A stretch of DNA of 64,000 bases, from positions 1 through 64,000 of IMG/VR virus record IMGVR_UViG_3300022725_000082; one strand, written 5' to 3'. Numbering within the stretch: position 1 is the stretch's first letter; the number at the start of each line of letters is the position of its first letter. Below, in pieces: positions 1 to 64,000 of the stretch. The DNA comes from a virus. A program made the translations under genes and the position numbers. The notes beneath the pieces were generated by a model that saw nothing but the letters and a program-made list of their open reading frames with translations, was not told where the DNA came from and did not search any database.

Positions 1-3000
1 TTATTTTCTACTTCTAATATATAATCAGCTATTAGCCTTTCTAAGTCTATAAAATTCCATGATGCGTTCTCAACAACATATAAATCAACCGCGTTTTCTA
101 TTGAATTCCCTCTTATTAAAAAATCCCCCTCAGAGAAATTTAAAATATTAGGAAAGGGATCATTGACTGACGTGATTTTTTGTTTATTCTTTGTCAGTTT
201 TTGGAAAGTTCTTATTTTTTCAGAAAGATTAAGTTTTACTATGGCTCTATGCCCATCATGGTGTAATATAGACCATGAATCTCTAATCTTGTATAATTGT
301 GGCTCATAGAAGTTAGTTAGACGTATTACACTAGATGTAGCAATAATATTTGCTATGCCACTTTCATCGAAATAAGATGTTGAATCACCAAAAATCCTAT
401 CTAATCTAAAATCATTTTTGATGTATTCTATTATAGTAGATGGTGTGATATTTTTTTCTAGGATTTCTGGTAATATATCTAATACCCTGTTTTCTATTGC
501 AAATAATATATTTTGATATTGAGAACCTGCAAAATCTATAACATCGTTTACACTCACATTTCCTGAAGTTAATGCCGAAATTAATAAATCCCAATTTCCA
601 TTATGTTCTTTTATGGTCCCACCGATTCCCTCATTTATGTATGCTAACGCATGAAATATATTTTGAGAATTTCCGATAAGCATCGGATCACTTTGCACCA
701 ATTCTATTGTTCTAAAATGTCGGAAAACATCTATTAAACTAATTTCTTTTTCCAGCTTATGTTCTATATTGTAAAACCACGGATTAGGGATGTCCCAATC
801 GGGTCCTACCTTCTGTGGAACATATTGTTCATTTTTTCTGCCACGCCTCCAAATAGATTTTATTACACCATCTGTCAAATCTTTATAGCAAAGAAGGGTG
901 CCATCTTCTTCTATTAATCCATGCTCAAATATAAAATCACTAGAATTTCTTTTTGTGGCTAATCTCCTAAAAACATAATTGTTTATAATAGCGTCATTTG
1001 ATTCCTTAAACCAAAATATAGAATTGGATTTCTTTAGTGGATTTCCAAATATATCATACAATTTAAATTGTGGATATTGATTAATCTGCGTTTTGTTTTG
1101 TTCTACTCTACGATCATCTGAAATATTATAAGCATCTATTCCATAATCGGTTAGAACATTTACATCTTTTTTACCTATATCCTCTTTAAAATATTCTCCT
1201 AATTCGATCCTAATTCTATCATCAGGCCCAGTTATTATATTTTCATCCAATTCTATATGGGTAGTATATTTACTATTAATACTTCCTTCATTAAAACGAT
1301 CAAATATTCTTTCACCATTGATGTATACTCGTAAGTCTCCTTCTTGAAAATCTTCAAATAAACATATATTATGTAAACTCGGGTCAAATTCTAATCGCAG
1401 TCCTGCATATTCATTTATTGGATTAAACTCTTGGAAATTTAGTCCAATTATGCTTTCATATTCTTCTCCATTAGTATTTGTTGCAGTATACGAATTTATT
1501 ACTTCAAATAGCATAGGGTTAATTTCTTTATCTACGCTGCTCGAAGTTATTTCTTTAACGCCATTAAATATCCAATGATCATGATTGGGGTCAAACACAT
1601 CTCCTTTACTAGTGCGGCTGGGATAAATCAATGCCCCGGCTGGAGAATCTGAAAGATTAAAAAAAGATCCTAATATTTCAATTTCAGTGACATATCTTTG
1701 GTTAGGTTCAGGTTGTATGAATCTAACATCTTCTACTATGTACGTCGCATTATTATTATCAAATCCGGCAAATACTATCTTATCTCCGGAAGTAATATGT
1801 GATTCCATGTTACCATATTTTTCTGGTAATCTAACTGTACTTGGCCCTGTATAGTCTAATTTATTGTCATTGTCTAATTCTATATTAGCTATTTCAAAAA
1901 GGGTTGGACCTTCTTCAGTTGCTATATGAGTTTCGGATACAGAAGGTGAATATTTCCAATTATATGAAAAACTAGAAAACGCTGATAACTCAAGATATGA
2001 TTCATATTCAATAATTGGCATTGCTGCTTGACGACTCAGTGATAAAGTACTTAGCTGATTTTTATGTGCCCAGTGATTATTTCGCGTCCAATCATTTTCT
2101 TCTAAATCGTTTATATTATCACTAAAATTTAATAATATAGAAAAATTTAAAATTTTATTTATCCACTGCCCTTCTACATATTGTTTTAATATATCATTAG
2201 AGTTGGTATCATGCCAAAAATCATTTTCTGCAACTGTTGTTTTTTCTTCTAAATCAATTTCCCTAAAAATTGTAAATTCTTGATTATGTGCTGTAAAAAA
2301 ATCCATGTTCCCATTAATGGTTATGCTGTTACTAGTATAAGAGTTTATTGTATAGGTACCTTTATTAGGCCCAGTTTCTATACTTATTTTATAAGATAAA
2401 TTTGGGTCTAATACTGTAGTCAAATCTATATTATTTTGAATTATTGTGGATGCCCCTAAAACAGTATCTCCAGAAGTTGATAGTATTTTATTTTTCTTTA
2501 TCCATATAGCTTTACCTATATCAAACACATCACTTTCTTGCACGGTAATTGCACGATTAGAATTTTTTAGATGTAAATATTTTTCTAATTCAAACGTAAT
2601 TATAGGATGTAATGAAATTTTTAAATAATTTTGTCCAATTAAATCATCTGAAAATACTAATGTTGTTATATTTGTTGTCGTATCGAAAAATACTTCTTTT
2701 ACAATAGCAAGCTCTTGTATACTATTTTCAGTTGAATATAATGCAATAATCTGCCCTTCATTTATTTCTTGTAGATCTGAGCCTATTACAGAAACACTAT
2801 TATTAGAAATTGTGTGTATTGAAAAATCTAATTTAACATATTCAAAAAATCCAGAAAACTCTGGAACTATATTGTCATCTACTCTAGTAAGAGTTGTATC
2901 ACTTTTTCTCACTAAGGTTCTTGTATTTTTATTAGTATCAAATACTATAAACAATCCGTCATCTTCATTGGCAATAATAGTATAAATGGAATTTGCGGAT

Positions 3001-3527
3001 TTCGTATTTTGAACAACATTGAAAATTGAATTCTTCAATTGTTCAAAACGACCTTTTGAGTTATTTTTTTCGCTTTTGATGGTTATATATTCTGGAGAAG
3101 AATTTTGATCTGTCCAATAATAATCTTGAAAGTTTATTATTTTATCAATATCAATAGGTGGATAAAAATTGAATTGAAGTGTTTTCCCCCATTCTTCAAA
3201 AGTGTCTATATTAATACCTTCATTTTCTAGGGTCCTCATGAATTGTTCAAATGTTAAAAATTCAGAGTTATTTCCGGTTTTCTTTTTTATAACTGGTTGT
3301 AATTGATTTTTCTTAAGAAATTCTCTATTTTCGGGTATTTTGTTTAATATTGCATTCTGCTTTTCGCGACCTACATAACCGGTTACCTTCTCAAAATTTC
3401 TCTTAGTGAAAAATCTATTGAATATATTATCTGATATACCTTCTAATACATCAGTTCTAATATGTTCTGGTATAAGAGACGTAGCATCTACTACTTCTCC
3501 GGTTTTGTAATCATTATTTCTTGGCAT
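1..3527 (-). CDS. Large baseplate/tail protein in the gene 7 position (C terminus outside window)
   Basis: A single frame stays open on the minus strand from an ATG at 3527 to the window edge, giving about 1,175 residues without a stop. The protein is rich in Asn, Ile, Asp, Trp and Phe and has no signal peptide or obvious membrane segment. It directly follows gene 6, where T4 keeps the baseplate wedge gene 7 and where many marine T4-like phages keep a very large virion protein. A late-type promoter box overlaps the end of gene 6 just upstream. I recognise no enzymatic motif. The structural role is inferred from position and size; homology to gp7 itself is not shown. Confidence 0.65.
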   Translation of the reverse strand, partial: MPRNNDYKTGEVVDATSLIPEHIRTDVLEGISDNIFNRFFTKRNFEKVTGYVGREKQNAILNKIPENREFLKKNQLQPVIKKKTGNNSEFLTFEQFMRTLENEGINIDTFEEWGKTLQFNFYPPIDIDKIINFQDYYWTDQNSSPEYITIKSEKNNSKGRFEQLKNSIFNVVQNTKSANSIYTIIANEDDGLFIVFDTNKNTRTLVRKSDTTLTRVDDNIVPEFSGFFEYVKLDFSIHTISNNSVSVIGSDLQEINEGQIIALYSTENSIQELAIVKEVFFDTTTNITTLVFSDDLIGQNYLKISLHPIITFELEKYLHLKNSNRAITVQESDVFDIGKAIWIKKNKILSTSGDTVLGASTIIQNNIDLTTVLDPNLSYKISIETGPNKGTYTINSYTSNSITINGNMDFFTAHNQEFTIFREIDLEEKTTVAENDFWHDTNSNDILKQYVEGQWINKILNFSILLNFSDNINDLEENDWTRNNHWAHKNQLSTLSLSRQAAMPIIEYESYLELSAFSSFSYNWKYSPSVSETHIATEEGPTLFEIANIELDNDNKLDYTGPSTVRLPEKYGNMESHITSGDKIVFAGFDNNNATYIVEDVRFIQPEPNQRYVTEIEILGSFFNLSDSPAGALIYPSRTSKGDVFDPNHDHWIFNGVKEITSSSVDKEINPMLFEVINSYTATNTNGEEYESIIGLNFQEFNPINEYAGLRLEFDPSLHNICLFEDFQEGDLRVYINGERIFDRFNEGSINSKYTTHIELDENIITGPDDRIRIELGEYFKEDIGKKDVNVLTDYGIDAYNISDDRRVEQNKTQINQYPQFKLYDIFGNPLKKSNSIFWFKESNDAIINNYVFRRLATKRNSSDFIFEHGLIEEDGTLLCYKDLTDGVIKSIWRRGRKNEQYVPQKVGPDWDIPNPWFYNIEHKLEKEISLIDVFRHFRTIELVQSDPMLIGNSQNIFHALAYINEGIGGTIKEHNGNWDLLISALTSGNVSVNDVIDFAGSQYQNILFAIENRVLDILPEILEKNITPSTIIEYIKNDFRLDRIFGDSTSYFDESGIANIIATSSVIRLTNFYEPQLYKIRDSWSILHHDGHRAIVKLNLSEKIRTFQKLTKNKQKITSVNDPFPNILNFSEGDFLIRGNSIENAVDLYVVENASWNFIDLERLIADYILEVEN

Positions 3528-3563
3528 TATTTCTTGACGTTACTTTTAATTGTATTGTAGATT

Positions 3564-3571
3564 TATTTATC
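3564..3571 (-). promoter_or_regulatory. T4-late-type promoter box GATAAATA
   Basis: Minus-strand GATAAATA, one base from the T4 late consensus TATAAATA. It lies about 37 bases before the start of the large downstream protein and overlaps the stop of gene 6. Confidence 0.5.
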
Positions 3572-6500
3572 ACAGCCGTTGTTTTATGGTTTTAGAGTCT
3601 AATTTTTGCACTAACTCTACATCATCTACACTTATACTAGGTTGCAAAATTTCACTTTCTTTAGCGACTATCTCAAATAAATCCCCGAAATTATTATCCG
3701 GAGATTTTGGTACTAGTACGACTGATTCTATTTCAGACGATAATTCATTGTGTATAGCTGACGCCAATTCTGTAAAATAGAATGGCTGCCCAAAATTCCA
3801 AGCATTTATGTTGAAAAACCTATTGACAACAGTAACTATATCGTTTTTTATTCTATTGTTACTTGATACACTATTAGGTGATTTTACTACTTTTATTATG
3901 GCTTGTAGTTCTCGGTTGGCTTTGGAGCCTATTATGGCTTTTATTTTTCCGGGATGTAATATAAGACTATCAGATATCATTTTATTTTCTATAAGATCCC
4001 CAAAAGAAGATTTCAGTTCAAATGAGGATGGTGGTATTGGTTCATTTTCTATTCTTCCATTGAGCCATTCTCTTACATTGCTATAGTAGCCGCGAGTTAT
4101 AATGAATGAATCTATTATATTGGTTGCGGTTGGATCTATTAAATGATATCTAGGAGTCCTATGTAGCCATAAGAAATTTAAACCTTCTACACCCCTTTCT
4201 CGTTTCCACAAACGATCCTCTGATGGTTTGCTCTGTTCTTCTTGCCATTCTTCCACTATACCTTCCCTAAATGGTACAAACTGCCATGGAGAATTGATAT
4301 TCTCTCTAGAAAAATATACGTATGATGTTTCTGTCAATATATAATCTAATGATACTGAATCAGGTATACCATTTTCATCTTCATCTGTGGGGAGAATACT
4401 CAAACTACTAAAGTCACATACTCCAGTATTTACACCTTTGTCAAATCTCTTTCCTTGGATTACAAAAAATCTTTTATTCTCTGAAAGGGTATTTCCATCT
4501 GACCCGACATTGGCTTTTAATATAACAATATTATCCTTATTGGAATTCAATGTATCATATGTTATTACTCTTTTCTCACCATTGGTAGAAGTAAATATTA
4601 TTTCTTCACTATGCGCGGTTAAATCTTTTGTTCTAAACGTTACTAACCAACTGTTGTCTGATTGTGATTCTATTGAAATACTCCAATCAGTTGGTTCAGT
4701 TGCTATTTGAAAGCTCCATCTATTATCAGATTGATCATTTTGGATATTCAATCTCATATATATGGTATTTGGTGCTGATATTATTATATTATTTAATGCT
4801 GCTGATAATTCCACTAACTCTTCTTCAGAAAAATTGAATTTGATAAATTCGGGAGAAACTCCATTTAATATCATAGAATTATAAAAGTCTTGTCTTCTGA
4901 ATATGGGTTCTATATGGTTAGATATGATGGAGTTAATTAATGGAATATTTAGTCCTCCATCTTCGGCAGGTAATTCATCAGACGTTATATTAAATGTTTT
5001 TTCTTGTGTATCAAAGAATAATACTAAATCGTCACCAAAAAGTTTTACATTTTCATAATATTCTTTGGGATCATGCCAGCCTATGAATTTTGAATCTCCC
5101 GCAAATGTTCTATTAATGGCTCTTAATTTCAGAATGCTATTATTCTGAAGCATAAATTCATTATAGTCTCTCCCGTTTACCATACGATCTTGTGTATAGT
5201 ATACTGAGGGGGCAACTTCCCTAATTCTTTCTATTGACTCTGTTGGGGCAGAATTTTGTATGGGTGAAAATAAACTAAATGTAAATGTAAAGGATTCCAA
5301 TCTACCTTCATCGCCAGTATAGCCAAACCCACCTGATTTATTCTGGATAGCATTTCTAGGAATTGCTAGTGATGAGTTTTCACTATCAAACTCGGTCACT
5401 CGATACCATACATCAAATTTACCCGACGGAATGTTTGCAAAATTTCCATCGCCGAATAGAAGTTTTACGCCATCATTTGCGAGTGTTTCAATTTCATACT
5501 TATTTCTATTCGGTGAGGTATTAAATAAAATATTTTGGGAATTAGCAACATCAACTTGTTGCCATTCTCCTTGTCTGGGTTCATTATATCGCTCTCCCCC
5601 TGATATTATTTCATTAGTCTCGCTGTCTATATTGTTAACCCAAACGTCAGTTTCATTTATTGATGTAGCATCTATAATTTTTTCTTGGTTAGGTAATATC
5701 CCATCAAATTCAAATGTTTGTCGCTGTAAGTTTCCTTGTTTGGTTAAAAAGAAAAATCCAGTGTTGTTCGATGAATCGCCTAGCCCATCGCTAGCGTATA
5801 AAATGTTCATTTTCTGGTTTCGTTCTGGGCGCTTTTCTTTAGGACCAAATTCCGACAATTCTGCACTTACTAGTTCCATATTATGTGTTACGTTAGAAAC
5901 TGTTATATTATAACCAATGGTTTCATTTCTCAATGGATTATTTGTAAGGGTATATAATTCGAATAAAACATCTTGGACTTGAACTCTGTCAGACGGAAGA
6001 ACTGTTCCAAATTTTTGTTCCATAACCTTTTCCATGACCGATATGAATTGTTCTTTCCAATTTGGATTATTTGGATCATTCCATAGTATAGTGGTATTGG
6101 TTAAATTATTACCATTACTGTCGAAAACGTTTTCTGTAGTACTTATAGACGTTATCTTTACTAGACCTCTTGCAGGTATTAATCTTGATGGGTTATAAGA
6201 TATATACTTGGCTAATCTTAATACGGATTCTTTTCGTTCTGCCGTTGATAAAAAATTTTCGTGTGTATTAAGGTCTATTCGATATGCTAATAATTCTCCA
6301 AGATAAGCAAACAATTCTATTATTGCTATCATATCAGAGGTTTCAATGTAGTCGTTAAAGTCTTCTGGATAATATAATTTCAGATAATCAACCATAGATT
6401 GTTTTATGGTTTCATAATCCCAAGCCTTAAAGTTTATTTCTTGAAAGGCATCGTATGCTCTTTCCCAGTTTTCTGCAATGTTTGGTTGTCTCTTATCCAT
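3570..6500 (-). CDS. gp6: Baseplate wedge protein gp6
   Basis: A 976-residue protein, larger than T4 gp6 (660 residues) but in the size range of marine T4-like versions. The N-terminal part (about residues 30-100) has the gp6-type pattern: a YPEDFNDY segment, then a predicted helix around ELFAYLGELLAYRIDLN and a NFLSTAERKESVLRLAKYI segment. gp6 forms the backbone of the six baseplate wedges and binds gp25 and gp53. The gene starts five bases after the stop of gene 25, so the two are co-transcribed. The long C-terminal part is beta-rich and not characterised here. Confidence 0.88.
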   Translation of the reverse strand: MDKRQPNIAENWERAYDAFQEINFKAWDYETIKQSMVDYLKLYYPEDFNDYIETSDMIAIIELFAYLGELLAYRIDLNTHENFLSTAERKESVLRLAKYISYNPSRLIPARGLVKITSISTTENVFDSNGNNLTNTTILWNDPNNPNWKEQFISVMEKVMEQKFGTVLPSDRVQVQDVLFELYTLTNNPLRNETIGYNITVSNVTHNMELVSAELSEFGPKEKRPERNQKMNILYASDGLGDSSNNTGFFFLTKQGNLQRQTFEFDGILPNQEKIIDATSINETDVWVNNIDSETNEIISGGERYNEPRQGEWQQVDVANSQNILFNTSPNRNKYEIETLANDGVKLLFGDGNFANIPSGKFDVWYRVTEFDSENSSLAIPRNAIQNKSGGFGYTGDEGRLESFTFTFSLFSPIQNSAPTESIERIREVAPSVYYTQDRMVNGRDYNEFMLQNNSILKLRAINRTFAGDSKFIGWHDPKEYYENVKLFGDDLVLFFDTQEKTFNITSDELPAEDGGLNIPLINSIISNHIEPIFRRQDFYNSMILNGVSPEFIKFNFSEEELVELSAALNNIIISAPNTIYMRLNIQNDQSDNRWSFQIATEPTDWSISIESQSDNSWLVTFRTKDLTAHSEEIIFTSTNGEKRVITYDTLNSNKDNIVILKANVGSDGNTLSENKRFFVIQGKRFDKGVNTGVCDFSSLSILPTDEDENGIPDSVSLDYILTETSYVYFSRENINSPWQFVPFREGIVEEWQEEQSKPSEDRLWKRERGVEGLNFLWLHRTPRYHLIDPTATNIIDSFIITRGYYSNVREWLNGRIENEPIPPSSFELKSSFGDLIENKMISDSLILHPGKIKAIIGSKANRELQAIIKVVKSPNSVSSNNRIKNDIVTVVNRFFNINAWNFGQPFYFTELASAIHNELSSEIESVVLVPKSPDNNFGDLFEIVAKESEILQPSISVDDVELVQKLDSKTIKQRL

Positions 6501-6504
6501 TTAG

Positions 6505-6879
6505 TTATCCAAAAAAGTTCAATTTTATATCTAGTGTATCATTAAAATTAAGTTCTAAGTATAAAAACTCTATTCGTATATTTACAGTTTTAGCATCAGC
6601 CTCTGGTTCTATTGAAAAATTTATAGGTTGTATTCTAGGATCAAAATTCAAAATTTCTATGACATCTTCTTCTATAATAGATAGTGTTGTATCATCTAAG
6701 GGTTCAAATAAAAGATCTGGTATTCTAGAACCAAACCGAGGCATCATTACTCTTTCCCCGCGTTTAGTAAAAATATAATTTAATAAATCTTGTTTTACCA
6801 AATCGGAATCTTTAAGCATAATACTTTTATTTTTTTGATACTGATTAAAGGAAATTCCTTTATAAAAAACTTGGTCCAT
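6505..6879 (-). CDS. gp25: Baseplate wedge protein gp25 (GPW/gp25 family)
   Basis: A 124-residue protein, close to T4 gp25 (132). The family hallmarks are visible: an N-terminal DLVKQDLLNYIFTKRGER stretch, then MMPRFGSRIPDLLFEP, then an acidic segment and a beta-strand ending. gp25 is the sheath-initiator-like wedge component also found in contractile injection systems. It has its own late-type promoter box 25 bases upstream and is followed after five bases by gene 6. Confidence 0.92.
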   Translation of the reverse strand: MDQVFYKGISFNQYQKNKSIMLKDSDLVKQDLLNYIFTKRGERVMMPRFGSRIPDLLFEPLDDTTLSIIEEDVIEILNFDPRIQPINFSIEPEADAKTVNIRIEFLYLELNFNDTLDIKLNFFG

Positions 6880-6903
6880 TGTTATACTTATTTAAGTTAA
6901 TTA

Positions 6904-6911
6904 TATTTATC
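6904..6911 (-). promoter_or_regulatory. T4-late-type promoter box GATAAATA before gene 25
   Basis: Minus-strand GATAAATA about 25 bases before the gp25 ATG, the usual spacing for late boxes in this window. Confidence 0.6.
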
Positions 6912-6951
6912 AAAAAGCAAAGAGCCCCGTCCTTCAGAGCGGGGTTGACAA
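6912..6951 (-). terminator. Terminator hairpin that resembles an IS200/IS605 right end
   Basis: On the minus strand a CCCCG/CGGGG hairpin (6925-6944) is followed by a T-rich CTCTTTGCTTTTTGAT tail, directly after the 116-residue gene, so it can stop transcription there. The TTGTCAAC...TGAAGGA...CTTTGCTTTTTGATA arrangement matches the one at 16560-16607 and resembles the right end of IS200/IS605 elements. Confidence 0.55.
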
Positions 6952-6956
6952 GAGAA

Positions 6957-7307
6957 TCATCTTCTCCAGAATGGACCTCTATCATTAACATCATCTCCTT
7001 CAATTCTACCAATGGGTTCTGTATTCCTTTTTTCGCCATCATTGGTATATTGATCTATCCAGTCTACATTGTTTTTATATCCATCATTTTCTTCATTTTG
7101 TTTATCATCCTCTACGTCACCTTGATCTATTTTCATAACTCTAGGCCACGGTTCATGCATAGGTACCCTGTTAGTCCATGGTGAAATTTCTGTTAAAGAT
7201 ACTTTTGATTCCATGGCTATAGGAGGCTGTGCAGATTCAAATAAAGGTGCGAAATTTTCAAATTCTCGTACCACTTCTTCATTTATAGTCCATTCATTAG
7301 TATTCAT
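6957..7307 (-). CDS. Small baseplate-block protein downstream of gene 5
   Basis: A 116-residue acidic protein whose ATG overlaps the gene 5 stop by four bases, so the two are translationally coupled. The central segment SPWTNRVPMHEPWPRV resembles, from memory, tail-end sequences of marine T4-like gp5 proteins, where NRVP and HEPW motifs recur. That suggests a spike-associated protein or a detached C-terminal part of the gp5 spike. No PAAR motif is evident. Function is inferred only from coupling and position. Confidence 0.6.
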   Translation of the reverse strand: MNTNEWTINEEVVREFENFAPLFESAQPPIAMESKVSLTEISPWTNRVPMHEPWPRVMKIDQGDVEDDKQNEENDGYKNNVDWIDQYTNDGEKRNTEPIGRIEGDDVNDRGPFWRR

Positions 7308-9844
7308 ACGATTTGATTCAATCCATTTAAAAATTCTTGGTAAATTACAGCAGTAGCTGTTAATTCACTATAATCGAAGTTGTTTACCTGACCTTGGTCA
7401 TCTTGTACTAGTTTATTTAAACTATTAATTGTTCTAGAATGATCTGCAAGTTCATTTTGTAGCTCTACTAATGGTTCTAAATCTTCAAAACCTATATTAG
7501 CATTATGTGAATCTACTAAACCATTATATTCTTTTATCTCATCCCGAAAACTATTTATATTTAGAGTATATCTCTCTATTTCGGCTCCATTATCTGTTAC
7601 TGTTGCACTCGCTAAATTAGACAATGCAAAGTTGATTTCTTCAATTATGTCTTTAATTTGATCAACTGCAGATTCAAATGCATTTTCGCCTGTAGCAACC
7701 CCGGAGGTTAAATTGTTTAATGATCTATCTAGTTTATCTTTATGCCGCTCTGCCCAATCTTTGAAATTATTAAGTGTCCAACCACCTAGATCTGCATTTA
7801 TAGTACCAAATAAATTTGTTGGTATGGGATTGAAACTGTCTATGTTTAATGGGTCTGCAACATTAATACAAAAATCAAAATTAAATTCAGGTAGATTAAT
7901 TGCAGAAAGTTGTAAGCTAGGTGGTTGTGGAAACTGTGGAAGCGATGGTATAACAAAACCATCTGGTAAAGGGTTAAGCCATTTATCTACCATAGTTTGT
8001 AGACTCTGTTGAGTAGTAAACATGAAATCATTCACATTAGTTTCTATTTGTTCTAAGCTCTTGTTAATGTCGGAAATACGGGTGTCTAATTTTCCTGTTG
8101 TGTCGCTTATTCCATTTTGTACTTTCATTAACATTTCATTAACAGCATCCATTTTTATTTCACTCTCATCAAAAGACACATTCACACCACCATCTATTCT
8201 TAAGCATTGGCTGGAGAGCAGTTCTCCATCAATGCCCGGTTCTCCATCTATTACTTCGAACCCTGTATACACTTGTTGTGCTATTTCTTTGCTACTCTGC
8301 ATTACCGCTTGTCCAACGGTAAATATGTTTATGGCGGGGTTCCTCATTGTTATCTGATTCTGTCCCGCATTAGATTTTAGTTTCATATTCTTCTCTAGAG
8401 CTTCTAATGTCATATCACCTTCAAATGACTTTAATGACATTTCTAATTGTGAACCTATATCAACTTTTCCTGTATATGAATATATTTCAGTATCATTTAC
8501 AGCTTGTATTATATTATCATCACCTGAAAATATAGATGTATCACCTGAAGCATTATGATAATAATCCCCCTCTATAGCTATATTATAATTGCCGTCATTT
8601 ATAACAAAATCTATTCCGGATTCTACTTGAGTTTTAAGTCTATCTCCAACACTTATAAAAGAACTCTTCCCTATTTCTATGAAGTTATCTTCTTGCACTA
8701 ACCCCCTTAAATTCTTTTCCACCATTAAATGTGTGTCGCCCGTTGAATGTAAACGTATTTCACCATCTTTGGGCTTTTCATCTTCGAGTTTTTCTTGTCC
8801 CTCTGTATCACCAGAGTACATGTATATTCCCTTTTTAGCCTTTACTCGAAAGGATTCATCTGTAGAAAAGTTTATGTCTTTTTCAGCATGTGCAGAAATG
8901 CGCCTTTTAGAATATATGTCTATATTTCCATTACTATCAAATTCTATGAAATTATTTCCTTCATTAGTTGAAAGATATATTCTTTCATTAGTATCATCAA
9001 ATATTAATTGGTGTCCCGTTGACGACCGTATTCGTATTCTATTATTGTATGCTCTATCATCCATGGATAGAGCATGAAATCCCGGCGTAGACAATCCGTA
9101 CACTTTTGATGCCATAAAGGCCCCGAGCGCTTTATTAGATGACCAATCATAACCATGCGAACCTAATATATCTCTAACCCATTCATCACGTTCTTCAGGT
9201 GCGATGTTTGGATATTGTTCATCTATATAATCCTCTAAACCTTCTGCTGGTATAGATATATCTTTTGGAATGGCACATGCTTGATATTCTGCTTGTCTCG
9301 TCTTCCACTCTCTAGATTCTTTATCATTCTCAAAGGCGGTGCTAGCGTTTGTATAATACGGTTCTATAGGATCACATGTTGAAGATAATGGACCATCTGG
9401 CTCTCCGGCCGGACTTTCCCATTTATATCGCCCATGCATTAATGTATGTGTTTCTTGGTGACTAGGTATACAACCCAGCCATACTCTACGTCTTTCATCA
9501 CCATCTATTTTAGCTACAAGGACTACTGCTCCTTGTTCTGGTATTCCCCAAAATCCGTATGACACTGCCCCCTTTGTATTTTCTAGACCTTTACCTGCAC
9601 CTCTAGTGAAACTAGAGTTTGATACTGTACCGGCTAGCGGGGATGCACATACGGCCCACGGAAGATGATGTAATTTTTTAGGACTATCATTAAGATTAGG
9701 ACAATATATTCGCAACCTTCCATTTTGTAATGGATCATCCGTATCTACAACCACACCTAGAGTTATAGAATCATGTGCAAGAGTGCCTCTACCTGCATCT
9801 AATTGTTTATTTACAATGTCTATTAATGTTTTAGAATCTAACAT
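7304..9844 (-). CDS. gp5: Baseplate hub/tail spike protein gp5
   Basis: An 846-residue protein. Residues about 25-145 form the gp5/VgrG OB-fold domain, recognisable from LGVVVDTDDPLQNGRLRIYC, LPWAVCASPLAGT and the GFWGIPEQGAVVLVAKIDG strand. Residues about 270-500 consist of short beta repeats (RIRSSTGHQLIFDD, IYLSTNEGNNFIEFDSNG), the expected triple beta-helix spike. The T4 lysozyme domain between these parts is absent: only a linker of about 120 residues is found. The C-terminal 350 residues contain predicted coiled coil and proline-rich segments. The protein pierces the outer envelope at the tip of the tail tube. Confidence 0.87.
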   Translation of the reverse strand: MLDSKTLIDIVNKQLDAGRGTLAHDSITLGVVVDTDDPLQNGRLRIYCPNLNDSPKKLHHLPWAVCASPLAGTVSNSSFTRGAGKGLENTKGAVSYGFWGIPEQGAVVLVAKIDGDERRRVWLGCIPSHQETHTLMHGRYKWESPAGEPDGPLSSTCDPIEPYYTNASTAFENDKESREWKTRQAEYQACAIPKDISIPAEGLEDYIDEQYPNIAPEERDEWVRDILGSHGYDWSSNKALGAFMASKVYGLSTPGFHALSMDDRAYNNRIRIRSSTGHQLIFDDTNERIYLSTNEGNNFIEFDSNGNIDIYSKRRISAHAEKDINFSTDESFRVKAKKGIYMYSGDTEGQEKLEDEKPKDGEIRLHSTGDTHLMVEKNLRGLVQEDNFIEIGKSSFISVGDRLKTQVESGIDFVINDGNYNIAIEGDYYHNASGDTSIFSGDDNIIQAVNDTEIYSYTGKVDIGSQLEMSLKSFEGDMTLEALEKNMKLKSNAGQNQITMRNPAINIFTVGQAVMQSSKEIAQQVYTGFEVIDGEPGIDGELLSSQCLRIDGGVNVSFDESEIKMDAVNEMLMKVQNGISDTTGKLDTRISDINKSLEQIETNVNDFMFTTQQSLQTMVDKWLNPLPDGFVIPSLPQFPQPPSLQLSAINLPEFNFDFCINVADPLNIDSFNPIPTNLFGTINADLGGWTLNNFKDWAERHKDKLDRSLNNLTSGVATGENAFESAVDQIKDIIEEINFALSNLASATVTDNGAEIERYTLNINSFRDEIKEYNGLVDSHNANIGFEDLEPLVELQNELADHSRTINSLNKLVQDDQGQVNNFDYSELTATAVIYQEFLNGLNQIV

Positions 9845-9847
9845 ACG

Positions 9848-11731
9848 TTAAACCAATATATCCGTTCTTAGCAGAGTTAATTTTTGGAATAGTGCCCCAG
9901 CTTTTATTATATTTTCTATTTTATATATATGCATCCATTCTTTATGGTAAAATGCATCATCAGTAATAGTATCATTATCTTCTATGGGTTTATGCTGTAT
10001 TATTATTTTTGCATATATGGGGAGAACTTCTGGTAGTCTATAATGTACAGCATTACCTTCTTCACCATTGGCAACATCTTTCGGAGATCTAAATAAATCT
10101 GACAGTAGATTAGGATTCCCCCGTATAGTTATCTCTATTGTAGATTGTTGTGTATTTTGTATTGGATACTTTGTTTTTATAGTATCTGCTAATTCCCTAG
10201 GGTATTCTACCCCGAGGGTTTTTATATTCAATATATTTGCACGATTTCCACTATATCCAACTTTAAAAAACTCTGTATTAGGTTCACGTTCTGCGCTAAT
10301 AGTCTCTCTTTCTGCACCGAATGATAATCTTCCTGCTTCGGTGTCAATAACATCTTCGATTACAAGTAAAGAATTTGATCTCTGGAGTGTTCCATTGACT
10401 GTTATTAAATCATCTCTATTTACCATATTGCTATTTTCAGAAGAATCATTGGTTTCAAAATTTTCTGAACCTTCAGATTGGTCCGCATTACCTGCACCTT
10501 TGAAAAAAAACGTAAACGGCTCCTTAGACGATTCTGCTGCATAGCCACTGTTAAAACCATCGACCTTATTTTTTGGTAAAAAATAATTTTTAATCCATAT
10601 ATCATATTTTATTTCATCTAACAATCTTCTCCATGTCAATCCGACTTTGTAATCTTTTTTTGCACCTTCTCCAGTGGTTCCTCCCCTAGCCTGTATACCG
10701 ATCTGTCTGGAATATCCCATTATTCTGTCTATTGTATCCTGAATATTCTCCCCATATCTTGTTGGAATTACTCTCACCCCAGAAATATTTTGCCTTTGTT
10801 CGGGTTGTTCAAAAGGCAAATTTCTATTGTCTATGATCAATGGTTCATATTGTTCATCGACGTGTACTTTATATTGTATAGGTAATTTTTCTGCTTTTAT
10901 TTGTTCAATATCTTTTATCTTATCTGTGAAGTCATCTCTAATAATACCTTGCCATATTTGGTATTGCTTATCATGTATCTTATTATTCTCGTTTAATTCT
11001 AATTCAAAGGCTTCAAAGGCTTGTTTTAAATTCGTCATTGGTTTACTTTTTTCTATTCTTTCCTTTCTTTTACCCTCTTTTTCAGAATCTTCTTCTTTTC
11101 TAGATTTTATAGAATTACCTTTCGGATTTGATTCAGGAATCTCTTCATGTAATTGTCCGTCTTTATGGGTGATAGTTGTGTTATATATTCTTGTATAACT
11201 TGTATAGTGTGCTTTTGCATTATATAAAGGTATTACATCACAATCGTAAAAATGCATGTTCCCTGCTAATTTATGTTCTATTTGTGAGATAGAAAAGAAT
11301 AATGGGTTTGGTGATATAATTTCATTATCATTTTTATCTGTTATAAAGAATAATTGCATGGAAAATGTTATATTTTCCAATGAAGTGCTTAATATCTCTA
11401 AAACATTTTGCTTTAGAAATGTCAAAAATTCGCCAGAGGTGGTATCCGTTATGATCAGACTACCACCAGAAACGGTGGTATTGACATGTTCTCCAGTCCA
11501 ATTAAAATCAAAACGAAAATCTTTTACTAAAAATCTACTGGGTGCCGTTTCCTTTTTTATGTAGTCATTTACGACTACTATACCTTTACCTCCACCAATG
11601 CTTTCACCCTCTGGACCGTCTTCAAGAGACAGTGGCGTATTCTCTGCATCATCGGTTTTGGCAAACGCAGCAATCACAAAATAAGTTGTATAACTGTTTG
11701 GTGATTCTAATGGATTGGTTGGTAAAGACAT
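9848..11731 (-). CDS. Probable baseplate hub protein (gene 27 position)
   Basis: A 627-residue protein between gene 53 and gene 5, three bases from gene 5. It opens with beta-rich sequence (SYTTYFVIAAFAK...), has a charged Lys/Glu-rich insertion around residues 200-235 (SRKEEDSEKEGKRKER), and ends in a beta-rich domain with an EWMHIYKIENI segment. In T4 the hub ring beneath the spike is gp27, and hub proteins usually sit next to gp5-type genes. I cannot identify gp27 sequence motifs by eye, so the hub assignment is inferred from the neighbourhood. Confidence 0.55.
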   Translation of the reverse strand: MSLPTNPLESPNSYTTYFVIAAFAKTDDAENTPLSLEDGPEGESIGGGKGIVVVNDYIKKETAPSRFLVKDFRFDFNWTGEHVNTTVSGGSLIITDTTSGEFLTFLKQNVLEILSTSLENITFSMQLFFITDKNDNEIISPNPLFFSISQIEHKLAGNMHFYDCDVIPLYNAKAHYTSYTRIYNTTITHKDGQLHEEIPESNPKGNSIKSRKEEDSEKEGKRKERIEKSKPMTNLKQAFEAFELELNENNKIHDKQYQIWQGIIRDDFTDKIKDIEQIKAEKLPIQYKVHVDEQYEPLIIDNRNLPFEQPEQRQNISGVRVIPTRYGENIQDTIDRIMGYSRQIGIQARGGTTGEGAKKDYKVGLTWRRLLDEIKYDIWIKNYFLPKNKVDGFNSGYAAESSKEPFTFFFKGAGNADQSEGSENFETNDSSENSNMVNRDDLITVNGTLQRSNSLLVIEDVIDTEAGRLSFGAERETISAEREPNTEFFKVGYSGNRANILNIKTLGVEYPRELADTIKTKYPIQNTQQSTIEITIRGNPNLLSDLFRSPKDVANGEEGNAVHYRLPEVLPIYAKIIIQHKPIEDNDTITDDAFYHKEWMHIYKIENIIKAGALFQKLTLLRTDILV

Positions 11732-12106
11732 TTACTGTATTGGTTCTCTTCGTATGTTTCTATTTACTAGTGAAGATAATGTGCGATCTACTGATGGTAA
11801 TACTATTTCTTTGCCTGTCACAAATTCTTCTTCTAAATCTACTATATTATTATATTGCAATATTAACCAAAATAGATTTGGTCTCTTATATACTCTAAAT
11901 GCCAATAGGTCGGGTCGGCCAGAAAAAATTTCAGGAATTTTTATTCGTATGTCAGTAGAAGTATCCTTGCGCAAATCCCTGCGCTCCCACCAACCTAATT
12001 TATCACCTTTAATTTCGGTAGTTCCTCCGTTTAACATTCTAGAGTTTCGTTTGGCTAAGGATGTTTTATCTTTGAATAATTTAAATCTGTTATTTTTACC
12101 AGCCAC
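11732..12106 (-). CDS. gp53: Baseplate wedge protein gp53
   Basis: A 124-residue protein, shorter than T4 gp53 (196). It has the pattern of this family: LGWWERRDLRKDTSTDIRI near the middle, RPDLLAFRVYKRPNLFWLIL, and a LysM-like end GKEIVLPSVD. gp53 joins wedges around the hub. The frame overlaps the end of gene 48 by 11 bases and abuts the next gene, so it lies inside one late operon. Confidence 0.8.
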   Translation of the reverse strand: MAGKNNRFKLFKDKTSLAKRNSRMLNGGTTEIKGDKLGWWERRDLRKDTSTDIRIKIPEIFSGRPDLLAFRVYKRPNLFWLILQYNNIVDLEEEFVTGKEIVLPSVDRTLSSLVNRNIRREPIQ

Positions 12107-12806
12107 CTAGTGTACCCGCCCTGAATTTGGTTATGTCAAATTCTCTCATCTCCTCGATTGACCTAGCTTCTTTTAATGTAACTGATACTGGCCAAATTAT
12201 AGGAACATCATATTTATTATCATTCGTTCTTATGTAATCCACATCTTCTGGCTCTTCAATGTTTAAACTCACTATCCTTACTTTTATTTTATTAAACCAA
12301 TCACCCAACCCCGTCAATGTTAATCTCGACGGCGTTTGTGTTGCATTTAGCTGGCCCCCACTCTGCTCGGGCATCCTCCACCCTCTCAATCGTTGCACAT
12401 ACTTCCAATTTTTAGTTGCTTCGGCGTTAGATCTAGATACAAATCTTCCGTTTATAGAAAATTCTCTACTAGGAGTTCCCATGTATATCAGCATATTGGC
12501 GGCTTGTCTTATATCGCCAATTTCAAAATAGGATACGCTACCTGATTCTGATACTGTAGGTTGAACCTCGAATATGACATCTCCTGTTTTTTCACCTATT
12601 ACCTGTTCTATTGTAGTTGTATTTTCTATCAAAATTCCTCTTCTATTAGGATCACCGGGTAATTCGGGCGCAAATGATTGGGGGCCGTCAATCGCCGTGG
12701 TGCTCGTAGTAGTAACCTCCCTTGTGGTACCAGTGCTTTCGTCAATATCATTTCCAGTTAATATTATTCTCCTATTTTTTGGAATTATTGATTTGTTTGC
12801 AGCCAT
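12096..12806 (-). CDS. gp48: Baseplate tail-tube cap protein gp48
   Basis: A 236-residue protein with the signature of marine T4-like gp48: a GTPSREFSINGRFVSR strand pair, a helix with YVQRLRGWRMPEQSG, then DVDYIRTNDNKYDVPIIWP and the ending REFDITKFRAGTL. gp48 caps the hub and starts tail tube polymerisation. It is first in the baseplate operon, behind a late-type promoter, and diverges from gene 26. Confidence 0.75.
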   Translation of the reverse strand: MAANKSIIPKNRRIILTGNDIDESTGTTREVTTTSTTAIDGPQSFAPELPGDPNRRGILIENTTTIEQVIGEKTGDVIFEVQPTVSESGSVSYFEIGDIRQAANMLIYMGTPSREFSINGRFVSRSNAEATKNWKYVQRLRGWRMPEQSGGQLNATQTPSRLTLTGLGDWFNKIKVRIVSLNIEEPEDVDYIRTNDNKYDVPIIWPVSVTLKEARSIEEMREFDITKFRAGTLGGW

Positions 12807-12831
12807 AAGTTTATTTTAATATTGTATAACA

Positions 12832-12839
12832 TATTTATC
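12832..12839 (-). promoter_or_regulatory. T4-late-type promoter box before gene 48
   Basis: Minus-strand GATAAATA about 26 bases before the gp48 ATG. It faces away from the gene 26 box at 12878, so two late promoters diverge in a 107-base intergenic region. Confidence 0.6.
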
Positions 12840-12877
12840 CTAATATTTAATTTCTATTTTCAACTTTTAATTAAAAG

Positions 12878-12885
12878 AATAAATA
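12878..12885 (+). promoter_or_regulatory. T4-late-type promoter box before gene 26
   Basis: AATAAATA, 28 bases before the gene 26 ATG. Confidence 0.5.
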
Positions 12886-12913
12886 GTTTCACCTTAAATA
12901 ATAAACAACTAAT

Positions 12914-13891
12914 ATGGAAAACCATACACAACAACAAAACAACCCTCTTATAGAAAAAAATAGGGCTGCGATCCCCGGAGTAGTATTCCGCCTTCCGTCT
13001 AGAGGAAAAATATATGATGAGGGCGTTTTAGCTGATAATGTAGAAGATGGCGAAGTAGTAGTTTATTCAATGAGGCTAAGAGAAGAACTGAAAATGAAAT
13101 CAGTAGATTCAATTCTACAGGGAACTGCAGTTTCGGAATCTATTCAATATTGCGTCCCTGAAGTTATTGATCCACTAAAATTATGTCCTGAAGATGTGGA
13201 TTATTTGATAACTGCCATTAAAAAGATGACTCACGGTAGTAATTTCAAATATAAAAATCATTGTATGAAATTGGATGATCAAGATAACGAGTCCAGCCCG
13301 GACAATGCATTAAATGAAATGAGTGAAACTGCTAGAACTGAAAATATTAAACTCCCTGAAAATGAAAACAAGTCCACAGAAAAAGCGGAAAACAAAATAG
13401 AGAGTAATATAAACAATTTAGGGGAAAATAGTGATATATGTGAATTCAATATATCTTTGGATTTCTTTTTGAATAATGCTAAAGAGTTAAACCTTGAAGA
13501 ATATCAAGAAAAAAATCGTTTAGATCTCAATAATTTCTGTATAGAGTTCCATCCTATTACGTTCAAGGATTTCAAAGAGCTTAACACTCTTAATCTTCAA
13601 GATCAGGAAAATATGACCGATGAAGAATACTTCAATTTTGTTAATGAATTTAGTAATATCAATATTTCAAGAAGAATAAAAAAGGTTGACGACATCACAG
13701 ATTCACAAATGATACATGAATGGGTAGAAACCTTGTCATTAGCTGATAGAGAAAAAATATTTAATAAAATTGCCGAGCTTCAGGACTGGGGTATTGATTT
13801 TAAATATAATATCAAATGTGAAAAATGTGGAAAAACTAAACAGACGGATCAAACTTATATTAATCCTTTGTATTTTTTTTTAACATATTAA
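12914..13891 (+). CDS. gp26: Baseplate hub assembly protein gp26-like
   Basis: A 325-residue protein. The N-terminal part follows the T4 baseplate hub (gp26) pattern: VVFRLPSRGKIYDEG, a VYSMRLREELKMKSVDSILQ helix, and LCPEDVDYLITAIKKM. The C terminus has a CEKCGKTKQ zinc-knuckle-like pair followed by INPLYFF. Residues 120-165 are a charged low-complexity insert. gp26 helps hub assembly in T4. The last codons contain a T TTT TTA heptamer in the reading frame, and the -1 frame continues into the gene-51-like sequence downstream, so a longer fusion of about 405 residues is possible. Confidence 0.75.
   Translation: MENHTQQQNNPLIEKNRAAIPGVVFRLPSRGKIYDEGVLADNVEDGEVVVYSMRLREELKMKSVDSILQGTAVSESIQYCVPEVIDPLKLCPEDVDYLITAIKKMTHGSNFKYKNHCMKLDDQDNESSPDNALNEMSETARTENIKLPENENKSTEKAENKIESNINNLGENSDICEFNISLDFFLNNAKELNLEEYQEKNRLDLNNFCIEFHPITFKDFKELNTLNLQDQENMTDEEYFNFVNEFSNINISRRIKKVDDITDSQMIHEWVETLSLADREKIFNKIAELQDWGIDFKYNIKCEKCGKTKQTDQTYINPLYFFLTY
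13876..13882 (+). promoter_or_regulatory. Candidate -1 ribosomal frameshift heptamer T TTT TTA
   Basis: Nine T residues (13873-13881) precede A. In the gene 26 frame the codons are TTT (13877) and TTA (13880) preceded by T, the X XXY YYZ form needed for -1 slippage. After a shift, reading resumes at AAC (13882) and stays open to 14130. I see no strong downstream stem, so its efficiency is unknown. Confidence 0.4.
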
Positions 13892-13923
13892 AAACCCGTA
13901 ATCAGGAACAAATATCAAAATAT

Positions 13924-14130
13924 ATGTACGCATTACGGAAGGGTAGTAAAAATCTTATACAGAGTGCTATACACATTTCGTATTTTATGCGGGGTAGTAT
14001 TCAATATGAGGATGTTCTAGAAAGAACCTTTTTTGAACGAAATGAAATGATTAACTATATCAATGACAGGATAAAAAATGAATCACAAAAATACAAAGAA
14101 AGCAAAGGACAGCTTCCACCCATATACTAA
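13924..14130 (+). CDS. Gene-51-like baseplate hub assembly protein, possibly made by frameshift from gene 26
   Basis: A 68-residue protein from the ATG at 13924; the frame is open upstream to 13882, inside the end of gene 26. The sequence contains ISYFMRGSIQYEDVLER and FERNEMINYINDR, a small helical protein of the kind found after gene 26 in T4-like phages, where T4 has gene 51. The AGGA before the ATG is about 15 bases away, a poor ribosome site. That and the open upstream frame make expression as a gp26 fusion plausible. Confidence 0.55.
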   Translation: MYALRKGSKNLIQSAIHISYFMRGSIQYEDVLERTFFERNEMINYINDRIKNESQKYKESKGQLPPIY

Positions 14131-14827
14131 TATAGTTTCGATAGATCCATCTACTATATGTTCTGGAGTTTGTGTTAATGGAAAATTATATACAGTTACC
14201 CAACATCAGGTTGCATATACTAAAAACGATAGACTAAAGCGCTGGTTTGAGAGTTCTTCGTCTGTATGTGACATAATAACTTATCCCGCTAGAATAAAAA
14301 CTGATACTTATTCAAATGAAGAAATATCCAAACTTAGCTATTATTCCAATATATCCAGTATTATTATAAATGCTATAGCTTCTAATATATCTGATCCTAG
14401 AAAGACGATAGTGTTATTGGAAGGCTATAGTTATAGTTCTAGGGCCGGGCATTTAATTGATTTAGTAGGGGTTTCTACACTTATACGTCTAGAGTTATTA
14501 AATCTAGAATACAATATAAGAATAGTAGCTCCTAGTGAGTTAAAGATGATGTCAGCAAAGTTGAGTTATGATCCTATAAATGTTGGAAAAAGAAAACCTA
14601 AATTAGAATGGAGAAATAAAAAAGGGGTGTCTGGTGGTTCATTTGATAAACATGACATGTTCAATGCAATACTGGATAGCAAACATACTACATCACCGTG
14701 GAAAGATTTTTTGAAAAGTTCGGCAGACGATATATTATCGATGAAATCTATCCCCAAACCTATTGAAGATGTTAATGACGCTTTTTTATTATATAAAATA
14801 TGCGAAAATGATATTATATATTACTAA
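14078..14827 (+). CDS. RuvC-like Holliday junction resolvase / RNase H-fold nuclease
   Basis: A 249-residue protein with a RuvC-type acidic layout: Asp23 in SIDPSTICSG, Glu115 in IVLLEGYSY, a KHD triad at 191-193, and DVNDA (Asp231, Asp234) near the C terminus. APSELKMM also fits the fold. Such enzymes resolve branched DNA before packaging, a job done by gp49 (endonuclease VII) in T4, so this may be the phage's alternative. The ATG overlaps the preceding frame by 53 bases. No later ATG keeps the first catalytic Asp, so this start is needed. Confidence 0.72.
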   Translation: MNHKNTKKAKDSFHPYTNIVSIDPSTICSGVCVNGKLYTVTQHQVAYTKNDRLKRWFESSSSVCDIITYPARIKTDTYSNEEISKLSYYSNISSIIINAIASNISDPRKTIVLLEGYSYSSRAGHLIDLVGVSTLIRLELLNLEYNIRIVAPSELKMMSAKLSYDPINVGKRKPKLEWRNKKGVSGGSFDKHDMFNAILDSKHTTSPWKDFLKSSADDILSMKSIPKPIEDVNDAFLLYKICENDIIYY

Positions 14828-15111
14828 TTTAAATCGTTGCTACTAACCTGAAGCTTCTTAAGATGATCTAACATTTCTTCTAAGGTTTCAATTGATGTAT
14901 ATATACTCGCTTGAACTTTCCTGTCCTTTAAACTAGATTTCAGTTGATGATCATCTAAAGCATAATTACTACTCAAAAGGTCGTGTAATTTTATTATTGG
15001 AAGCGTTATTGTATTCCTGAAATGATGTTCTGTAGAGTTATAATCCGTCTCAGTAATCATTCCGGCATACTTTTTTAACCATGACTTTGTTTCTTCATCC
15101 AATTTATTCAT
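14824..15111 (-). CDS. Hypothetical helical protein
   Basis: A 95-residue charged protein starting MNKLDEETKSWLKKYAG. The ATG at 15111 is preferred over one 21 bases upstream: it has a GGAAA ribosome site and a perfect TATAAATA box 29 bases upstream, while the earlier ATG would lie only eight bases from that box. It is convergent with the resolvase, overlapping it by four bases. No family recognised. Confidence 0.6.
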   Translation of the reverse strand: MNKLDEETKSWLKKYAGMITETDYNSTEHHFRNTITLPIIKLHDLLSSNYALDDHQLKSSLKDRKVQASIYTSIETLEEMLDHLKKLQVSSNDLN

Positions 15112-15139
15112 ACTATTTCCTGTGTAAACCATTTTAATA

Positions 15140-15147
15140 TATTTATA
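15140..15147 (-). promoter_or_regulatory. T4-late-type promoter TATAAATA (minus strand)
   Basis: Exact TATAAATA on the minus strand, 29 bases before the ATG at 15111. Confidence 0.6.
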
Positions 15148-15186
15148 TTATAGATTAATTAAGAACAAAATCTTGGTTGTTTTTCT

Positions 15187-15194
15187 GATAAATA
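15187..15194 (+). promoter_or_regulatory. T4-late-type promoter box GATAAATA
   Basis: GATAAATA, 27 bases before the ATG at 15221. It diverges from the box at 15140. Confidence 0.55.
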
Positions 15195-15220
15195 ATCTCA
15201 TATTGATTATCAAATTAAAA

Positions 15221-16558
15221 ATGAAAATACAAAATATATTTCAACTAGTAGAGCAGACTCTTATTGAAATCTCGAAATATGGTGGAGAATCTGCTACTCA
15301 TATGACTGATAACGATTATCAAAGAGTTAAACAATTTCTGGGTAAGGTATTAGAAAAAATTCGCACAGAAAGTGATACTAATAGTATGCACCTTAAAAAT
15401 TTAGCTGCTGCTCTGCAAAGTATTAGAAATGAATCAGCAGAAAAATATATGTTTGGTATATCATCATCTATTAAAAAATCAGCCGCCAATTCAGCCGATA
15501 GAGAGGATGATGAAAAAAGGATACCTGCATTTTCAGGGCCAGAAGAAAAGTGGAGATCCATTGGTACACGACAGGCAGAAAATGTGGCATTAGTAGCTGA
15601 TGTATTAGACGACATGGGGTACGCCAACAAAGATTATGAGAGAGAAACTTTTAGAATTATTGATAGTCCGGCCATTGCTAGGATACGAGATATAGTCCGT
15701 ACTGGCTTTGATAATGGAATGTCTACTGTAGATCAAGCATATAAAAAATTTGATGATCTTAAACATATTTATTCCGGAAAATCAGAACATCGCTTACAAC
15801 CAGAGGAAGAACAATTATATGACCAAGCTGCCGTTAAAGAAATAACACCCAACGTAATGTCATTTTTAGCACAAATCATAAAAAAGAGAAAAAAAGGTGA
15901 AAAATGGCACGAACATATAGATCCTCGTAATTATGAAAACGTCCGAGATAAAACCATAGGATACTTTACATATGATCCACATGAGGCTGCAGAAGATTTA
16001 ATAAAGTTGAATTTAGCTATAAAAACTAAATCTGGTACATATACTCTGAATAGGGAAGGAATCAAAAAAACAGTAAAAGATTTTATAGAAACTGCCGAAT
16101 CTTTGTTATCCGGAGCAACATTGGTTGACCCAAGAAATAAAACCGGAGCACCCGGAGAAAATGAACGAAAAGTTCGAAACGTTATAGAATTCACCAAAAA
16201 ACATTTTTCGGACAGAGTGTGGGATATGGCACAAAAAAATGTTTTCGAACTTATGCGAAACTTAGATGGGTCTGTAAAGAGTGCTTTAAGATTTTATATA
16301 CAAACCAAAGACGAAATTGCTTCTAATACTGATACTCAAATAACAAGACACCAAAGAAATGTTGAAAGAACTATCATAGGAACCGTAATAGATTTTGCAA
16401 CAGCTAAGTTTATTTTACGTAAAATGTTGTTTGATGCATCAGCAGTACTTGGTAAACCCAAGAAAAATGTCCCTAAAAATTTCGTCTTCCCCAAAGATGT
16501 TGCACTTGCTGGAAGAGCATATAGTAGAGGAGATCATAAAAGTAAATCCAGAGTTTAA
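15221..16558 (+). CDS. Late protein of unknown function, probably virion-associated
   Basis: A 445-residue, mostly helical, charged protein starting MKIQNIFQLVEQTLIEISKYG. The ATG at 15221 is chosen because a late promoter box lies 27 bases upstream; an ATG at 15173 would precede the box. A MKIQN start is shared with the small late gene at 30101, a pattern common among late proteins of T4-like phages. A Lys-rich segment is present (IIKKRKKGEKWHEHIDP). It ends in a basic tail and is followed by a terminator-like hairpin. A structural or DNA-packaged role is inferred from the promoter only. Confidence 0.6.
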   Translation: MKIQNIFQLVEQTLIEISKYGGESATHMTDNDYQRVKQFLGKVLEKIRTESDTNSMHLKNLAAALQSIRNESAEKYMFGISSSIKKSAANSADREDDEKRIPAFSGPEEKWRSIGTRQAENVALVADVLDDMGYANKDYERETFRIIDSPAIARIRDIVRTGFDNGMSTVDQAYKKFDDLKHIYSGKSEHRLQPEEEQLYDQAAVKEITPNVMSFLAQIIKKRKKGEKWHEHIDPRNYENVRDKTIGYFTYDPHEAAEDLIKLNLAIKTKSGTYTLNREGIKKTVKDFIETAESLLSGATLVDPRNKTGAPGENERKVRNVIEFTKKHFSDRVWDMAQKNVFELMRNLDGSVKSALRFYIQTKDEIASNTDTQITRHQRNVERTIIGTVIDFATAKFILRKMLFDASAVLGKPKKNVPKNFVFPKDVALAGRAYSRGDHKSKSRV

Positions 16559-16559
16559 A

Positions 16560-16607
16560 TTGACAACTCCCTTCCCTCCCTGAAGGAAGAGATCTTCTTT
16601 GCTTTTT
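16560..16607 (+). terminator. Terminator-like hairpin resembling an IS200/IS605 right end
   Basis: TTGACAACTCCC starts just after the stop at 16558. A CTTCC/GGAAG stem and a GAAG/CTTC stem follow, then CTTTGCTTTTTTGATA. The same order of elements occurs at 6912-6951. It probably stops transcription of the upstream late gene and is likely derived from an IS200/IS605-type end. Confidence 0.5.
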
Positions 16608-16622
16608 TGATAACTACAAAAC

Positions 16623-16653
16623 TTGACACACCTATCTCAAGCATGTATAAATA
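16623..16653 (+). promoter_or_regulatory. Consensus sigma70 promoter overlapping a TATAAATA box, upstream of the structured RNA
   Basis: TTGACA (16623-16628), a 17-base spacer and TATAAA (16646-16651), followed by TA so that the -10 box also reads as the T4 late consensus TATAAATA. Either holoenzyme would start near 16658, at the 5' edge of the first RNA helix. This is one of the two best -35/-10 pairs in the window and no reading frame follows it. Confidence 0.75.
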
Positions 16654-16657
16654 ATCC

Positions 16658-17190
16658 TGTTCCGGATTGTACATGAAATTCGGAGCGACTCACAATTTGG
16701 AAAATCTCGAACAGGCTGCGCATAACGATTTTGTAGACTGCCGGAACGAGCCGATACTACGATGAAAATGGTATCCTTGAAGTGCTCTAAGGTCTGGATG
16801 AGAGATTGATACGCTGAATAAGGCTTACGAGATTAGTTGATAGTGTATCAAATCTGGACTCATCGAAACGTTGTCATCATTCATCGTGATGATAGGGGCT
16901 CTAGATCCATTTGGATTGTGTGAGAGTCGGCGGTTGCTATCATGTAATGGCGATACCCTCAACGACAGTACGAGGGAATCACGCCGATCTGTCTAGGTTG
17001 GAGTGGGCAATTTCCTAATTAAAATTTAATTTTATTTTAATAAAAATGGGGGAGGGGAGGATTGTAAAAACTCTTAGAATTTAGGGTTTCAACTCTTAGA
17101 AATTTACTCTCAGAAGTTAAATCGAAAACAACAATTGTAAAAAAAGACAATAAAAATGCGAGCGTCAGCGAGTATTTTTATTGTCTCTCT
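16658..17190 (+). ncRNA. Candidate large structured non-coding RNA (unrecognised class)
   Basis: No credible reading frame occupies this stretch, which is visibly GC-richer than its surroundings up to about 17010. Helices I can draw: CCTGTTC (16656) with GAACAGG (16709), extended by CGGATTGT with ACAATTTG including two G-U pairs; GATAC (16753) with GTATC (16771); GATGAG (16797) with CTCATC (16859) enclosing GATTGATAC with GTATCAAATC; TCATCA (16874) with TGATGA (16887); TCGGCG (16927) with CGCCGA (16982) enclosing CCCTC with GAGGG. The G-U pairs, the promoter upstream and the terminators downstream all favour the plus strand. The 3' end is uncertain (about 17010, 17190 or 17270). Size and phage context recall ROOL- or GOLLD-type RNAs, but I recognise no known consensus. 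Confidence 0.65.
17145..17186 (+). terminator. Long palindrome, probable terminator of the structured RNA
   Basis: AGACAATAAAAAT (17145-17157) and its exact reverse complement (17174-17186) flank a 16-base GC-richer loop. It is followed by a short TCTCTC tract, so it could be a terminator or a 3' stabilising element. Confidence 0.5.
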
Positions 17191-17237
17191 CAAATGAAAA
17201 CAATTTTAAATTTTCAGCCAAAAACTGCGTTTTTGAC

Positions 17238-17270
17238 GGGAGTTCTTTTTACAAGAACTCCCTCTTCTTT
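17238..17270 (+). terminator. Rho-independent terminator
   Basis: Perfect 10-base stem GGGAGTTCTT / AAGAACTCCC with a five-base loop, followed by TCTTCTTT. It separates the structured RNA from the helicase gene. Confidence 0.75.
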
Positions 17271-17295
17271 ATTACTGGTATTATATGTAATAACA

Positions 17296-17304
17296 TGATA
17301 TAAT
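17296..17304 (+). promoter_or_regulatory. Extended -10 promoter before the helicase gene
   Basis: TGATATAAT, an extended -10 element (TGnTATAAT) 47 bases before the ATG at 17352. No good -35 box is present, as is common for extended -10 promoters. Confidence 0.45.
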
Positions 17305-17351
17305 AAAATACCTGTACAATATGAAAGTATTTTTATAATTTGGAGAAATAA

Positions 17352-19016
17352 ATGTCTTTACTAAATGAAACTGAACTCTTAAATAAAAAAGAGGAAGAGC
17401 TTATAAACAATTTAAAAACAAGAACCATAGACAATAGTTGGAGTACTATATTACCCAAATATTCGCCTAGAGATTCACAAAAACATGTAATGCAATGGAT
17501 TAATGAATTACCTGCAAATGTTAAATACGTGATGTGTGAGATGCCTGTAGGTGGAGGAAAATCGCCCCTCGCCATGGCATTTAGTGGTTACATCAATAAT
17601 GGAATGGGAAATGCCTTTATAATGACACCACAAAAGACATTGCAACGTCAATACGAAGAATCATTTGAAAAAGAAATATTAGCATCGGTATACGGGCGTA
17701 ATAATTATAAATGCGAATCAAAAAATACTACATGTGATGTTGGTTCTGATATAAAACCCAAATGTGAATCATGCCCTGCAAGTCAAGCCAGAGAAATAGC
17801 TTTAGCTTCACCTAATATGATTTTAAATTATAGTATTGCATTGACATATTTTAAGTACCTCAGACATAAAATACCTGCACGGGATGTCATGATATTTGAT
17901 GAATGCCATGTATTGGAATCACATTTGGTAGAATTCAGTTCATTGAATATTAGCAAGAATATGTGTAAGAAATATTTAGTAAAATTCAAAAAGCCGAAAG
18001 ATTCTGATGATGCTATTCATTTTTTGGAAAATGTATATCATCCTGCTGTATGTGAAAAAATTAGTGAATACAGAAAACACATAATGCAATTAGAGAATTC
18101 TTTTACCAATAAGTTATCTAAGGCCGATATTAAAGTAATAAAAGCCTACAAGGCTGCTACAGAGCATAGAGACACAATTCAAGAGGTATTATCTACTGAT
18201 AGAAAGTATTTTGATAGAAAGTATGTTCTCATCGTAGATAATGATTACTTTAAATTTAAAGAATTATTTGGTAAAAACAATTTTAGAAATTTATGCTTGC
18301 CTAAAGCTAATAGGTTTTTATTCATGTCTTCTACAATATTGGATAAAGAAGGTTTCTGTAATGATTTAGGCATTGATCCTGAAGAAGCTGCAATGATTTC
18401 GGTAGATTCAGAATTTAATGTAGAAAACCGAGAAGTGGTATATAAACCCATTATAAAAATGAATTATGGATGGCATAGCCAAGAGCGATCCAATGATAGA
18501 AAGAAAATGATTAAAACAATAAATCATATCTGTAATCATCATAAAGACGAATCAGGTATAATTCATACTGGAAGTTTTCAAGTATCAGATTGGATATTAC
18601 ATGCCATTGATGATACCCCACATGAAATAGTCCATCATAATCCTAGTGGTGAACGATCTAGAGATGATGCAATTGAATATTTTTTGGAGAATTCTCAATT
18701 GAGGCCAATGATATTGGTTTCACCTTCTGTTACTGAGGGTATGGATTTGAAGGATGATCGTGCTAGATTTGGAATCATTACCAAGGTTCCATATCCATTC
18801 TTGGGTGATGCATGGGTTAAAAGACGCATGCAACTGTCCAAAGATTGGTATAACCGTCAGGCTATTACAGGAATAATTCAGGGTTGTGGGCGTGTTGTAC
18901 GATCCAAAGAAGATTGGGGACAGGTATATATCCTTGATGAGTCGTTTTCATATCTTTATAAACAGACGGTAAAGATGATCCCTCAATGGTGGAAAGACGG
19001 ACTAATTGTACTCTAA
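17352..19016 (+). CDS. DinG/XPD-like superfamily 2 helicase with iron-sulphur cysteines
   Basis: A 554-residue protein. Motif I is MPVGGGKS (residues 64-71). Four cysteines at 121, 128, 138 and 141 lie between motif I and motif II, the placement of the Fe-S cluster in XPD/DinG helicases. Motif II is DECH (183-186). Late motifs include LVSPSVTEGMDLKDDRARF and QGCGRVVRSKEDWG (motif VI). XPD-type enzymes unwind DNA 5' to 3' and DinG resolves R-loops and G4 structures. The gene stands alone between the structured RNA and the micro-gene, with an AUG preceded by TGGAGAAATAA, a good ribosome site. Confidence 0.85.
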   Translation: MSLLNETELLNKKEEELINNLKTRTIDNSWSTILPKYSPRDSQKHVMQWINELPANVKYVMCEMPVGGGKSPLAMAFSGYINNGMGNAFIMTPQKTLQRQYEESFEKEILASVYGRNNYKCESKNTTCDVGSDIKPKCESCPASQAREIALASPNMILNYSIALTYFKYLRHKIPARDVMIFDECHVLESHLVEFSSLNISKNMCKKYLVKFKKPKDSDDAIHFLENVYHPAVCEKISEYRKHIMQLENSFTNKLSKADIKVIKAYKAATEHRDTIQEVLSTDRKYFDRKYVLIVDNDYFKFKELFGKNNFRNLCLPKANRFLFMSSTILDKEGFCNDLGIDPEEAAMISVDSEFNVENREVVYKPIIKMNYGWHSQERSNDRKKMIKTINHICNHHKDESGIIHTGSFQVSDWILHAIDDTPHEIVHHNPSGERSRDDAIEYFLENSQLRPMILVSPSVTEGMDLKDDRARFGIITKVPYPFLGDAWVKRRMQLSKDWYNRQAITGIIQGCGRVVRSKEDWGQVYILDESFSYLYKQTVKMIPQWWKDGLIVL

Positions 19017-19090
19017 GAGACTGTCTAATTGTACCTTACATGTATCATGGAGCATTTTTCTTGCCACGGCGAACGTTTTCTCATTCTCTA

Positions 19091-19119
19091 TTGACAACGA
19101 TAATTTTATATGATATAGT
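19091..19119 (+). promoter_or_regulatory. Consensus sigma70 promoter
   Basis: TTGACA (19091-19096), exactly 17 bases, TATAGT (19114-19119). The predicted start is near 19126 and a terminator follows at 19270, defining a transcript of about 170 bases. Confidence 0.75.
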
Positions 19120-19146
19120 AAATAAATTACAAAAATATAATATAAA

Positions 19147-19263
19147 ATGAAAATTCAAAAGATCTATATTATAGAGAATACAAGTGTTGCCCGAAATGAT
19201 AAATTATGCCAAAGTTATGTTGGATTTATAGAACGTGATAGTGTAAAAAAGGTTAAATGCTAG
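19147..19263 (+). CDS. Micro-gene encoding 38 residues, or a small RNA
   Basis: A 38-residue frame (starts MKIQKIYIIENTSV, ends with a basic tail and Cys) lies between a consensus sigma70 promoter and a strong terminator. There is no clear Shine-Dalgarno sequence before the ATG: the leader is almost pure A/T. The promoter-terminator unit is well supported, but whether it acts as a peptide or as an RNA of about 170 bases cannot be decided here. The IYIIENT start faintly recalls GIY-YIG nucleases, but the rest of that domain is missing. Confidence 0.4.
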   Translation: MKIQKIYIIENTSVARNDKLCQSYVGFIERDSVKKVKC

Positions 19264-19269
19264 AAATAA

Positions 19270-19294
19270 AAAAACCCGCGTTTGGCGGGTTTTT
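19270..19294. terminator. Bidirectional rho-independent terminator
   Basis: AAAAACCCGC, a five-base loop and GCGGGTTTTT. Runs of T follow on both strands, so it can terminate the micro-gene unit and the convergent fibre-like gene. Confidence 0.85.
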
Positions 19295-19319
19295 AATTGC
19301 TTCTCGTTCTTAAATAAAG

Positions 19320-20288
19320 TTAGTCTTTAATATATAGTCCATCGCCTACTAATGTGTTTGGTGTGAGATTTGAACCACCATCAGTACTCTTAGACTGCAG
19401 TATACTCGCCTCCGATATTTTTATATCATTAGAACTTTCACTAACTCCGTCTTTTCTCAATTCCGAGAATGATATCATTAGTTTACTACTTCCCCTGACC
19501 AATGCTGAATTATTGATTGCACCCGATAAATCAGATTGTTGTATATATGCACTGGATCCGCCACTTATTTCAATATTATTGTTATTAGAGTTTTTAGATT
19601 CACAGCCTGAGAGCAATACAACGGATTGTAGTAACACGGTAATATTGTTTAACCAAGAAAGGGCACCACCACTAAATGTAAACTCTTCACCATGTTTATT
19701 ACCACTATTTCTAACATATGATTCAAAATCCATCGAAACAGACGAATTGTTGAATAGTAAAATCCCTCTACCCATGGCATTTTCTATCCCTGCTCGCTTA
19801 CCACTCAATAACGGATGGTTAGAAGACGCAAAACTAAGTTTTGACGAATTACTGATAGAAAACAAATCCCTTCTATTACCGATATTGTTATTACCTGACT
19901 CCGGTGTCCCGCTTTCATCCATTCGCAATCTAGCCGCGAATAATGGAAATATTGTTTCAGATCCGTCTATAAACGGAATGCCGTCTGGTAAACTTAGCAA
20001 AAATTCTCTGGAAACTACATTTTCATCTCCTTCAGAGGTCAGAATAACATTTCTAAAATTATTTCCTTTGAACTCTAGATTTTCTTCAATGTAATAACCA
20101 TCCAACATTCTTATTTCAACTTCTTTATTAATATTACCGAATTGGTTGAGATAATTGAATGCTGCATTGAGAGTAGAAAAGTCTCCATTATTTCCTACGG
20201 TAAACATATTTTGTTCGGGTGTGCTGGCATTCGAAGTTATTTGCTTTTTGATGGGTCTTTTAGCATTTTCACCATCGTAAACATACAT
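19320..20288 (-). CDS. Tail fibre/spike-like beta-helical protein
   Basis: A 322-residue protein. After a short N terminus comes MFTVGNNGDFSTLNAAFNYL, the usual opening of pectin-lyase-like right-handed beta-helix domains in phage adhesins. Many Asn/Ser/Gly-rich short strands follow (SNSSKLSFASSNHP, NNIEISGGSSAYIQQSD, SALVRGSSKLMISFSEL), consistent with successive coils. It is too short for a full fibre and may attach to another structural protein. An exact TATAAATA lies about 63 bases upstream, so it is a late gene, isolated among early genes of the 46/47/55 cluster. Confidence 0.6.
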   Translation of the reverse strand: MYVYDGENAKRPIKKQITSNASTPEQNMFTVGNNGDFSTLNAAFNYLNQFGNINKEVEIRMLDGYYIEENLEFKGNNFRNVILTSEGDENVVSREFLLSLPDGIPFIDGSETIFPLFAARLRMDESGTPESGNNNIGNRRDLFSISNSSKLSFASSNHPLLSGKRAGIENAMGRGILLFNNSSVSMDFESYVRNSGNKHGEEFTFSGGALSWLNNITVLLQSVVLLSGCESKNSNNNNIEISGGSSAYIQQSDLSGAINNSALVRGSSKLMISFSELRKDGVSESSNDIKISEASILQSKSTDGGSNLTPNTLVGDGLYIKD

Positions 20289-20350
20289 GCTTTTTTGGAT
20301 TAAGGTTTGTCATTAGTATCATTCCCTTTAAGTTTTTGTGCGGTTCTTAA

Positions 20351-20358
20351 TATTTATA
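20351..20358 (-). promoter_or_regulatory. T4-late-type promoter TATAAATA
   Basis: Exact late consensus on the minus strand, about 63 bases before the fibre-like gene and close to the end of gene 46. Confidence 0.55.
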
Positions 20359-20376
20359 GAAACTGTTTTAAACAAA

Positions 20377-22542
20377 TTACTTTTCTACGATATTAGAGAA
20401 TCCATTTTTGAGTTCGATTTCTACACGTTCATTGAAAGAACTTTTAATTTCATCTCGATGTGATATTACGAACATTGATAGTTTATTATTCTTAGCGACA
20501 TCCTTGATGACTTTGAGTGTCTTTTTGACGCCTACATTACTTAAACCAACATCCAAACATTCATCTAGAATGAAAAGATTTATAAAATTATGTTTTGATT
20601 GAAGAACGTCTCTAAATGCTAATGAAAGGGCAATATTGATCCTAGCCTTTTGACCGGATGATAGATTAGAATAGGAAATTTCTTTACCAAATTGACTAAT
20701 TTCTGTAGACAGATCAGAAGTAAATTTAGCTTTATGTGGAAGCCCCATTAAATTGAGATAACCTTTTAATCTTTCATTCAAGAAAGGAAGGTACTTATCC
20801 ATTAATGCTTTACGAATAAACGAATCCTTTTTAGTCAATAATTTTAACAAGAATTCCTGATGATTTATTTCATCAATTAGATTATCTATATCTTTATCCT
20901 TATTGTCTCTAGGTTCATATTTAGAAAGAGATTTTAATGTTTTATCGTATGGATTTTTTTGATCTTTAAGATATTCAAGTTTATCTTCTAGACTACTCTT
21001 TTTATTTTTTATTTTAAATAATTCTTCTTCAGATGTAAACAAACATTCTTCTTCTTTTTTATTAAACTCTTCTTTCAATTTTTTTTGTTTGTCTTGCAAA
21101 CCATCCAATTTTAACCGTTTAGTATATATTTCATCACTTTTATTTTCATATGGATTACTAGATTCTTCCAAAGATTTAATATCTTTCTTTAGTTGATCCT
21201 TTTTTGTAGCATAACGGTCAATTTCTACTAATGACGAAAAATCCAATGAAGATTTCGATTCTTTGATATTTTTTTCTAAAGATTCGATATCTTTATCAAA
21301 TGCGGTTAACTTCTTTTGAATATCATTTCTAGAAGTAGCTAGAGTTTCAATATTTGATTCTACAGTTTTAAGTTTTTCCTTGGCATCTTCATAATCTTGT
21401 AAACAATAAGGACATTTAGATTTTTCTAATTCCTTCTTTTCTTTAGACAACTCATTCATTGATCGATCAATGTCTTCATATTCACTCTGTAGGGTTTTCT
21501 TTTTTAGTTTATGATCCTTTAATGTAGTTTCATTCTCTTCTACAGATGTTATTATTTTTTTCTGTTCATTTAATTTTTTTGCAGAAATAGAATAGTTGGA
21601 TAACTCATCTTTCTTCTTTGCAATATTTTTCTCTTTATCTGATTCAAATGAGTTGGCTTTGTTGGTTTCTTCTTGTATTCTGTCAAGTTCATCTGTTGTA
21701 GATTTCACTTTCCTTTCGATATCATCTAATTCTTTTTGTGTGTTTTGGAGATTCTTTAAAGATTCTAATTCTGAATCAAAATTTATTTCACCAAGAGATT
21801 TAATATTATTTTTAATATCATCAATTTGTTTTTGGGTAGATTCTACCCATGCCGCATGGTCTTGTTCAGCTTCTTCAAGCTGTTTTTTGTGTCGTGTATG
21901 TTCTTCTTTAATATCCTGATTACTTTCTTTGGCGTATTCGAGATCTTTTTTATTATTTTTTATTTTTTCTTTTAAGATATCCGCTTTATTGCTTAATTCT
22001 GTATATGAAAATAACTCTTCTATGATCCCTCGTTGTGTCGCTAATGGCATTTTCAAAAATGCATCCCCACCTGCGACATATGCAACTATTTTCCCAAATA
22101 TTTCAAAAGGAATTTGTAATATATGTTCAGCAATGAATTTATTTGCATTTGAAACACTATCAGGTGTTATATCCGTTCCATTTTCTTCAATTTTGACCCC
22201 ATCTCCACCCATTGCTTTATTTTTTCTAAATCTGTATATTTTGTATCTTTTTTTTCCAGCTTTGAGTTCTACAGTAACCAACATATCTTTATTATTGATA
22301 TTATTGATCAATGCATTCTTTTTAGGGTTATCAATTCCTATAGCTTTGTCATATAAGGCCACAGATATTGCCATGAGAATGCTACTTTTTCCAGAACCAT
22401 TAGAATCAAGTTCACCATTAGAAGAGGCATCATAATTAATACCAGAGATCAAGGTGGGATCATTTCTTTGTAAATCTATTTCAGTTTCATTATTTCCATA
22501 TGATAGAAAATTTTGTATTTTGATTTTTTCAAAAACAATCAT
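20377..22542 (-). CDS. gp46: Recombination endonuclease subunit gp46 (SbcC/Rad50-like ATPase)
   Basis: A 721-residue SMC-like ATPase. Walker A is DSNGSGKS (residues 46-53). Long Lys/Glu-rich coiled coils occupy about 185-370 and 385-560, with a CPYC zinc hook at 377-380. The ABC signature LSSGQKARINIAL and Walker B NLFILDECLD are near the C terminus. With gp47 it resects DNA ends for recombination-dependent replication and takes part in host DNA degradation. It overlaps gene 47 by four bases and is the last gene of the 55-47-46 operon. Confidence 0.95.
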   Translation of the reverse strand: MIVFEKIKIQNFLSYGNNETEIDLQRNDPTLISGINYDASSNGELDSNGSGKSSILMAISVALYDKAIGIDNPKKNALINNINNKDMLVTVELKAGKKRYKIYRFRKNKAMGGDGVKIEENGTDITPDSVSNANKFIAEHILQIPFEIFGKIVAYVAGGDAFLKMPLATQRGIIEELFSYTELSNKADILKEKIKNNKKDLEYAKESNQDIKEEHTRHKKQLEEAEQDHAAWVESTQKQIDDIKNNIKSLGEINFDSELESLKNLQNTQKELDDIERKVKSTTDELDRIQEETNKANSFESDKEKNIAKKKDELSNYSISAKKLNEQKKIITSVEENETTLKDHKLKKKTLQSEYEDIDRSMNELSKEKKELEKSKCPYCLQDYEDAKEKLKTVESNIETLATSRNDIQKKLTAFDKDIESLEKNIKESKSSLDFSSLVEIDRYATKKDQLKKDIKSLEESSNPYENKSDEIYTKRLKLDGLQDKQKKLKEEFNKKEEECLFTSEEELFKIKNKKSSLEDKLEYLKDQKNPYDKTLKSLSKYEPRDNKDKDIDNLIDEINHQEFLLKLLTKKDSFIRKALMDKYLPFLNERLKGYLNLMGLPHKAKFTSDLSTEISQFGKEISYSNLSSGQKARINIALSLAFRDVLQSKHNFINLFILDECLDVGLSNVGVKKTLKVIKDVAKNNKLSMFVISHRDEIKSSFNERVEIELKNGFSNIVEK

Positions 22543-23597
22543 GATAATTCCTTATATATTTTTTTCAATTTTTCTGGTTTTATATTATCAGAGGTTATTT
22601 TATCCAGTAATGTTGTTACAATTTCTGTGGTAGACTCTGATTTTAAATCTTCTGGATCAATATTATCTCCTATAGTATAATCTTCTGTGGGTTCTTCTAG
22701 ACGTAATTCACGTAGAGAATATTTTTGTATTAAATAATTTTTAATCTCTAGAATATCTTCATAGCCTAATTCTTTATCGTCTACTATACATTTGACTATA
22801 GCATTTTTTCTAAGTATTTTTTTAGGGGATGAAATTAGATCAGAAAAATCACAACTAATATAAGTCGGAGCGTCTTTCCAATTTATAAACGTTAAATCAT
22901 CTGTCTCATATTCATATATTGCCATACCTCTATTTGTATCATTGGCGTCACTATAATCCATAGGAAAGGTGTTACCCAAATAATATACATTACCTTTATT
23001 CTGTCTTTTATGGAAATGCCCGGTAAAAATTCTGTCAGGTTTTTTAAAATCTTCATGCTCTGGTCCATGCTCTAAAATTTTTGTTTCGCCTGTGACAACG
23101 AAACCTTTAAATTCAAAGTGCCCGTATACAATATCATGTGAGTTTATATTTTTAATTTGCTCGGGATATTCGTCAGAAAATAGATATGGACAAAATAAAC
23201 ATTTCTTGTTTCCTATAACAGTAGAAAAGTTATCATCAATAATAAACATATTATCAAAGGGCTCAAAAATTCTAGTGTTGAATGAGTTTCTTGTATTTCT
23301 GTATACCAGATCATGATTTCCAATGATAAAGAAAAACGGAACAGACAGATTTTCTTTAATATGTTTGATACATTTGTGAGACCAATCCAGAGTTTTTCCA
23401 GATATCGAATCTCTATGTTCAAACCAATCCCCACAAAAAACAATATGATCCACTTTATGTTTTTTACATTGTTCCACGAACCATTTTATAAAATTAAAGC
23501 AGTCCCTATTATGTATTTCACTACTATTTTTTCTACCTAAATGAATGTCAGTAAATATTCCTGCTTTAGTTAACGTTTCAAATTTGATTTTTTTCAT
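22539..23597 (-). CDS. gp47: Recombination endonuclease subunit gp47 (SbcD/Mre11-like)
   Basis: A 352-residue metallophosphoesterase with all expected motifs in order: FTDIHLG, FCGDWFEHRD, FIIGNHD, YGHFEFKG and FTGHFHKRQ, which together bind two metal ions. It forms the nuclease half of the gp46/gp47 complex. It starts five bases after the stop of gene 55 and overlaps gene 46 by four bases, indicating tight coupling. Confidence 0.95.
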   Translation of the reverse strand: MKKIKFETLTKAGIFTDIHLGRKNSSEIHNRDCFNFIKWFVEQCKKHKVDHIVFCGDWFEHRDSISGKTLDWSHKCIKHIKENLSVPFFFIIGNHDLVYRNTRNSFNTRIFEPFDNMFIIDDNFSTVIGNKKCLFCPYLFSDEYPEQIKNINSHDIVYGHFEFKGFVVTGETKILEHGPEHEDFKKPDRIFTGHFHKRQNKGNVYYLGNTFPMDYSDANDTNRGMAIYEYETDDLTFINWKDAPTYISCDFSDLISSPKKILRKNAIVKCIVDDKELGYEDILEIKNYLIQKYSLRELRLEEPTEDYTIGDNIDPEDLKSESTTEIVTTLLDKITSDNIKPEKLKKIYKELS

Positions 23598-23602
23598 TTT
23601 GT

Positions 23603-24256
23603 TTATATACTTTCTGAGGTATGTAGTTTTTTAAAACTTGGATCATGTCGTTCAGATTTTTCAGATATTTTTCTATTGAAGAACTCGAACATATTAGTTT
23701 TTTTATCTATGTCATAATCTATAAACTCACGTTCAATCTCTGTAAGTATGTTATTGCGGGCATCATTATTTTCGATTAGCATTTCAATATGTTTTTGTAA
23801 TAGATTTCTAAATCCATCGCTCATCTTATTTTCTTTAACGCTTTCTTCATACGCATTAGTAATCATTTCTTGATAATGTTTTTCGTGAAATGAATGGGAA
23901 GGTAATTCGCCTTCTTTTACAAGCATTGCATCTCGGATGTCTCTGTGGGCTTTCTCTTGGTACAAATATTGCCAAAATGCACGTTTAATAGTCTGCGTAA
24001 AATATGCAAATGGGTTGTCATATTTTTCAGGATTAAATGAATTCCATACTTTGCATACGATATAAAGGGCGTAACCTTCCATATCATCTACATACGTATA
24101 TCCACTATATTTCCCTTGAGATGAATATCGTTTTACTAACAACATTATCATGTTAGCAAATTTATCTGTCATAGCACCCTGTTTTTTACTTTTGATGATT
24201 TCTTCCAACATATCTTTATTATTGATGTAATTTTTTTTCTTAGTCTTTTTAACCAT
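23603..24256 (-). CDS. gp55: Late-transcription sigma factor gp55
   Basis: A 217-residue protein, near T4 gp55 (185). The conserved sigma-2-like core is clear: a helix around MIMLLVKRY, then YVDDMEGYALYIVCKVWNSF, then PFAYFTQTIKRAFWQYL. gp55 directs host RNA polymerase to TATAAATA-type late promoters, which are abundant in this window. Its own promoter is of the sigma70 type (TTGATT, 17 bases, TATAAT), as expected for a gene needed before late transcription. Confidence 0.93.
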   Translation of the reverse strand: MVKKTKKKNYINNKDMLEEIIKSKKQGAMTDKFANMIMLLVKRYSSQGKYSGYTYVDDMEGYALYIVCKVWNSFNPEKYDNPFAYFTQTIKRAFWQYLYQEKAHRDIRDAMLVKEGELPSHSFHEKHYQEMITNAYEESVKENKMSDGFRNLLQKHIEMLIENNDARNNILTEIEREFIDYDIDKKTNMFEFFNRKISEKSERHDPSFKKLHTSESI

Positions 24257-24292
24257 ATCAGATTCTCCATTATATTTTAATTATGATTAGAT

Positions 24293-24321
24293 ATTATATA
24301 TGCATGATTTTTTGTAATCAA
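24293..24321 (-). promoter_or_regulatory. Sigma70-type promoter of the 55-47-46 operon
   Basis: On the minus strand TTGATT (24321-24316), 17 bases, TATAAT (24298-24293). Transcription would start about 30 bases before the gp55 ATG. Confidence 0.7.
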
Positions 24322-24345
24322 GCAATGTTTTATTATTGTTTGAAC

Positions 24346-24353
24346 GATAAATA
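24346..24353 (+). promoter_or_regulatory. T4-late-type promoter box GATAAATA
   Basis: 35 bases before the ATG at 24388; it diverges from the sigma70-type promoter of gene 55. Confidence 0.5.
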
Positions 24354-24387
24354 TTTGTAACCCATGAATTTTTAATATATTACTAAC

Positions 24388-27300
24388 ATGTCGTCAGAAA
24401 GAGAATTAAGTGATTTGTTCCAAAAAATGATCAGAAAGCTTGATAAGATAGCTGATTCTGGTTCTTCTTCATTTGCATCGTATGGTGGCGACTCTCAGTT
24501 TGTGAGAGATGGCAATACAAGCCATGATCCGATAACTGCTGTAAGAAGTACAACTAGAGAAATGGATAATTTCAGAGATTCCATACGGAATGTTATGGAT
24601 ATCAATAAGAAAATATTTAAGTCTATGTTGGATGGTATACCAGTATATGGAAAATATAATAAAGCCGTAAGAGATGCTACCGAAGAAATAAAAAAGCAGT
24701 CTAAGGGGCAATCAGATGCATTCAAGAAATCCGCACATGCGATGAATGAGTTTGTTTCAAATGTGGGAGCTAATTCTAAATCGTTCGAAAAAGTAACAAA
24801 TACTATGGCTAAGGTATATGATTCTACTAATAAATTAAAAGATTTAACCAAGAAAAGAACAGCCTTAGAATCAGAAATAAATTCCTCCCTAAAAAGACTG
24901 GGAGTGCGACAGGAAAAAATCGACTCTGAATATAGGGATATTCCAAAAGTTTTAAAAAATGTAAAAGAACGAATTAAAGCGGAAACTGATAAGGGCACTA
25001 AACGAGAATTAGAACAAACTAAGAAAAAATTAGAAAAACTAAATGAAATACCTGAAGCTGTTGCACAACTCAGCGCGGTAATGAATGATAATCAGCTGAA
25101 GAAGTTGGCCGAAAAGCATCCAGAATTAAAATCTATATTAGATCCCTTGTTTAAAAGACTAGACACTCTTTTGCGCGTAGAAGAACTAGGCTATAAACGT
25201 AGTACTAGCATAGATGAATTAGAATCTAAATTAGAAGACTCCACAGAATCTAATGATGGACTGAAAGGGGCATTATCATCATCAACTACTTGGATGCAAA
25301 AATTAGGTAAAATGTTTGATGAACGCTCTAGGGATCTAGAACGGGCATTAAATAACTTACGTAAATCGCTGGGAGCAGCTTTAGGCGAGAGCATTTCTAA
25401 GGAAGCTAATCTGCTAATGATTAGACAGAGGTTTACTGGCAATACAAATGAATATTCGGCCCGCATACCTGCGCTCACTATGGGAATGAGTGAAGCCGAC
25501 CTTCTTGGATCAGTAGCAGAAAATCGAAACGTCATTCGGAGAATTGCACAGGATAGTGGCATGGCCGGTGGGGCTGGAGAATTATTACACTCTAATCAGT
25601 TGAGGGAGTTACAAAGACTTTCTAGAGAAATGGGCTATATGGGCAAAGATGGCTTAGATAACATAATAAAAATCTCTGATAATTTGCGCGTATTAGGCGT
25701 AAATTTAGATCCCAAAAACATAAAAGATTCTGTAGAATTTTATAGAGATACCTTTAAAGACCTTGGAATTACTCAAGAACAGATGAGGAGATTTTTTGCT
25801 GATATGAGCAGCGAAGGAATGTTAAGAGTATTAAGTGCAGGGGAGGATGCCAGATTAGCTTCTATTGAATCAATGCAGGATGAAGTTGAATTTAGGGGAA
25901 AATTGGCAAGAGTGCTTAACCAAGAACTAGAGATACAACAAAAGAGAGTTAGAGAACTTGCAGGTCTAGCATATGGTGGGCCGGGTGAGGCTATAAAGCG
26001 ATCTATAGGTGTCCAAATTTTAGCTGAGCAGGCTGGCATGGATCAATCAACAGTAAGATTGTTGGGGGAACAAACGAGAACAGGGGGTGTGAGCTTATCA
26101 GGTGAAGAAAGGCAGGCAGCAGCCACAAACTACAATAGATTGGTCGGAGATATTGGGGGATTATTACATGATGCCGTTCGTGCTGATGACACTGGTATGA
26201 GAGCAATGCTGACTCAAGTTATGGGCATGGCAGGTGTTGAAGGTAGAGACGCAGTAGAAGCATATATCAGAAGAGGTGGAGATTTAGGTGAGTTAAGTGT
26301 TGAGGATGTTTTAAGCTCAGCACGGGCTGAAACAGAAAGAACTGCATCAGAAGTCGGAAAATGGGGCCATGCCACAGTAACTACTCTAGAACATATGCAG
26401 GGAGCTTTACAGAGTTCAATAGGAAAAGCGGCCGGTGGCATAATTTCCGCAATTTGGGAGGCGGTAGGTGTAGGGATAAGCGCCGGTCTCGCCTCTAGAA
26501 TTGCTCGCCATGGTTCTATCATTGGTGGCCGTGGCACTCGATCATTTGGCCGCCGCGCGATGGGTATTGGAGGTAAAATTTTACGCGGAGGAGGCCCCGT
26601 AGCACTAGCCGGTATAGCGGCATCATCTTTAGCCCCAGAAGGCCCCCAAGGTGATCTTCTTCGGACAGGAGGAAATACTGTCTCTGGTGCCGGGACGGGA
26701 GCACTTCTGGGGTCTGCTATCGCACCCGGATTAGGTACTGTAATAGGTGCGGCTCTAGGAGGTCTTGTTAGTGGCGGTTTAACAATTAATGCAAATAGGA
26801 AAAGAGGTGAAGAAAGACGACGGCAGCAACTGATGACCAGAGCGGTCTCTCATATGGCCATGGGAAATTTCGGTGCAGAGCAAACACCCGAACTCACCGA
26901 AAGAGAAAAACAGCTACGAAGTGATTACGAAGAAGCATTTCGTAATAACGACCAGAGTAGGATGAGAGCTATAATGAATCAACTTGAGCATGGTTCTCAT
27001 GGTTTAAGGACTAGAAGTTTAATGGAAAACATAGATAGGTTTTCAAATATGCGGAGGGGAAGACTTGTTCCATCAGGAACAACCATTACAAATGAAATGA
27101 CTGGTGAAGAAATCCCTATGTATAAAGCAGTAGAAACGGAAAGGTCTAAAAGATATGCTAGAGCAATAGAAGAGGATATTACTAGCTATTTAGATACCGA
27201 AGAATTCGCGAATTTAGCAGTTCGTGAGCCAATAGAAGTATTATTACGCATGATAAAATCAAATAGTATAACATTGGAAAATGAAGAAGACACCATTAAA

Positions 27301-27510
27301 ATGCTTAACGCAAGATTAGAAACTATAGCGTTAAATACAGAATTAGGTTACAAAAAAGTTGATGAGGGCAATCAGGATATGAGAAATCATTTTAGTAAAA
27401 TGTCAGAAGATGAAATAAGAAATGCTATTGAATCATCTCTAACGGCACAACGAAACCAAGCACAAAATAGAATAATAGGACAAACCAGAAATTTCTCAGA
27501 ACGAGAATAA
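24388..27510 (+). CDS. Very large late virion protein, candidate tape measure protein
   Basis: A 1,040-residue protein. Residues about 1-350 are helical and Lys/Glu-rich with coiled-coil character. Residues about 680-830 form a Gly/Ala-rich hydrophobic region with three membrane-like stretches (ISAIWEAVGVGISAGLA, PVALAGIAASSLA, GLGTVIGAALGGLVSGG), the composition typical of tape measure proteins. The remainder is helical and charged. It lies directly before the portal gene, with a late promoter. T4 tape measure gp29 is shorter and sits elsewhere, so the assignment rests on composition; an ejected internal protein is the alternative. Confidence 0.6.
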   Translation: MSSERELSDLFQKMIRKLDKIADSGSSSFASYGGDSQFVRDGNTSHDPITAVRSTTREMDNFRDSIRNVMDINKKIFKSMLDGIPVYGKYNKAVRDATEEIKKQSKGQSDAFKKSAHAMNEFVSNVGANSKSFEKVTNTMAKVYDSTNKLKDLTKKRTALESEINSSLKRLGVRQEKIDSEYRDIPKVLKNVKERIKAETDKGTKRELEQTKKKLEKLNEIPEAVAQLSAVMNDNQLKKLAEKHPELKSILDPLFKRLDTLLRVEELGYKRSTSIDELESKLEDSTESNDGLKGALSSSTTWMQKLGKMFDERSRDLERALNNLRKSLGAALGESISKEANLLMIRQRFTGNTNEYSARIPALTMGMSEADLLGSVAENRNVIRRIAQDSGMAGGAGELLHSNQLRELQRLSREMGYMGKDGLDNIIKISDNLRVLGVNLDPKNIKDSVEFYRDTFKDLGITQEQMRRFFADMSSEGMLRVLSAGEDARLASIESMQDEVEFRGKLARVLNQELEIQQKRVRELAGLAYGGPGEAIKRSIGVQILAEQAGMDQSTVRLLGEQTRTGGVSLSGEERQAAATNYNRLVGDIGGLLHDAVRADDTGMRAMLTQVMGMAGVEGRDAVEAYIRRGGDLGELSVEDVLSSARAETERTASEVGKWGHATVTTLEHMQGALQSSIGKAAGGIISAIWEAVGVGISAGLASRIARHGSIIGGRGTRSFGRRAMGIGGKILRGGGPVALAGIAASSLAPEGPQGDLLRTGGNTVSGAGTGALLGSAIAPGLGTVIGAALGGLVSGGLTINANRKRGEERRRQQLMTRAVSHMAMGNFGAEQTPELTEREKQLRSDYEEAFRNNDQSRMRAIMNQLEHGSHGLRTRSLMENIDRFSNMRRGRLVPSGTTITNEMTGEEIPMYKAVETERSKRYARAIEEDITSYLDTEEFANLAVREPIEVLLRMIKSNSITLENEEDTIKMLNARLETIALNTELGYKKVDEGNQDMRNHFSKMSEDEIRNAIESSLTAQRNQAQNRIIGQTRNFSERE

Positions 27511-27539
27511 TTTTTAATATATCAACCACACATTAAATA

Positions 27540-27547
27540 CATAAATA
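27540..27547 (+). promoter_or_regulatory. T4-late-type promoter box CATAAATA before gene 20
   Basis: 25 bases before the portal ATG. Confidence 0.5.
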
Positions 27548-27571
27548 TCATCATATTGAATAATATATAAA

Positions 27572-29314
27572 ATGGCAATTACCAAATTTTATAAAGTAGT
27601 AAGACCCCAAGGAAAAGACTCTGAAGTTTATACAAACCAAGATTTATATGGATCTGGTGGCGTGTATGGAAGAAGCTCTTGGTACAATAGGATGGTCAAT
27701 GGATCCGCTTCTCGTCGTAATCAATATAGAGAATATGATTCTATGGACAATGACTCTGATATCTCTTTAGCGTTAGATTATATTGCAGAAGAGATGACAG
27801 GGAATAATCCTAAAGAAAAAGATGCTCTTGAGGTGAAAATAACACCACAGCCAAACCAAGAGATAACGACTACTACATCAATGACTCTCAGAGCAGCATT
27901 GCAGACATTCATAAAGGTCCAATGTTTGGAAAATAATAGATTATTTAATATATGTCGCTCCACTATAAAATACGGAGATTTATTTTTTATACGTTCTAGA
28001 AAAAATAACGGAAAATGGATATATGCACACCCCAAAAATGTTGAGAGCGCCATTGTTTCTAAAGAAGATGTTACAAACGTTAAAGCATGGAATATAAAAA
28101 CTGAGGTAGAAAGTACACCATATAGAAATTTTACTGGAGCATCTTACTCTAATCCGTATTCTAGCGAAGAATCACAAATGGCACAACCATTTTTAGCAAA
28201 AGATGTTGTTAGATTTAGTTTATTTGACGAAACTTCTGAAGAAGCACCATTCGGATTATCTATTTTGAGGCCAATATACAAACCATTTAAACAGAAAGAA
28301 CTTTTAGAAGATTCAATTGTTATATACAGAATTCAGAGAGCACCTGAACGAAGAGTGTTTTATATTGATGTAGGTAGATCTCATCCACATAATGTATCTC
28401 AAATTTTAGAAAAGGTAAAAAATGATTTTAGACAGAAAAGAATTCCTACGACTCACGGGCATGGACATGGCCACCACGGGGGACATTTCAAGAATCAGGG
28501 CCAGTCGCAGGTAGATGCGGTTTATAATCCACAATCCATGCAGGAAGACTTTTTTCTGGCGGTGCGGCCTAATGCTACTGGAAGTCGCATTGAGACTCTA
28601 CCGGGCGGTCAGAATTTAGGAAATTTAGATGATTTACATATATTTTTTAGAAAGATATGGAGAGGCTTGAAAATACCCGAGAGCTATATTAATACTCTTG
28701 AAGGTGATGGTGGTTCAGGGACTTTTAATGATGGTAGAGTGGGTATTGCCCTTATGCAAGAAGTTAAGTTCAGCTTATATATTGAGAGGCTACAGTCGTT
28801 CATAGAAAAAACTTTAGATGAAGAGTTCAAACGTTTTATATATGAAAATGGAATAAATATAGATCCTACAATATATAAAATCACATTACCGTCGCCGTCT
28901 AACTTTAAGAAGAGTAGAGATCAAGAAATTGATACTGCACTTATTAATACCTATATAAATGTTAAAGACGATAATAATTTATCTAAGAGATTTGCCCTCA
29001 AGAAATATTTGCAACTTACTGAAGAAGAAATGAATCTCAATGAAAGAATGCTTAGAGAAGAAAAGGGTCTCCCTATCAACGGTGGAAGAGAAGACATGCC
29101 TAAACTATATAACCCTGAAGAAGCAGAAGCTGGGGGGTTCGAAGGCGGGTTAGGTGGCGCTCCTTCAATGGGAGGAGCAGAAGGCGGCCTTGGTGGATTA
29201 GACGATGAAAACGAAGAGGGAGAAGACCTTGGTGGATTAGAGGACGAAGCCAGCCCCGAAAGGATGAAAGGCGACGAGGGCGAAGAAACTGAAACACCAG
29301 AGAACACATCATAA
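27572..29314 (+). CDS. gp20: Portal vertex protein gp20
   Basis: A 580-residue protein, close to T4 gp20 (524). Family features include YREYDSMDNDSDISLALDYI near the N terminus, YGDLFFIRSRKNNGKWIYA, a LSILRPIYKPFKQKELLEDS helix, and the long RAPERRVFYIDVG strand. A His/Gly-rich loop (THGHGHGHHGGHF) and a C-terminal Gly/Glu-rich tail are lineage additions. gp20 forms the dodecameric ring through which DNA is packaged and to which the gp17 motor docks. Confidence 0.95.
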   Translation: MAITKFYKVVRPQGKDSEVYTNQDLYGSGGVYGRSSWYNRMVNGSASRRNQYREYDSMDNDSDISLALDYIAEEMTGNNPKEKDALEVKITPQPNQEITTTTSMTLRAALQTFIKVQCLENNRLFNICRSTIKYGDLFFIRSRKNNGKWIYAHPKNVESAIVSKEDVTNVKAWNIKTEVESTPYRNFTGASYSNPYSSEESQMAQPFLAKDVVRFSLFDETSEEAPFGLSILRPIYKPFKQKELLEDSIVIYRIQRAPERRVFYIDVGRSHPHNVSQILEKVKNDFRQKRIPTTHGHGHGHHGGHFKNQGQSQVDAVYNPQSMQEDFFLAVRPNATGSRIETLPGGQNLGNLDDLHIFFRKIWRGLKIPESYINTLEGDGGSGTFNDGRVGIALMQEVKFSLYIERLQSFIEKTLDEEFKRFIYENGINIDPTIYKITLPSPSNFKKSRDQEIDTALINTYINVKDDNNLSKRFALKKYLQLTEEEMNLNERMLREEKGLPINGGREDMPKLYNPEEAEAGGFEGGLGGAPSMGGAEGGLGGLDDENEEGEDLGGLEDEASPERMKGDEGEETETPENTS

Positions 29315-29393
29315 CTCAGTACTAGGATCCCCATAAGAACTTAGATGAAAACAGTTTTTTATCTTTTTTGAAAAAAATCTAAATAAATATATG

Positions 29394-29401
29394 TATAAAT
29401 A
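29394..29401 (+). promoter_or_regulatory. T4-late-type promoter TATAAATA
   Basis: Exact consensus, 25 bases before the ATG at 29426; a second, weaker AATAAATA lies just upstream. Confidence 0.65.
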
Positions 29402-29425
29402 TTAAATTATTACAAGGAGTTATTA

Positions 29426-30094
29426 ATGAATACAAAATCTAGAAAGTTTTTAGAACAGTTTATTAAAGAGCATGGTGCAGCACAGGGTTATAGTGAAAAG
29501 TTGGATGAACTGTTTAGTGATTATTTAACGGAAAATTTTTCAGGTATTATTGTTGAAGATCACGAAAATAGAATGACCGCATCTGAAATGGCTAAGCATA
29601 TAAAGAAGCTTTACAAAATGTGTGAAGATGAAAGCATTGAAAAGAAATTTCTTAAGCACCTAGGTAAGGCAGTAGATGTTGATAATTGCTCTGAAAAAGA
29701 TATCAAAAAATGTGCCGAAAGGTTATGTAAGGAAAATGATGCAAAATGTGATGACGTTATCCACGAATTAGAAGATATGGTAGATTACGCATATGATGAA
29801 CCGGATGACGAAGACGAGGACAATAAAAAGTCAGAAAAGAAGTTAGATGAGGCTACTAAGGGTTCCATTATACGTAAGGGCAATGAAAAAATGGTGGTAT
29901 TAGACAATTTGGGTGGCGGAGATGTGAGAGCCGCCCGCATACATCATGGGAAACCATTATATCGGACTTCAACTTTAGTTAGGAGTGGATATTATGTTGA
30001 TACTGGTGAAAAAATTAAAATAAATGAGCCTGTGTCTTCTAGGGAGAGAGATCCCTCTAGTGGGGGGTTTGAAGACCATTCAGTCAGCCTATGA
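29426..30094 (+). CDS. Hypothetical late protein between portal and protease, prohead-core candidate
   Basis: A 222-residue acidic helical protein (ASEMAKHIKKLYKMCEDE, ELEDMVDYAYDEPDDEDED) with a beta-rich C-terminal part (MVVLDNLGGGDVRAARIHHG). T4 carries the small prohead core genes 67 and 68 between genes 20 and 21, so position suggests a core or head-maturation role. I see no direct similarity to those proteins. An AAGGAG ribosome site and an exact late promoter precede it. Confidence 0.6.
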   Translation: MNTKSRKFLEQFIKEHGAAQGYSEKLDELFSDYLTENFSGIIVEDHENRMTASEMAKHIKKLYKMCEDESIEKKFLKHLGKAVDVDNCSEKDIKKCAERLCKENDAKCDDVIHELEDMVDYAYDEPDDEDEDNKKSEKKLDEATKGSIIRKGNEKMVVLDNLGGGDVRAARIHHGKPLYRTSTLVRSGYYVDTGEKIKINEPVSSRERDPSSGGFEDHSVSL

Positions 30095-30100
30095 TTATTT

Positions 30101-30271
30101 ATGAAAATACAAAACGTCTTAGATACCGGCCCTAAGAAGTCTGCCATGGATTTGTGGATGGATAATTTGTATACTACAAGCGGCAAAAAGAAAAAGAAAA
30201 TTCTTCCTAAACAGAAAAAAATATTTTTTGGAACTGATTATGGACCAGATGATAAGAGGTATAGGAAATAA
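30101..30271 (+). CDS. Small basic late protein, 56 residues
   Basis: Starts MKIQNVLDTGPKKSAMDLW and contains a Lys-rich stretch (SGKKKKKILPKQKK) before FGTDYGPDDKRYRK. Its stop overlaps the next ATG (TAATG), so it is coupled to the following frame. The MKIQN start is shared with the late gene at 15221. A small basic prohead-core or DNA-binding role is possible but not shown. Confidence 0.6.
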   Translation: MKIQNVLDTGPKKSAMDLWMDNLYTTSGKKKKKILPKQKKIFFGTDYGPDDKRYRK

Positions 30272-30498
30272 TGAACAGATTATTCAGACGAAAAATATTA
30301 GAACGAATAGATTATTTTAATTATATCAATCCAGATATATTCTATGATGATAAAAAAGATAATGATAAGAATAAAAATAAAACGTCAAAAAAAGTATCTA
30401 AGGAAAAGACATATAGGAAGGGCAATAAGCATTTGTCAAAGAAACAGGCAAAAGATATTAGAAAGTATATGCAATATTCTAATGCTATAAGTGAATAA
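30271..30498 (+). CDS. Small basic late protein, 75 residues
   Basis: A very Lys/Asp-rich protein (DDKKDNDKNKNKTSKKVSKEK, 21 residues long counted loosely, within residues 26-46) ending KQAKDIRKYMQYSNAISE. It is coupled to the preceding small gene by a TAATG overlap. The charge pattern resembles small prohead-core proteins such as T4 gp67, which lies in the same interval between portal and protease, but this is a positional inference. Confidence 0.55.
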   Translation: MNRLFRRKILERIDYFNYINPDIFYDDKKDNDKNKNKTSKKVSKEKTYRKGNKHLSKKQAKDIRKYMQYSNAISE

Positions 30499-30499
30499 T

Positions 30500-30507
30500 T
30501 ATAAATA
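30500..30507 (+). promoter_or_regulatory. T4-late-type promoter TATAAATA
   Basis: Exact consensus, 31 bases before the ATG at 30538. It ends directly at an ATG (30508), which therefore cannot be the start used from this promoter. Confidence 0.6.
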
Positions 30508-30537
30508 ATGTTAAATAATAAAAAAGGTAACTTGATT

Positions 30538-31257
30538 ATGCAAAAAGAGAAATTAACAAAAGTAATTGATGGTTTAGCTGAAGGTAATGATGTTAAAAGT
30601 CTTTTGTCTTCGATAATTACTGAAAAAACTAGGAAAATTTTAGGAATTGTCACAGAAACGGATGAATCAATTCACATTAAAAACAATGATGTTTTTGTTG
30701 GTAAACAGAAAGTTGGAAGTTTTACCGTAGAAGGCGATGACATTGAATTTGTTGATAGTGAAGGGAATTCTAAGACTTTTTCTACGGATAATGAAATGAT
30801 GGAATATGTAGCTGCGTTGAACGAAGGTGAAACTGCAAAAATTGCTGTACAGCGTAGAGAAGATCGTTTGAAAAAAGTACATAACCGTCCACACGATAAA
30901 GATTCTCCAATGGGAGAGTATAAGAGAACCAAATTGGCGTCATATCATAAAGATCCTAGAATGGAAAATCCTAGTAACCATGAACATGGAAAGGATGACC
31001 CGTCAAGCAAGGATCTGAATGATACTTCAAGTGGTGGATCACAGAAATCTACAGATGGTCCTACAGGAGACTATGATAAACATGAACTATCTTCTAAGCA
31101 TAAGGATAGTAGAATGGAAAATCCTAAAAAAAATGAACATGGTTTGGATGACCCATCTTTTGGTGATGAGATTACTTCAGGTGGTAAAGAGGGGTCCTCA
31201 CCAGATAAAGAATATGATATAAGAAAAAAACATAAAAAAAATGACCACACGGTGTAA
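30538..31257 (+). CDS. Late protein with a duplicated module, prohead-core candidate
   Basis: A 239-residue protein from the ATG at 30538, chosen because the late promoter ends just before an earlier in-frame ATG. The first 110 residues form a beta-rich domain (DVFVGKQKVGSFTVEGDDIEF). The second half carries two imperfect copies of a module of about 50 residues, each with HKDxRMENP and EHGxDDPS, plus the start of a third. Neighbours are the portal and the prohead protease, so it may be a core protein cleaved during head maturation. No family recognised. Confidence 0.55.
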   Translation: MQKEKLTKVIDGLAEGNDVKSLLSSIITEKTRKILGIVTETDESIHIKNNDVFVGKQKVGSFTVEGDDIEFVDSEGNSKTFSTDNEMMEYVAALNEGETAKIAVQRREDRLKKVHNRPHDKDSPMGEYKRTKLASYHKDPRMENPSNHEHGKDDPSSKDLNDTSSGGSQKSTDGPTGDYDKHELSSKHKDSRMENPKKNEHGLDDPSFGDEITSGGKEGSSPDKEYDIRKKHKKNDHTV

Positions 31258-31265
31258 GTGATAAT

Positions 31266-31895
31266 ATGCAAACTCTTATTGAACATATCTCGCCATCCGA
31301 TGCTCACATAGTATGCGAAAATGCAAATGATTCTAAGTCCATGTGGCTTAACGGAATCTTTATGCAAGCAGATGTACAGAATAGAAATAAACGAGTATAT
31401 CCAGTCTCAGAAATGACAAATGCTGTGGCCAAAGCTTCAGAAACCATTAAAGAAAATGGTGGAATTTTTGGAGAACTCGACCATCCAGCGGAGCTAACCA
31501 TAAACATGGATCGAATATCACATGCCATCAAAGAAATGTATGTTGATGGAAACAATGTGTACGGTAAAGCACAATTACTAAAAACCCCCATGGGATTAAT
31601 TGCAGAAGAGCTTGCACGTTCTGGAGTTCGTTATGGAATATCAAGTCGCGGTGCCGGTCAAGTGAATGAAAGTGATGGCCAAGTAAGCGGGTATATATTT
31701 GTTACTGCTGATCTTGTAGCAACCCCCTCTGCCCCCGGCGCATTTCCAAAACCCGTTTATGAAGGACTACAAAACAGCAAAGAGGGAAATAGAGTTCTGT
31801 CTCTATCAGAAAGCATGCAACACGACGAATCTGCACAAAAATATTTTCAAAAATCTATTATACAATTTGTTGAAAATGTTTTTAATAAAATGTAA
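31266..31895 (+). CDS. gp21: Prohead core protease gp21
   Basis: A 209-residue protein, near T4 gp21 (212). The T4-type serine protease pattern is visible: WLNGIFMQADVQNRNKRVYP, the catalytic His in GGIFGELDHP, and the catalytic Ser in GVRYGISSRGAG, followed by DLVATPSAPGAF. It processes the scaffold, core and capsid proteins inside the prohead. It lies in the standard head-gene order before scaffold and capsid genes, but a homing endonuclease gene has been inserted after it. Confidence 0.93.
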   Translation: MQTLIEHISPSDAHIVCENANDSKSMWLNGIFMQADVQNRNKRVYPVSEMTNAVAKASETIKENGGIFGELDHPAELTINMDRISHAIKEMYVDGNNVYGKAQLLKTPMGLIAEELARSGVRYGISSRGAGQVNESDGQVSGYIFVTADLVATPSAPGAFPKPVYEGLQNSKEGNRVLSLSESMQHDESAQKYFQKSIIQFVENVFNKM

Positions 31896-31905
31896 ATGTT
31901 GAAAA

Positions 31906-31944
31906 AACACACCTTTCATGATATGATATCATGAAAGGTGTGTT
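31906..31944 (+). terminator. 19-base perfect palindrome between gene 21 and an endonuclease gene
   Basis: Arms 31906-31924 and 31926-31944 are exact reverse complements around a single base (AACACACCTTTCATGATAT and its complement). It would form a very stable hairpin after the gp21 stop. The following tract is only weakly T-rich, so it may act as a terminator, an RNA 3' stabiliser or an insertion boundary. Confidence 0.5.
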
Positions 31945-31955
31945 CAATTATTATA

Positions 31956-33449
31956 ATGTCTGCAGAAGAGTTATATTTTCTAACCGAAAAATACCCCCCA
32001 AGACGCAGCACATCTAATGTGCGTATAAAATATCCTAAAGAATACGAAAAACTAATAGAATTAACAAGTTTCTTACCTGATACTGCAACAACATCCCAAC
32101 GCTTATGGCATGTTCGCCATGATAAATTTGAATTCCCTATATGTGAACATGAAGATTGTATTAAACCCACAAAATGGACTCCATCATATTCAGATTATGC
32201 ACGCTTTTGCTCTACAAGATGCTTCAATAAAAATAAAACAAAGAATGCAGAAATTAACAAACATCGTAAAAACATAGAAAAGTACGGTGAAAACTATGAA
32301 GATTTGACGACATTAGATAAAATGAAACTAACTAATGTTAAACGATATGGTGTGGATAACCCATTTAAAAATGTCAATAGGATACGAAAAAGAAATAATG
32401 AAAAATATGGATGTGATTTTCATTTTCAGCAACATTTATCCGAAGACTCTTTGAGTAAATTGAATGATAAAGAATGGTTAGTTGAAATGAATCATAATCA
32501 GAAACGTAGTTGTGTAGAAATTTCAGAAAAATTAGAGGTTAATAATTCTACAGTAAATAAAGCAATGTATAGACTAGGGCTTATACCTAGTTATCTCTAT
32601 TCATCAAGTTACTCTGAGAAACAATTAGCAACATATTTAAAAGATCAGCATATTACAGTAGTCGAAAATGATAGGTCTGTCATAGCCCCGTTAGAACTGG
32701 ATATTATGCTACCAGATTACAATCTAGCGATAGAATATTGTGGATTGTACTGGCATAATGAACTGCACAAAGATAATAATTATCATGAAAATAAGTACAA
32801 AAAATGTAAAGAGATAGGAATTGATTTATTAACCATATATGAAGATGAATGGCATGATAAATCTGAATTAATAAAAAAGATGATAATGCATCGAATAGGA
32901 ATGAATACAGCTACTAAAATATACGCTAGAAGTTGTAAAATAGCTGAGGCGTGTTCAATGGATAAAAAAGAATTCTTTGATAATACGCACATTCAAGGAA
33001 ATGGCCCAAGTTCTATTAATGCAGGATTATATCATAATGGTAGTTTAGTGGCTTGTGTGGGGCTGATAAGAACTAAAAATGAAAAAATGGTATTGAATAG
33101 ATTTTCTACAAAATATATTGTCCCCGGAGCATTTTCGAGATTGTTAAAATATATATTAAATAAGTATAAACCAAGCGAAATAATAACATTTGCGGATCTT
33201 AGATGGGGAGATGGGAAATTATATCAAGCTAATGGTTTTACATTAGATAAAAAACTAAAACCTGATTATTATTATGTTTATCAAAATAAACGATTTCATA
33301 AATTTAATTTTAGGCATAACAAACTCAAAAAACTATTATCTTATTATGATAATGATAAAACTGAACATGAAAATTGCGTAAACAACAATATTTTCCGAAT
33401 ATATGATTGTGGAAAATATAGATACGTTTTAGGAAATGACTATAAATAG
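31956..33449 (+). CDS. Vsr-like (PD-(D/E)XK/EDxHD) homing endonuclease
   Basis: A 497-residue protein from the ATG at 31956; a GTG 18 bases upstream lies inside the palindrome. The N-terminal part has cysteine pairs (ICEHEDC, FCSTRC) and the RYGVDNPFKN and KYGCDFHF motifs typical of phage homing nucleases. The nuclease core is ELDIMLPDYNLAIEYCGLYW, then the HxxxYHENKYKKC region and TIYEDEW. The last 180 residues (THIQGNG, LNRFSTKYIVPGAFSRLL, TFADLRWGDGKLYQANGF, IYDCGKYRYVL) form a module shared with the genes at 36922 and 51917. It sits between head genes 21 and 22 and is likely a selfish element. Confidence 0.85.
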   Translation: MSAEELYFLTEKYPPRRSTSNVRIKYPKEYEKLIELTSFLPDTATTSQRLWHVRHDKFEFPICEHEDCIKPTKWTPSYSDYARFCSTRCFNKNKTKNAEINKHRKNIEKYGENYEDLTTLDKMKLTNVKRYGVDNPFKNVNRIRKRNNEKYGCDFHFQQHLSEDSLSKLNDKEWLVEMNHNQKRSCVEISEKLEVNNSTVNKAMYRLGLIPSYLYSSSYSEKQLATYLKDQHITVVENDRSVIAPLELDIMLPDYNLAIEYCGLYWHNELHKDNNYHENKYKKCKEIGIDLLTIYEDEWHDKSELIKKMIMHRIGMNTATKIYARSCKIAEACSMDKKEFFDNTHIQGNGPSSINAGLYHNGSLVACVGLIRTKNEKMVLNRFSTKYIVPGAFSRLLKYILNKYKPSEIITFADLRWGDGKLYQANGFTLDKKLKPDYYYVYQNKRFHKFNFRHNKLKKLLSYYDNDKTEHENCVNNNIFRIYDCGKYRYVLGNDYK

Positions 33450-33480
33450 ATCATAATAATAATAAACAGTAGTAATATTT

Positions 33481-33506
33481 GGCCCCGTTAATTGGGGCCT
33501 TTTTTC
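33481..33506 (+). terminator. Rho-independent terminator
   Basis: GGCCCC, a seven-base loop, GGGGCC and six T residues, following the endonuclease gene. Confidence 0.9.
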
Positions 33507-33560
33507 GTCCCTAAAAATAACTTCTAAATATAAGTGCTTATACAGACGAGGTAGCATAAC

Positions 33561-33917
33561 ATGGAATATAAAGAAGAGTTTTTTGGAACGTTAATTTTGA
33601 AAGTAGTAAGGGATGATAAAAACCCAAATAAAGAGTATGTAAATTGGGTTATCGTCGATACTGAAAAGACGGTGGATAGAGAAAGAGAAATAGAAGATGG
33701 GGATTTCTTACAAGTTTTTGATGGCTCTGGCAGATTGATGTTGAATAAAATAATATATAGAGATTATGATAGTTTATATGATCATAGACATGGTATCCAA
33801 TTATACAATGGAATGCGCGTGGCTTGGTTACCCACGGGAATAGAGACTGGATTTTGGAGAAGTCTTTTTTTAGATCAAGCTAGAGCAAGATTGCTCAAAA
33901 GAGATAACGAGGATTGA
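33561..33917 (+). CDS. Hypothetical protein, 118 residues
   Basis: A beta-rich N-terminal half (FFGTLILKVVRDDKN, EYVNWVIVDTEKTV) is followed by MRVAWLPTGIETGFWRSLF. It is placed between genes 21 and 22 and coupled to a small zinc-ribbon gene. No family recognised; a head role would be positional inference only. Confidence 0.6.
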   Translation: MEYKEEFFGTLILKVVRDDKNPNKEYVNWVIVDTEKTVDREREIEDGDFLQVFDGSGRLMLNKIIYRDYDSLYDHRHGIQLYNGMRVAWLPTGIETGFWRSLFLDQARARLLKRDNED

Positions 33918-33919
33918 TA

Positions 33920-34105
33920 GTGCCATTATTTGAATTTAAATGTAATAAGTGTAACAAGAGCATTGACAAAATAATGTCATTTGCAGAATCAGAAAAATAT
34001 GTTGTTCCATGTGAATGTGGAACAGGAGAAATGAAGAAAACGTTAGTTAACCAGTTCAATGTGAAATATAAAGGAAATTGGTTTTCAAAAAATAAGACAT
34101 ATTAA
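33920..34105 (+). CDS. FmdB-like zinc-ribbon protein
   Basis: A 61-residue protein from a GTG at 33920, preferred over a TTG six bases upstream because GAGG is well spaced from it and the product begins MPLFEFKCNKCNK, the usual FmdB-type start. The second cysteine pair is in VVPCECGTGEMKK. Such small zinc ribbons are common in phages and bacteria as putative regulatory proteins with no proven role. Confidence 0.7.
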   Translation: MPLFEFKCNKCNKSIDKIMSFAESEKYVVPCECGTGEMKKTLVNQFNVKYKGNWFSKNKTY

Positions 34106-34106
34106 T

Positions 34107-34134
34107 AAAAAGGGGAGAATTTCTCCCCTTTTTA
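34107..34134 (+). terminator. Rho-independent terminator
   Basis: GGGGAGAA/TTCTCCCC stem flanked by A5 and T5 tracts just after the zinc-ribbon gene. Confidence 0.88.
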
Positions 34135-34291
34135 TTGCACAACTTACTGATAATATAGATTTTTTATTAGTATAGATAAACGTTATAGAAAAAAAATGAA
34201 AATATTATATAAAAATATAATTAAAAAAAATCCAATAAAAACAAGTACTTATAAATTAATTAAATTATTGTAAATTATTTCTTTTGATTGT

Positions 34292-34299
34292 AATAAATA
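34292..34299 (+). promoter_or_regulatory. T4-late-type promoter box before gene 22
   Basis: AATAAATA, 46 bases before the gp22 ATG in a 200-base, extremely AT-rich interval with no other recognisable signal. Confidence 0.4.
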
Positions 34300-34344
34300 A
34301 TTTACGTAAATTTTATACTCAAAAATTAAGAGGAGAATTCAGAC

Positions 34345-35289
34345 ATGGATGAGTTGCTGCAAAAACTAGTCGAAAGTGAGCTTCTGACCGAAGATACCAA
34401 AAAACAACTGGAAGAAACTCTATCGCGGAAGATGGAAGAAAAAGCTCAGCAAATAAGAGAAGAGGTCGAGGCTGAAGTTAAGACCGACCTCGCTGAAAAA
34501 TATGCACAGGATAAAGAAGAGTTGGTTGAAGCAATGGACACCGCTCTGGAAAAAGCTCTAAATGAAGAAATAGCAGAACTTAAAGAAGATATAGAACGGT
34601 TCAGAGATCTGGAAGCTGAGTATGCTGAGAAGTTAGTGGAAACTCGTCAGCAGATGGCCGAAAATGTAAAAAATGATATGACCAAGCTCTTAGAAGGATT
34701 GGACGCTTATGTTGATCAAAGATTGCATGCAGAGCTTGACGAACTCAGGGAATCAATTGAAGATGTTCGTAAAGAAAATCATGGGCGTAAGATTCTAGAA
34801 ACAATCGGTGAAGAATACCGAAGAATGTTTACTGAAGAAGATGACTATGAACAGAAAGTGCTGGAAAAAGAAGAGGCCTTAAACAAAGTTAACGAACAGC
34901 TTAAAGAAGCAAAAGATAGATTAAGATCAGTTGAACGTGAGCAGAAGATGGAAGATGTACTTGAAAGTTTATCTGGTCAGAAAAGAGAAGTTATGGCTGC
35001 AATTCTGCAAGGTATTCCAACAGAACGCCTTGATGAAGCGTACCGCCGTTACATTGGTAAAGTTTTAAGAGAATCTAATGAAGATAGTTCGGAGAAGGAT
35101 AATTCAGTACTTGCCGAAGGAAAAAACGAGGAAAACACGGATAGTGATGATTTTGTAGTAGCAACCGGTGATTCTAAAGTTGTTGTTGAAGATGTTGACA
35201 CAATAACAGAATCGGTTGATGGCTTCCCAAATTATAAACTTGATGAGGTAACTCGTAACCGTTTGAAAATACTGAGTGGTATCAGTTAA
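34345..35289 (+). CDS. gp22: Prohead scaffold protein gp22
   Basis: A 314-residue, strongly acidic, almost entirely helical Glu/Lys-rich protein (EETLSRKMEEKAQQIREEVE, EEIAELKEDIERFRDLEAEY), with a C-terminal part containing SLSGQKREVMAAILQGIP, where T4-like scaffolds carry their conserved end. T4 gp22 is 269 residues. It is the main internal core of the prohead and is destroyed by gp21. A strong AGAGGAG ribosome site precedes it, and its codons are visibly less AT-biased than those of neighbours, as in gene 23, consistent with high expression. Confidence 0.9.
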   Translation: MDELLQKLVESELLTEDTKKQLEETLSRKMEEKAQQIREEVEAEVKTDLAEKYAQDKEELVEAMDTALEKALNEEIAELKEDIERFRDLEAEYAEKLVETRQQMAENVKNDMTKLLEGLDAYVDQRLHAELDELRESIEDVRKENHGRKILETIGEEYRRMFTEEDDYEQKVLEKEEALNKVNEQLKEAKDRLRSVEREQKMEDVLESLSGQKREVMAAILQGIPTERLDEAYRRYIGKVLRESNEDSSEKDNSVLAEGKNEENTDSDDFVVATGDSKVVVEDVDTITESVDGFPNYKLDEVTRNRLKILSGIS

Positions 35290-35347
35290 CCAATAATAGT
35301 GTGTAAAAACATAATAGTTAATAACAATAATAAAGGAGACTATAAAA

Positions 35348-36787
35348 ATGGACGATAAACAAACACTAGTAGAAAATTGGAATGAGACCAAGGATGTCCT
35401 TCTTAGCGGGCTTAAGCCTTCACAGAAAGAAATCGTTGGGCCTCTTCTAGAAAACCAGCGCAAGCATATGTTGAATGAATCTGCTGCACAGGGTGCGGTA
35501 CAATCTCATGATGTAGCAAACTTTCGTAAAACATTGCTTCCGATGATTCGCCGTATTATTCCCGGAACAATCGGGAGTGAAATCGTAGGTCTTCAGCCTA
35601 TGTCAGGACCTGTATCACTTGTTTATACGCTGAGATACAAGTACGAAGAAGATATGACTCATAATCCTGATCGTTCACCATTTGGTGGATTTGATATCGA
35701 ACCGGGGGATGAAGCTTTTGGAAATGACAAGTTGATTCGTCAGTTCTATGCTGGACAGGTTGCAGAATCAGGTACACCATTTGAAGGTATTGATCAAACT
35801 GCAGGGGCTTCTGGTATTGCAGGGCCAAATGCTGCTGAAGCTGATATTGACGCTGATACAGCCGATGGTCAGGGTTGGCACTCTGAAGAAGACGTAACCA
35901 CATATGAAACTGGAACTACACTATTCGGTGAGCCAGTTGGTGGATCGTTGAAGGGTGGTTCTGGTAGCTTGATAGAAGGTTCAGGCGGACGTAAGATGAC
36001 CCTAGAGATCATCAACCAAGCCGTTGAAGCTCATACCCGTAAGCTACAAGCAGGTTGGACAATGGAAGCAATGCAGGACATGGATAGCCAGCATGGTATC
36101 GATGTTGAGTCAGAGCTTACCAAGGCACTATCTGCTGAAATCGTGCAGGAAATTGATGCTGAAATCATCACTGACCTTCTTTCACTAGCAGGAACAGTCA
36201 GAACATATGATTTTAACGCAACAGGTGGTTCTAATGGTTATGCACCAGCCTTCGTTGGTGACCGTTTCGCTAACCTAGGCGTTCGTATCAACGAAGTTGC
36301 AAATGAGATTGGCCGTAAGACACGTCGTGGAGCGGGTAACTATATCGTTGTATCACCAATGATTGTTTCTGTTCTACAGTCTGCAGCTAAAGCAGTATTC
36401 GCTCCAGCAGTTGAAGGTAGCTTCAAAGGACCCAACAACACATATCTAGCCGGTATTCTAAACGGTCAGATTAAGGTCTACAGCTACTTGTGGAACGCTG
36501 CACAGCCAACTGATGGTGAAGTATTTAGTGCAGGTCAGGGTCTTGGAAATGATCAGGTCCTAGTTGGATACAAGGGTGGTAACGGTGAAGTAGATGCCGG
36601 TTACTGGTATGCACCTTACATCCCACTGATGAGTACAGGCGTTGTTGTTAACCCAGTTACCTTCCAGCCTGTAATGAGTCTAATGACCCGTTACGGTAAG
36701 GTTGCTCTAACTGACACGACAACATCTCTCGGGAATTCTGCGGACTACTATGGTAAAATTAATATTACTAACCTAGCATTCATTTAA
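35348..36787 (+). CDS. gp23: Major capsid protein gp23
   Basis: A 479-residue protein with T4 gp23 hallmarks: KRHMLNESAAQGAV-like N-terminal cleavage region, LLPMIRRIIPGTIGSEIVG, GPVSLVYTLRYKY, KLQAGWTMEAMQDMDSQHG, RTRRGAGNYIVVSP-like segment (seen as KTRRGAGNYIVVSP), and GYWYAPYIPLM near the C terminus. It forms the hexamers of the head after cleavage by gp21. It has an AAGGAG ribosome site, GC-richer codons and a strong terminator, all consistent with very high late expression. Confidence 0.96.
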   Translation: MDDKQTLVENWNETKDVLLSGLKPSQKEIVGPLLENQRKHMLNESAAQGAVQSHDVANFRKTLLPMIRRIIPGTIGSEIVGLQPMSGPVSLVYTLRYKYEEDMTHNPDRSPFGGFDIEPGDEAFGNDKLIRQFYAGQVAESGTPFEGIDQTAGASGIAGPNAAEADIDADTADGQGWHSEEDVTTYETGTTLFGEPVGGSLKGGSGSLIEGSGGRKMTLEIINQAVEAHTRKLQAGWTMEAMQDMDSQHGIDVESELTKALSAEIVQEIDAEIITDLLSLAGTVRTYDFNATGGSNGYAPAFVGDRFANLGVRINEVANEIGRKTRRGAGNYIVVSPMIVSVLQSAAKAVFAPAVEGSFKGPNNTYLAGILNGQIKVYSYLWNAAQPTDGEVFSAGQGLGNDQVLVGYKGGNGEVDAGYWYAPYIPLMSTGVVVNPVTFQPVMSLMTRYGKVALTDTTTSLGNSADYYGKINITNLAFI

Positions 36788-36812
36788 TCCGCAAAAGAGT
36801 TAAAACCCCCTG

Positions 36813-36841
36813 AAAGCCCTGCAGTTGCAGGGCTTTTTTAT
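36813..36841 (+). terminator. Rho-independent terminator after gene 23
   Basis: AAAGCCCTGCA / TGCAGGGCTTT stem with a tiny loop followed by T5, ending transcription of the capsid gene. Confidence 0.92.
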
Positions 36842-36894
36842 TTCTATAAAAGGAACACTGCAAACTACTTTCGTTTTCAAGTTCAAGCTATTAT

Positions 36895-36902
36895 AATAAA
36901 TA
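36895..36902 (+). promoter_or_regulatory. T4-late-type promoter box
   Basis: AATAAATA, 20 bases before the HNH-type endonuclease ATG. Confidence 0.4.
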
Positions 36903-36921
36903 TATCAAAAGGTAGTTTGTT

Positions 36922-38529
36922 ATGAAAAAAGAATATTATGATTATATTGTTAACGAAATAAAACTAAGGCCCAAGAATATAGATTTGGGCACAAATAATG
37001 TACAGGATATAGAATGTCTTTTATGTGGTAACACATTTAAGGCAGGCGTGAAAGGTAAGGTAAATAATTATAGAAAACATGGGATGAAAGGGTGTAAAGA
37101 ATGTACTTCAATCCAAAGATATGAAAATATAAGAAATGATAGAATAAAAGAATTAGAGGAAAAATTTGAGCTATATAATATTGACCCTAAGACTGTAAAT
37201 AATATGTCTATGGTTAAAGTTCGCAATAAAAAATGTGGTCACTTTTTTAAAGTAAAATACGGAAATCTATTAAATCGTGACGTAAATTGCCCCATATGCA
37301 ACACAGAACGAAAAAGAGAGCAATTTAGACAATTTAATGACGAGCGCCATGAAGAGTCATACTTATTGAAAGAAGGTTTCGACGCATATAAACAGAAAGT
37401 GTATAAGTTCACTAGAGAAACATATAGAAAACATAAAGACAAGATCAATCCTGAGAACCATACAAGAGTATTAAGTGGTGAGAAAGGCTACCATTTAGAT
37501 CATATCATATCTGTAAGAAATTCCTTTGATTTAGGAGTCCCACCAGAAGTATGTGCAGATTATAGAAATATGCGCATGGTGAAATGGAAGGATAATAATA
37601 AAAAGTGGAAGCGCTCTTCTCTTAGAATACCAGAACCCTATTATCCATATGTTAATAATACATCAGATGAATTTATAAAAATAATGAACAATTCTGTAAA
37701 AACAGATTTTAATGCATATGTAGATTTCTCTAAATTCATGCTGACCCTATATAATGAAAAGGAAAAATTTGGTATATATTACGCTCCACTTTCTACTAAT
37801 ACACAGCAGATATTAGGCTCTAAGAATTATTTTAAGCAGATGAAGGAATACTTTGCTGAAAAAAGTATCACATTATTAATAATATTTGAAGATGAATGGA
37901 TCAAGAATAGATTATTAGTTATCGACAAAATACAACATTATATGAACCAGAGTGAAAAGACTACCATATATGCTAGAAAATGTGAAATACAGGAAATAGG
38001 AGTAACTGATAAGAATAGTTTTTTGAATGCAAATCACATACAGGGTACTTGTGTAAGTCAAATAAATTTGGGGGCCTTTCATGATGGAAAATTGGTAGCA
38101 GTTATGACATTTTCTAAGCCTAGAATATTGATGAATAAAAAAGAGCAAGCTGGAGGCGTGTATGAACTTGCGAGATTTGCGACAGATGTACAATATCGTA
38201 TACCGGGAATTGCCTCTAAATTGTTGAAACATTTTCAAAGAAACTATAATTATAGTGAGATATATTCATATGCAGATAGGCGCTGGTCCGATGGTAACCT
38301 TTATGAAGTATTGGGATTTGAGAAAACAATTGTCAACCCACCAAATTATCATTATATTATAAACAACCAACGAAAACACAGATGGGGTTATCGAAAGGAT
38401 GCTTTGAAGGAGAAATTCCCGGAGAGATATAATAAAGAGTTGACAGAATATCAAAATATGCTTGAAATGGGATATGATAGAATATGGGATTCTGGTTCGA
38501 TAAAATATGCAATATATAATAGTTATTAA
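36922..38529 (+). CDS. HNH-type homing endonuclease with a decayed Vsr-like domain
   Basis: A 535-residue protein. Cysteine pairs at 32/35, 58/61, 105 and 123/126 suggest zinc-binding fingers. An HNH nuclease motif is present as GYHLDHIISVRNSF (His191, Asp193, His194) with NMRMVKW about 22 residues later. Residues about 275-325 align with the Vsr-type core of the endonucleases at 31956 and 51917 and keep the IIFEDEW ending, but the acidic and His residues of GLYWH are replaced (IYYAPLSTNTQQ). The C-terminal module (ANHIQGT, YADRRWSDGNLYEVLGF, IWDSG) is shared. So HNH appears to have replaced the original nuclease activity. The gene sits just after gene 23. Confidence 0.83.
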   Translation: MKKEYYDYIVNEIKLRPKNIDLGTNNVQDIECLLCGNTFKAGVKGKVNNYRKHGMKGCKECTSIQRYENIRNDRIKELEEKFELYNIDPKTVNNMSMVKVRNKKCGHFFKVKYGNLLNRDVNCPICNTERKREQFRQFNDERHEESYLLKEGFDAYKQKVYKFTRETYRKHKDKINPENHTRVLSGEKGYHLDHIISVRNSFDLGVPPEVCADYRNMRMVKWKDNNKKWKRSSLRIPEPYYPYVNNTSDEFIKIMNNSVKTDFNAYVDFSKFMLTLYNEKEKFGIYYAPLSTNTQQILGSKNYFKQMKEYFAEKSITLLIIFEDEWIKNRLLVIDKIQHYMNQSEKTTIYARKCEIQEIGVTDKNSFLNANHIQGTCVSQINLGAFHDGKLVAVMTFSKPRILMNKKEQAGGVYELARFATDVQYRIPGIASKLLKHFQRNYNYSEIYSYADRRWSDGNLYEVLGFEKTIVNPPNYHYIINNQRKHRWGYRKDALKEKFPERYNKELTEYQNMLEMGYDRIWDSGSIKYAIYNSY

Positions 38530-38550
38530 TTATATCAACAAATGTCTCAT

Positions 38551-38705
38551 TTGTCAACAATTAGTTTTTTGGACGAGAGGAACTACAGATGCCTCTCATT
38601 AAGGATTCCTCCTTCCTAGAAATGTTAATTGCTGCATTTAAATCTGCATTTTGAAAGCAATGTTTTGGTTTGAGAAGTGATTTCTCTAGGAAGTAATTTT
38701 GGAAT
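38551..38705 (-). pseudogene. Remnant of an IS200/IS605-type TnpB C terminus with right end
   Basis: The minus strand reads HCFQNADLNAAINISRKEE and stops at 38561. ADLNAAINI is the conserved RuvC-III region of TnpB, including its catalytic Asp. Only about 47 residues are open and the zinc-ribbon cysteines upstream are mostly lost, so the gene is dead. A GAGAGG/CCTCTC hairpin and the terminal TTGTTGACAA follow the stop, as in IS605-type right ends. No transposase-like partner is nearby. Confidence 0.65.
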
Positions 38706-38758
38706 GTCATCTCCAGATCAAATCAATTATTTGTTTAACAACATTTCGGTATTCATCA

Positions 38759-39127
38759 ATGATCGATTATGATGAAGAAGGATCGAAACCAAGTTGGATA
38801 CATGTTATGTATGCTCCTAAATTAAAGAGTGGAAAACATTTTGAAAGATTAACAGGATTTAAATTAGATGATCTGATTATGTATGCGGCAAAAATATCCA
38901 GTAATAGATCACTTCCACAAGCTGCCCGTAGAAAGTTCTCTAAAGAATTCTCTGCGAGAGTATGGGAAGAAGACACGTTTGCGCATGATTTTGTATCATT
39001 CGTAGGTAACACTGAAACATATTTACCAGACCTTCTCAGATATAGTAATTGGGGTGTATATAACAACATTCCAGTAATAATAGATTTAGGATTAAGCAAA
39101 GATGTCTACATACAACACTACTCCTGA
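38759..39127 (+). CDS. Hypothetical protein, possibly the remains of a longer gene
   Basis: 122 residues from the ATG at 38759 (MIDYDEEGSKPSWIHVMYAP). The end, LRYSNWGVYNNIPVIIDLGL plus SKDVYIQHYS, resembles the C terminus of larger phage proteins of unknown function that finish with a VLIDYGLT-like segment. No ribosome site precedes the ATG, and the TnpB remnant lies just upstream, so the 5' part was probably removed or scrambled by the insertion. Expression is doubtful. Confidence 0.45.
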   Translation: MIDYDEEGSKPSWIHVMYAPKLKSGKHFERLTGFKLDDLIMYAAKISSNRSLPQAARRKFSKEFSARVWEEDTFAHDFVSFVGNTETYLPDLLRYSNWGVYNNIPVIIDLGLSKDVYIQHYS

Positions 39128-39156
39128 TGGTGTTTCTAACTTAACACAAACATGTC

Positions 39157-39164
39157 TATAAATA
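39157..39164 (+). promoter_or_regulatory. T4-late-type promoter TATAAATA
   Basis: Exact consensus, 31 bases before the TTG start at 39195. Confidence 0.6.
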
Positions 39165-39194
39165 TCAGAAGGAAATAAAAAGGGTTATATAGTT

Positions 39195-39539
39195 TTGAAA
39201 AATATCAAAGAATTATCTTTTTCGGAATATTACCGTTCGAAACAAAAGTTGTTAGAAAGGGCGGAAGATACACCTAGGATGTACTCGGTATATGAACTTA
39301 CAACATATAAGAAAGTTCCGTTAAAAGATTCTTATGACGAAGATGATAAAACCTATATTAGCTTTAAACCCAAGGACCGGATAAAAATATTATGGGAATA
39401 TGAAGATATTTATTATCCTACTGCTAGAAATTTTGTGGTATTATCTGAAAATAATTCTAAAACGTATTATCCCTGTTGGGGAAGCAAGAAGCTCTTAAAA
39501 TGGGTTTTGGTTAATACTAGAGAGGTTACTGATGAATGA
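39195..39539 (+). CDS. Hypothetical late protein, 114 residues
   Basis: Begins at a TTG (product MKNIKELSFSEYYRSKQKLL); no ATG is available in frame before the conserved-looking body. The exact late promoter 31 bases upstream supports this start. The sequence is mixed alpha/beta with ILWEYEDIYYPTARNFVVLS and YYPCWGSKKLLKWVL. It overlaps the next gene by eight bases. No family recognised. Confidence 0.58.
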   Translation: MKNIKELSFSEYYRSKQKLLERAEDTPRMYSVYELTTYKKVPLKDSYDEDDKTYISFKPKDRIKILWEYEDIYYPTARNFVVLSENNSKTYYPCWGSKKLLKWVLVNTREVTDE

Positions 39540-39891
39540 AATACAGTTAAATCCAACGGTGTATAAAAATCCATATAATGAAAAAGATTTTTTAAAAATG
39601 GGTGACAAGATAAACAAATTATGTCATAAAAAATTTGATGTTCATTATCTATATATTTTACAAAATGAATTAGAATCTATAGATAATGAAAATAATAAAC
39701 TATTCAATAAAAAAATAAGAAATGAATTAAAATCCCGAATGTTAGAATATACAAAATATTCTCCTTGTGCAGAAATTTTTTATTCATCTATATTTTGTGA
39801 ACTATTTAACACTTATAAAAATGAACCGTTATCCGATCTTATTTTTTTTATTGAAAGATTAACATTAATGTCTAAAAATGCTGAAGAATAG
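39532..39891 (+). CDS. Hypothetical protein, 119 residues
   Basis: A helical, Asn/Lys/Leu-rich protein (DVHYLYILQNELESIDNENN, CELFNTYKNEPLSDLIFFIE). It overlaps the end of the preceding frame by eight bases and is therefore part of the same late transcript. No family recognised. Confidence 0.58.
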   Translation: MNEIQLNPTVYKNPYNEKDFLKMGDKINKLCHKKFDVHYLYILQNELESIDNENNKLFNKKIRNELKSRMLEYTKYSPCAEIFYSSIFCELFNTYKNEPLSDLIFFIERLTLMSKNAEE

Positions 39892-39899
39892 AATAAATA
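39892..39899 (+). promoter_or_regulatory. T4-late-type promoter box
   Basis: AATAAATA, directly at the end of the preceding gene and 39 bases before the ATG at 39938. Confidence 0.4.
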
Positions 39900-39937
39900 T
39901 TAGTTAGTGTTCTAAGGGGTTTAAAAAGATTTTAATC

Positions 39938-40633
39938 ATGATGGATATTCTAGAGTTTTTAAAAGAGTATGGTGTAGGGGGTATAATAGGTCTAGCTATT
40001 GGTGGGGGGCTTTATGTTTTATGGCAATCATATGTGAAATATATTTTCAAAAAATTGTATGATAGATACGACACTAAGCATGATATTAAAAAAGAAAAGA
40101 ATTATCTCGACAACAGAAAAAAGGCACTCCAATCTCAAGAATTTTTCCCCAATATTAAGTTTAAAATGAATGTAGATATCCCATCAGAAGATTTTTCCAT
40201 CGATGAAGGCCGAAGATGTTTATACAAAAACATTATGTTGGCATTATTTGAATCATATTATAATAATATGATTGAATTTTCTAGGGGGTTAGACACTTCA
40301 TGGGATAACAATGAATGGGCAAATTCCCTGAATAGTGTAAATTATAAAATAATCGAAGATTTCAAGGCTAATTGTGCTCAGAGAGAAATACCTAAAGATA
40401 TAGTAAAATATTTTATTATTTGGTTCACCCCAATTATGAAACAGATATATTTTTATGTTAAAAAAATAGCTGCAATGAATAATAAAAATTCAATAGAGAA
40501 TACTAATACTTATTTATTATTGTTAGAGCTCATATTAATGAATACTTTATCAGATATAAAGAATTTTGATATGGCCGACAACCATTTAGAGGGTTTGGAA
40601 TATAAGGGGAAAATAATAGATAAGTTTGAATAA
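39938..40633 (+). CDS. Membrane-anchored late protein of unknown function
   Basis: A 231-residue protein with one clear N-terminal membrane segment (GGIIGLAIGGGLYVLWQSYV, about residues 14-33), a basic region after it (KKLYDRYDTKHDIKKEK), and a long helical soluble domain. A second hydrophobic stretch near 150-165 (YFIIWFTPIMKQIYFYV) may also insert. A late, single-anchor protein could belong to lysis or to the virion; a holin role is only a guess, since the soluble domain is unusually large for one. Confidence 0.55.
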   Translation: MMDILEFLKEYGVGGIIGLAIGGGLYVLWQSYVKYIFKKLYDRYDTKHDIKKEKNYLDNRKKALQSQEFFPNIKFKMNVDIPSEDFSIDEGRRCLYKNIMLALFESYYNNMIEFSRGLDTSWDNNEWANSLNSVNYKIIEDFKANCAQREIPKDIVKYFIIWFTPIMKQIYFYVKKIAAMNNKNSIENTNTYLLLLELILMNTLSDIKNFDMADNHLEGLEYKGKIIDKFE

Positions 40634-40636
40634 ATA
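40629..40636 (+). promoter_or_regulatory. T4-late-type promoter box
   Basis: AATAAATA overlapping the preceding stop, 27 bases before the ATG at 40663. Confidence 0.5.
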
Positions 40637-40662
40637 CTAGACATGAAATAGTTAATTAGAAT

Positions 40663-43611
40663 ATGTCTATATATGATTCATTTGCAGATAAACCTAATAG
40701 AATTAGGGAAGAAGGGCAAGAAATAACATTAAGATTTTCTCGCATAGATGATAATACAGGAAAAATTACGTGGAATATACCACCCAATTTTAAAGGATGC
40801 AAAGGAGATGGTGTTTACGACGGTATTGTAATTACAGTAAGCCGAAAACCGGCCGACTATATTGAATCTTCTCCTAAAGATGGAACTTACTACATAGGAG
40901 ACAATAGCGTAGACCCTGACTTACATGCCGGTAGCAAGATTATCAATAGCGAAGAAGTAAAAGTTTTAGTAGTTGGGGCATTTTATAATGATAGAACAAC
41001 TACAGAACTTGAGGTTATGAATCTTGAGCCTAGGACGGCATATTACTTTTCGGGATATGCAGTAGATAATGTTGCTAGATATCATAGAGAGGGAGTTCAT
41101 TCGTATTCCCTACCTACAGGAATTGAAGAAAGCAATGAAGAGATGCTTACACCTGCGGAGCATGTCATTGATTTAGATGATGATATAAAATTATCATCAG
41201 CAACAGGGGTGGAAGAAGGGAAGGAGTATAATATCATTGCAGACATCAATGAAGAGGAAGATGTAGAAATAAAAATAAATGGCAATGAAGCAAAAACATA
41301 TGCTTCTATGATAGAAAGTATTAACAAAAGATATATGGAACTTGACGATCCGTATTATTCACCCACCTTTCCGTTTAAAGGAGTTGTTTTTGAAATAGAT
41401 AATCAGTTTTATTTATGGGATGGTGAAAAGAGAATTGAAATATTTCCATTAGAAAGCGCCACATTGCCTAACATAGCACATGAGGGTGATCTATGGTATG
41501 ATACCTCATCAGAGGTCCTTAATGAGTATGATTCTGGACAGTGGGTGCCCCAAACTGTTATAAAATATGGCTTTGATATAACGAACCCATCTGACGGCAC
41601 TATATGGTTTGACGGCACAGTAGCTAGAGAATGGAAAGGTGATTTGTGGTGTGACTTGAATACTATAATAAGTACTAGAAATCCCCTCCTTCCGCCAAAA
41701 TTACGGAAAAACGTTTATTGGTTCAACACTGGTACTGGAGAATTTTTTGAGAGGAACACTGAATTAAAGAGATGGGAAGATGCTTTAGTTATTCACTATT
41801 CTAAAGATCCTGAAGATATAGATATAGGTGATTTTTGGTTTGATGAGACTAATGAAAAGGTGTTTCAATTGGTTAGTGGGTTTTTATGGGAAGAAGTTGA
41901 GAATATAGTATTTGAGGAAACCAATTCTACACCATCTTTCAATGAGGTAAATGGTGAAGAGTTTGAATATAGATATGTGATAGATGAACAGACGTTATAT
42001 GAATGGAAAGCTACTGATCTTGAGTGGGTTCAAGTCCCTATCGCAATATTCCCTACTGATCCTAGAGATAGAGAGTCATGCGGCTTATGGTGGGACTCCT
42101 CACCAAGTGTGGATACCGTATTCTTATGGGATGCCATAAATAATATATGGACCCCTTCTGATGATTTTTTCCAACAGTCGAGAGACCCAGCACTCCCAGC
42201 GCTGCTGGAAGAAGGTAGCGTTTGGTATAACCCTGACAATGAAGAACTTCTAAAGATACTTAGTGAGAATTGTGAAAAAGTAGAATTTATAAATGAATCT
42301 TTTAATCCTGTTGGCGGTACTCCTATTAGTATTTTTTGGAAAGATGACGAAACATTCAAAGAATGGAATGGGACAACTTGGGTAGAATTGGACCCACAAC
42401 CCCTACAGTGGGATACAGATCCTACAATTATAGATGTGGGGACATATTGGTTAGATTCTATACAGAACGTGCTGTTTGTATGGAGTGGCACTGATTGGGT
42501 AGAAGTAGAAGTTTCTGATACCGACCCCAAACCGGAGGAAGAATTTTTATGGTATAATACTGTAGAAAACCAATTATATGAATGGACACAAAAGGAACAG
42601 TGGGAGAAAACTACAGGTAAAGTATTTGTTGAATTTGTGCCTAAGAAAACTGTAGAAGGCAGGGCGCTGCTAGAATTTAAGACTCGCAAGAAGGGTTGTG
42701 ATGCTATGTTAACCCTTAAGGCTCGTAAGGATAATATTCTATCAGCGTTGAAAACCAATATCCGCTATAGACATCCTAAAGAAGGGAGGGATCTAGAAGA
42801 AGGTAATCCAATGTACAAACGTCTTGGTGTTGGTGATGATGGGAGCCCAGACGAAAGAAGAGAACTTCATGACACCATAAGACAAATTTTAGGTGAACCT
42901 AGTACTAAAGTTGAACTATCAAAGTCTAATATTGATGTGTGCATAGATAATGCCCTCACACAACTTAGAAAATATGGCGGGATATCATATAAAAGAGGAT
43001 TTTTTTTCTTGGATCTTAAACCCAACCAACAACATTATGTATTAAATGACCGCTGTACCGGGTTCAATGAAATTGTAGAAGTTAAAGGAGTATTCAGATT
43101 ACGTAGTGGCTTTTTTCAAGGAGCATATTCAGGACATGATATTTATGGATATGCAGCATTGAAACAGTTATATACATTAGGTTCATTTGATTTATTGACC
43201 TTCCATAATGTTTCACATTTCATTGAAGAGCTAGAAACTCTTTTTGCGACCAGAATAACGTATCAATGGGTGGAACGAAAGAGAGAACTTAGGTTACTTA
43301 ATGCCATTTATCATCCAGAAAGAGTACTGGTGGATGCCAGTATTGAAAGAAGCGAACAAGATTTGATTGTAGATCGCGGAACCAAATTATGGCTACAACG
43401 CTGGGCAGTTGCTGAAGCCAAAATGATGTTATCTCAGAGCAGAGGTAAGTTTCAAACTTTGCCGGGCCCTAATGGAGGTACTGTTCTTAATGCACAAGAA
43501 TTGATCACCCAATCTGAAGCTGAAAAGGCTGTATTGATGGAAGAATTAGAAGATATGGCAATGCAGGGAGTAGAAGAAGTAGGACTGAGTGCGTATTTTG
43601 TACTGGGATAA
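40663..43611 (+). CDS. Large modular virion structural protein
   Basis: A 982-residue protein. Residues about 20-150 look like a fibronectin-III-type beta domain (ITWNIPPNFKGC..., TTELEVMNLEPRTAYYFSGY). Residues about 245-660 hold at least eight related modules of 45-60 residues, each with a Trp-Tyr/Phe-Asp/Asn strand and a short Trp hairpin (LWYDTSSEVLNEYDSGQW, FWFDETNEKVFQLVSG, YWLDSIQNVLFVWSG, LWYNTVENQLYEW). The C-terminal 270 residues begin TIRQILGEPSTKVELSKSNI and resemble the shared domain of large structural proteins in marine T4-like phages. It is late, and co-transcribed with the next gene three bases away. Confidence 0.65.
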   Translation: MSIYDSFADKPNRIREEGQEITLRFSRIDDNTGKITWNIPPNFKGCKGDGVYDGIVITVSRKPADYIESSPKDGTYYIGDNSVDPDLHAGSKIINSEEVKVLVVGAFYNDRTTTELEVMNLEPRTAYYFSGYAVDNVARYHREGVHSYSLPTGIEESNEEMLTPAEHVIDLDDDIKLSSATGVEEGKEYNIIADINEEEDVEIKINGNEAKTYASMIESINKRYMELDDPYYSPTFPFKGVVFEIDNQFYLWDGEKRIEIFPLESATLPNIAHEGDLWYDTSSEVLNEYDSGQWVPQTVIKYGFDITNPSDGTIWFDGTVAREWKGDLWCDLNTIISTRNPLLPPKLRKNVYWFNTGTGEFFERNTELKRWEDALVIHYSKDPEDIDIGDFWFDETNEKVFQLVSGFLWEEVENIVFEETNSTPSFNEVNGEEFEYRYVIDEQTLYEWKATDLEWVQVPIAIFPTDPRDRESCGLWWDSSPSVDTVFLWDAINNIWTPSDDFFQQSRDPALPALLEEGSVWYNPDNEELLKILSENCEKVEFINESFNPVGGTPISIFWKDDETFKEWNGTTWVELDPQPLQWDTDPTIIDVGTYWLDSIQNVLFVWSGTDWVEVEVSDTDPKPEEEFLWYNTVENQLYEWTQKEQWEKTTGKVFVEFVPKKTVEGRALLEFKTRKKGCDAMLTLKARKDNILSALKTNIRYRHPKEGRDLEEGNPMYKRLGVGDDGSPDERRELHDTIRQILGEPSTKVELSKSNIDVCIDNALTQLRKYGGISYKRGFFFLDLKPNQQHYVLNDRCTGFNEIVEVKGVFRLRSGFFQGAYSGHDIYGYAALKQLYTLGSFDLLTFHNVSHFIEELETLFATRITYQWVERKRELRLLNAIYHPERVLVDASIERSEQDLIVDRGTKLWLQRWAVAEAKMMLSQSRGKFQTLPGPNGGTVLNAQELITQSEAEKAVLMEELEDMAMQGVEEVGLSAYFVLG

Positions 43612-43614
43612 TAT

Positions 43615-45330
43615 ATGACTGATGATAATAAAGTAGACTGCTATCCAGAAGAGGAAGATACTGTTAAGGATTGTCCCGAGGGTGGTGTTATAGGTCCAAA
43701 TGACCCCACCTTCGACAATCCTACTACAAATGATCCCTGTGCAGACAACCCACAGAATCTACCATGCGCTACTGAAGAGCCGTGCTATCCATGGCAGTTT
43801 ACAAATTTTTCGGAAGAAGTTTGTTCTATAGAAGGTTATATAGAAGCATCTATTAATATAGGTGGTGCGGTAGTAAATGTACATAAATTGTTGGGGGTTC
43901 ATGAACAGAATAAACTAGTAGACGCTACTGGAGTGGGTAAGGCTATATCGAACGGCGACCATCCTAATTTTCCAGCAAAAAATGCGTTTGACAAATATGA
44001 CACAGAATGGAGATCTGAACAGCTAGGTAAAGATGTTGTCCGTAAATCTTATATAGGGTACGACTTTGGCCCCATAAGGTTAGACAATGGGCGAGTTAGA
44101 TATTCGATAGAGACCTTCGTAAAAAAGAATGTTGCTACAATACGATTACAACAAGGTTGTGATTCTAAAAATAGAGTTACCAAGGTTCGTTTGGAACGTT
44201 CATACGACGGTGAAAAATGGTATGGTGTGTCAGCAATTAAAATACCAGATTGTGAAGGTCTAGTAACTATACATTTTAAATCGACGGCACCCGCCAGATA
44301 TTGGAGAGTTCGTCCGTTAGAATTTAACGGTGGAAAAACAGACTATTGGGCAGTCAAGGCATTACAATTATCTGAACATGAAAAAACAGACATGAGAAAT
44401 ATACAAGACAAAGTATTTTTGGAAAATAGAGATCGAAAATATTCAAAAGAATCTGTGAGGATTAAAGGTTCATATGCACCAGTAGAATATTCTGCATTTC
44501 TTTCTAAAATAGGTATGAACAGCCCGTATAATGCTGAACAATTTGTTTTTGAATTTTCGTTCAGGCAGATAGTTAGAGAAATTGGACGACCGTTAGTTAT
44601 TGGTGATATAATACAGATACCAAGTGAGACGTATTTCAATACCTCATTGGACTCAAAGCTTAAATATCTTGAAATAACAAACGTAGCGTGGGCCACAACA
44701 GGTTTTAGCCCCCAATGGGTCCCTACCATGCTTAGAGTTATTGCAGAGCCAGCAATGGCCTCTAGAGAGACGCAAGATATATTTGGGAAGCTTACCGAAG
44801 ACTTTGATGAAGTTGGAACATCAGATATTAATGATGGAAATAGAAGAAAGAAAAATTATCAAGACATACATGATGTTTCTGATGCCGTGGCGTCCGAAGC
44901 TAATACACAAGTCCCCCACCGAGGACAGGATTATGCTAATAAACAGAAACTAAGTAATGAGTTGCGGCAGTGGATAGAAGAAGATTTAAATGGAAAGAAA
45001 AACCCCGACAGGCTTGAACGCAACAGACCGGTTTGGGCAATCGATGGATTACCCCCTAATGGAGAAGATTTCACGGAAGGTGAAAAATTTCCTGATAATC
45101 CAAAAGATAGGGACTATCACAGGCTAACATATGATAGTATAGATAAAAACCTATCCCCTGCTTTATATAGATTTTCTAAAGCAAAAAATAAATGGATTTA
45201 TATGGAAACGGATCTGCGGCATGAATGGAAAGAAACTAAAGCTACTCTGACGAGCTTTCTTAATCCTGCTGGCGAGAACAAGGACTTCCGTAGTGATGTG
45301 GATGAAATTGAGGATAATTTGGATGACTAA
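43615..45330 (+). CDS. Virion structural protein with a discoidin-like (F5/8C) domain
   Basis: A 571-residue protein. The N-terminal 80 residues are Cys/Pro/Asp-rich. Residues about 110-245 match the layout of a galactose-binding-like domain: NAFDKYDTEWRSEQ, SYIGYDFG, an IRLQQGCDSKNRVTKVRLER strand and ARYWRVRPLEF. Such domains commonly bind sugars or other virion proteins. The C-terminal part is charged with a long helix. It starts three bases after the preceding structural gene, so the two probably assemble together. Confidence 0.62.
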   Translation: MTDDNKVDCYPEEEDTVKDCPEGGVIGPNDPTFDNPTTNDPCADNPQNLPCATEEPCYPWQFTNFSEEVCSIEGYIEASINIGGAVVNVHKLLGVHEQNKLVDATGVGKAISNGDHPNFPAKNAFDKYDTEWRSEQLGKDVVRKSYIGYDFGPIRLDNGRVRYSIETFVKKNVATIRLQQGCDSKNRVTKVRLERSYDGEKWYGVSAIKIPDCEGLVTIHFKSTAPARYWRVRPLEFNGGKTDYWAVKALQLSEHEKTDMRNIQDKVFLENRDRKYSKESVRIKGSYAPVEYSAFLSKIGMNSPYNAEQFVFEFSFRQIVREIGRPLVIGDIIQIPSETYFNTSLDSKLKYLEITNVAWATTGFSPQWVPTMLRVIAEPAMASRETQDIFGKLTEDFDEVGTSDINDGNRRKKNYQDIHDVSDAVASEANTQVPHRGQDYANKQKLSNELRQWIEEDLNGKKNPDRLERNRPVWAIDGLPPNGEDFTEGEKFPDNPKDRDYHRLTYDSIDKNLSPALYRFSKAKNKWIYMETDLRHEWKETKATLTSFLNPAGENKDFRSDVDEIEDNLDD

Positions 45331-45343
45331 ATAGTTGCCCCTC

Positions 45344-45372
45344 TTGCTATATACTAAACAACCCTTTATAAT
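45344..45372 (+). promoter_or_regulatory. Sigma70-type promoter of the gene 41 operon
   Basis: TTGCTA, 17 bases, TATAAT, about 33 bases before the gp41 ATG. It lies just after the structural genes and restarts early/middle transcription. Confidence 0.6.
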
Positions 45373-45404
45373 CTCCGAAATATTGGAATTAATAATAGGA
45401 TTTA

Positions 45405-46907
45405 ATGAATAATAAAAAACAAAAACACATAATCAATAATATGCTAAATTCACCGGACCTTTTGGGGCGATGTATTGATATTATACAACCGTCATATTTC
45501 GATCCAGAATATATCCCACACATAAAATTTTTGGTGGATTATCATATTAAATATAATACTAATCCATCTCTTGAGCTAATGAATTCTGAAATAGATTCAG
45601 ATATTATATATGAAGCCTATCCAATTCCGACTGATGAATTAGAATATACTTCTGAGGAAGTAGAGGCATTTTGTAAACAATCTGCCATGCGCGATGCTAT
45701 AACAGACAGTTTTTCATTAATTCAAGATAATGAATTCGGCGAAGTGTATAAAAAAGTATCTGATGCGTTAAATGTTAGTTTGAAAAAAGATTTGGGATTG
45801 GATGTATATGAAAATCCGGAAGAAAGACTACAAAAAATGTTAGAAGATTTGGATTATATTCCTTCTGGAATCAATACTTTAGACGAATTGATGGGGGGTG
45901 GGGCATTAAGGAAACAATTTCAAATTGTATCAGCAAACTCTGGTGGCGGCAAGTCAGTATTTTTGTCCAATATAGCGAATAATTATTCTTTACAGGGGCT
46001 AGATGTTGTGTACATTTCACTAGAATTGCCGCCTGAAATGATATTTTTGCGTCAGGCATATATCATGACTTCTTTCTCTCATCGTATATGGAAAAGTAAA
46101 ATACCTGAAATTGCGGCTAAAATGTCTGAGTTTAAGAAATTTGGAGTGGGAAATTTTAGGATTGTAAGACTTCCAATTGGAAGTAATGCTAATTCCATTC
46201 GAGCGTATCTTAAACAATATGAGATAGAATTTGGTAAGAGCCCAGATGCGTTGATAGTAGATTATTTAGATTTGATGTCTCCGATTTCAGGAACTAAAAA
46301 TAAAGGCGTGTCCGAGCAAGATAAAGAAATATCTGAAGAAATATATGAATTACTTCATACATATGATATGATAGGTTGGTCCGCTTCTCAGCAGAATAGA
46401 GAAGCGTTAAAAATGAATTCTCCCGACCAATCAGTCGTTGCTGGGGGGCTTTCCAAGGTCAATATATGTGATAATTGGATATCTGTTTTCATGAGTGGAG
46501 ACATGAGACTTGCCGGGGAATTGATGATTTATATGCTGAAAACTCGCTACGCGGATGGACAACATAAAAGTTCTATGCTGGCGTTTGATGATGGAAGTTT
46601 AAAGATATCAGATCATGAATCTCCTGACAAATCAGAAGATTTAATAAGAAAAATCGAAAAGAGAAAACAAAATAACAAAAAATCAAAAGAAAAAAATGTG
46701 TTAGACGCTGCGGTTGACTCTGGTGACATAGATCTACCCGAGGTGCAGAATGAAGCGAAAACTAGGACTATAAATAGCAGATTAGATTCATTACGAAATG
46801 AATTGGTGGATTTTTCAGATGAAGATGAAAATCCTCCAATACACAAAAACCAAGATTTACTAGATTTAATAAATTTTACAGATCATTTACAAGTAAAGGA
46901 GAATTAA
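45405..46907 (+). CDS. gp41: Replicative DNA helicase gp41 (DnaB family)
   Basis: A 500-residue RecA-fold hexameric helicase, similar in size to T4 gp41 (475). Walker A is ANSGGGKS (177-184), followed by VVYISLELPPEMIFLRQAY; Walker B is DALIVDYLDLM; motif H4 is represented by WSASQQNREA. It unwinds the lagging strand template at the fork with a primase. The N-terminal domain is helical. It starts the operon that also contains the terminase genes. Unlike gp41 genes in some metagenomes, it is not interrupted by an intein. Confidence 0.95.
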   Translation: MNNKKQKHIINNMLNSPDLLGRCIDIIQPSYFDPEYIPHIKFLVDYHIKYNTNPSLELMNSEIDSDIIYEAYPIPTDELEYTSEEVEAFCKQSAMRDAITDSFSLIQDNEFGEVYKKVSDALNVSLKKDLGLDVYENPEERLQKMLEDLDYIPSGINTLDELMGGGALRKQFQIVSANSGGGKSVFLSNIANNYSLQGLDVVYISLELPPEMIFLRQAYIMTSFSHRIWKSKIPEIAAKMSEFKKFGVGNFRIVRLPIGSNANSIRAYLKQYEIEFGKSPDALIVDYLDLMSPISGTKNKGVSEQDKEISEEIYELLHTYDMIGWSASQQNREALKMNSPDQSVVAGGLSKVNICDNWISVFMSGDMRLAGELMIYMLKTRYADGQHKSSMLAFDDGSLKISDHESPDKSEDLIRKIEKRKQNNKKSKEKNVLDAAVDSGDIDLPEVQNEAKTRTINSRLDSLRNELVDFSDEDENPPIHKNQDLLDLINFTDHLQVKEN

Positions 46908-46908
46908 C

Positions 46909-47208
46909 GTGGCATTTGATGTAGAAAAAACACATTATTTTACATTAGCAGACGGTAGCAATATCTTAGTCTCTAAACTCCCAGATGCGATAAAGGATCA
47001 GGTGAAGATATTTGATGAGATAAGAGAACATATAGTCGCAAAATCCTTTGAAGCTCAAGTATACCAATTAGCAGGTGAGCAGAAGAAGATACAACTCCAA
47101 AAAATGTTGGAAAACTATATAGAGGCACAAAAAACGGAGGAAGAAGACACCGCTAACGCCAATACAGAAGAGAGTTCTAAATCTGAATCCACGAATTTTA
47201 AATTTTAA
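46909..47208 (+). CDS. Hypothetical protein, 99 residues
   Basis: Starts at a GTG with AAAGGAG upstream, two bases after the gp41 stop. It has a beta start (YFTLADGSNILVSKLPD) followed by a helix (VYQLAGEQKKIQLQKMLENY) and an acidic Ser/Glu tail. Small proteins of this shape are widespread in T4-like phages, without known function. Confidence 0.62.
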   Translation: MAFDVEKTHYFTLADGSNILVSKLPDAIKDQVKIFDEIREHIVAKSFEAQVYQLAGEQKKIQLQKMLENYIEAQKTEEEDTANANTEESSKSESTNFKF

Positions 47209-47250
47209 AAACCTCGTCTGAAAAGAAAAAAGTTAAATAATTGTGAGGCA

Positions 47251-47781
47251 ATGTTAAATATCATGAATGATGATGAAGATTATAAAAAAGTTGAAACTGA
47301 AAAGAAAGCACATGCTTTAGAAAAATGGTTAAACTTGGAAGAAGGATCAACAGAAGTTGATAAGGTAAGGTACGAGTTTCCCAGAAAGGAATCTGAGAGG
47401 TATGATCCCAAAGATCGGGAAATAGAGGAGCAAGCTCATAAAATATTTGAAGAGGCCATGGCAGGCTATCATACATTAGAGTCGCTACTTGAAAAAATCG
47501 AACCCAAATACAGGGCTAGGATGGCAGAAGTAGCATTAGCTTATTTAAATACAGCACTTAGTGCCACTGATAGCAAGAGTAAACAAAAAGAATCATTAGA
47601 AAAGCTCAGATTGCAAGAGGAAAAAATAACCAGAAACAGCCAGAAAAAACCGGGTAGTACAATATTTGTTACAGCAGACAGAAATAAATTACTAAAAGAA
47701 TTGAGGAATCAAGAAGATGAGGAAAACGGCGTCATTGATGTAAGTCCAGATGATATGAAGGAGGAAGAAAACGATGATTGA
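47251..47781 (+). CDS. gp16: Terminase small subunit gp16
   Basis: A 176-residue protein with the gp16 layout of marine T4-like phages: an acidic N-terminal region with PKDREIEEQAHKIFEEAM, a central coiled-coil helix pair (YHTLESLLEKIEPKYRARMA, YLNTALSATDSKSKQKESLE), and a beta ending GSTIFVTADRNKLLKEL. It recognises DNA and stimulates the gp17 ATPase as a ring. In T4 genes 16 and 17 overlap; here three other genes and over 3 kb separate them. Confidence 0.8.
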   Translation: MLNIMNDDEDYKKVETEKKAHALEKWLNLEEGSTEVDKVRYEFPRKESERYDPKDREIEEQAHKIFEEAMAGYHTLESLLEKIEPKYRARMAEVALAYLNTALSATDSKSKQKESLEKLRLQEEKITRNSQKKPGSTIFVTADRNKLLKELRNQEDEENGVIDVSPDDMKEEENDD

Positions 47782-48589
47782 TGCTAATCATAGGAAAGAT
47801 CAAATAATAAAATTGATTCGAGAATGTATTGTATCATTGCGACAAAATGGAACAATTTTTATAAATGAGGAAAGGTACGAAGACATATTAAATTTCATTC
47901 CAACTATAAAATTATTATGCAACTTTTTGACAAAAGATTCAAATAACTGTGAAATATATTGCGAAAGAATAAAAGACACAAATAATATTGTTGTTTACAA
48001 GGGAGACTTTGATCATCTTGGGGAATTATATAATATAATTTGCTCAGATACTGTAACATTTTCCGGAACAATAGGCGTCCAACAGGTTGAAAAGGATGGG
48101 GGAGTTTCAGCGCATATGGATTACCTTAGATTATTTCTTGAGCCAAGAGGATTGGATTTTATAGCTAAGAATTTGGATCTTCAAAATAAAGATGTAAAAG
48201 ATGAATCAAATGTTATAAAATTATATATGAATTTATATGCGAGATTAAAAAGATATTTTGAAGATTTTCCTATGGCGATGTATTCCTTAATGACAGGAAT
48301 TAAAAAGGTATATGAGCTTCCTAACCGTGGGATAATAATAACACCAGATAAATTTGAAATGGTAGATTTTAGAAATTTTAAGAATGTAAACCTTATTAAT
48401 AAATCACAGGATTCCTTCACGTATAAATTATCTGATAATACACCAAATTTGAAAATTTACCATGAAGGTATTAAACTAATGCATCTTAGAACCAAAATAG
48501 ATTATAAAAGCAAAAAGTTCAGACTTCGTTTTATGATGGAAACGGGCAAGAATTTTTTTAAAGTATTTGAAAAATTATCGGAGAACTAA
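47774..48589 (+). CDS. Hypothetical protein, 271 residues
   Basis: Overlaps the end of gene 16 by eight bases and is followed three bases later by the A1-like gene. Alpha/beta sequence with VTFSGTIGVQQVEKDGG, SAHMDYLRLFLEPRGLDFIA and a C-terminal RLRFMMETGKNFFKVFEKLS. I do not recognise a family. The tight spacing on both sides suggests a shared function or at least co-expression with terminase and the A1-like protein. Confidence 0.6.
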   Translation: MIDANHRKDQIIKLIRECIVSLRQNGTIFINEERYEDILNFIPTIKLLCNFLTKDSNNCEIYCERIKDTNNIVVYKGDFDHLGELYNIICSDTVTFSGTIGVQQVEKDGGVSAHMDYLRLFLEPRGLDFIAKNLDLQNKDVKDESNVIKLYMNLYARLKRYFEDFPMAMYSLMTGIKKVYELPNRGIIITPDKFEMVDFRNFKNVNLINKSQDSFTYKLSDNTPNLKIYHEGIKLMHLRTKIDYKSKKFRLRFMMETGKNFFKVFEKLSEN

Positions 48590-48592
48590 AAA

Positions 48593-50299
48593 ATGGTATT
48601 TACAAGATTTGAAAATATGGAAGATTTTTTAGCTAAGTATAAAGCTGCGCATAAGTCAAAACTTAAAATTGAAGAATTGGCTTATATAATGAATGTAAAG
48701 CCTGATACTATAGCCAGAAGAAAAATAACAGTCAAACATCATATGGGAGTTGAACTTCCGCAATTAAAAAGGTATGGGGGAGATTTAAAGAAAGTAAATT
48801 CTGTTATACCGTCAGAAGAGAGTAATGAAAAATTTTGTAGAGAATTAGCCAAACTGGAAGAAGCAAACAAAAGGTTTGTAGTTGAAGAAAAGAGAGAAAA
48901 ACGTAAAATTTATGTTATAACGTCAGCCCAAAATGCCACTCCGATATTTACAAGCTTTCTAGATTGTATAAAGGTTTATCTCAGGGAACGGAACGCCGAA
49001 CTTATGGTTATTCCTAATAGATATCGAAACCCGACATCAATATGGTCTGATATGAATAAAGACAATGAATGGTGGGATCACCGAATTCAAAAATATTTGG
49101 TCGAAAAAAGAGTTAAACTCAACAACAATATTGATATAATGGGGAATATAAAAATACAACCCACTGCAGTTAACCCATTAAGTGGTTTTGAAACTTATAC
49201 CGGAGAGTCTTCTGCCATATTTGGACATCCGTCAATTCAATTGAAGAGTGTTCCAACTCCAGCCAAATCCATGCCTAAAATATTATCTACTACAGGTTCA
49301 ATAACACAACCTAACTATACAGATAGTAAAGCGGGACACAAAGGAGAATTTAACCACTGTTATGCAGGGACTATTGTGGAAATAGATGGTGACGCTTTTT
49401 ATACTAGACATATTCATGCAAATGATGATGGTGAATTTTATGATTTAGATCGTTATTATACTGCGGATGGATCTCGTAAAACAGATTCGATTCCTGCACT
49501 TATAACGGGAGATATACATGCAGTATTTCATGATGAAAATGTAGAAAAGGCAACATATACCAACGACGATTCTATAGTTAACACACTAAAACCAGAAAAT
49601 TGGGTTATTCATGATTTAGAGGATTTTTATTCTAGAAATCATCACCATAGAGACAATGATATATTAGCATTTGGAAAGCATCATTTTAAAAAACGGGATA
49701 ATGTTGAAGAAAGCCTACAAATTTCAGCAGATTTCGTTGATAAACATTCCAGACCTTTTATGCAAAATATAATTGTTAGGTCTAATCATGATGAGGCTTT
49801 TGATCGGTGGTTAAAAGAGGCTGATCCTAAAAAAGATCCAGAAAATGCACTTTTTTATCATTATATGAAATATTATCAATATAAAAATGTGGTAGAAACA
49901 CCCACTAGCTATAAAACCATAGATGCATTTGAATTTTGGTGTAAAAATCCAGAGTCGTGTAGAGGATTAGCAAATATAGAAAATACTACATTTCTTAGTA
50001 GAGATGAGAGAGATCCTAAAAGAGTTATAAAAGGAATAGAAATAGGTTACCATGGTGATAAGGGGCCTAATGGAACACGGGGGAATTTAAGTAATCTATC
50101 TAAAATGGGACCCAAAATTATTATAGGTCACAGTCATACCCCCGGAATATTACATGGAACATATCAAGTGGGGGTCAGTGCCAGAATAGATTTGGAATAT
50201 GCTTCTGGTCCTTCAAGCTGGCTTCATACACATTGCTTGATATACCCCGATGGTCATAGGACGCTAATACATATAGTAAAGGGAAAATGGAGATTATAA
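48593..50299 (+). CDS. T5 A1-like protein with metallophosphoesterase domain
   Basis: A 568-residue protein. The N-terminal 60 residues form a helix-turn-helix-like segment (KIEELAYIMNVKPDTIARRK). The C-terminal half has metallophosphoesterase motifs in order: ITGDIHAVFHD, NIIVRSNHDEAFDRWL, GYHGDKGPNG and IIIGHSHTPGILHGTYQVG. This arrangement is that of the T5 pre-early protein A1, needed for second-step DNA transfer and host DNA breakdown. A related role here, in host genome degradation or DNA metabolism, is an inference. It is co-transcribed with terminase genes. Confidence 0.72.
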   Translation: MVFTRFENMEDFLAKYKAAHKSKLKIEELAYIMNVKPDTIARRKITVKHHMGVELPQLKRYGGDLKKVNSVIPSEESNEKFCRELAKLEEANKRFVVEEKREKRKIYVITSAQNATPIFTSFLDCIKVYLRERNAELMVIPNRYRNPTSIWSDMNKDNEWWDHRIQKYLVEKRVKLNNNIDIMGNIKIQPTAVNPLSGFETYTGESSAIFGHPSIQLKSVPTPAKSMPKILSTTGSITQPNYTDSKAGHKGEFNHCYAGTIVEIDGDAFYTRHIHANDDGEFYDLDRYYTADGSRKTDSIPALITGDIHAVFHDENVEKATYTNDDSIVNTLKPENWVIHDLEDFYSRNHHHRDNDILAFGKHHFKKRDNVEESLQISADFVDKHSRPFMQNIIVRSNHDEAFDRWLKEADPKKDPENALFYHYMKYYQYKNVVETPTSYKTIDAFEFWCKNPESCRGLANIENTTFLSRDERDPKRVIKGIEIGYHGDKGPNGTRGNLSNLSKMGPKIIIGHSHTPGILHGTYQVGVSARIDLEYASGPSSWLHTHCLIYPDGHRTLIHIVKGKWRL

Positions 50300-50311
50300 A
50301 ATGGAGATTAT
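50284..50311 (+). repeat. Tandem duplication of 14 bases at a gene junction
   Basis: AAAATGGAGATTAT occurs twice in a row, followed by AAAATG of the next gene. The first copy encodes the last residues of the A1-like protein, so the duplication created a spare ATG and GGAG in the ribosome-binding region of the next gene. Confidence 0.8.
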
Positions 50312-50314
50312 AAA

Positions 50315-50620
50315 ATGAATAAAGTAGGAAAAAATTTATATCATGTAAAAGTAGACTTCTCTGCTAGTTGGGAAAAAACGCCAATTACTAAAAAGGAAAA
50401 ATATTTAGATAGTTTACGACGGAGTTTAAAACACAATTTTCCAGAGTACTCGTGGATAGTGACGGATGATAGGATAAGCATAGAAAGTATTTCTCCAACC
50501 GACGCACCAGAACTTTATGAAGTGGATGAATTATACAACCATCAACAGCTTATGTTAGATAACATGAAATCTGATGGTAATACTATTATTGAAACGTCTA
50601 GACGATCTATACCCTGCTGA
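50315..50620 (+). CDS. Hypothetical protein, 101 residues
   Basis: Starts MNKVGKNLYHVKVDFSASWE and ends shortly after ETSRRSIPC. Mixed beta/alpha with acidic C-terminal half. The ribosome-binding GGAG comes from the 14-base duplication. Its stop (TGA) overlaps a CTG that could start the next frame. No family recognised. Confidence 0.58.
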   Translation: MNKVGKNLYHVKVDFSASWEKTPITKKEKYLDSLRRSLKHNFPEYSWIVTDDRISIESISPTDAPELYEVDELYNHQQLMLDNMKSDGNTIIETSRRSIPC

Positions 50621-51243
50621 AATATATTAAATATATATTAGAACATAACGAAGGCTATCTTATTCGGTACAACGGACCAAATTCATATTTTACTAGTGGT
50701 ACATTTCAAAAACTAGAGAACCTGTTAAGGTCTGATACGACTATCTTTTCCCCGCCTGATTCGGAATATAAAATAATAAAAAATGAACTGAGTTATAGGG
50801 GTAACACCGTAAGAACACAATCTGGTAATGATAATGGTGACATTAGGGGAATGCGATATAATGGAGTAATAGACATTTATGATAATGTACGTATAGATAA
50901 TAAATTTTTTACTAAGTTAAGCGACAAACCAATTGTAGAATCTTCATGTGATGGAAATCATAAAATTATATGTATGCGTACTGGAACCCCTGATAGTTTA
51001 TATAGAAAAGCACTATTAACTGGAGAATTAGGTAATATAAAATTCAAGAACAAATTGAAATTAGATTATACTGAGTTAGATTTATTAAATGATAGAGAAA
51101 GTGACATACTAAAACTTTCAGATAATAGAAAATATGAACACCTTAAATCTACATTGGGAGAAGAAAATTTTGAGCAAGAATATGGTTTAAAATTGGAGTT
51201 TTCTAATATCTCGCCATATTATTATGCTAAAACAAAATTTTAA
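50617..51243 (+). CDS. Hypothetical protein with no ATG start, about 208 residues
   Basis: The frame is open from 50602 to 51243, but its first ATG is at 50851, well inside protein-like sequence (LEHNEGYLIRYNGPNSYFTS, IFSPPDSEYKIIKNEL). No ATG, GTG or TTG fits the beginning. The CTG at 50617 overlaps the upstream stop as CTGA, analogous to ATGA coupling, and is my preferred start; a frameshift from the preceding gene is the alternative. A beta-rich protein without recognised family. Confidence 0.5.
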   Translation: MKYIKYILEHNEGYLIRYNGPNSYFTSGTFQKLENLLRSDTTIFSPPDSEYKIIKNELSYRGNTVRTQSGNDNGDIRGMRYNGVIDIYDNVRIDNKFFTKLSDKPIVESSCDGNHKIICMRTGTPDSLYRKALLTGELGNIKFKNKLKLDYTELDLLNDRESDILKLSDNRKYEHLKSTLGEENFEQEYGLKLEFSNISPYYYAKTKF

Positions 51244-51244
51244 A

Positions 51245-51271
51245 GTCTTCTCTTTAAGGTCTTCTCTTTAA
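51245..51271 (+). repeat. Duplicated GTCTTCTCTTTAA unit
   Basis: Two copies at 14-base spacing in the gap before the terminase gene. It resembles a slippage product; no hairpin is formed. Confidence 0.7.
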
Positions 51272-51291
51272 AGTCGTTTATTTAAAACAAT

Positions 51292-51299
51292 AATAAATA
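51292..51299 (+). promoter_or_regulatory. T4-late-type promoter box before gene 17
   Basis: AATAAATA, 26 bases before the ATG of the terminase N-terminal part, giving TerL a late promoter separate from gene 16. Confidence 0.5.
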
Positions 51300-51324
51300 T
51301 CTGTGACCCTTCATAGATATTTGC

Positions 51325-51945
51325 ATGAGTAGACGTAGAGACCCTAGATTAAAAAAAGCACATGAAGAAATAGAATTTGATCAGAGTATGGTCAGAGAAC
51401 TCATGCGCTGTTCTACTGATCCAAAGTATTTTATAAAAAATTATATCAAGGTTAAACACCCCAAAAGGGGTAAAATTCCTTTTGCATTGTATGACTATCA
51501 GGAAGAAATGGTAGATCTTTATAATAGTGATGATGATGTAATTATTATGAGTGCCAGACAAACAGGTAAAACCGAATCAATTTGTGCCTATCTTCTTTGG
51601 TATGCAATATTTAATGAAGATGTAACAGTTTTGGTAGTATCTAATAACTCTACTAATGCGATGGAAATTATTTCAAAAGTTCAATATGCATATAAAGAAT
51701 TGGATAATTGGATTAAACCCGGAATTGATGATGATTCATGGAACAAGCACGAATGTAAATTTGATAATGGCTCAAGGATAGTTTCTACTACTACCACTGA
51801 AGATTCTGGCCGAGGTATGGCGATATCGTTATTGTATTGTCATCATAAAGATTCTACTGTTACTGTACGAGATAAATTGACTGGCGAGGTTAAAGAGATT
51901 ACACTAGAAAAGCTTTATGATGATTTGTCTAATGGAAAAGAGTGA
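51325..51945 (+). CDS. gp17: Terminase large subunit gp17, N-terminal part fused to intein-N 1
   Basis: A 206-residue protein. Residues 1-171 are the start of a T4-type terminase ATPase: adenine-binding FALYDYQEEM, Walker A SARQTGKT (76-83), VLVVSNNSTNAMEI and GRGMAISLLY, the hydrophobic half of Walker B. At residue 172 the sequence leaves the terminase and continues as CHHKDSTVTVRDKLTGEV, an intein block A opening with Cys1, and stops after 35 intein residues. The rest of the Walker B motif (CDELAF) is found in another gene, at 53883. This part alone cannot hydrolyse ATP productively; it must be trans-spliced. Confidence 0.92.
   Translation: MSRRRDPRLKKAHEEIEFDQSMVRELMRCSTDPKYFIKNYIKVKHPKRGKIPFALYDYQEEMVDLYNSDDDVIIMSARQTGKTESICAYLLWYAIFNEDVTVLVVSNNSTNAMEIISKVQYAYKELDNWIKPGIDDDSWNKHECKFDNGSRIVSTTTTEDSGRGMAISLLYCHHKDSTVTVRDKLTGEVKEITLEKLYDDLSNGKE
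51838..51942 (+). other. Intein-N fragment 1 (35 residues, atypically short)
   Basis: Begins with Cys1 (TGT at 51838) directly after LLY of Walker B. Block A is DSTVTVRD and is followed by EVKEITLEKLYDDL. The stop follows at 51943. Most split inteins have N fragments near 100 residues; a fragment of 25-40 residues is characteristic of the AceL-TerL type of terminase intein. Confidence 0.85.
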
Positions 51946-53572
51946 AATAATAGAATATATTGAAAAAAAGAGGAAAATATCAAACAAATTTACCAAACCT
52001 CCTAAAGAATTTGTTGATAGTTTAAAAAGACATACGTCGCATTTAAAAATTTGTGATAGAACGCCAGTAACTGCACAACTCATATGGCATTTTGAATATA
52101 ATAAAGACACGCCATCCTGTCAAGAATGTGGTGTTAAAAATGTTAAATGGAATGAAGCAAAAAGAAATTATAGATCTTTTTGCTCGCCAAAATGCGCAAA
52201 TAACAACAAGCATAAAAAAGAAAAAATAAAAAAAACCCAAGAAGAAAATGGGGGACATCCCTCTATCAGACCTGAAGTACAGAAACGATCAAAAGAAACT
52301 AATATGGTTAGATATGGAACACCATATATCTTAAAAAATAAAAGCATACGAGCTAAAGCAATTAAAACTAATTTAGAAAGATATGGTTTCCCATCTTATA
52401 CCCAAACACCTAAAGCACGAAAGGAAAAAAGTGAATGGCTGAAAGACAACCCAGATCACATGAAATTAATGCACCAAAAATCTAAAGAATATAAACAAAC
52501 AGAAGAATATAAAAATAATTATAGGGATACATGTATAAAAAGGTTAAATATAAATGTAAAGAATGAAAGCGAGTTTAAAAATTATTTAAAAAAACAACAT
52601 ATAGAGAATAAAAAAACCGCTACAGAGATATCTCAAGAAATAGGGATGCATATTAGTAGTGTTTGCAAATGGTTAGGAAAGATGGATGTTGATCGTAAAT
52701 ATTATTACACATCAACAGAACAAAATGAAGTATATGATTTTTTAAAAGAATATGATGTAGATCTACGATCTAATGTCAGAGATGTCATCAGTGGGATAGA
52801 ATTGGATATATATGCACCAGATAAAAAAATCGCAATAGAATATTGTGGGCTATATTGGCATTCTGAGATACATAAACATACAACATATCATAGAGAAAAA
52901 TATTTGAAATGTAAAGAACAAGGAATAAAATTAATAACCATATTTCAGGATGAGTGGTTACATAAAAAAAATATAGTAAAAAAAATGTTATTGGCAAAAC
53001 TTGGTCTTTTATCTGATACTAAATTGTATGCTAGAAATACTTATTGCAAAGGCGTCTTGGATTATAAAAATGTTGAGAATTTTTTAGAGCGAAACCACAT
53101 TCAGGGGAGGTCTAGTGGATCATTTTACATAGGGCTGTTTGATGATTCAAATGAATTAGTTGCTATTGGGGTTTTTAGGAAAAAGTCTGAATGTGAATAT
53201 GAATTGACACGATATGCTACTAGTACTTTAGTTATAGGTGGATTTTCAAAAATATTGAAAGGGCTTGAACGGAAAATCGAAAAGGGTAAATCGGTTATAA
53301 TTTCGACCTTTGCAGACCTCAGATATTCAGAAGGAAATCTATACCAAAAGACCGGTTTTAATTTGGTAAAAGAATTAAAACCTGATTACAGTTTTGCTAA
53401 AAGAGATATCAGAATGCATAAATTTAATATGCGAGAACTAGTACGAGAAAACTCGAAAGAGTTAGAGAATGATAACTATTCTATAAATAAAATAGCCAGC
53501 ATATTAGGGTATTATAAAATATATGATTGCGGGAAACAAAAATACACAAAAACAATCACTGGTAGAAAATAA
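51917..53572 (+). CDS. Free-standing Vsr-like homing endonuclease between split-intein halves
   Basis: A 551-residue protein (or 546 from a second ATG at 51932) overlapping the end of the gp17 N-part in another frame. It has cysteine pairs CQECG and FCSPKC, RYGTPYIL and RYGFPSYT repeats, an HTH-like ATEISQEIGMHISSVCKWLG, the intact nuclease core ELDIYAPDKKIAIEYCGLYW with a downstream HREKY and TIFQDEW, and the shared C-terminal module (RNHIQGRS, FADLRYSEGNLYQKTGF, IYDCGKQKY). It is not fused to the intein. Its likely target is the uninterrupted Walker B codons of terminase genes, so that it spreads the whole split arrangement. Confidence 0.88.
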   Translation: MMICLMEKSEIIEYIEKKRKISNKFTKPPKEFVDSLKRHTSHLKICDRTPVTAQLIWHFEYNKDTPSCQECGVKNVKWNEAKRNYRSFCSPKCANNNKHKKEKIKKTQEENGGHPSIRPEVQKRSKETNMVRYGTPYILKNKSIRAKAIKTNLERYGFPSYTQTPKARKEKSEWLKDNPDHMKLMHQKSKEYKQTEEYKNNYRDTCIKRLNINVKNESEFKNYLKKQHIENKKTATEISQEIGMHISSVCKWLGKMDVDRKYYYTSTEQNEVYDFLKEYDVDLRSNVRDVISGIELDIYAPDKKIAIEYCGLYWHSEIHKHTTYHREKYLKCKEQGIKLITIFQDEWLHKKNIVKKMLLAKLGLLSDTKLYARNTYCKGVLDYKNVENFLERNHIQGRSSGSFYIGLFDDSNELVAIGVFRKKSECEYELTRYATSTLVIGGFSKILKGLERKIEKGKSVIISTFADLRYSEGNLYQKTGFNLVKELKPDYSFAKRDIRMHKFNMRELVRENSKELENDNYSINKIASILGYYKIYDCGKQKYTKTITGRK

Positions 53573-53882
53573 TAGATATGAAATATTAACACCAAATGGA
53601 TGGGAAGATTTTTTAGGAGTAACAAAAAATCAAAAAGATTTTGAATCTATAGAAATAGAGACTAAATCCGGAAAAACAATTCACTCAACTAAAAATCATA
53701 GACATTGTTCAAAATCTGGTGAATATATTCCGGTTAATGAATTTAAAGAGAATGACGAAATTCATACTACCGAGGGATTAGAAAAAATAATACATATTAC
53801 AGAAAAAAATCTCAGTGAGACTTATGATATATTTAAAACTGATTCTAATACTGTAATTGTGAATAAAGTATACACCCATAAT
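53523..53882 (+). other. Intein-C fragment 1
   Basis: About 120 residues. After a linker comes YEILTPNGWEDFLGVTKN. Block B is TIHSTKNHRHC with the TxxH motif, block F is ETYDIFKTDSNTVIVNKVY, and block G ends His-Asn. The next residue, Cys+1 (53883), begins the terminase stretch CDELAF. All splice-junction residues needed for activity are present. Confidence 0.88.
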
Positions 53883-54527
53883 TGTGACGAACTCGCATTC
53901 GTTAAGTCCAGTATACAGGAAAAGTTCTGGACATCTATATCTCCAACTTTGGCTACGGGAGGAAAGTGTATAATATCTTCTACTCCAAATGGAAACTCAA
54001 ATTTATTTGCAGAATTATGGCGGGGAGCAAATAATGAGATAAATTCGTTCAAATATAAGCATGTTCCATGGGATGCCCCACCGGGTAGGGATGAAGAATT
54101 TAAACGTCAGCAAATAGGGAAGATCGGTAAAAGAAAATGGTATCAAGAGTATGAGTGTTGCCATCCGACCTCGTTAATAGAGTTGAGCGACAATGATGAA
54201 CGCATGTTTGTTAAAGTACCAATTTCTTTAGCATATGAGTGTCTACGCAACAATAAAGATATATTTAATTTATCACCACCGTGCCTGACTGGAAAATATG
54301 TCATTTCTCCATTAGATGGAAATAAGTATTGTAGAAAAAACGGTAGATTTTTGATGCACCTTAAGGAAAATGGATATATATCATATGAAGATTTTTTTGA
54401 AAGTTTATTCCCCCAGCACAAAAAAGTCTGTTCCTATTGTAGAAAAACAGCTTCTTTCAACAATTCTACCATGAGTTATTTACGAACATGTGGGGATCGT
54501 GTATGTGTTGGAAAAGAAACATCTTAG
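53523..54527 (+). CDS. gp17: gp17 middle part flanked by intein-C 1 and intein-N 2
   Basis: A 334-residue protein made of three pieces. Residues 1-120 are intein-C 1, ending VYTHN. Residues 121-211 are terminase: CDELAFVKSSIQEKFW (acidic end of Walker B), GGKCIISSTPNGNSNLFAEL (motif III) and RKWYQEYE. Residue 212 starts intein-N 2 (CCHPTSLIELSDNDER), which runs to the stop. The ATG at 53523 lies inside the endonuclease gene, overlapping it by 50 bases. This polypeptide must undergo two protein trans-splicing reactions, one at each end. Confidence 0.9.
   Translation: MIAGNKNTQKQSLVENNRYEILTPNGWEDFLGVTKNQKDFESIEIETKSGKTIHSTKNHRHCSKSGEYIPVNEFKENDEIHTTEGLEKIIHITEKNLSETYDIFKTDSNTVIVNKVYTHNCDELAFVKSSIQEKFWTSISPTLATGGKCIISSTPNGNSNLFAELWRGANNEINSFKYKHVPWDAPPGRDEEFKRQQIGKIGKRKWYQEYECCHPTSLIELSDNDERMFVKVPISLAYECLRNNKDIFNLSPPCLTGKYVISPLDGNKYCRKNGRFLMHLKENGYISYEDFFESLFPQHKKVCSYCRKTASFNNSTMSYLRTCGDRVCVGKETS
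54156..54524 (+). other. Intein-N fragment 2 with a fused endonuclease remnant
   Basis: Begins at Cys212 of the middle gene. Of two adjacent Cys codons (54156, 54159) the first is preferred, because joining it out restores the terminase sequence QEYE-CRFL. Block A is PTSLIELSDNDERMFVKVP. After roughly 35 residues the sequence changes to a segment with VCSYCRKTASF and LRTCGDRVC, spaced like the zinc-finger N termini of the phage homing endonucleases here, and then stops. It looks like the leftover of an endonuclease gene fused in frame. Confidence 0.78.
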
Positions 54528-54584
54528 GACACCATAATTTGCAAATGTTGGATAGTAGAGAAAATAGAAGGAAGAGTTTCAAAT

Positions 54585-54926
54585 ATGAATAACTTGGCGT
54601 TCAATGATAATAACTGGAAAATAAAATCAATCAATGGCTATGAATCTTTTACAGGAATAGCTAATATGGGAAGTAAGAAAATTTATGAAGTAAACTTTTC
54701 TGATAATACTAAAATTAAGGTTACTAAACACCACAAATTCATTAATACGAACCTAGATGTGATTGAAGTTATTAATTTAAAATCAGGAGACCAACTATTA
54801 TCAACAAATAGCAATGTTGTTAAAATAGTCAACGGCATACATAAAACAGATGAAAAAACAGACGTATACGATGTAATTGAGTCTTCCAGTAATATGTTTT
54901 TTTTGAATGGTGTATTAAGTCACAAT
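54585..54926 (+). other. Intein-C fragment 2
   Basis: 114 residues, clearly related to intein-C 1: WKIKSINGYESFTGIAN matches the NGWEDFLGV region. Block B is KIKVTKHHKF (TxxH), block F is VYDVIESSSNMFFLNGV, block G ends LSHN. Cys+1 at 54927 starts the terminase segment CRFLSED. Confidence 0.88.
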
Positions 54927-55730
54927 TGTCGCTTTTTATCAGAAGATCATACTCTTATTGATACCATGATCATCAACAACATTGAAAATGAAATGGATGA
55001 GAAATATAAGGATAACGGCGGAGACCCACCAGTAGCATTCAAGATTGGAGATCTTGAATTCTTTAAGAAGATAAATAAATCCATGGCATATTTAGTGTCT
55101 GTTGACGTTGCATCAGGATCAGGAAGTGACTTTTCTGTTATTGAAGTAACGGAATTTCCGAGTATGGAACAGGTGTTGGAATTTAGATCTAATAACACAA
55201 ATGAAAAATTTTTATATTCCAGACTTAAGAATATTCTCCTATTTTTGCAACAAAATAGTAAAGAAGTCTATTTCTCTGTAGAGAATAATGGATTGGGTGC
55301 AAGTATATTGGCATTGTATGAATATGATGAATCACCACCGCAAAGCGCATACCTCATTTCTGATAGTAACAACAAGAGGCTAGGTCTTTCAATGTCTGAA
55401 ACAACTAAACGTACAGCTAGTATGAAACTTAAAAATATGATTGAAACAAGATCATATAAATTTTATTCTAAACAAATAATTAAAGAACTAAAGAGCTATA
55501 CGCGTCAAGGCGCCAACTTTAAGGCAGAGGTGGGATCTACTGATGACACTATATCAGCATTATTAATCCTAATGAGAATGTTAGAAGAAATGGCTGACTA
55601 TAATCCATATGCGTTCGATAAGATTTATAATATAAAAGGACAGGATGATAAACAGGAAGAATTTGATGAAGAATTTGTAGACGATCCTAAGACACTAGAT
55701 GATATGCCGATGCCTATTAGTATAGCCTGA
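54585..55730 (+). CDS. gp17: Terminase large subunit gp17, C-terminal part fused to intein-C 2
   Basis: A 381-residue protein. Residues 1-114 are intein-C 2. Residues 115-381 resume the terminase: CRFLSEDHTLID, then the RNase-H-like nuclease domain with VSVDVASGSGSDFSVIEV (first catalytic Asp), VYFSVENNGLGASIL and STDDTISALLIL (C-terminal acidic residues). The ATG has a GGAAGAG ribosome site. Together the three extein parts (171, 91 and 267 residues) give 529 residues, a normal size for marine T4-like TerL. gp17 pumps DNA into the prohead through gp20 and cuts it. Confidence 0.92.
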   Translation: MNNLAFNDNNWKIKSINGYESFTGIANMGSKKIYEVNFSDNTKIKVTKHHKFINTNLDVIEVINLKSGDQLLSTNSNVVKIVNGIHKTDEKTDVYDVIESSSNMFFLNGVLSHNCRFLSEDHTLIDTMIINNIENEMDEKYKDNGGDPPVAFKIGDLEFFKKINKSMAYLVSVDVASGSGSDFSVIEVTEFPSMEQVLEFRSNNTNEKFLYSRLKNILLFLQQNSKEVYFSVENNGLGASILALYEYDESPPQSAYLISDSNNKRLGLSMSETTKRTASMKLKNMIETRSYKFYSKQIIKELKSYTRQGANFKAEVGSTDDTISALLILMRMLEEMADYNPYAFDKIYNIKGQDDKQEEFDEEFVDDPKTLDDMPMPISIA

Positions 55731-55737
55731 AGATTTA

Positions 55738-55745
55738 TATAAATA
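55738..55745 (+). promoter_or_regulatory. T4-late-type promoter TATAAATA
   Basis: Exact consensus, 24 bases before the ATG at 55769. Confidence 0.62.
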
Positions 55746-55768
55746 GAACATAATATATAATGTTATGA

Positions 55769-56326
55769 ATGAAACTAGAATCTCTATTTTTATTTGAAAG
55801 GACAATGGGTTCTTTAGTATCGGTGACTAGAAACTCATTTGGTCCCGATAGAGACACTAATTCTAATGCGGTACAAGTTAAGGATGTACAATATATACCA
55901 TTGGTTGAGCAAGGAATGATGCAAGTTAAAGCTAGGACCTTTAGTGGCCCTGATGCTAATGAATATCAATCTATCATATCGATAGATGATGTTGAATATA
56001 TAAATGAAGAAGAATTTAATAATATGCAAGGAACGAGCGAGGTAGTATTTGAACTTATATCTTCTGGTGGAACGCCATTTTATGTTAAAGATAATAGAAC
56101 AAATAATGATGTAAAGGTTAGATGTACTTGTGAGGATTTTAGATGGAGATTTGCCAAATATAATTATAATGATCAGAGTCTACAAGGTGACCCACCAGAA
56201 GCGTATGCGAAGAAAACGGATAGACCCTCTGTGAATCCACATAATACACCGGGAGTTTGTAAACATCTAATTAAACTTAAGAAAGAATTAGAAAGAGACG
56301 ATTTTTTTAGAACAGTGTTGCAGTAA
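55769..56326 (+). CDS. SWIM-type zinc-finger protein
   Basis: A 185-residue late protein. The C-terminal half carries the CxC...CxH pattern of a SWIM domain: VRCTCEDFRW, a basic/polar insert, then NTPGVCKHLIKL. The N-terminal half is beta-rich (VKDVQYIPLVEQGMMQVKAR). SWIM domains bind DNA or proteins. Small proteins of this design recur in phage genomes without assigned role. An exact late promoter indicates virion or late function. Confidence 0.65.
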   Translation: MKLESLFLFERTMGSLVSVTRNSFGPDRDTNSNAVQVKDVQYIPLVEQGMMQVKARTFSGPDANEYQSIISIDDVEYINEEEFNNMQGTSEVVFELISSGGTPFYVKDNRTNNDVKVRCTCEDFRWRFAKYNYNDQSLQGDPPEAYAKKTDRPSVNPHNTPGVCKHLIKLKKELERDDFFRTVLQ

Positions 56327-56346
56327 TACATTCAAGACTATATAAT
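56318..56346 (+). promoter_or_regulatory. Sigma70-type promoter of gene 32
   Basis: TTGCAG, 17 bases, TATAAT. The -35 box overlaps the end of the SWIM gene. The predicted start near 56353 gives a leader of about 120 bases. Confidence 0.62.
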
Positions 56347-56401
56347 GTTCTAAGAACATTGGATACATCCTGTATCCATAGAAAAAGGCACATGGGGTGC
56401 C
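56345..56401 (+). promoter_or_regulatory. Three consecutive hairpins in the gene 32 leader
   Basis: AATGTTC/GAACATT, GGATACA/TGTATCC and GGCAC/GTGCC stems follow each other closely, then about 70 bases of A-rich, apparently unstructured leader reach the AAAGGAGA ribosome site. T4 gene 32 mRNA is autoregulated by gp32 binding from a 5' structure into an unstructured leader; the layout here is comparable, though I do not see the T4 pseudoknot itself. Confidence 0.5.
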
Positions 56402-56474
56402 ATAGAGATAGTACGATTAGAAACGATACTAGACAGCCTAAGAAACTTAAGAAATTTAAGAAAGGAGATTAAAT

Positions 56475-57464
56475 ATGGCTAAAAAATTAACGATGAAAGA
56501 AATTCAAGAGTTAGCAAAAAAGAAAACTTCTGGTGGGGATAAACAAAAGTTTAAGAACAGTGATATATATCCATTTTGGCTAATGGCGGAAGATGAAATC
56601 GCTAAGGTAAGATTTCTTCCAGATAAAAATAAAGAAAATGTTCTTCCATTTATAGAAAAATTGGAGCATAAATTAACGATAGGCGGTAATATTAGAAAAA
56701 TTCCATGTCCTAAAATGTATGGACATAAATGCCCTATTTGTGACTTATCTCAGGAATACTATAAATCAGAAGGGGATGATTCTAGTAACGGAAAATATTA
56801 CTACCGTGATCGGATGCATTTAATTAGAGCAATTATAATAGAGGATCCTCTTCCACCTGATTCTGAAACGGGAGAAACGTATGTAGGAAAGACTGCAACA
56901 CTGCAATTAGGCTTTCAAATATATGAAAAGATTATGGAGCAATTAGGAACATTTTTCGACGATGACGACATGCCACCATGGGATTTTGATGAGGGGTATA
57001 ATTTCAATATTAAAAAAGTGAAGCAAGGTAAATATTTTAAATATGATATAGGATCATCATTTGACCGTAAACCTAGTTCTATACCTGATGAATATTTGGA
57101 AAATGTCGAGCTTATAGATTATAGAACTCTTCTACCAGAAGAGATTACTTATGATAAAGCTAATGAATTTCTTGAGAAGCACATGTCTGGTGGTGTGGAC
57201 GATGAAGATAGCTTAGAGAATAAAAAGGTAAAGTCACTAGATGGCGCTGAAAAACGCGCAGCAATGCTGGCACGTTTAGAAGGTAACTTTGAAGAAGATG
57301 AAGAAGATGAAGAAGATGAAGGTGAGGAAGGTGAGGATGATGAACAGGATGATGAACAGGATGAAGCAAAAAAAGCAATAGAAGAAATTGCTAAAGAGGC
57401 TGAAGACGACGACGAAGATGCTGAATTACAAGCAATAATAAACCGCCGAAGAAAGAAATCTTGA
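56475..57464 (+). CDS. gp32: Single-stranded DNA-binding protein gp32
   Basis: A 329-residue protein, near T4 gp32 (301). The N-terminal basic region (MAKKLTMKEIQELAKKK) is the cooperativity domain. The OB-fold core starts with YPFWLMAEDEIAKVRFLPD and carries a zinc site in CPKMYGHKCPICDLS. The C-terminal tail from about residue 270 is very acidic (Glu/Asp runs), the part that contacts replication and recombination partners. It coats single strands during replication, recombination and repair. Confidence 0.93.
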   Translation: MAKKLTMKEIQELAKKKTSGGDKQKFKNSDIYPFWLMAEDEIAKVRFLPDKNKENVLPFIEKLEHKLTIGGNIRKIPCPKMYGHKCPICDLSQEYYKSEGDDSSNGKYYYRDRMHLIRAIIIEDPLPPDSETGETYVGKTATLQLGFQIYEKIMEQLGTFFDDDDMPPWDFDEGYNFNIKKVKQGKYFKYDIGSSFDRKPSSIPDEYLENVELIDYRTLLPEEITYDKANEFLEKHMSGGVDDEDSLENKKVKSLDGAEKRAAMLARLEGNFEEDEEDEEDEGEEGEDDEQDDEQDEAKKAIEEIAKEAEDDDEDAELQAIINRRRKKS

Positions 57465-57472
57465 GTTGCTCA

Positions 57473-57501
57473 TTGACGTAAAACAATAAAGACTATATCA
57501 T
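57473..57501 (+). promoter_or_regulatory. Sigma70-type promoter of uvsX, overlapping a terminator
   Basis: TTGACG, 17 bases, TATCAT. The -10 box lies within the 5' arm and loop of the gene 32 terminator, so initiation for uvsX and termination of gene 32 share the same DNA. Confidence 0.5.
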
Positions 57502-57516
57502 ATTGATATAGTCTTT
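57488..57516 (+). terminator. Rho-independent terminator after gene 32
   Basis: AAAGACTATATC / GATATAGTCTTT, a 12-base stem with a five-base loop followed by TCTTT. Confidence 0.78.
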
Positions 57517-57535
57517 TCTTTAAAAGGAGAAATTA

Positions 57536-58561
57536 ATGGCGAACCCATTGAATAAATTTAAAAAAGATATAGAAAAAATGAAAGATGTTACGACTAATTC
57601 TGCGCCACCTAAATATTGGCTCAGTACCGGTTTCTATATTATTAATAAAACGATTACGGGATCATATGACAAAGGATATGCATCGAGTAGAGTATCTATG
57701 TTGACAGGCCCTTCTAGTGCTGGAAAGAGTTTTATGGCCATTCAATCTGCAGTAGAAGCTCAAAATATGGGATATATTGTGTTTATAGTTGATTCAGAAC
57801 ATGCTTTAGATGATAATTATATGAAAGCTGTAGGATTAGATGTAAACTCAGAAACATTTTTTTATAATGATGTTAAATCATTAGAAGCTGCTAAAAAAGT
57901 GACCGCTGCATTCATCAATATGTACAGAGATAATAAAGACGAGTTGCCACCTGCGTTAATCTTGATTGATAGTATGGATCAGCTTAAAACAAAAACACAT
58001 GTAGAAAAATCTGAAAAAGGTGAAGTGCATAATGATCAGGGACAGCATGCTAAACAGCTTAAACAATTTGCGGCGGATATAGCGCATGAGATAAAAAGCT
58101 TAGATATATTTTGTATTATGACAAAACAGCCGTATAAAAATCAAGATCCCATTATGGCAAAAGTGCAACCATATATAATTACAGATGCCATGCGATTTCC
58201 ATTTAGCCAAATTATACTTTTGACTAATAGGAGACTTAAAGATAAAACAACTAAAAAGGTTGAAGGTATAGCCCTAAAAGTATTCGCAGAAAAAACTAGA
58301 TTTACTAAACCATTTCAATCCTGTGTGGTAGACATACCATATGATAGTCCAATCGATCCATATAGTGGAGTGTTAGAAGCAGCAGAAAATATAGGAATAA
58401 TAAAAAAAACTGGTGCATGGTATGATTTTGAAGGGAATAAGTTTCAAGAACGCAATTCAAACCATGTTATAGAAGAAATATATAATAAACTTAGAGAAAT
58501 GGATGAGGACGAAAATGTTGTATTAGAGTTTGGGAATGATGAGGAAAAGGATGAGAAGTAG
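57536..58561 (+). CDS. uvsX: RecA-like recombinase UvsX
   Basis: A 341-residue RecA-family protein. Walker A is GPSSAGKS (58-65), followed by FIVDSEHALDDNYMKAVG, LILIDSMDQLKTKTH (Walker B) and a ITDAMRFPFSQIILLTNRR segment. The C terminus is acidic. It forms filaments on single strands and drives strand invasion for recombination-dependent replication. AAAGGAG precedes the ATG. A small gene overlaps its end, then the uvsY-like and uvsW-like genes follow. Confidence 0.95.
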   Translation: MANPLNKFKKDIEKMKDVTTNSAPPKYWLSTGFYIINKTITGSYDKGYASSRVSMLTGPSSAGKSFMAIQSAVEAQNMGYIVFIVDSEHALDDNYMKAVGLDVNSETFFYNDVKSLEAAKKVTAAFINMYRDNKDELPPALILIDSMDQLKTKTHVEKSEKGEVHNDQGQHAKQLKQFAADIAHEIKSLDIFCIMTKQPYKNQDPIMAKVQPYIITDAMRFPFSQIILLTNRRLKDKTTKKVEGIALKVFAEKTRFTKPFQSCVVDIPYDSPIDPYSGVLEAAENIGIIKKTGAWYDFEGNKFQERNSNHVIEEIYNKLREMDEDENVVLEFGNDEEKDEK

Positions 58562-59147
58562 TAAGGTAAATTTAAAAAAATTATTTAAAAAAAGAGAGCA
58601 GCATTATTTAGCGACTACTCAAGAAATACTGGAAGTTTTTTTACCACCATTGAGTGATGCTATTAAAGATGTAATATATGATGGTAAACCCATAAACATA
58701 TTAGTAAAAGGTGTTTATCCAGTAATTGATAATTTAAACTATATTTCCATCATTGCTAAAGTTTCAGATTTTTCTATAGGAGATATAATTTCTGTTATAG
58801 ATGACAGTAATACAGAAAATGTTGCAGAAAATGTTGCAGAAAATGTTGCAGAAAATGTTGCAGAAGATGTTACAGAAGATATAGAAATAACTAAAAATAA
58901 TTACTGGAAATGGGCCAGTACTATAACGTTAAATATGCCTATATCAGTGTTGGAAACTCAAGATGAAAATGCTATGATGGAGTTTCTTAATGAAGTATAT
59001 GATGAAGATAGCATAGAAACAACCTTTATAAATGAAGATGGAAAAATATTAGATGACGAGACGTTTGATGAAAGTAAACTAGATAAAACACAACAAGAAT
59101 TATTAGGGCTACAAGTGTATGGCAAAAATAATGGAATAAAACATTAA
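58551..59147 (+). CDS. Hypothetical protein with an ENVA tandem repeat
   Basis: A 198-residue protein from the ATG at 58551, which has a better placed GGAAAAGG than the ATG at 58530 and reduces the overlap with uvsX to 11 bases. It has a basic N terminus (MRSSKVNLKKLFKKREQHYL), a beta/alpha middle, four exact ENVA repeats plus degenerate copies, and an acidic C-terminal half. Placed between uvsX and uvsY-like, it may belong to recombination or replication, but no family is recognised. Confidence 0.6.
   Translation: MRSSKVNLKKLFKKREQHYLATTQEILEVFLPPLSDAIKDVIYDGKPINILVKGVYPVIDNLNYISIIAKVSDFSIGDIISVIDDSNTENVAENVAENVAENVAEDVTEDIEITKNNYWKWASTITLNMPISVLETQDENAMMEFLNEVYDEDSIETTFINEDGKILDDETFDESKLDKTQQELLGLQVYGKNNGIKH
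58815..58874 (+). repeat. Tandem repeat of 12 bases (GAAAATGTTGCA)
   Basis: Four exact copies (58815-58862) and a degenerate fifth, all in frame and encoding ENVA. A likely slippage-prone linker that could vary in length between strains. Confidence 0.9.
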
Positions 59148-59149
59148 AT

Positions 59150-59623
59150 ATGAGTTCAAAAAATTTAAAAAGAATAAGAAAAGATTTTGCACATGCCTTG
59201 ACAATAATAAATGAGTATGAGAAAAAACTATATGGGTGGAAAAATAATCTAAGTTTAGACAATAAAAACATAGAACGCGTTAATATAGAACAATCATCAT
59301 GGCTTGCTTATTATGATGAAATAAAGGTTAATTTGAAAACTATGGTGGAGTATTTAGAATACCTGTTAAAAAATCAAAAAGCACAGGATATACGAGTGTT
59401 AATGCGAACTTCAGAAAAGTCTCTAACCGACCGCATGTTAGATAAATTGGCGGAAGATAGTCAAGACTATAAAGATATATTTATGGTATATTTGGAAGTA
59501 AAGGAGTTATATCTTATAGCGGACTCTATTGTTAATCAATTGTACCAACGAGGATATAGTATTAATAATATAGTAAAAATACGAGAAAAGGAAATGCAGG
59601 GAATAACCCTACATTTAAAGTAA
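59150..59623 (+). CDS. uvsY: UvsY-like recombination mediator
   Basis: A 157-residue helical protein. Several positions follow T4 UvsY (137 residues): a Tyr/Trp-containing helix followed by NIEQSSWLAYYDEIKVNL (UvsY has an IE...YY element there), and the ending QLYQRGYSINNIVKIREKEM, which parallels the RGFAIKHIQDMR end of UvsY. UvsY loads UvsX onto gp32-coated strands. Placement between uvsX and uvsW supports the assignment, which remains pattern-based. Confidence 0.65.
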   Translation: MSSKNLKRIRKDFAHALTIINEYEKKLYGWKNNLSLDNKNIERVNIEQSSWLAYYDEIKVNLKTMVEYLEYLLKNQKAQDIRVLMRTSEKSLTDRMLDKLAEDSQDYKDIFMVYLEVKELYLIADSIVNQLYQRGYSINNIVKIREKEMQGITLHLK

Positions 59624-59624
59624 T

Positions 59625-61202
59625 ATGGTCAATTTACCAAACAAGGTGGCTACTATAGTTATAGAAGATTATGTCCATGCAACTATTGCGGGTTTACAAA
59701 TAGAAGATACTAATGACTTGGTTGCCAAATATTCTGTATATACTAAGAATTACTTTTTTAATCCTGATTATCAAATGAACAGATGGGATGGTAAATTTAA
59801 ATTTTTCACAAATGGAAACCGAACATATCTTAGCATTTTATTAGATATAGTAGATGATTTAAAATCCAATGGCTATACGATAAAGATAAAAAACAATAGA
59901 CATGATTTTAAGTTAGATATTATGCCGGTAAATAAAGATTACTTTTCTGAATATGGATGGGAGCTAGGTGATCATCAAGTTAAAGCCATAAACAATATTT
60001 TAGAGGCACATGATGGAATAATACGAGTAGGTACCGGTGGTGGAAAAACATTAATCACTGCGGTTCTTGCTGACATATATAGTAAAAAACAATTAAAAGT
60101 TATAGTAGTAGTACCAAATAAAGACCTTATACATCAGACCAAAGATGAAATTGCTTCATTTAAGTTGGATGTTGGCGCATATTATGCAGATGAAAAAACA
60201 ATTGATAAACCAATTGTTGTATCTACATGGCAATCATTGGTTAAAAACCCTAAACTATTATCAACTTTTCATGCGGTCATGGTAGATGAATGTCATGGAT
60301 CACAAGCACAGAGTTTATTTAAGCTTCTTTCTAATCAAGGAAAGAACATTCCGGTTAGAATAGGGCTGACTGGCACTATTCCAGAGCATATGTGTGATAA
60401 GTTGAAAGTTTTTTCAGTGTTGGGGCCAGTAAGGGCAAAAGTTCCTGCGAATTATTTAATGAAGATAGGTTGGTTAGCTCAACTTAAACTTCTTATGGTA
60501 GAATATAAGGAAGATTTTACCGAAGAATGGAATAGATTCAAAGGGATTGCTGGGACGGAAGAAGATAAAAAAATGTCATATACTGAATTTAAAAACCATA
60601 AATTATTTCCTGCATATGAAAATGAAAAATCGTATTTAATACGAAATCCCGAAAGATTTGACAGTATTGCAAGTCTTGTTCAGTGTTTGACAAAAGAATA
60701 TGGAAACTCTTTTATCTTAGTGAATACTATAGATTTTGGAAATAAATTACAAAAAATACTAGGAGAAAATGCAATATTCATCAGTTCTAAAATAAAAGAT
60801 AGAAAACCCATTTATGAAGCATTTAAGACGGAAAATGAAATTATTGGTATAGCTACATATAATCTTGCTAGTACTGGCCTCAATATACCTAGAATATTTA
60901 ATATGTTTCTAATTGATGGTGGCAAATCTTCTATTAAAATTGTGCAGTCTATTGGGAGAGGGCTTAGAAAAGCTAAAGACAAGGAAAGCGTAAACCTTAT
61001 AGATATATACTCAAATGTTAAATTTTCTATGCGACATGCTAGAAAAAGAAAAAAAATATACAAAGAAGAAAAATATTTTTTTGACCATATAAAAGTAGAT
61101 CATGAAAATAAAGAAATGACTGTACAAAAATGTTTAAAGAAAGTAAAATTGCTTAATCGCGACCCTAAAAAAGAAGAACTGGAAAAGGAAGTATTAGAAT
61201 AA
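59625..61202 (+). CDS. uvsW: DNA/RNA helicase UvsW
   Basis: A 525-residue superfamily 2 helicase. The N-terminal domain (about 1-105) carries NPDYQMNRWDGKFKFF, as in UvsW. Motif I is GTGGGKT (136-142), motif II VDECHGS, motif III GLTGTIPE, motif VI QSIGRGLRKAKDK. T4 UvsW (587 residues) dismantles R-loops and migrates branches, switching the phage to recombination-dependent replication. It is adjacent to the uvsY-like gene with a one-base gap. Confidence 0.92.
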   Translation: MVNLPNKVATIVIEDYVHATIAGLQIEDTNDLVAKYSVYTKNYFFNPDYQMNRWDGKFKFFTNGNRTYLSILLDIVDDLKSNGYTIKIKNNRHDFKLDIMPVNKDYFSEYGWELGDHQVKAINNILEAHDGIIRVGTGGGKTLITAVLADIYSKKQLKVIVVVPNKDLIHQTKDEIASFKLDVGAYYADEKTIDKPIVVSTWQSLVKNPKLLSTFHAVMVDECHGSQAQSLFKLLSNQGKNIPVRIGLTGTIPEHMCDKLKVFSVLGPVRAKVPANYLMKIGWLAQLKLLMVEYKEDFTEEWNRFKGIAGTEEDKKMSYTEFKNHKLFPAYENEKSYLIRNPERFDSIASLVQCLTKEYGNSFILVNTIDFGNKLQKILGENAIFISSKIKDRKPIYEAFKTENEIIGIATYNLASTGLNIPRIFNMFLIDGGKSSIKIVQSIGRGLRKAKDKESVNLIDIYSNVKFSMRHARKRKKIYKEEKYFFDHIKVDHENKEMTVQKCLKKVKLLNRDPKKEELEKEVLE

Positions 61203-61203
61203 T

Positions 61204-61698
61204 ATGATGTTTTTAGATGAAAATAATTATCCTATAGTATTAGAGAGCATCGATATTCCTACTGAGTCGGAATATTTTTGGTCTTTTTCTTTAAAAGAAA
61301 AGGATTTTATGCTAAATGAAATAATAACGTTTGAGGAAATGGAAATATCTTCACTACTTGTATCTATAATGGGGTATGTAATAGAATTACCAACAAATTG
61401 GAATATATTAATATATTCACAAGAAACCTCACAACTGGATATATTAGAAGTGCATGAATTGACTAAAGGTAATTATGATGCGGTAGTGTATAACCATAAA
61501 CTAGATTACGTAGAATCTGGAATGGGGTTAGTTAGAGTATTGGACTACTGTCCTTCTACTAAAATACGAACACCCTCATTACATAAGAGTACAATGCTAT
61601 GTCATCCCATTGGTCCAACACATTGGATATGCGTGTCACCAACAGATAACTACAATAAATATTTAAAGAATAGTGTAATAGGAGATCTCTATTTATGA
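61204..61698 (+). CDS. Hypothetical protein, 164 residues
   Basis: One base after uvsW and overlapping the next gene by four bases. Beta-rich, with ITFEEMEISSLLVSIMGYVI, NWNILIYSQETSQLDILEVH and LDYVESGMGLVRVLDYCP. The second half contains scattered Cys and His (TMLCHPIGPTHWICVSP). I recall no function for it; co-expression with recombination genes is clear. Confidence 0.6.
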   Translation: MMFLDENNYPIVLESIDIPTESEYFWSFSLKEKDFMLNEIITFEEMEISSLLVSIMGYVIELPTNWNILIYSQETSQLDILEVHELTKGNYDAVVYNHKLDYVESGMGLVRVLDYCPSTKIRTPSLHKSTMLCHPIGPTHWICVSPTDNYNKYLKNSVIGDLYL

Positions 61699-62186
61699 AT
61701 AAGAAAACAAAGAAAAAGTTTACAGTTCCTGAGTTTAAAACTTGGTTAACCGGAATTATGCAATTTCAGAATAAAGACTGGTCGCCTAATCGTGAGCAAT
61801 GGGAAGAAATATATTCTAAGATAATGTACCTGAAAGAGCCAGTTACCATGGAAAAACTATCATTAACTGATGATGCTCTGGATGAAATTAATAATATAGT
61901 GTATTATCATATTACAGACGCTTTAAAGGAAAAAATTTCTCAGCAGCTTCAACAAGCACAACCACAACCACATACGCAACCTATAATGGGCCAACAAACT
62001 CCTATACCAAATCCAAACCCAAATCCAAATCCAAATTTACAACCTGATTCTAATTTAGCCAATGTCTCTCTAAGCGAATTAAAGAAACAGGCCGAAGAAA
62101 AGGCGAGTGCTATTGGAAGTCAACAATCCTCCCATAAACTGCCAGATCAAATCGAAAGTAATAGCATCCCAGAAGATTATGTATAA
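61695..62186 (+). CDS. Hypothetical protein with a Pro-Asn repeat linker
   Basis: A 163-residue protein. A helical N-terminal domain (VPEFKTWLTGIMQFQNKDWS, REQWEEIYSKIMYL) is joined by a Gln/Pro-rich linker with a PNPNPNPNPN stretch to a Ser/Ala/Glu helical end. Its ATG overlaps the preceding stop. No family recognised; the domain-linker-tail design suggests a protein that tethers partners in the replication cluster. Confidence 0.6.
   Translation: MNKKTKKKFTVPEFKTWLTGIMQFQNKDWSPNREQWEEIYSKIMYLKEPVTMEKLSLTDDALDEINNIVYYHITDALKEKISQQLQQAQPQPHTQPIMGQQTPIPNPNPNPNPNLQPDSNLANVSLSELKKQAEEKASAIGSQQSSHKLPDQIESNSIPEDYV
62007..62036 (+). repeat. Tandem hexamer repeat (CCAAAT) encoding Pro-Asn
   Basis: Five units, one of them CCAAAC, in frame. 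A slippage-prone linker. Confidence 0.85.
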
Positions 62187-62200
62187 TAAATAATATCCAC

Positions 62201-62773
62201 ATGGGAAGAAGCATATACTATGAAAAATTAAATTTTAGGGATTTATGGATTGACGGGAAAAGCTCCATAAATATAAATGGGCTGTATGATAAAATTTTGA
62301 CAGGAGATTTAAATTTTTTTGGCTCTGATGTTGTGTCAGAAAACGCCAAACAAGAAATTATTAGGTTTGCTTCGTTGTCAAATATAGAAATGCCTAAAGT
62401 TACTGTAAAATCTAGTCCCACCAATAATTCTCTTAACACTAGTTTTGCCATTCCGAAAAGTTATATGGATGCAGATATTCAAAAAATAATCATGCAAAGT
62501 TTTAAAAAACGGCATAATATTTCTAATATGAGTAATAAAGAAAAAGAAAAAAGATTATATAGAATTGCAGATGAAATCGAAAAATATAACGAGTTAGGTA
62601 TGTATGATGTACTTCGATGTATGATATATATAATTGATACTTTTAAAGAGAATAATGTAATATGGGGCCCCGGAAGAGGGAGTGCATGTTGTTCGTATAT
62701 ATTATATTTGTTAGAAGTACATGATATAGATAGTTTTTATTTTGAATTAGATATTAAGGAATTCTTGAGGTAA
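62201..62773 (+). CDS. Short DnaE-like (DNA polymerase III alpha) protein
   Basis: A 190-residue protein whose C-terminal third matches the start of the C-family polymerase palm: FKENNVIWGPGRGSACCSYI followed by LYLLEVHDIDSFYFELDIKEF, compare the bacterial GRGSAAGS...DVDP...LLFERFLN signature. It ends exactly there and lacks the downstream catalytic PDIDIDF acidic motif, so it cannot polymerise DNA alone. It may be a regulatory or clamp-binding relative, or one piece of a broken polymerase with partners elsewhere. No intein-type Cys motif is visible at its end. Confidence 0.65.
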   Translation: MGRSIYYEKLNFRDLWIDGKSSININGLYDKILTGDLNFFGSDVVSENAKQEIIRFASLSNIEMPKVTVKSSPTNNSLNTSFAIPKSYMDADIQKIIMQSFKKRHNISNMSNKEKEKRLYRIADEIEKYNELGMYDVLRCMIYIIDTFKENNVIWGPGRGSACCSYILYLLEVHDIDSFYFELDIKEFLR

Positions 62774-62911
62774 CATCTCTAATCTAACATCTTATCTTAC
62801 ATATTCACTAAATGTCAAGTAAAAAATGTATTACTAAATACTATAGAATATAGACAAATAAACAAAGAGAGAGATCTTTTTGGGTTTGGAAAGAAAAGGA
62901 GAATATTATAT

Positions 62912-63211
62912 ATGGCTACTAGAAAAACAACCAGTGTTAAAGGCGAAATAGTAGATTTTGATCTGCTGGAAACTAAGCAAAAAATAGAACAAAATAAACC
63001 TAGAATTATGGACGTGCAGAAAAGAGAAGATTTTGTTCATAGACGGAGGAGAAAAAGTAGACGTTCTTCCATGGATAACATTAAAGATAATAAAAATCCG
63101 AGTCCAGAAATAAAAAAAGAAGAAACAAAAACTAAAACCACGCCAAAAAATACTAATAAAAAGAGAACTATTGTTAAAAAAGATACATCAAAAAATGAGG
63201 AAAATAAATGA
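62912..63211 (+). CDS. Small very basic hypothetical protein
   Basis: 99 residues, with RRRRKSRRSS-like (HRRRRKSRRSSMDN) and Lys/Thr-rich tail (EIKKEETKTKTTPKNTNKKR). A strong AAAGGAG ribosome site precedes the ATG, and it overlaps the next gene by four bases. The charge suggests nucleic-acid binding, without further evidence. The 138 bases before it hold no other clear signal. Confidence 0.58.
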   Translation: MATRKTTSVKGEIVDFDLLETKQKIEQNKPRIMDVQKREDFVHRRRRKSRRSSMDNIKDNKNPSPEIKKEETKTKTTPKNTNKKRTIVKKDTSKNEENK

Positions 63212-63528
63212 AATCGATTAATTTAATTGAAGATAAAATAGCATTTACGTTTTTAGAAAATACGAGTAATAGGGGATTTTCCAAAAAAACAGATGCAGGA
63301 CTTATTGTGCAAGAGAATGAAGAGCATCAAATAAATCAAGCAAGATGGGGAAAAATACTTAAGTGCTCGCCAAATGTTACAGAAGTAAAAAAATCTCAGT
63401 TCATATTAATAGAGCCAATGGAATGGACGCGAGCTATAAAATTGGATGAAGTTTCCGATGAAGAATTCTGGATAACTAGTGAAAGCAAAGTGTTAGCTGT
63501 AAGTGATACAGAACCAGAACTAATTTGA
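63208..63528 (+). CDS. GroES-like co-chaperonin (gp31 analogue)
   Basis: A 106-residue protein with a GroES layout: an N-terminal strand LIEDKIAFTFLENTS, the mobile-loop position followed by DAGLIVQENEE, GKILKCSPNVTEVKKSQFIL and the closing strand WITSESKVLAVSD. T4 gp31 replaces host GroES for folding gp23. The size and pattern fit, but sequence similarity is low and the call is by pattern. Confidence 0.6.
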   Translation: MKSINLIEDKIAFTFLENTSNRGFSKKTDAGLIVQENEEHQINQARWGKILKCSPNVTEVKKSQFILIEPMEWTRAIKLDEVSDEEFWITSESKVLAVSDTEPELI

Positions 63529-63534
63529 TAAATA
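63527..63534 (+). promoter_or_regulatory. T4-late-type promoter box GATAAATA
   Basis: Overlaps the preceding stop codon, 21 bases before the ATG at 63555. Confidence 0.5.
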
Positions 63535-63554
63535 TTATTATAAAAAAAACAAAT

Positions 63555-64000
63555 ATGACATTTTTAATTTTAATGATATGTGGCACGTTACTTATAGCTA
63601 GTGCAGCTGTATTTTTTAGTGTGCTTGGATTAGTGCAAACCTTTTCAGAAACCGCCGTTTATTGGGGTACTGCAATTGAGGTTGCGAAACTAATATTAGC
63701 GTCCTTTTTATATAGATTTTGGGATAAAACTACTAAAATATCTAAAGTAATTATAATTATTTTAATAATGTTTTTGATGACTATAACTTCATTAGGGATA
63801 TATGGTCATATAATAACATCTTACCAAGAAGGCAATTTACAAGTAACAAATCAGAATATAAAATTAGAAACTGCCCAAAACAGAGTTGATAGGACATTAG
63901 AAAAAATAGAAATAATAAATGAAAGAATAGACGACAATAAATCTCGTATACAAGATATAGATGATGAAATATCTAGGGTCCCTGATAATTTTGTTACCGT
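63555..64000 (+). CDS. Membrane protein with coiled coil, start of a long gene (3' end outside window)
   Basis: At least 148 residues, open to the window edge. Two or three membrane segments come first (MTFLILMICGTLLIASAAVF, ILASFLYRFW, VIIIILIMFLMTITSLGIYG), followed by a coiled coil (LEKIEIINERIDDNKSRIQD). The arrangement SVLGL...EVAKLILASFL...ITSLGIYG is, from memory, the N terminus of very long structural proteins in marine T4-like phages. A late-type promoter supports a virion or lysis-stage role. Confidence 0.65.
   Translation, partial: MTFLILMICGTLLIASAAVFFSVLGLVQTFSETAVYWGTAIEVAKLILASFLYRFWDKTTKISKVIIIILIMFLMTITSLGIYGHIITSYQEGNLQVTNQNIKLETAQNRVDRTLEKIEIINERIDDNKSRIQDIDDEISRVPDNFVT

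What the first reader, a model, noticed from the sequence alone, without database searches (positions are those of the whole stretch)
51325..55730. Large terminase broken into three genes by two split inteins
Three separate genes carry gp17 pieces that join seamlessly only if two inteins are removed by trans-splicing: ...GMAISLLY + CDELAFVKSS...WYQEYE + CRFLSEDHTL... Both junctions have Cys1, TxxH block B, His-Asn and Cys+1. The joined extein is 529 residues, a normal TerL. Single fractured genes with split inteins are known from marine metagenomes; I know of no described terminase that needs two trans-splicing steps, with one protein (the middle piece) serving as C-extein for one intein and N-extein for the other. 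Every virion would depend on it, and it makes motor assembly dependent on two protein-ligation steps.
Basis: partly seen in the sequence, partly recalled or inferred. Interest (0 to 1): 0.95.

Follow-up and report, generated by a model that had tools for sequence, protein, structure and literature searches.

The report
Phage packaging motor in three pieces
A large bacteriophage encodes its DNA-packaging motor protein as three separate genes whose products must be stitched together by two self-splicing split inteins, and at least eight other phage lineages do the same or more (one uses four pieces), so this is a real and recurrent but, as far as I could find, unreported extension of known "fractured genes".

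Summary
TerL (T4 gp17 type) lies in three genes: N-extein+IntN1, IntC1+middle extein+IntN2, IntC2+C-extein. Removing both inteins gives 529 aa. A 94%-identical relative (L004) carries the same 529 aa as one intein-free gene, so both insertion sites are exact. A second contig (L002) repeats the cluster without a single difference. Both IntC families match solved inteins by profile (site 2: Cat consensus intein 4e-30; site 1: gp41-1 intein 3.5e-13). IntC1 folds as a Hint domain (pLDDT 90; best PDB match Cat).

Both inteins belong to the atypically split kind (short IntN, long IntC) already known from single terminase splits (GOS-TerL, AceL-TerL). A Vsr-like homing endonuclease gene sits inside intein 1. 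A remnant of another endonuclease is fused to IntN2.

The double fracture is not unique. Eight further TerL lineages in IMG/VR have it, most at the same two sites. One (L194) has four genes, three split inteins and one continuous intein. Inteins cluster by site, not by phage, so each was acquired separately.

Best reading: two orthogonal protein trans-splicing reactions rebuild a TerL otherwise cut through Walker B. No splicing was measured. Novelty: new variant of a known kind.

The parts
51325..51837 (+). TerL N-extein (171 aa; Walker A SARQTGKT), ends ...GMAISLLY
   Evidence: PF03237 Terminase_6N 1.2e-6, phrog_5989 terminase large subunit 4.7e-54; 97.7% identical to L004 TerL
51838..51942 (+). 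IntN1, 35 aa, starts Cys1 (CHHKDSTVTVRDKLTGEVKEITLEKLYDDL...), then TGA
   Evidence: homologous IntN at the same or a neighbouring site in L088, L080, L172, L055 and others
51917..53572 (+). free-standing homing endonuclease ORF (551 aa; alternative ATG 51932), Vsr/MTES_1575-like, DUF7487; overlaps end of gene A and start of gene B
   Evidence: phrog_3339 homing endonuclease 7.9e-100; PF18741 and PF24308; homologue in the same place in L055
53523..53882 (+). IntC1 (up to 120 aa; block B TKNH; ends THN)
   Evidence: profile of 22 site-1 IntCs matches gp41-1 intein 3.5e-13 and CatC 5.5e-10; AlphaFold2 pLDDT 89.7, Foldseek best hit Cat intein 6dsl
53883..54155 (+). TerL middle extein (91 aa; Walker B D/E immediately after Cys+1; ISSTPNG motif)
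   Evidence: 95.6% identical to L004; dN/dS 0.03; aligned to T4 gp17
54156..54269 (+). IntN2 core (about 38 aa), starts Cys1 (CCHPTSLIELSDNDERMFVKVPISLAYECL...)
   Evidence: junction fixed by L004 (YE|CRFL); similar CC-type IntN2 in L064
54270..54527 (+). 85-aa extension of IntN2: N-terminal zinc-finger piece of a decayed site-2 homing endonuclease, ending in TAG
   Evidence: 37% identity, E=1e-15, to residues 1-83 of the endonuclease between IntN2 and IntC2 in L253; weaker match to L088
54528..54584 (+). 57-bp spacer, open in the gene B/C frame, with an AAGGAAGAG Shine-Dalgarno-like stretch before the ATG of gene C
54585..54926 (+). IntC2 (114 aa; block B TKHH; ends SHN)
   Evidence: PDB 6dsl Cat intein 5e-6 alone, 4.3e-30 with the site-2 profile; PF14890 2e-8, just below its cut-off
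54927..55730 (+). TerL C-extein (267 aa; RNase H-like nuclease) and stop
   Evidence: 91.4% identical to L004; T4 gp17 alignment; phrog_36964 terminase 4.7e-20

Best explanation
The TerL gene of a jumbo myophage (nearest isolates Xanthomonas phage XacN1 and relatives, about 49% identity) has been invaded twice, at two sites, by related but different atypically split inteins. Three polypeptides are made from one overlapping gene cluster: A = TerL(1-171)-IntN1, B = IntC1-TerL(172-262)-IntN2, C = IntC2-TerL(263-529). IntN1 binds IntC1 and IntN2 binds IntC2, each completing a Hint fold. Two Cys1/Asn/Cys+1 trans-splicing reactions then release the inteins and join A-B-C into the 529-aa motor. The first cut lies inside Walker B (LLY|C-D-E), so ATPase activity should exist only after splicing 1. 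The second lies between the ATPase and nuclease domains. Intein 1 still carries a complete free-standing homing endonuclease gene, the probable driver of its spread. Intein 2 keeps only an endonuclease remnant and persists because it must splice. Shown here: gene structure, homology, fold of IntC1, exact junctions, independent recurrence, purifying selection. Inferred: expression, splicing, orthogonality, endonuclease activity.
For: Empty-site relative with the identical junctions and length. Joined protein matches T4 gp17, E 5.9e-43. Intein profiles and fold. Catalytic residues Cys1, TxxH, His-Asn and Cys+1 at both. The cluster is identical in a second contig, with only one SNP and one 12-bp indel in 12.8 kb, both outside it. 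The same three-gene layout at the same sites in L088, L159, L169, L170, L172 and L253, with two-site or three-site variants in L264 and L194. The double state appears in 9 separate places on the TerL tree, and well-supported branches force at least 8 changes. Inteins group by site (6 changes against 26.2 shuffled), so the two are not copies of each other. Exteins under purifying selection (dN/dS 0.03-0.05 against L004); in L088 against L169, both doubly split, IntN1 0.11, IntC1 0.10, IntN2 0.26, IntC2 0.38.
Against: No protein or splicing data. IntN1 and IntN2 depart from the usual block A (no G-D-T). The start of gene B (ATG 53523) has no strong Shine-Dalgarno sequence. IntC1 alone is only a weak intein match; the case rests on its family. 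The record is incomplete (74 kb; related contig 270 kb), so an intact second TerL elsewhere is not excluded. L002 may not be a fully independent sample. The dN/dS against L004 also includes time before the split. The L088-L169 values for IntN rest on 31-34 codons.
Confidence: 0.87

Rival explanations
1. Intein 2 is really continuous: the single in-frame TAG between genes B and C is read through or recoded, so only intein 1 works in trans and the TerL comes from two polypeptides.
For: Genes B and C share one frame with only TAG 54525 between them.
Against: TAG ends other genes of the phage, for example the UvsX-like gene 57536-58561, whose length agrees with L004. Gene C has its own ATG behind an AAGGAAGAG stretch. 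No tRNA gene, and so no suppressor, in the window. In L088, L170, L172, L253 and L024 the two halves are separate ORFs.
Confidence: 0.07
2. The TerL pieces are decaying or redundant: an intact TerL elsewhere in the genome does the work, or the pieces assemble without splicing.
For: The genome record is partial. A TerL-like paralogue just upstream is indeed broken (50315-51243).
Against: All three exteins are 91-98% identical to the intact L004 protein with dN/dS 0.03-0.05. All catalytic intein residues are kept. The same layout is kept in other lineages under purifying selection. Site 1 cuts Walker B, and a non-covalent ATPase split there is improbable (inference).
Confidence: 0.05
3. Assembly or sequencing errors broke one or two continuous inteins.
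For: AT-rich homopolymers; the three frames of gene A, endonuclease and gene B differ by +1 each.
Against: Identical in a second contig. Intein 1 would need two frameshifts at just the endonuclease borders, where independent L055 and L088 show similar overlapping or abutting gene ends. Eight further lineages.
Confidence: 0.01

Closest known systems
AceL-TerL / GOS-TerL / engineered Cat atypically split inteins
   Same: Split near the N-terminus (IntN 25-37 aa, IntC about 104 aa), inserted in phage terminase large subunits; IntC2 matches Cat at 4e-30 by profile; contigs with Cat-like IntCs (L266, L271, L273) have them at site 2.
   Different: Known cases describe one split intein per terminase (PMC11766414). 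Here two work on one protein, with a middle fragment bearing IntC and IntN; site-1 inteins form a separate group.
Fractured genes with split inteins and Vsr-like homing endonucleases (Dassa et al. 2009, NAR 37:2560; paper not held, content recalled)
   Same: A phage gene broken by a split intein with a free-standing Vsr-like endonuclease gene in between: exactly the layout of intein 1.
   Different: As I recall it, one fracture per gene; here two, and elsewhere three (L194). At site 1 other phages have an unrelated endonuclease family in the same intein.
T4 gp17-type large terminase
   Same: ATPase plus RNase H-like nuclease along the full length (3ezk, 5.9e-43).
   Different: Encoded in three genes; needs two ligations.
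Tandem protein trans-splicing (engineering; PMC12707363, PMC7210297)
   Same: Three segments joined by two orthogonal split inteins, the middle one carrying IntC and IntN.
   Different: There it is man-made; here it is natural and recurrent.

Membership tests
Inteins (Hint splicing domains) | Nucleophile at position 1, TxxH block B, terminal His-Asn, C/S/T at +1 | tested here: met
   Cys1, TKNH/TKHH, THN and SHN, Cys+1 at both
Inteins (Hint splicing domains) | Profile match and Hint fold | tested here: met
   Site-1 and site-2 profiles match solved inteins; IntC1 model to Cat intein, TM 0.70. A complete Hint from IntN2+IntC2 folded without an alignment failed (pLDDT 38)
Inteins (Hint splicing domains) | Protein splicing activity | not testable with these tools
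   needs expression
Atypically split inteins (AceL/GOS/Cat type) | Short IntN (about 15-40 aa) with its own stop, IntC of about 100-120 aa with its own start, in separate ORFs | tested here: met
   IntN1 35 aa and TGA, IntC1 up to 120 aa; IntN2 core 38 aa (plus 85-aa remnant) and TAG, IntC2 114 aa
Fractured genes (Dassa type) | Split intein with a free-standing homing endonuclease gene between the halves | tested here: met
   Intein 1: phrog_3339 7.9e-100. Intein 2: endonuclease remnant only
T4-type TerL | Walker A, Walker B DE and nuclease region in one chain of about 530 aa after splicing | tested here: met
   529 aa; alignment with gp17
Group I / group II introns (considered) | Intron RNA in the gaps | tested here: not met
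   No intron family up to E 5 in 50000-57000

The most novel reading that the evidence does not exclude
Multiply fractured TerL is a stable class in which the ATPase core is kept in 3-4 inactive pieces (cut at Walker A, Walker B, motif III and hinge), so that several orthogonal trans-splicing reactions together set the time at which packaging motors become active, with orthogonality selected inside one protein.
Probability: 0.12. Interest if true: 0.88.

Novelty: new variant of a known kind. Interest (0 to 1): 0.66.

Why it matters
It shows that nature repeatedly builds an essential virion-assembly protein from three or even four polypeptides by two or three trans-splicing reactions, an arrangement that I found described only as an engineering scheme. 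It supplies ready-made sets of split inteins that must not cross-react inside one protein. It also supplies comparisons (closely related continuous, endonuclease-split and endonuclease-less split versions at one site) that make the origin of split inteins testable. And it warns that gene callers miss TerL, a standard phage marker, when it is in pieces.

Tried and rejected
Group I/II introns in the gaps: no Rfam match. Stop-codon recoding of TAG: other genes end in TAG at the expected place. Tandem duplication of one intein: the tree puts site-1 and site-2 inteins apart, and IntC1 and IntC2 are 28% identical. Folding IntN2+remnant+IntC2 as one chain with TAG read as Q and no alignment: pLDDT 38, uninformative. 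Looking for an isolated phage with the double split at these sites: none seen among the listed hits in the phage collection with IntC2, L088 gene B or L172 IntC2 as queries; single splits and an isolate with three inteins (one split, two continuous: Campylobacter phage CP21) were found. Dassa 2009 could not be read; literature searches found no natural protein described as needing two split inteins, but most subscription papers are not held. My automatic classifier missed some states (L064; L194 site 1; CP21), and these were read by hand.
Full report
What is in the window. Reading the region directly gives four overlapping or closely spaced + strand genes. Gene A (51325-51945) is the first 171 residues of a large terminase followed by a 35-aa IntN. 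An endonuclease ORF (51917 or 51932 to 53572) overlaps its end. Gene B (53523-54527) is IntC1, 91 residues of terminase, IntN2 and an 85-aa extension. Gene C (54585-55730) is IntC2 and the last 267 terminase residues. Catalytic positions are intact at both inteins: Cys1; TKNH and TKHH in block B; His-Asn at the end; Cys+1. The joined extein is 529 aa and matches T4 gp17 over nearly its whole length (3ezk, 5.9e-43).

The junctions are exact. The closest relative, L004 (a 270-kb IMG/VR contig from metagenome 3300023283), has an uninterrupted TerL of exactly 529 aa, 94% identical to the joined sequence, reading ...SLLYCDELSF... and ...QEYECRFL.... A second relative, L003, lacks inteins at these two sites but has a 440-aa continuous LAGLIDADG-like intein at a third. 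Contig L002 repeats the window's cluster letter for letter; over 12.8 kb it differs by one SNP and one 12-bp unit elsewhere.

The inteins are inteins. IntC2 alone finds the consensus atypical intein Cat (6dsl, 5e-6) and just misses Pfam's Intein_splicing cut-off. IntC1 alone is weak. With the families collected here, the site-2 profile matches Cat at 4.3e-30 and the site-1 profile matches gp41-1 intein at 3.5e-13 and Cat at 5.5e-10. IntC1 modelled with its relatives (22 rows) has pLDDT 89.7; the best PDB match is Cat (TM 0.70) and nearly all of the top 50 are inteins, the rest other Hint-fold proteins (hedgehog, bacterial intein-like domains). No intron RNA was found.

The homing endonucleases. 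The ORF inside intein 1 belongs to phrog_3339, homing endonuclease (7.9e-100), with a Vsr-like MTES_1575 nuclease domain. L055, a distant contig with a split a few residues from site 1, has a relative of this gene in the same place, overlapping the end of gene A by 29 bases as in the window. In several other phages the same site-1 intein carries a different endonuclease, without a Pfam match (L088, L159, L253), so endonucleases have colonised this intein more than once. In intein 2 of the window the endonuclease has decayed: residues 39-123 of the IntN2 part are 37% identical (1e-15) to the first 83 residues of the DUF7487 endonuclease that sits between IntN2 and IntC2 in L253.

It recurs. Scans with the middle extein and with the two IntC families, followed by a mechanical classification and inspection of ORFs, gave three-gene TerLs with gene B = IntC-middle-IntN in L088 and its near copy L163, L159, L169, L170, L172, L253, and L264 (first site a couple of residues away; its N-part was not confirmed). 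TerL identities among these, L194 and the window run from 25 to 79%. On a TerL tree of 155 rows the doubly split state needs 9 changes, at least 8 forced by well-supported branches; the window's nearest relatives, L004 and L003, lack both. L194 (235.8-kb contig) goes further: four TerL genes, split inteins at Walker A (SRQSGK|STIV), Walker B (GMLI|CDEF) and the hinge (QQEFG|CEF), plus a continuous intein in the STPNG motif. Among 137 loci found by extein motifs alone only two were classed as doubly split, one of them the window's own phage, so the arrangement is rare.

Two separate acquisitions. A tree of 69 IntC sequences sorts them largely by insertion site (6 changes against a shuffled mean of 26.2), and the two inteins of one TerL are never nearest kin. 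The window's two are on long branches and their exact place is unsure. This is what orthogonal pairs would look like, although orthogonality itself was not tested; GOS-TerL and AceL-TerL IntN fragments are interchangeable in the laboratory (PMC11766414), so cross-reaction is a real risk that divergence would reduce.

How splits arise and persist. Site 1 offers comparisons. L171 has a continuous intein whose IntC is almost the same as that of L174, where an endonuclease-like ORF lies between halves with their own stop and start. L181 has the split without that ORF, next to L185 with it. Insertion of an endonuclease gene into a continuous intein, then loss of the endonuclease, leaving a split, is the simplest history (inference). 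The window's intein 1 is at the endonuclease stage and intein 2 at the late stage. The N-extein tract 51291-51840 is 96% identical in DNA to L004 and ends at the intein-1 insertion, while the middle and C-exteins have dS 1.1 and 2.3 against 0.19: a recombination tract as expected around a homing site, though its direction cannot be told.

Function. Dividing TerL between Y171 and C172 puts Walker A on A and the Walker B Asp-Glu on B (the alignment with gp17 supports these assignments), so the motor ATPase should be dead before splicing 1; the nuclease is on C. dN/dS of all three exteins against L004 is 0.03-0.05. Between L088 and L169, both doubly split, it is 0.11 and 0.10 for IntN1 and IntC1, and 0.26 and 0.38 for IntN2 and IntC2, so the intein parts themselves are under constraint.

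What remains open. Splicing, its order and rate, cross-reaction and endonuclease cleavage are unmeasured. The genome is incomplete. The single TAG between B and C leaves some room for read-through. No isolate with the double split was found, but coliphages of the Krischvirus group that grow on E. coli K-12 or XL1-Blue have a singly split TerL and would let natural TerL trans-splicing be followed directly.

Noticed in passing
window 50315-50620 and 50851-51243; L004:4214-5152: Directly upstream of TerL lies a TerL-like protein with a degenerate Walker A (TSRQSGST), intact at 312 aa in L004, broken into two ORFs in the window and truncated in L003; E=1e-5 to TerL over the P-loop region. Role unknown.
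   Followed up: partly
window 58813-58824: 12-bp unit in an AENV repeat stretch is present in the window and absent in the otherwise near-identical contig L002.
   Followed up: no
L194:3018-8118: TerL in four genes with three split inteins and one continuous intein.
   Followed up: yes
L284 (Campylobacter phage CP21, record 90462-94748): Three inteins in the TerL of an isolated phage: continuous at Walker A, split just before Walker B, continuous directly after the DE; the middle piece is not annotated.
   Followed up: partly
L061 (Agrobacterium phage Atu_ph07, record 79548-81739): TerL annotated as two genes is split inside Walker A by a cysteine-less-looking intein (Ser1, Thr+1).
   Followed up: partly
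L283, L286 (Krischvirus kaaroe, JK32): Split TerL at IDE|C with an endonuclease domain fused to IntN (read in kaaroe; JK32 has the same gene coordinates); grown on E. coli K-12 / XL1-Blue.
   Followed up: partly
L003:14-1408: Second intein-like insert in the gene upstream of TerL (IGHSH|C...N|SPGIFQ), in the phage whose TerL also has a continuous intein.
   Followed up: no
L285 (Campylobacter phage PC5, record 72400-73728): The TerL C-part gene begins with an IntC, but no TerL N-part is annotated next to it; the N-part may lie far away in the genome.
   Followed up: no
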